Source of the DNA: an uncultured Elusimicrobia bacterium
GTDB taxonomy: Bacteria > Elusimicrobiota > Endomicrobiia > Endomicrobiales > Endomicrobiaceae
Assembly: GCA_900321055.1 (NCBI GenBank)
Contig: ONUQ01000165.1
Location: 1-12,081, forward strand
Reading direction: 5' to 3'
Length of the DNA stretch: 12,081 nt
A program made the position numbers and the translations under genes. This document shows, piece by piece, positions 1 to 12,081 of this stretch (position 1 is its first letter; the number at the start of each line of letters is the position of its first letter). A model generated the notes under the pieces. That model saw nothing but the letters and a program-made list of their open reading frames with translations. It made no database searches and was not told where the DNA came from.

Positions 1-48
1 TATTCCGAAATTAAAAAAGAAAAAATATATGTATTTAAAATAATTTAG
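1..48 (+). other. Possible C-terminal tail of an upstream gene
   Basis: The first frame is open from the window edge to a TAG at 46-48 and would encode a lysine-rich 15-residue tail ending in KII. It is too short for a family call. The second frame is also open to a TAA at 41-43, so even the frame is uncertain. The remaining bases up to the tRNA (49-143) are AT-rich with several TATAAT-like strings and no gene. Confidence 0.2.
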
Positions 49-143
49 ACCAATAACAATAATAAATTTGTAAAAATATGATATACTATAATAAATTCAT
101 TAGTTTTTATTATGCCTGTAATAATTTTTATTTGTATATAATT

Positions 144-216
144 GGGGCCATAGCTCAGCTAGCAGAGCGCTTGCATCGCATACAAGAGGTCGGGGGTGCA
201 ATTCCCCTTGGCTCCA
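144..216 (+). tRNA. tRNA-Ala (anticodon CGC), atypical elbow
   Basis: The 73-base cloverleaf has a 7-bp acceptor stem containing the G3:U70 alanine identity pair, a D stem GCTC/GAGC, an anticodon loop ATCGCAT with anticodon CGC at 177-179, a variable loop AGGTC, a T stem and discriminator A at 216. CCA is not encoded. U8-A14, G15-C48, G19-C56 and T54-A58 positions are all preserved. Three departures are visible. Position 18 is A (161) instead of the near-universal G. Position 55 is G (198) instead of T. The last anticodon-stem pair is C31/A39 (174/182), a mismatch. With C34 it should read only GCG. It is probably a real gene because acceptor and alanine identity are intact, but a degenerating copy is possible. 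Confidence 0.9.
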
Positions 217-300
217 CAGATAAAAATCAGTAAAGAATATTTTGTTATGTTGTAGTTCTTTTTTTTATCAAAAAATCATTCTAATGTGCAGTTTATTCAT

Positions 301-323
301 TTGATAAAATAAATTGATAAAAT
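301..323 (+). repeat. Two direct copies of TTGATAAAAT upstream of coaD
   Basis: The 10-mer TTGATAAAAT occurs at 301-310 and again at 314-323, a 13-base period, ending 25 bases before the coaD start. Each copy contains a -35-like TTGATA, and CATAAT at 327-332 is a possible -10. However, the spacing is 20 bases from the first copy and 7 from the second, so the promoter reading is weak. It could equally be AT-rich coincidence or a small tandem operator. The operon may also be read through from the tRNA-Ala promoter. Confidence 0.3.
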
Positions 324-348
324 TTTCATAATAATGTAGAATGAAAGA

Positions 349-861
349 ATGTATAGAAAAAATGAAAATTTAATAGCAGTTTATCCCGGAAGTTTTGATC
401 CTCCTACAAAAGGGCATATTGATATTATTAATAGGGCATCCAAAATATTTCCAAATGTTGTTGTCGCTATTACATATAATTACAGTAAAAATCATATGTT
501 TAGTTTAGAGGAAAGGCTTTCTATGATGAAAGAAGCCGTTTTTAAAATAAAGAATGTAAAAGTTGAAGCTTTTTCCGGTTTATTGGTTGATTATCTGAAC
601 AGTATAAATAGCTTTTGTATAATAAGAGGGCTGAGAGCTTTATCTGATTTTGAATACGAATTTCAGTTGGCTTTAATGAACAGAAAATTAAAAAAAGATG
701 TGGAAACAATATTTTTAATGCCTGATAAGGAGTATACTTTTTTATCATCCAGTATGGTTAGAGAGCTTACCTTTTTAGGAGGAAATTTTAAAAAATTTGT
801 TCCAAATAATGTATATAAAAAAATAAATAAAATAGAGAAAAAAAGAAGGAAAAATGTATAA
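349..861 (+). CDS. coaD: Pantetheine-phosphate adenylyltransferase
   Basis: CoaD transfers AMP from ATP to 4'-phosphopantetheine, giving dephospho-CoA, the penultimate step of cytosolic CoA synthesis. The 170-residue protein is close to the usual length (about 160). It shows the nucleotidyltransferase signature VYPGSFDPPTKGH at residues 11-23 (T-x-G-H motif), the family block RGLRALSDFEYEFQLALMN at 93-111, and LSSSMVRE at 132-139, matching the ISSTxVR ATP-binding motif. The start gives about eight residues more than the typical M-K-x-AVYPGSFDP beginning. No other canonical start lies between 349 and that motif, and the in-frame ATG at 334 is followed at once by TAG. The Shine-Dalgarno is weak. 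The lysine-rich tail overlaps the start of pilT by 8 bases, so coaD appears to head a co-transcribed pilus/glycan run. Confidence 0.95.
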   Translation: MYRKNENLIAVYPGSFDPPTKGHIDIINRASKIFPNVVVAITYNYSKNHMFSLEERLSMMKEAVFKIKNVKVEAFSGLLVDYLNSINSFCIIRGLRALSDFEYEFQLALMNRKLKKDVETIFLMPDKEYTFLSSSMVRELTFLGGNFKKFVPNNVYKKINKIEKKRRKNV

Positions 862-1933
862 TTTAATAGATTTGATGATTCAAGTTGCAAGTAACAAAGG
901 TTCGGGGTTACATCTTGTTGTTGGTCGTCCGCCGATGATGAGATTGGATACTACTATTGAGTTATTAGGAACAGAACCTCTTACGGAAAAAGATACTAAG
1001 GATTTAATATATTCGGTATTAAGTCAAAAACAAATTGAAACTTTTGAAAATAAGTTAGAACTGGATGCAGCCATTTCTATACAAAATATAGGAAGAGCCA
1101 GATTAAATGTATTTATGCAAAAGAGAATGATTTCCGCAGCATTAAGATATATTCCTCAAAAGACTTATAGCTTTGAAGAGTTAAGGTTACCAAAAGTAGT
1201 TCGGGATATAGTTAATTTACAGAGTGGTTTAGAGCTTATTACCGGTGCAACCGGTTCGGGAAAAACAACAACCATTGCTTCCATGATAAACTATATAAAC
1301 GAAACTAAAAAGAAGCATATTGTCACAATAGAAGATCCTATAGAATATATACATGAACATAAAAAGTGTATAGTCAATCAAAGGGAAGTCGGAACAGATA
1401 CGGAGTCTTTTGCAGCCGCATTAAAAAGTGTTTTAAGGCAAGATCCTGATGTTATTCTTGTTGGAGAAATGAGAGATTTGGAAACTATAGATGCCACCAT
1501 TACACTTGCGGAAACAGGTCATTTGGTTTTTGCTACTCTTCATACAAATGATGCAATATCTTCAATAGACAGAATGATAGGTGTTTTTCCCGGAAATCAA
1601 CAATTACAAATAAGAGCCCAAATAGCTTTGGTATTAAAAGCTGTTTTTTCTCAACAGTTGTTACCTCATTCGTTAAGTGCAAATATTAAAGGAATGGTTT
1701 TAGCAAGTGAAGTTATGGTTGTTAATGATAGTATCAGAAACATAATAAGAGAACAGAAAACGGAACAATTGTATTCTATTATACAAACAAATAAACAAAA
1801 CGGTATGCAAACAATGAATCAATCTTTGTTTGATAATGTAATTTCCGGATTAGTTTCACCGGAAGTAGCTATTGAGTACTCATCAAGAAAAAGAGAATTG
1901 ATAAGTTTATTACAAAATGTTGCAAAAATTTAA
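854..1933 (+). CDS. pilT: Type IV pilus retraction ATPase PilT
   Basis: PilT is the hexameric cytoplasmic motor that depolymerises type IV pili, powering twitching and DNA uptake. The 359-residue protein has the family layout: an N-terminal PAS-like part, Walker A GATGSGKTTT at residues 131-140, Asp box TIEDPIEYIH at 158-167, Walker B DPDVILVGEMRD at 197-208 with the catalytic Glu, His box TGHLVFATLHT at 221-231, and SIRNIIRE at 293-300. The last corresponds to the AIRNLIRE element that marks PilT and is required for retraction. The N-terminal block usually written ASDLHL reads GSGLHL here, losing its Asp. The ATG lies inside the end of coaD, with AGAAGGA at 844-850 only 3 bases upstream, which suggests translational coupling. 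A pilin and prepilin peptidase follow. The assembly ATPase, platform protein and secretin are not in this window. Confidence 0.96.
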   Translation: MYNLIDLMIQVASNKGSGLHLVVGRPPMMRLDTTIELLGTEPLTEKDTKDLIYSVLSQKQIETFENKLELDAAISIQNIGRARLNVFMQKRMISAALRYIPQKTYSFEELRLPKVVRDIVNLQSGLELITGATGSGKTTTIASMINYINETKKKHIVTIEDPIEYIHEHKKCIVNQREVGTDTESFAAALKSVLRQDPDVILVGEMRDLETIDATITLAETGHLVFATLHTNDAISSIDRMIGVFPGNQQLQIRAQIALVLKAVFSQQLLPHSLSANIKGMVLASEVMVVNDSIRNIIREQKTEQLYSIIQTNKQNGMQTMNQSLFDNVISGLVSPEVAIEYSSRKRELISLLQNVAKI

Positions 1934-1956
1934 TTGTTTTTTTAGTTTGTAACTTT

Positions 1957-1962
1957 GTGGAG
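1957..1962 (+). promoter_or_regulatory. Shine-Dalgarno GTGGAG that decides the pilin start
   Basis: GTGGAG lies 6 bases before the ATG at 1969. The GTG at 1957 is in frame and could be mistaken for the start. The GGAG core, the spacing and the resulting short basic leader make it the ribosome binding site instead. Confidence 0.7.
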
Positions 1963-1968
1963 TCAAAA

Positions 1969-2403
1969 ATGCAAAATTATAAAAATATAAATATCATTGA
2001 AATTGTAGCAGCTGTGTCAATTATTTTGTTAGTGGCATTAATTGCTTATCCTAAATTCCTTGGCATTTTAAGAAAATCCAGTGAGCAGGTTACTATAGCA
2101 AATTTAATGGCTTTAAGAAGTGCTATTGCTATTTATTATGCTGATAATAACGGAAATTTTCCGGGTGAAGATATAGAAAAATCTTTACTTATAGATGATG
2201 GTAAATATATAAAATATATTCCAGAAGCATACTGTCCGCCATATACTAATCCAACAAAAGAAATAACTACGAAGCCGACAGGAAAATCCGGTAAATGGGC
2301 ATATCAAGTAGCAGATAGTACTATAACCGGCAGACAAGCAGGGGAATTGTGGATAGACTGTGATAAAAAAGATTCTAAAGGTGTTGTTTGGAACACATAT
2401 TAA
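1969..2403 (+). CDS. Type IV pilin-like protein with noncanonical prepilin cleavage site
   Basis: The 144-residue protein starts MQNYKN and continues as a hydrophobic helix aligning with type IV pilin N-termini: Glu at mature position 5 (residue 11), Ala17, Ile19, Ala20, Pro22 (residue 28), then KF. The canonical G|FTLIE is replaced by N|INIIE, so the -1 residue is Asn6, not Gly. The globular part resembles short major or GspG-like pilins: TIANLMALRSAIAIYYADNNG, a YCPPYTN segment, and a C-terminus with DSKGVVWNTY. Two cysteines (89 and 131) could form a disulfide. The ATG at 1969 is preferred over the in-frame GTG at 1957. pilT lies 35 bases upstream and pilD 58 bases downstream, supporting a pilus role. 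It could be the major pilin or a minor pilin; processing by PilD is uncertain because of Asn at -1. Confidence 0.85.
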   Translation: MQNYKNINIIEIVAAVSIILLVALIAYPKFLGILRKSSEQVTIANLMALRSAIAIYYADNNGNFPGEDIEKSLLIDDGKYIKYIPEAYCPPYTNPTKEITTKPTGKSGKWAYQVADSTITGRQAGELWIDCDKKDSKGVVWNTY

Positions 2404-2461
2404 GTGAAGAACTTTAAATATGTAAATATTTTTATTCAAAATTGTTTTGTAGGATATATGA

Positions 2462-3292
2462 ATGTTTGAGTGTTTTATTGTTTTTGTTTTTGGGCTTATT
2501 TTTGGAAGTTTCGCAAATGTATGTATATATAGAATGCCAAGAAATATGTCTATAGTAAAACCAAATTCTCATTGCACAAACTGTAACACTTTTATTAAAT
2601 GGTATGATAATATTCCAATATTAAGTTATATATTATTAAAAGGGAAGTGTAGAAATTGTAACAGTCCGATTTCTATAAAATATCCGTTGGTTGAATTTTT
2701 TTGTGGAATATTGTTTTTATCAATGTATTATTTGTACGGCTTTACATTTATGTTGATTCCTTTTTGTATATTTGTTTTTTCTTTACTGGTTACAACCGTA
2801 ATTGATTTTGAGTTTAAGATAATACCTGATGAAATTTCTTTTATGCTAATTATAGTCGGGATTGCTACAAGTTTTTTTAATTTAAGTCTCGGTGAAACAA
2901 TATGGCAAAGAGTTTTAGGTTCTTTTTTAGGCTTTTTAGCCGGGGGTGGCTCTTTATTTATAATAGCATATATCGGAAAATTAATTTTTAAACAAGATGC
3001 TATGGGTGGCGGTGATATAAAAATAATGGCAGGTATAGGTGCTTTTGTCGGATGGGATAAAGTATTGTTTGCTATTTTTGTAGCTTCTTTGTTTGGAAGT
3101 ATTGTTGGTATAATTTTAATCATTTGCAAAAAAATCGGCAGAAAACAAGAAATGCCTTTTGGACCATATTTAGCTATAGCTTCTTATTTAACATTATTTT
3201 TTTCACCGCAGGTGATTATAAATTATCTGTTTATGTTAGAAGAAAAATTTATTATAAATTATTTGTTTGTCGGTTTACAAAATGTTAGGTAA
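2462..3292 (+). CDS. pilD: Prepilin peptidase / N-methyltransferase PilD
   Basis: PilD is an inner-membrane aspartic protease that removes prepilin leaders and methylates the new N-terminus. The 276-residue sequence begins with the FGSFANVCIYRMPR segment, then has the cytoplasmic zinc-binding pairs C38-x2-C41 (CTNC) and C63-x2-C66 (CRNC). Several membrane helices follow. The two catalytic aspartates are visible as D115 in VIDFEFKIIPDE and D185 in MGGGDIK. The full two-domain (peptidase plus methylase) form is therefore present. The Shine-Dalgarno AGGA at 2451-2454 stands 7 bases before the ATG. It directly follows the pilin gene and is separated from the next gene by only 8 bases. Its neighbour's unusual Asn at the -1 position makes substrate specificity of this enzyme worth attention. 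Confidence 0.95.
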   Translation: MFECFIVFVFGLIFGSFANVCIYRMPRNMSIVKPNSHCTNCNTFIKWYDNIPILSYILLKGKCRNCNSPISIKYPLVEFFCGILFLSMYYLYGFTFMLIPFCIFVFSLLVTTVIDFEFKIIPDEISFMLIIVGIATSFFNLSLGETIWQRVLGSFLGFLAGGGSLFIIAYIGKLIFKQDAMGGGDIKIMAGIGAFVGWDKVLFAIFVASLFGSIVGIILIICKKIGRKQEMPFGPYLAIASYLTLFFSPQVIINYLFMLEEKFIINYLFVGLQNVR

Positions 3293-3300
3293 TTGATTTT

Positions 3301-4890
3301 ATGTTAAATATAGAAAAAAGTATTTTTGCATTTGTTTCTTTTATATTGTCTGCGGTAATTATTATTTCAATTCTTGCGAAGTTTTCGTTTTTATTACCTA
3401 TTCAGGTAGCCGTTTTTTTAATTTTAGTATTGGTAGCAGTTTTATTATTTAATAAATATAATGTAAAAATAAACTCATATATTATATTTTCCGTTATATT
3501 AGTTGCAGTATGTTTTGTTTCATATATTTATGCAGATTTTAAGGTAAATGTTAGAGATTACATTTTAATTTTAGGAGCGGCTTTGCTTGCCGGCTTTAAT
3601 TTTTCTTTCTTACCTATAGATTTTAAAAAGAAAGTTTTCTTTGTTCCGGTATTTATTGCATTGTGGTTATCAATGATTCTGTTTACCAGATTTATATCTT
3701 CTCCGCAGAATTTTTTTGTAGGTGATAATTTTTATGAGTCTATGGCTTTAAACATAAATGTTGTAGCAGCTTTTTTAGTTTTAGTTTATCCGTTATTTTT
3801 TATTTTTATAAAAGATAAAAAGAATGCTAATGTTTTTATTGCAATGACTATATTTGTTCTTTTTGCTATATTCCTCACAAAGAGCAGAATTAGTATTTTT
3901 TTATCTTTTATTGTTACAATAATATTTTTATTGGAGTATAGAAAAAACAGATATATAAAACTTTTAGTGTTATTAGGAATTGTATTATTACTTTCAGCTA
4001 TATTTTATACTTCTTTTTTAAAACTCAGTTTCAGTAGTGTTTCTGACAGAATTGTTTGGTGGAAAACAGCATATTTGATTTTTAAAGAAAATATCTTTTT
4101 TGGATGCGGACTTGGAAACTATATTGTTTTATTTAAAACTTTTAGACCTGAATTAGTGTTAAATACATTATATGCACATAATATAGTTTTAGAACTTTTA
4201 GCGGAAATCGGAATTTTCGGTATATTATCTTTTTTAGCTTTAATTGTTTCGTTCTATGTTGAAATAATAAATAAAATAAGGGAAAGGAATAATTTATCTT
4301 TTTATATACCGGTTACTCTTAGTGTAACAAGTTTTTTAATACTGAATTTATTTGATTACAGTTTCTTTGTTCCTGCCAATATGTTAATGTTTTTTGTAGT
4401 TCTATCATCTGTATTTTATTTAGATTGCAAGAATACACAAAATAATAAAATTAATACGATAATTTTAATTTTATTATATTCTGCTTTTTCTGTTTTTGTA
4501 GCAAAACCTGTTATAGGACAAATACATTATAAAAAAGGAATAGAATATTATGTTGCAAATCAGTATAAAATAGCTATAGAAGAATTTGAAAATGCAATAA
4601 ATTTTGATAAAACTAATCCGGAATATTATGCACAAGTATCCAGAGCTTATTTCGGTTTATATTCCAAGAATAGAGCAGAGGGAGAAATATATGCCGATAA
4701 GGCAATAGAATATAATAAAAAAGCTATAGAATTATACAAAAATAGCGGAGAATTAAGAGCTTCTTTGGCATATATTTATTGGAATAAAGGTCAAAAAGAG
4801 CTTGCATTAGAAACTATGCAGGAAGCTATAAAGTTTGATAAATTTAATCCGCTTTTTGAAGAAGATTTTTATAAAATGAAAAATTATTAG
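3301..4890 (+). CDS. O-antigen ligase/polymerase-family membrane protein with C-terminal TPRs
   Basis: The 529-residue polytopic membrane protein belongs to the Wzy/WaaL/PglL-type family (Wzy_C). Members transfer lipid-linked glycans onto lipid A core, other glycans or pilins from the periplasmic side. About ten or more hydrophobic segments fill residues 1-405. Family landmarks are TKSRISIFLSF (194-204), the WWKTAYLIFKENIFFGCGLGNY region (252-273, typical 'P-x-x-G-x-G-x-G-N') and AHNIVLELLAEIGIFGILSF (292-311), which carries the conserved His in the large loop. After the last helix, residues about 408-516 form TPR-like helical repeats (for example GIEYYVANQYKIAIEEFENA and YIYWNKGQKELALETMQEA). 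Because it follows pilT-pilin-pilD, a pilin-glycosylating ligase is one possibility. LPS O-antigen ligation or polymerisation is the other, and sequence alone does not decide. Confidence 0.85.
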   Translation: MLNIEKSIFAFVSFILSAVIIISILAKFSFLLPIQVAVFLILVLVAVLLFNKYNVKINSYIIFSVILVAVCFVSYIYADFKVNVRDYILILGAALLAGFNFSFLPIDFKKKVFFVPVFIALWLSMILFTRFISSPQNFFVGDNFYESMALNINVVAAFLVLVYPLFFIFIKDKKNANVFIAMTIFVLFAIFLTKSRISIFLSFIVTIIFLLEYRKNRYIKLLVLLGIVLLLSAIFYTSFLKLSFSSVSDRIVWWKTAYLIFKENIFFGCGLGNYIVLFKTFRPELVLNTLYAHNIVLELLAEIGIFGILSFLALIVSFYVEIINKIRERNNLSFYIPVTLSVTSFLILNLFDYSFFVPANMLMFFVVLSSVFYLDCKNTQNNKINTIILILLYSAFSVFVAKPVIGQIHYKKGIEYYVANQYKIAIEEFENAINFDKTNPEYYAQVSRAYFGLYSKNRAEGEIYADKAIEYNKKAIELYKNSGELRASLAYIYWNKGQKELALETMQEAIKFDKFNPLFEEDFYKMKNY

Positions 4891-4903
4891 TTATCTTGAA
4901 TTT

Positions 4904-4918
4904 GAGGAGTTTATTATA
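4904..4918 (+). promoter_or_regulatory. Strong Shine-Dalgarno plus candidate noncanonical start (ATT/ATA)
   Basis: GAGGAG at 4904-4909 is one of the best Shine-Dalgarno sequences in the window, yet no ATG/GTG/TTG follows at usable distance. ATA at 4916-4918 lies 7 bases after the GGA core, and ATT at 4913-4915 lies 4 bases after it. Other genes here have 3-10 bases between GGA and ATG, most often 7-8. The first canonical start in frame is TTG at 4952, 42 bases beyond the site. Confidence 0.6.
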
Positions 4919-5932
4919 AAAAAACATATTTTTAAAATTATTTTTGGTTATTTGGTTAGTATATTATTAATATATTTGTGTATAAGAAATATAGATTTTA
5001 CAAAATCAATATCATTATTAAAAAATGCAGATATAGGATTAATAGTATTAGGCATAGTTGTTTATGTAATTTCTTATCTTGTTAGAAGTTATAGATGGGA
5101 TTATATTCTTGCTCCACTTAGGAAAATGAAATTGTTTCAAAGTTTTTATTATTTAGTTTTTGGTTTCTTTATGAATAATATTTTGCCATTAAGGTTAGGA
5201 GAATTTGTTAGAGCTATTGTTGCCGGGAACAAATTGCATATTTCTAAAAGCGGAGTTTTTGCAACAATTGTTGTAGAAAGATTGATGGATATTATAATTT
5301 TTATAATATCATTTTTTTTAATTGCATTGTTTGTTCCAAATATTCCTAATTGGTTACAAAAATCATTTATAGCTTGTGCATTAATTTTTGGAATTGTATT
5401 TATAGCTTTATTTTTTATATCAAGGGACGAAAATAAATTTTTAAAGCTTTTATATAAATTTAATTTATCAACAAAATTAACCGAAATAATAAAAACGGCT
5501 TTTTTGAAGTTTGCAAGCGGACTAAAATTTTTTCGCAATAAAAAATTATTTACTGTAGTTTTTATTACTTCAATAATAGTTTGGATTATAGAGGCTTATG
5601 CTTATAAAATATTATTTTTAGCTTTTGGTTTACATGTTTCCGCAATACAGTGTTTATTTGTTATTGTAACGACCGGTATTGCTACAATGTTACCGACAGC
5701 CCCCGGTTTTATAGGTGCAATAGAAAGTGTAGGAATGATTACACTTGGAATATTTTCAATAGAAGAAACAATTGCTTTTACAGCTATGGCTGCAATACAT
5801 TTTACGGAAATGATGGCAATTTATATTTTAGGCTTTATTGGAATGATTAAAGAAAAAATATCTTTTTCGGATTTATTCAGTTTTGCATTAAAAAAAAACA
5901 GTAGTAATAATGAGAGTATAAATGAACAATAA
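4916..5932 (+). CDS. UPF0104 / LPG-synthase-TM-type membrane protein (flippase-like)
   Basis: This polytopic protein of the lysylphosphatidylglycerol_TM/UPF0104 (YbhN-like) family has no catalytic lysyltransferase domain. Family marks are SYLVRSYRWDYIL, NNILPLRLGEFVRA, ATIVVERLMDIIIF and LPTAPGFIGAIESVG. A conventional call starts at TTG 4952 (326 residues), but that cuts the first membrane helix in half and leaves the GAGGAG at 4904-4909 unused. Starting at ATA 4916 gives 338 residues beginning (M)KKHIFKIIFGYLVSILLI, a normal basic start plus complete first helix. No ATG, GTG or TTG occurs in frame between the upstream stop at 4877 and 4952. The end overlaps the following GT2 gene by 11 bases. 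Family members accompany glycosyltransferases and are suspected in lipid or lipid-sugar translocation. That role is inferred, not shown. Confidence 0.85.
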   Translation: MKKHIFKIIFGYLVSILLIYLCIRNIDFTKSISLLKNADIGLIVLGIVVYVISYLVRSYRWDYILAPLRKMKLFQSFYYLVFGFFMNNILPLRLGEFVRAIVAGNKLHISKSGVFATIVVERLMDIIIFIISFFLIALFVPNIPNWLQKSFIACALIFGIVFIALFFISRDENKFLKLLYKFNLSTKLTEIIKTAFLKFASGLKFFRNKKLFTVVFITSIIVWIIEAYAYKILFLAFGLHVSAIQCLFVIVTTGIATMLPTAPGFIGAIESVGMITLGIFSIEETIAFTAMAAIHFTEMMAIYILGFIGMIKEKISFSDLFSFALKKNSSNNESINEQ

Positions 5933-6683
5933 AAAAAGCAAAGTTGTTGTTGTTATGCCGGCTTATAATGCAGCACAAACATTAAAACAAACTCTGGATT
6001 CAATACCAAAGAATTCTTATGATGAAGTTTTGGTTGTTGATGATAACTCAAGAGATGATACCGTTAAAGTTGCAGAAGAGTTAGGCTTAAAAGTTATAAA
6101 GCACGATAAAAATAGGGGATATGGTGCAAATCAAAAAACCTGTTATAAAACAGCTCTTGAAATGGGTGCTGATATTGTAGTTATGGTTCATCCTGATTAT
6201 CAATATGATCCAAGACTTGTTCCTTTTTTAGTAGGACTTATAGATAAAGATGTGTGTGATGTTATGTTTGCAAACAGAATAAGAACAAGAAAAGAAGCTT
6301 TAGAAGGGGGAATGCCTTTTTATAAATATTTTTTTAACAGATGTCTTACAATCTTGGAAAATGTTGTATTGGGTTTAAATTTAGGAGAGTATCATACAGG
6401 GTATAGAGCATATTCCAGAAAGGTTCTGGAAACAATAAATTTTGAGGCAAATTCGGATGATTTTGTTTTTGATCAACATATAGTTGTTCAGATGGCCATT
6501 GCAGGTTTTAGAATAGGAGATATTCCTGTTCCTACAAAATATTTTGCCGAAGCAAGCTCAATCAATTTTAAAAGAAGTGTGGAATATGGACTTGGAATAT
6601 TATGGATATTGGTAAAATATATTTTGTATAAATGTCGCATAGTGAAATATAAACAGTTTGAAACGAAAAAACAGATTAATTAA
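5922..6683 (+). CDS. Family 2 glycosyltransferase, polyprenyl-phosphate sugar transferase-like
   Basis: The 253-residue cytosolic GT-A enzyme has the N-terminal VVVMPAYNAAQTLKQTLDSIP, the nucleotide-binding aspartates D40/D41 in VVDDNSRDDT, NRGYGANQKTCYKTA, the metal-binding DxD-equivalent HPDYQYDP at 90-97, and the acceptor-side block GEYHTGYRAYSR at 155-166 followed by DFVFDQHIVVQ. These fit the dolichyl/undecaprenyl-phosphate glycosyltransferase branch of GT2, which charges a lipid carrier with one sugar. There is no C-terminal multi-helix anchor; only a short hydrophobic stretch near residues 228-240 is seen. The ATG overlaps the end of the UPF0104 gene by 11 bases with GAGAG upstream, so the two are probably translated together. 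A GT2 domain plus a UPF0104-type domain occur fused in haloarchaeal AglD, which suggests a functional pair here. Donor sugar is unknown. Confidence 0.88.
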   Translation: MNNKKSKVVVVMPAYNAAQTLKQTLDSIPKNSYDEVLVVDDNSRDDTVKVAEELGLKVIKHDKNRGYGANQKTCYKTALEMGADIVVMVHPDYQYDPRLVPFLVGLIDKDVCDVMFANRIRTRKEALEGGMPFYKYFFNRCLTILENVVLGLNLGEYHTGYRAYSRKVLETINFEANSDDFVFDQHIVVQMAIAGFRIGDIPVPTKYFAEASSINFKRSVEYGLGILWILVKYILYKCRIVKYKQFETKKQIN

Positions 6684-6693
6684 TTACATGTAC

Positions 6694-6723
6694 TTGAAAA
6701 AACAGTCAATAATATTATATAAT
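6694..6723 (+). promoter_or_regulatory. Sigma70-type promoter for tRNA-Lys
   Basis: TTGAAA at 6694-6699 and a perfect TATAAT at 6718-6723 are separated by 18 bases. Predicted initiation near 6730 would give a tRNA 5' leader of about 10 bases. It sits in the gap after the GT2 gene. Confidence 0.7.
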
Positions 6724-6740
6724 TATGAAATATGGATATT

Positions 6741-6813
6741 GCGTCATTAGCTCAATTGGTAGAGCAAACGGCTCTTAACCGTTAGGTTATAGGTTCGATT
6801 CCTATATGACGCA
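6741..6813 (+). tRNA. tRNA-Lys (anticodon CTT)
   Basis: The 73-base cloverleaf is fully paired: acceptor GCGTCAT/ATGACGC, D stem GCTC/GAGC with GG in the D loop, anticodon stem AACGG/CCGTT around loop CTCTTAA (anticodon CTT, reading AAG), and T stem ATAGG/CCTAT with standard TTCGATT loop. The discriminator is A. CCA is not encoded. It is a regular tRNA in contrast to the tRNA-Ala at the left of the window. Confidence 0.97.
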
Positions 6814-6816
6814 TAT

Positions 6817-6843
6817 TTTGTCAAGTGTTATACTATTGACAAA
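6817..6843. repeat. 8-bp inverted repeat between tRNA-Lys and csp
   Basis: TTTGTCAA at 6817-6824 and TTGACAAA at 6836-6843 are exact inverse copies around an 11-base spacer. The right arm contains a consensus -35 (TTGACA, 6836-6841). The spacer holds an extended -10-like TGTTATACT (6826-6834). It is not followed by a T run, so it is not an ordinary terminator. It may be an operator over the csp promoter region, or a 3' processing hairpin for the tRNA. Confidence 0.4.
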
Positions 6844-6876
6844 TTGATAAATAAATACTTAAATATATCAGCGGGT

Positions 6877-6882
6877 TATAAT
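6877..6882 (+). promoter_or_regulatory. Candidate -10 box of the cold-shock gene
   Basis: A perfect TATAAT lies 51 bases before the csp ATG and would start RNA near 6889, giving a leader of about 45 bases. The -35 region at the right distance (about 6854-6859) is poor. The TTGACA at 6836 is too far upstream (35 bases) to pair with it. An alternative is extended -10 TGTTATACT at 6826-6834, which would give a leader of about 93 bases. The choice is not settled. Confidence 0.4.
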
Positions 6883-6897
6883 GGCTCGTATTAAAAA

Positions 6898-6911
6898 AGT
6901 CCTGGCGGACT
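6898..6911 (+). other. Leader hairpin upstream of csp
   Basis: AGTCC (6898-6902) and GGACT (6907-6911) form a 5-bp stem with a TGGC loop. It lies just ahead of the Shine-Dalgarno AAGGAG at 6919-6924 and is GC-richer than its surroundings. It could be a temperature-responsive or stabilising element of the cold-shock mRNA; this is inference. Confidence 0.45.
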
Positions 6912-6933
6912 ATAAATCAAGGAGTAGAAGTAA

Positions 6934-7137
6934 ATGGCACAAGGTAAAGTAAAATGGTTTAACGACCAGAAAGGTTACGGATTTATTTCCAATGATGACG
7001 GATCAGGTGATGTTTTTGCACATTATTCAGCTGTTCAATCTGAAGGTTTTAAATCTCTTGCTGAAGGCGATAAGGTTGAGTTTGATGTAGTAGAATCAGA
7101 AAAGGGACCTAAAGCAGCTAATATAAAGAAAATATAA
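6934..7137 (+). CDS. csp: Cold-shock domain protein (CspA family)
   Basis: This 67-residue single cold-shock domain is full length for the family. The RNA-binding motifs are RNP1 KGYGFI at residues 13-18 and RNP2 DVFAHYS at 26-32, with the opening [15 protein letters not shown] conserved. Such proteins bind single-stranded RNA/DNA, melt mRNA structure and act as RNA chaperones in the cytoplasm. The start is set by a strong AAGGAG 9 bases upstream. The gene stands alone between tRNA-Lys and a strong terminator, with its own leader hairpin and promoter-like boxes. Codons appear less AT-biased than in the membrane-protein genes nearby, as expected for a highly expressed gene. Whether it is cold-induced or constitutive cannot be read from the sequence. 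Confidence 0.97.
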
Positions 7138-7154
7138 TTTTAGCTAGCATAACG

Positions 7155-7191
7155 AAAAAACACCATATCATTTAGATATGGTGTTTTTTTT
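7155..7191. terminator. Bidirectional rho-independent terminator between csp and kdsB
   Basis: CACCATATC (7161-7169) pairs perfectly with GATATGGTG (7175-7183) around a 5-base ATTTA loop. It is flanked by a run of six A (7155-7160) on one side and eight T (7184-7191) on the other. It therefore works on both strands and lies 12 bases from the end of kdsB and 17 from the end of csp, as expected for convergent genes. Confidence 0.95.
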
Positions 7192-7203
7192 ATGTGAATA
7201 AAT

Positions 7204-7932
7204 TTATTTTATCAATTCTTTAACTTTTGTAATATCTTCTAAAACATTTACATCTTGTAAATCTTTTTTAGATATAATAATTTTTATTTTTTTACCCTGT
7301 TCCAAAGCTCTTAATTGTTCTAAACTTTCCGCAACTTCAAGTTTTGTTTGTTTTGATTTTGCAAATTCACAAATGAATTTTTTTGTATATCCGTAAACTC
7401 CAATATGTTTATAATAATCTGTTTTATTTTTAGTGTCTCTTACAAAAGGTATGGGAAATCTTGAGAAATATAATGCATACATATTTTTATCAAAAACAAC
7501 TTTAACAGTGTTTGGAGTAACATAATCATCTGTAGGTTTCATTTTATATGCAACTGTTAAGTATTCTAACTTCTTATCTTTTTTAAATTCTTCTGCAATT
7601 TTACTAACTAATTTTTTATCTATTAAAGGTTCATCTCCTTGAACATTTATGAATACATCGTATTTAGCTAAAAACTTTTTTGCTACGAAAGCAATTCTAT
7701 CTGTACCGCTTTTTAATGTTGTTGGTGTCATAAAAACATTATATCCTGCATTTTTTACTGTATCATATATCCTCTTATCATCAGTAGCAACAGCAACAAA
7801 ATCAACACCTTTACAATTAACAACTTTGCTAATAACATGTAAAATTAAAGGTTTTCCGTTAATTAAATATAAAGGTTTACCGGGGAATCTGCTGGATTTA
7901 TACCTTGCGGGAATAACAACTGCTGTTTTCAT
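7204..7932 (-). CDS. kdsB: 3-deoxy-manno-octulosonate cytidylyltransferase (CMP-Kdo synthetase)
   Basis: KdsB activates Kdo with CTP to CMP-Kdo, the donor for the inner core of LPS, in the cytosol. The 242-residue protein is of normal length. It has the N-terminal pyrophosphorylase loop IPARYKSSRFPGKPL at 7-21, AVATDD at 47-52, SGTDRI at 75-80 and FINVQGDEPLI at 94-104, all diagnostic. An AGAGGA Shine-Dalgarno (complement of 7937-7942) lies 4 bases before the ATG. It follows rfaE1 on the same strand, but a hairpin with a T run separates the two. kdsB is therefore either expressed by readthrough or from a promoter overlapping that hairpin. Its presence indicates an outer membrane with Kdo-containing LPS. 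Confidence 0.95.
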   Translation of the reverse strand: MKTAVVIPARYKSSRFPGKPLYLINGKPLILHVISKVVNCKGVDFVAVATDDKRIYDTVKNAGYNVFMTPTTLKSGTDRIAFVAKKFLAKYDVFINVQGDEPLIDKKLVSKIAEEFKKDKKLEYLTVAYKMKPTDDYVTPNTVKVVFDKNMYALYFSRFPIPFVRDTKNKTDYYKHIGVYGYTKKFICEFAKSKQTKLEVAESLEQLRALEQGKKIKIIISKKDLQDVNVLEDITKVKELIK

Positions 7933-7949
7933 TTTGTCCTCTTAGTTTT

Positions 7950-7978
7950 AAAAAAAACAATGTAAAAAGTATACATTG
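7950..7978 (-). terminator. Hairpin terminator after rfaE1
   Basis: CAATGTA (7958-7964) and TACATTG (7972-7978) form a 7-bp stem with a 7-base loop. On the minus strand it is followed by eight T (complement of A7950-7957). It lies 27 bases beyond the rfaE1 stop and ends only 17 bases before the kdsB start, so it may attenuate rather than fully end transcription. The plus strand also has a T run after the stem (7980-7986). Confidence 0.7.
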
Positions 7979-8004
7979 CTTTTTTTAGTTTATTAATATA
8001 TAAT

Positions 8005-8991
8005 TTATTTTCCGTTAAAAGTTTTTATTGCTTTTACTATCTCATCTACCGTAACAGTAGCTGTTCCAACTTTACCTACAACTATTCCTGCCGCAAAATT
8101 TGCTATTTCTGCAGCTTCAACAAGTTTTCTTTTTGCAGCTAAAGCAAGTGTCATTGTTGCAATAACAGTATCTCCGGCACCTGTCACATCATAAACTTCT
8201 TTTGCTCTTGTAGGAATATGAGTAACTTTATTTTTTTCTATTATAGTCATCCCTTTTTCTCCTCTTGTAATGAGAACAGATTGTGACTCTAAAAGTTTTA
8301 ATATTTTCTTACCGAGTTTTGCTATATCGTCATCTGATTTTATTCCTTGATGTTGTGCATTCATTCCTTCTATAGCTTCTTTTGTGTTCGGTGTCATACA
8401 TGTTATATGTTTATATTTTTTAAAGTTTTCTACTTTCGGATCTACCGTAACCGGAATTTTCTTGTTTTTTGCTAAGGTAATAATTTTTTTTAATACTTTA
8501 TCAGTGACTATTCCTTTTGCATAATCAGAAATAATAACACCATCAACTTTTTTCATTACAGCATCAATGTTTTTAAGTATAGCTACTTCCGTTTTGCCTG
8601 AAAAATAACCTTTTATTTCTTTGTCTACTCTTACAACTTGTTGGTTAGATGCAACAATTCTTGTTTTTAAAGTTGTAGGTCTTTGTTTATCAACTATAAC
8701 ATAATCCGTATTTATATTTTTACTTTCAAGCATTTCTTTCATGCACAAACCATCTAAATCGTCACCAATAACTGTAATAATATATGCTTTTGCTCCTAAA
8801 GAAGTAATATTATTTGCTACATTGCCTGCACCGCCGAGTGTTTGAGTTTCTTTTGTAACTTCTACAACAGGAACGGGTGCTTCAGGAGATATTCTGGAAA
8901 CTTTTCCCCATACAAATCTATCTACCATCGTATCACCCACAACCAAAATTGATTTATTCTTTAAACCTAATATAGCTTTTAATAAATCCAT
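8005..8991 (-). CDS. rfaE1: D-glycero-beta-D-manno-heptose-7-phosphate kinase (RfaE domain I)
   Basis: This PfkB/ribokinase-family kinase phosphorylates heptose-7-phosphate at C1 on the way to ADP-heptose for the LPS core. The 328-residue protein shows ILVVGDTMVDRFVWGKVSRISPEAPVPV near the N-terminus, GGAGNVANN at 53-61, a SDYAKG segment (155-160), and the catalytic anion hole/base motif DVTGAGDT at 268-275. It consists of the kinase domain only. The cytidylyltransferase-like second domain of bifunctional HldE is absent, so a separate rfaE2/hldE C-domain gene must lie elsewhere. An AGGGAGA Shine-Dalgarno precedes the ATG (GGA core 8 bases away). A terminator-like hairpin and kdsB follow, and pyrE lies 170 bases upstream. 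Confidence 0.94.
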   Translation of the reverse strand: MDLLKAILGLKNKSILVVGDTMVDRFVWGKVSRISPEAPVPVVEVTKETQTLGGAGNVANNITSLGAKAYIITVIGDDLDGLCMKEMLESKNINTDYVIVDKQRPTTLKTRIVASNQQVVRVDKEIKGYFSGKTEVAILKNIDAVMKKVDGVIISDYAKGIVTDKVLKKIITLAKNKKIPVTVDPKVENFKKYKHITCMTPNTKEAIEGMNAQHQGIKSDDDIAKLGKKILKLLESQSVLITRGEKGMTIIEKNKVTHIPTRAKEVYDVTGAGDTVIATMTLALAAKRKLVEAAEIANFAAGIVVGKVGTATVTVDEIVKAIKTFNGK

Positions 8992-9161
8992 GTGTGTTCT
9001 CCCTAAACTTTTATAAGACTTAAGCTCATTATTATCACGAATTAATTTTAATATAAGTCTTTCAATAATATTGTCTTTCTATAAAAAATAAAACACATCT
9101 TTATTATGATATAAGTATAAAACCACTAATAATCTCAACTGATATTTTTCAAATATAAAGT

Positions 9162-9737
9162 TTATTTTCTGCTTCCCGGTTTTATTGCTACAGAACCATT
9201 TTTGCACAAAGGACATTCTTGAGCATTATAACTTTTAACTTCTAAACTTAATAAAGAAAATCTAGGAACACCAAAGTCTACTTTTCCTGCACTCCTATCA
9301 ACCAAAGAACATACCGCAACAATTTCTGCTCCGGTCATCTTCAAACTTTCTATAACTTCTCTTGTAGAAAGACCTGTTGTAATAACATCTTCTACAACTA
9401 AAACTTTTTCTCCTTTGTTAACAGAAAAACCTCTTCTTAAAGCAACTTTTCCATCAACTCTTTCAGTGAAAATAGCTCTTGTTCCAAAAGCTCTTCCCAT
9501 TTCATGACCAATAATTACTCCACCCATTGCAGGAGAAACAACTACATCAATATCTTTTACTTTTTCCGTAATTTTTTCTTTTAAATTTTGTGCCAAAACT
9601 TGAGCAACTTCAGGATGCTGTAATATAAGTGCTGATTGAAAATATGTGTCTGAATGTAAACCGCTGGATAACAAAAAATGTCCGTTTAATAAGGCATCAT
9701 GTTTTTTAAATAAATCTTTCATCTCTTCCTGATTCAT
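9162..9737 (-). CDS. pyrE: Orotate phosphoribosyltransferase
   Basis: PyrE joins orotate to PRPP, giving OMP, in pyrimidine synthesis. The 191-residue enzyme shows FLLSSGLHSDTYFQ at 21-34, VSPAMGGVIIG at 67-77, TERVDGKVALRRGF at 91-104 and the PRPP-binding loop VLVVEDVITTGLST at 112-125. The C-terminal CPLC (175-178) is typical of the PyrE subgroup often annotated as the Thermus/clostridial type. The ATG is preceded by GAGGA, with an 8-base gap after the GGA core. It lies on the same strand as pyrD and pyrF but is separated from them by three lipoprotein genes. Its product is used by the PyrF encoded 1.5 kb upstream. Confidence 0.95.
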   Translation of the reverse strand: MNQEEMKDLFKKHDALLNGHFLLSSGLHSDTYFQSALILQHPEVAQVLAQNLKEKITEKVKDIDVVVSPAMGGVIIGHEMGRAFGTRAIFTERVDGKVALRRGFSVNKGEKVLVVEDVITTGLSTREVIESLKMTGAEIVAVCSLVDRSAGKVDFGVPRFSLLSLEVKSYNAQECPLCKNGSVAIKPGSRK

Positions 9738-9792
9738 TATAATTTTCCTCTTCCTTTAATATATAGCAAATATATTTATTTGATATATGTTT

Positions 9793-10200
9793 TTATAAAA
9801 CATCATTTGCTGTTAAAAATAATGATTGTGCCAATGCATTAAAAAAGTTTTGATATGCTAAAGGTTCGGTAACTGCAGTGTTATTAATTTCAGCATTTGC
9901 TCTAACTATACATTGTTTACCTTGTTGACGAACAGTAACTGTCATATTAGTTTTATTTTTAAATGAATAGCCTGATACTGTTCCTAATGTTTCGTCAGCC
10001 TTTTCAATTATAAACCCCAAATCCTGCATAGTTGCAATAACATTTCTTAAAACATTCTTTTTATCGCTTGTATCAAAAGATTTTGTTTGATAATTTCTTG
10101 TTTGAACTTGAGATTGTTGTGAATCTAAAGCCCTGGTTGTAGCACAAGAAGACATAAAAAATAAACCGAAAAGCATACAAACAGTAATAAATTGTTTCAT
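9793..10200 (-). CDS. Small lipoprotein of unknown function, tandem paralogue A
   Basis: The 135-residue protein begins with a lipoprotein signal MKQFITVCMLFGLFFMSSC, acylated Cys19. An ATG 27 bases further upstream (10227) is in frame but overlaps the end of the preceding gene. AGGGAGA at 10207-10213 sits properly before the ATG at 10200, so that is the start. The mature domain (RNYQTKSFDTSDKKNVLRNV... MQDLGFIIEKADETLGTVSG ... YQNFFNALAQSLFLTANDV) is clearly homologous to the preceding gene's product (RNIETRVFETQNEKELL... LQDLGYTIKESDVNLGMITA ... YQQFFEKLSHSVYLTANGI). I cannot give a function. It is probably anchored in the outer membrane, periplasm-facing. It lies 16 bases after its paralogue and 55 bases before pyrE. 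Confidence 0.85.
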   Translation of the reverse strand: MKQFITVCMLFGLFFMSSCATTRALDSQQSQVQTRNYQTKSFDTSDKKNVLRNVIATMQDLGFIIEKADETLGTVSGYSFKNKTNMTVTVRQQGKQCIVRANAEINNTAVTEPLAYQNFFNALAQSLFLTANDVL

Positions 10201-10216
10201 ACCAGTTCTCCCTTTA

Positions 10217-10723
10217 TTATATACCATTAGCTGTTAAATATACGGAGTGCGATAACTTCTCAAAAAATTGTTGATAAACTTTCGTATCTGTAATTTGTTC
10301 TACAGCAAAAATATTTCCGCGATTATCCCAACTTTTTCTTGTAAACAATACTCTAACTTTTATTTTTTTATCTTTAGTAGGAGTTGTTACAATATTTACA
10401 TAAAATTTTTGAACATCCTCATAAACCGTATTAGAGCCAAGCAAAACGAGCATTGCAACTTTGCCTGCTTTATTACCTGCTTCTCTATTTTTTTCTGCGG
10501 TAATCATACCTAAATTAACATCCGACTCTTTAATCGTATACCCCAAATCTTGCAATACTTGAGCACTTGCCGTTAACAGTTCTTTTTCATTTTGTGTTTC
10601 AAAAACCCTTGTTTCTATATTTCTTCGTTCCAAATAATCTTTATCCAAAGTATATAGCTTTTTATAATTTGTACAACCTGCAAATAAACCAACAGTTATT
10701 AAAAATATTATTATTCTTTTTAT
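10217..10723 (-). CDS. Lipoprotein of unknown function, tandem paralogue B, noncanonical start
   Basis: A conventional call begins at TTG 10648 (143 residues, no signal peptide). In the same frame the 25 codons upstream encode (I)KRIIIFLITVGLFAGC followed by TNYKKLYT, a textbook lipoprotein signal with Cys at residue 17. The mature protein therefore certainly extends upstream of 10648. No ATG/GTG/TTG is available between the in-frame stop (10736-10738) and 10648. The first plausible codons are ATA at 10723 or ATT at 10726, 8 or 5 bases after a GGA core. With ATA the protein has 168 residues. The domain matches paralogue A throughout, plus an extra NKAGKVAMLVLLGSNTVYEDVQ stretch. An alternative is a one-base frameshift after the ATG at 10736. 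The function is unknown; it is probably a surface or periplasmic lipoprotein in a three-lipoprotein operon. Confidence 0.82.
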   Translation of the reverse strand: MKRIIIFLITVGLFAGCTNYKKLYTLDKDYLERRNIETRVFETQNEKELLTASAQVLQDLGYTIKESDVNLGMITAEKNREAGNKAGKVAMLVLLGSNTVYEDVQKFYVNIVTTPTKDKKIKVRVLFTRKSWDNRGNIFAVEQITDTKVYQQFFEKLSHSVYLTANGI

Positions 10724-10738
10724 AATTTTATTCCATTA
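10721..10738 (-). promoter_or_regulatory. Stop-reinitiation junction with candidate ATA/ATT start
   Basis: Read on the minus strand, the BamE-like gene's TAA overlaps an ATG (TAATG), which opens only a two-codon ORF (ATG GAA TAA). GGA at 10734-10732 then precedes ATT (10726) and ATA (10723). A reinitiating ribosome could use these to make the full-length lipoprotein B. Confidence 0.5.
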
Positions 10739-11140
10739 GAAACTTGAAGTTCTGTAAGAGAAATCTCTAACCTTACCTTCTTTATCAAATTTTATTATTA
10801 TTGTTAATGTTCTTTGAGAAGAATTATACTTGTTTTTTTCAGATCCTGCTCCTACAACTACAAGCCAAACTCCTTTGGATGAAGAAGATGAATCTATTTG
10901 AGTTGACATTTTGTCATAAACCCAAGACTCTCTTCTTTCTTCATCAGTTGTTACAATATTTGGTGAACCTAATATTTCAACAACTTCTGCGGATGTCATA
11001 CCGATTTTTATTTCTCTTTGAACTTTACCAACACTGATGTTGTCGGTGGCATTTGCTCCTGAATTGTTCTGTGTTGAAGCACAAGAAGTAATAAACAAAA
11101 CACAACTCAACAAACAAAAGAAACTTACTAATTTTTTCAT
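10736..11140 (-). CDS. SmpA/OmlA (BamE-like) domain lipoprotein
   Basis: The 134-residue protein has a lipoprotein signal MKKLVSFFCLLSCVLFITSC with lipobox ITSC (Cys20). It is followed by a short serine/asparagine linker and a SmpA/OmlA-type domain: IKIGMTSAEVVEILGSPNIVT ... RRESWVYD (about residues 44-76), then a beta-rich end TLTIIIKFDKEGKVRDFSYR. The pattern 'G-M-t-x-x-E-V...lG-x-P ... W-x-Y-d' is shared by BamE, a lipoprotein accessory of the BAM outer-membrane assembly complex, and by other small lipoproteins. The precise BamE role is therefore not assured. AAGGAGA lies just before the ATG, and an extended -10 promoter at 11169-11177 would give a leader of about 20 bases. It heads the lipoprotein trio. 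Confidence 0.85.
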   Translation of the reverse strand: MKKLVSFFCLLSCVLFITSCASTQNNSGANATDNISVGKVQREIKIGMTSAEVVEILGSPNIVTTDEERRESWVYDKMSTQIDSSSSSKGVWLVVVGAGSEKNKYNSSQRTLTIIIKFDKEGKVRDFSYRTSSF

Positions 11141-11168
11141 GATTTCTCCTTAAATTTTTTTTAAATTT

Positions 11169-11177
11169 ATTATACCA
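11169..11177 (-). promoter_or_regulatory. Extended -10 promoter of the lipoprotein genes
   Basis: On the minus strand the sequence is TGGTATAAT, a perfect TATAAT with the TG extension one base upstream. It lies in the 48-base gap between pyrF and the BamE-like gene. No good -35 is visible, as is usual for extended -10 promoters. Predicted initiation is near 11162. Confidence 0.65.
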
Positions 11178-11188
11178 AACATTTTTAA

Positions 11189-11827
11189 CTACTTTATAGA
11201 TTCATAAATATTCTTTGCTACTTCTACAGGATTTTCTGCTTGAATAATCGGTCTGCCAATTACAATAAAATCTGCTCCTGCTTTTACTGCAGTTTCGGGA
11301 GTAGCAACTCTTTTCTGATCATCTTGTATTTTCATCGGTCTGATTCCCGGAGTAACAACCTCAAAATCTTTACCGCAATTTAATTTTATTGTTTCTATTT
11401 CAAGAGGGGAAGAAATAACACCGTCAACTCCACAATCCTTTGCCAACTTTGCTCTCTCTACAACTTCTTGTGTGGTTGTAGTTTGACTTGTCAGCACGGT
11501 AACCGCCCAAATTTTTGGTCTGTTTTCTACCGATGTAGCAAATTTTAACATTTCTTGTCCGCCACACGAATGAACAGTTAAAGAATATATTCCTAAATTT
11601 CTTGCCGATTGAACTGCTCTTTGAACCGTTGCAGGAATGTCGTGAAACTTTAAATCTAAAAATACTTTTTTACCATTATCATTAATCATCTTAATGATTT
11701 CTTTTCCATGTTGCAAAAAAAGTATCGGTCCGACTTTGAATACATCTATGTAAGGACTTAAATCTTTTACTAACTTTTCTGCTTTTTTTAAATCAAAAAC
11801 ATCCAGTGCCAGTATTGTTTTGTTCAT
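11189..11827 (-). CDS. pyrF: Orotidine 5'-phosphate decarboxylase
   Basis: PyrF decarboxylates OMP to UMP, the last step of de novo UMP synthesis. The 212-residue protein is of the short bacterial type. It has LALDV with D9, FKVG with K31 (30-33), and the catalytic Asp-Lys-Asp set in FLDLKFHDIP at 56-65 (D58, K60, D63). Phosphate-binding segments TPGIRPM and VIGRPII lie near the C-terminus. Its ATG overlaps the TGA of pyrD (ATGA), and AAGG lies 7 bases before the start, so translation of the two is probably coupled. Downstream, 48 bases separate it from the BamE-like gene with no T-run terminator seen, so some readthrough into the lipoprotein genes is likely in addition to their own promoter. 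Confidence 0.95.
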   Translation of the reverse strand: MNKTILALDVFDLKKAEKLVKDLSPYIDVFKVGPILFLQHGKEIIKMINDNGKKVFLDLKFHDIPATVQRAVQSARNLGIYSLTVHSCGGQEMLKFATSVENRPKIWAVTVLTSQTTTTQEVVERAKLAKDCGVDGVISSPLEIETIKLNCGKDFEVVTPGIRPMKIQDDQKRVATPETAVKAGADFIVIGRPIIQAENPVEVAKNIYESIK

Positions 11828-12081
11828 AATACAACCTTACCTTGTAATTCTCTAATATTTGTTATCTTTCTGTCTTTTAAATAGTTATCTAATCCGCGAT
11901 AAGTATTTTCAAAAACATTTGGTTCCACTAAAACTTGTGTTCCTATGCTTACACAAGATGCTCCTGCTAACATAAACTCTATAACATCATCACTGTTTGA
12001 TATTCCGCCACAACCAATAATAGGAATTTGAATTTTTTGATAAGCATCAAAAACACATCTTAAAGCCATAGGTTTTACACA
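11824..12081 (-). CDS. pyrD: Dihydroorotate dehydrogenase, C-terminal part (cut by window edge)
   Basis: Only the last 85 residues are in the window; the reading frame stays open to the right edge. VKPMALRCVFDAYQ corresponds to the class 1 'IKPIALRMVYE' segment. IPIIGCGGISNSDDVIEFMLAGASCVSIGT is the FMN-phosphate-binding end of the TIM barrel (GGI and the final G-T). The ATG at 12069 is internal, not the true start. PyrD oxidises dihydroorotate to orotate. Organisation with pyrF in ATGA overlap supports the assignment. Class 1A or 1B cannot be decided from the fragment; a pyrK gene to the right would indicate 1B. Confidence 0.9.
   Translation of the reverse strand, partial: CVKPMALRCVFDAYQKIQIPIIGCGGISNSDDVIEFMLAGASCVSIGTQVLVEPNVFENTYRGLDNYLKDRKITNIRELQGKVVL

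Follow-up and report, generated by a model that had tools for sequence, protein, structure and literature searches.

A Plausible AUA Start Codon in a Lipoprotein Gene and a Conserved, Predicted AUH Start in a Flippase Gene of an Uncultured Elusimicrobia Bacterium

Gene Organization of the Locus

The window, i.e., the whole stretch of 12,081 nucleotides analyzed here, is contig 197 of a 215-contig, 1.27 Mb genome (G000; family Endomicrobiaceae, order Endomicrobiales), which was 87% complete and had a G+C content of 28.9% (261 kb sampled, ~one-fifth of the genome). On the minus strand, three small consecutive genes were located between two ORFs that, from their translations, we take to be pyrF-like and pyrE-like. 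They comprised a BamE-like lipoprotein gene (10736..11140; Pfam BamE, PF04355, E 5.1e-06), the gene for lipoprotein B and a third lipoprotein gene. The lipoprotein B reading frame was intact from an ATA codon onward (10217..10723, minus strand, 168 codons plus stop). The Pfam search with lipoprotein B gave no match at E 0.01, and a protein search of phage records gave no match. The third lipoprotein showed weak kinship to lipoprotein B (28% over residues 7–82). The plus strand carried a gene for a flippase of the LPG_synthase_TM family (4916..5932; Pfam PF03706, E 1.3e-44), the predicted start of which was the ATA at 4916–4918.

The lipoprotein B frame ran TAA (10738–10736) TGG AAT AAA ATT (10726–10724) ATA (10723–10721) AAA AGA, with GCA GGT TGT (Cys, 10675–10673) and TTG (10648–10646) farther downstream. 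The TAA also terminated the BamE-like gene, so both genes lay in one frame, with 12 bases between the BamE-like stop and the ATA. The frame was open over 172 codons and stop-free. No ATG, GTG or TTG was present between the stop at 10736–10738 and TTG 10648, the first canonical start (10646..10648, minus strand), which was eight codons past the lipobox cysteine; frame reading thereby confirmed the original prediction of a gene with no canonical start before that TTG. The ATG at 10736–10734 was out of frame for lipoprotein B and met a stop after two codons. The signal peptide with its lipobox cysteine (10673..10723, minus strand; IKRIIIFLITVGLFAG followed by C) was read by eye from the translation and was alike in the relatives G005 and G001. 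Its short positive N terminus, hydrophobic stretch and lipobox Cys fitted a bacterial lipoprotein (IKRIIIFLITVGLFAGC, by eye). At 10733–10738 (minus strand), a second in-frame stop followed the BamE-like gene in the relatives (TGA in G005, TAA in G001) and was TGG in G000, in which the two frames were parted by a single stop.

Origin of the ATA Codon in Lipoprotein B

Of the 61 genomes, 7 (G000 among them) carried a homologue of lipoprotein B. The nearest relatives found, G005 and G001, shared 86 and 76% identity with it, and in the alignment both had ATG at the exact codon that reads ATA (10723–10721) in the window. The leader of G005, TAA TGA AAT AAA ATT ATG AAA AAA, aligned without gaps to TAA TGG AAT AAA ATT ATA AAA AGA of the window. 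The other four homologues likewise had ATG ahead of the signal peptide; an AUH start (AUA, AUU or AUC) was thus not conserved in this gene. The homology included the signal peptide (query residues 2–172, 86% in G005), which indicated that the residues upstream of TTG 10648 belong to the protein, as had been proposed.

The ATG in the relatives indicated that the ancestral start was ATG and that G000 changed to ATA. Since G005 and G001 showed ATG at the same codon, the ATA start was not a chance observation. By this alignment, the window ATA arose by substitution, with no indel, and it looks like a private variant of G000 among the genomes compared, one genome representing its species. The original prediction had named an ATG at this codon in relatives as evidence against it; the ATG now found there marked a private substitution and left the use of AUA possible. 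Between AUA and AUU, both of which had been offered as initiators, the aligned ATG in two relatives favoured AUA, and the nearness of the BamE-like stop fitted the proposed coupling.

Initiation Signal and Proposed Mechanism

A weak Shine-Dalgarno (SD)-like GGA (10732..10734, minus strand) was located 8 bases before the ATA; G005 and G001 lacked it at the corresponding position. This GGA alone stood in for a strong, well-spaced SD. The computed SD pairing was −3.3 kcal/mol in the window, −1.6 in G005 and 0.3 in G001. Almost no SD preceded the ATG in these two relatives, so the gene there already seems to rely on some other aid, coupling being the likeliest. The 12-base leader of G000 differed from that of G005 at one base, and this change (TGA to TGG) yielded the GGA. 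The new GGA, whose computed pairing is weak, may be of slight help in compensating for the lost AUG.

We propose that a single G-to-A change at the third base turned the AUG of lipoprotein B into AUA, and that the ordinary initiator tRNA would read the AUA at 10723–10721 by pairing with two of its three bases. Initiation would occur at a lowered rate with a reduced yield. The main supply of ribosomes would come from the BamE-like gene, the stop of which lies 12 bases upstream, with minor aid from the new GGA. On balance, it is rather likely that lipoprotein B, having lost its AUG, is still translated from AUA at a reduced rate through coupling to the BamE-like gene. What can be read directly from the sequence is the substitution and the intactness of the frame; the initiation, yield and coupling are predicted from them. 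With so weak an SD, the protein output from an AUA may be very small.

Selection on the Frame and Alternative Explanations

The dN/dS of lipoprotein B against G005 was 0.229–0.237 (two alignments); its neighbours, the third lipoprotein and the BamE-like gene, had values of 0.179 and 0.233, respectively. Of the codon changes on the G000 branch, 8 were synonymous and 5 nonsynonymous (p 0.0017, one-sided, vs. neutral site numbers). These counts, which leave the ATA undated, indicate that lipoprotein B was under selection for a large part of the period since the lineages diverged. The ATA substitution could be very recent, in which case the signal of selection would have built up before it.

Alternatively, the start may have been lost: the AUA would then be practically silent and the gene on its way to becoming a pseudogene in this strain. 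The relatives kept ATG, the SD was weak, and matches were found in just G000, G001 and G005 of the 11 genomes of the genus (its own included, several of them incomplete), which suggested that lipoprotein B is dispensable in the genus. However, the frame had neither stop nor frameshift and its dN/dS resembled that of its neighbours; we regard loss of the start as unlikely, though worth keeping in mind. An artefact of assembly or strain mixture, in which the draft consensus holds a minority or erroneous A, appears improbable. A single base decides the case in a genome of 215 contigs and 87% completeness, but single-base consensus errors are generally rare, and the flippase ATA on the same contig recurred in other genomes, which argued that the contig is not generally wrong.

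A shorter cytoplasmic protein could begin at TTG 10648, the first canonical start codon, and would lack the signal peptide; this is very doubtful, because the kin have a Cys-bearing signal peptide with their own ATG upstream. Readthrough of the BamE-like UAA, producing a BamE-lipoprotein fusion, would make use of the shared frame and of the missing second stop in G000 (TAA TGA in G005 and TAA TAA in G001, with TGG here). Yet UAA is poorly read through, and the lipoprotein signal peptide would be buried inside the fusion, so that this reading is more doubtful still. A one-base indel, by which one skipped base would set the ATG at 10736 in frame (M-E-K-I-I-K-R), is barely credible given the G005 leader, which had the same length, the same succession of ATG, one codon and TAA, and an in-frame ATG at a later codon. 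The reading we prefer is reduced translation from AUA.

infC, Initiator tRNA and Genetic Code

The infC gene, which encodes IF3, is known to start with AUU, AUA or AUC, and the start serves IF3 autoregulation. In the kin, infC started with AUA in 10 of 11 cases and with AUU in G012; in G009 and G012 a canonical codon (TTG and GTG, respectively) was present farther upstream in frame, and the start choice there rests on the SD. The SD of the kin infC was very strong (−10.7 kcal/mol or below). At loci L096–L104 and L106, the AUA followed an SD of the GAGGGGGAT or GAGGAT type, and the third codon varied (ATT, ATA or ACT) with the AUA invariant. No infC was found in G000, which is 87% complete.

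Among the 30 tRNA matches listed for G000, no initiator tRNA was recognized. In the kin, the initiator tRNA genes found on stretches of G003, G006 and G010 had a CAU anticodon, C1:A72 and an A-U at 29–41 (positions by eye). Initiator tRNAs usually carry three G-C pairs in this region, 29–41 being the first. In the kin sequences (L063, L137 and L154) A-U replaced G-C at this first pair, which may bear on start fidelity. An altered initiator tRNA was considered and was unseen in the kin, the anticodon being normal.

A code in which AUA means Met was ruled out. The 644 internal AUA codons of G000 were aligned with codons for I (289), V (154), L (64) and M (36), and the 591 internal AUU codons used as a control with I (326), V (112), L (54) and M (31). 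Internal AUA thus behaved as Ile, like the AUU control, and the lipoprotein B start involves no new genetic code.

A Conserved, Predicted AUH Start in the Flippase Gene

The other startless gene of the original prediction proved to be a real case. The flippase ATA (4916–4918) stood 6 bases behind a GAGGAG SD (4904..4909, plus strand), with a computed pairing of −8.1 kcal/mol. Homologues were found in 12 of 13 and in 28 of 31 genomes; the G023 copy, cut by a contig end, was left out, which gave 39 informative starts. Searches in the families of G040 and G038 added no genomes. Three of the homologues, L068 (G013), L083 (G021) and L091 (G040), had one stop within the search match.

At the start column, AUH was found in 17 of 39 homologues (ATA 10, ATT 5 and ATC 2; hand tally, with adjacent ATT codons indistinguishable in some ATT rows) and AUG in 22. 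The AUH starts were spread over four families of the order, and both their conservation and a well-placed SD fitted the pattern of genes with AUH starts. A few rows call for comment. In G012, ATG was followed by TTG; G008, counted as ATA, had three in-frame TTG codons four to six codons upstream with no SD; and G043, G000, G005 and G010 had a TTG with a weak SD some codons downstream. The median SD pairing was −7.3 kcal/mol for AUH and −6.25 kcal/mol for AUG (p 0.003), a comparison uncorrected for kinship and in which the AUH sites had been chosen partly by their SD.

A tree of the flippase proteins, from which the first residues were omitted, required 3 switches between AUH and AUG, and 8 when all four codons were distinguished; the tree was midpoint-rooted and several deep branches were weakly supported. 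The AUG starts formed three groups: one of three distant rows, which may be paralogues, and two others, with 3 and 16 rows, nested within the AUH part of the tree. AUH would thus be the parsimonious old state of the flippase start. The gene is a further candidate for a conserved AUH start, with initiation predicted, and merits more attention than lipoprotein B.

Scan of the Lineage

Two cases in 12 kb had been taken to suggest a lineage-wide habit. We scanned ~1.04 Mb of six genomes by pair tests in 160 homologous families, 59 of which had a G000 member. The scan flagged 48 of 419 tested ORFs, and the flagged rows were inspected singly: flippase 4, prfB 3, lipoprotein B 1, repeat-region frames of G010 4, a split-gene fragment 1 and others 35. 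In the 35 others, an ATG came 10 to 21 codons after the alignment began. Five of them had an AUA or ATT whose SD pairing reached −5 kcal/mol or was stronger, and in each an ATG that paired about as well or better followed within one to three codons. Some of the 35 ATGs had a weak SD; all 35 were read as probably ordinary ATG starts. The gene that is presumably prfB, a known frameshift gene, showed a stop followed by a startless frame in G000, G006 and G010 (L033, 1599–2646, minus strand), and its flagging indicated that the method detects such cases.

The clear cases with no canonical start in the 160 families were flippase, lipoprotein B and prfB. In the one-fifth genome sample, 48 ORFs of G000 lying outside the window could be tested, and no near-cognate start was seen among them. 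Five were flagged, namely prfB, the fragment and three ORFs whose ATG lay 11, 11 and 17 codons into the alignment; the 43 unflagged were taken in bulk. Near-cognate starts escape the scan wherever a canonical codon happens to lie upstream in the same frame. The habit was therefore unsupported in this sample, and beyond the flippase and lipoprotein B no clear case appeared; what did emerge was one old conserved AUH start, that of the flippase, together with the AUA of infC in the kin. As far as the sample goes, the two cases in 12 kb would be a local coincidence.

Comparison with Known Systems

AUU, AUC and AUA are known non-canonical starts; a review sets non-canonical starts with a 3′-G apart, as these escape discrimination (PMC4611024). 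In Staphylococcus aureus, four non-canonical sites are described, AUA in infC, ccpN and citZ and AUU in cvfC1, and reporters at three tested AUA/AUU sites gave ~10% of AUG in poor medium (PMC13009471). Extended SDs are predicted there for infC, cvfC1 and ccpN, and the citZ AUA is conserved in strains of the NCTC 8325 lineage (PMC13009471). Judged by their titles and opening abstract lines, none of the papers found in literature searches dealt with AUA starts in Elusimicrobiota.

The citZ gene resembles lipoprotein B in that its AUA is seemingly lineage-bound, with a reduced reporter yield for citZ (PMC13009471). The citZ site, however, was mapped and tested, whereas lipoprotein B is known from sequence and has a weak SD. 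Lipoprotein B shares with the known class of IF3-discriminated AUH starts, exemplified by infC and ccpN, the lack of an in-frame canonical start ahead of a conserved N terminus. Both it and infC have AUH, but infC is conserved with a very strong SD and the lipoprotein B AUA is not conserved. The flippase is closer to infC in AUH conservation. ccpN (AUA) and cvfC1 (AUU) resemble the flippase in having a conserved non-canonical start, with an extended SD there and a well-placed SD here (PMC13009471 for the S. aureus genes); the flippase differs in being another gene, in another phylum, with a third base that varies among A, U and C.

Implications

A gene finder restricted to ATG, GTG and TTG would call lipoprotein B with its signal peptide missing and would shorten the flippase. 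The strength of a start can affect fitness, as described for the GTG start of lacI (PMC11445065). Across the order, the third base of the flippase start varied among A, U and C, and within the orthologue clade G apparently came back twice; this pattern suggests selection favouring a weak start. For start-codon attenuation beyond infC, the flippase gene is a natural test case.

The AUA start of lipoprotein B is plausible from the sequence comparisons. With its private change from AUG to AUA and its probable coupling, the gene may show a first step. It is a tentative idea, and one we would not lean on, that the order keeps a small set of genes (infC, the flippase and, as a recent recruit in this species, lipoprotein B) on AUH starts for a joint response to IF3 level or growth state; if such a joint set were true, lipoprotein B would show a start of this kind being gained.
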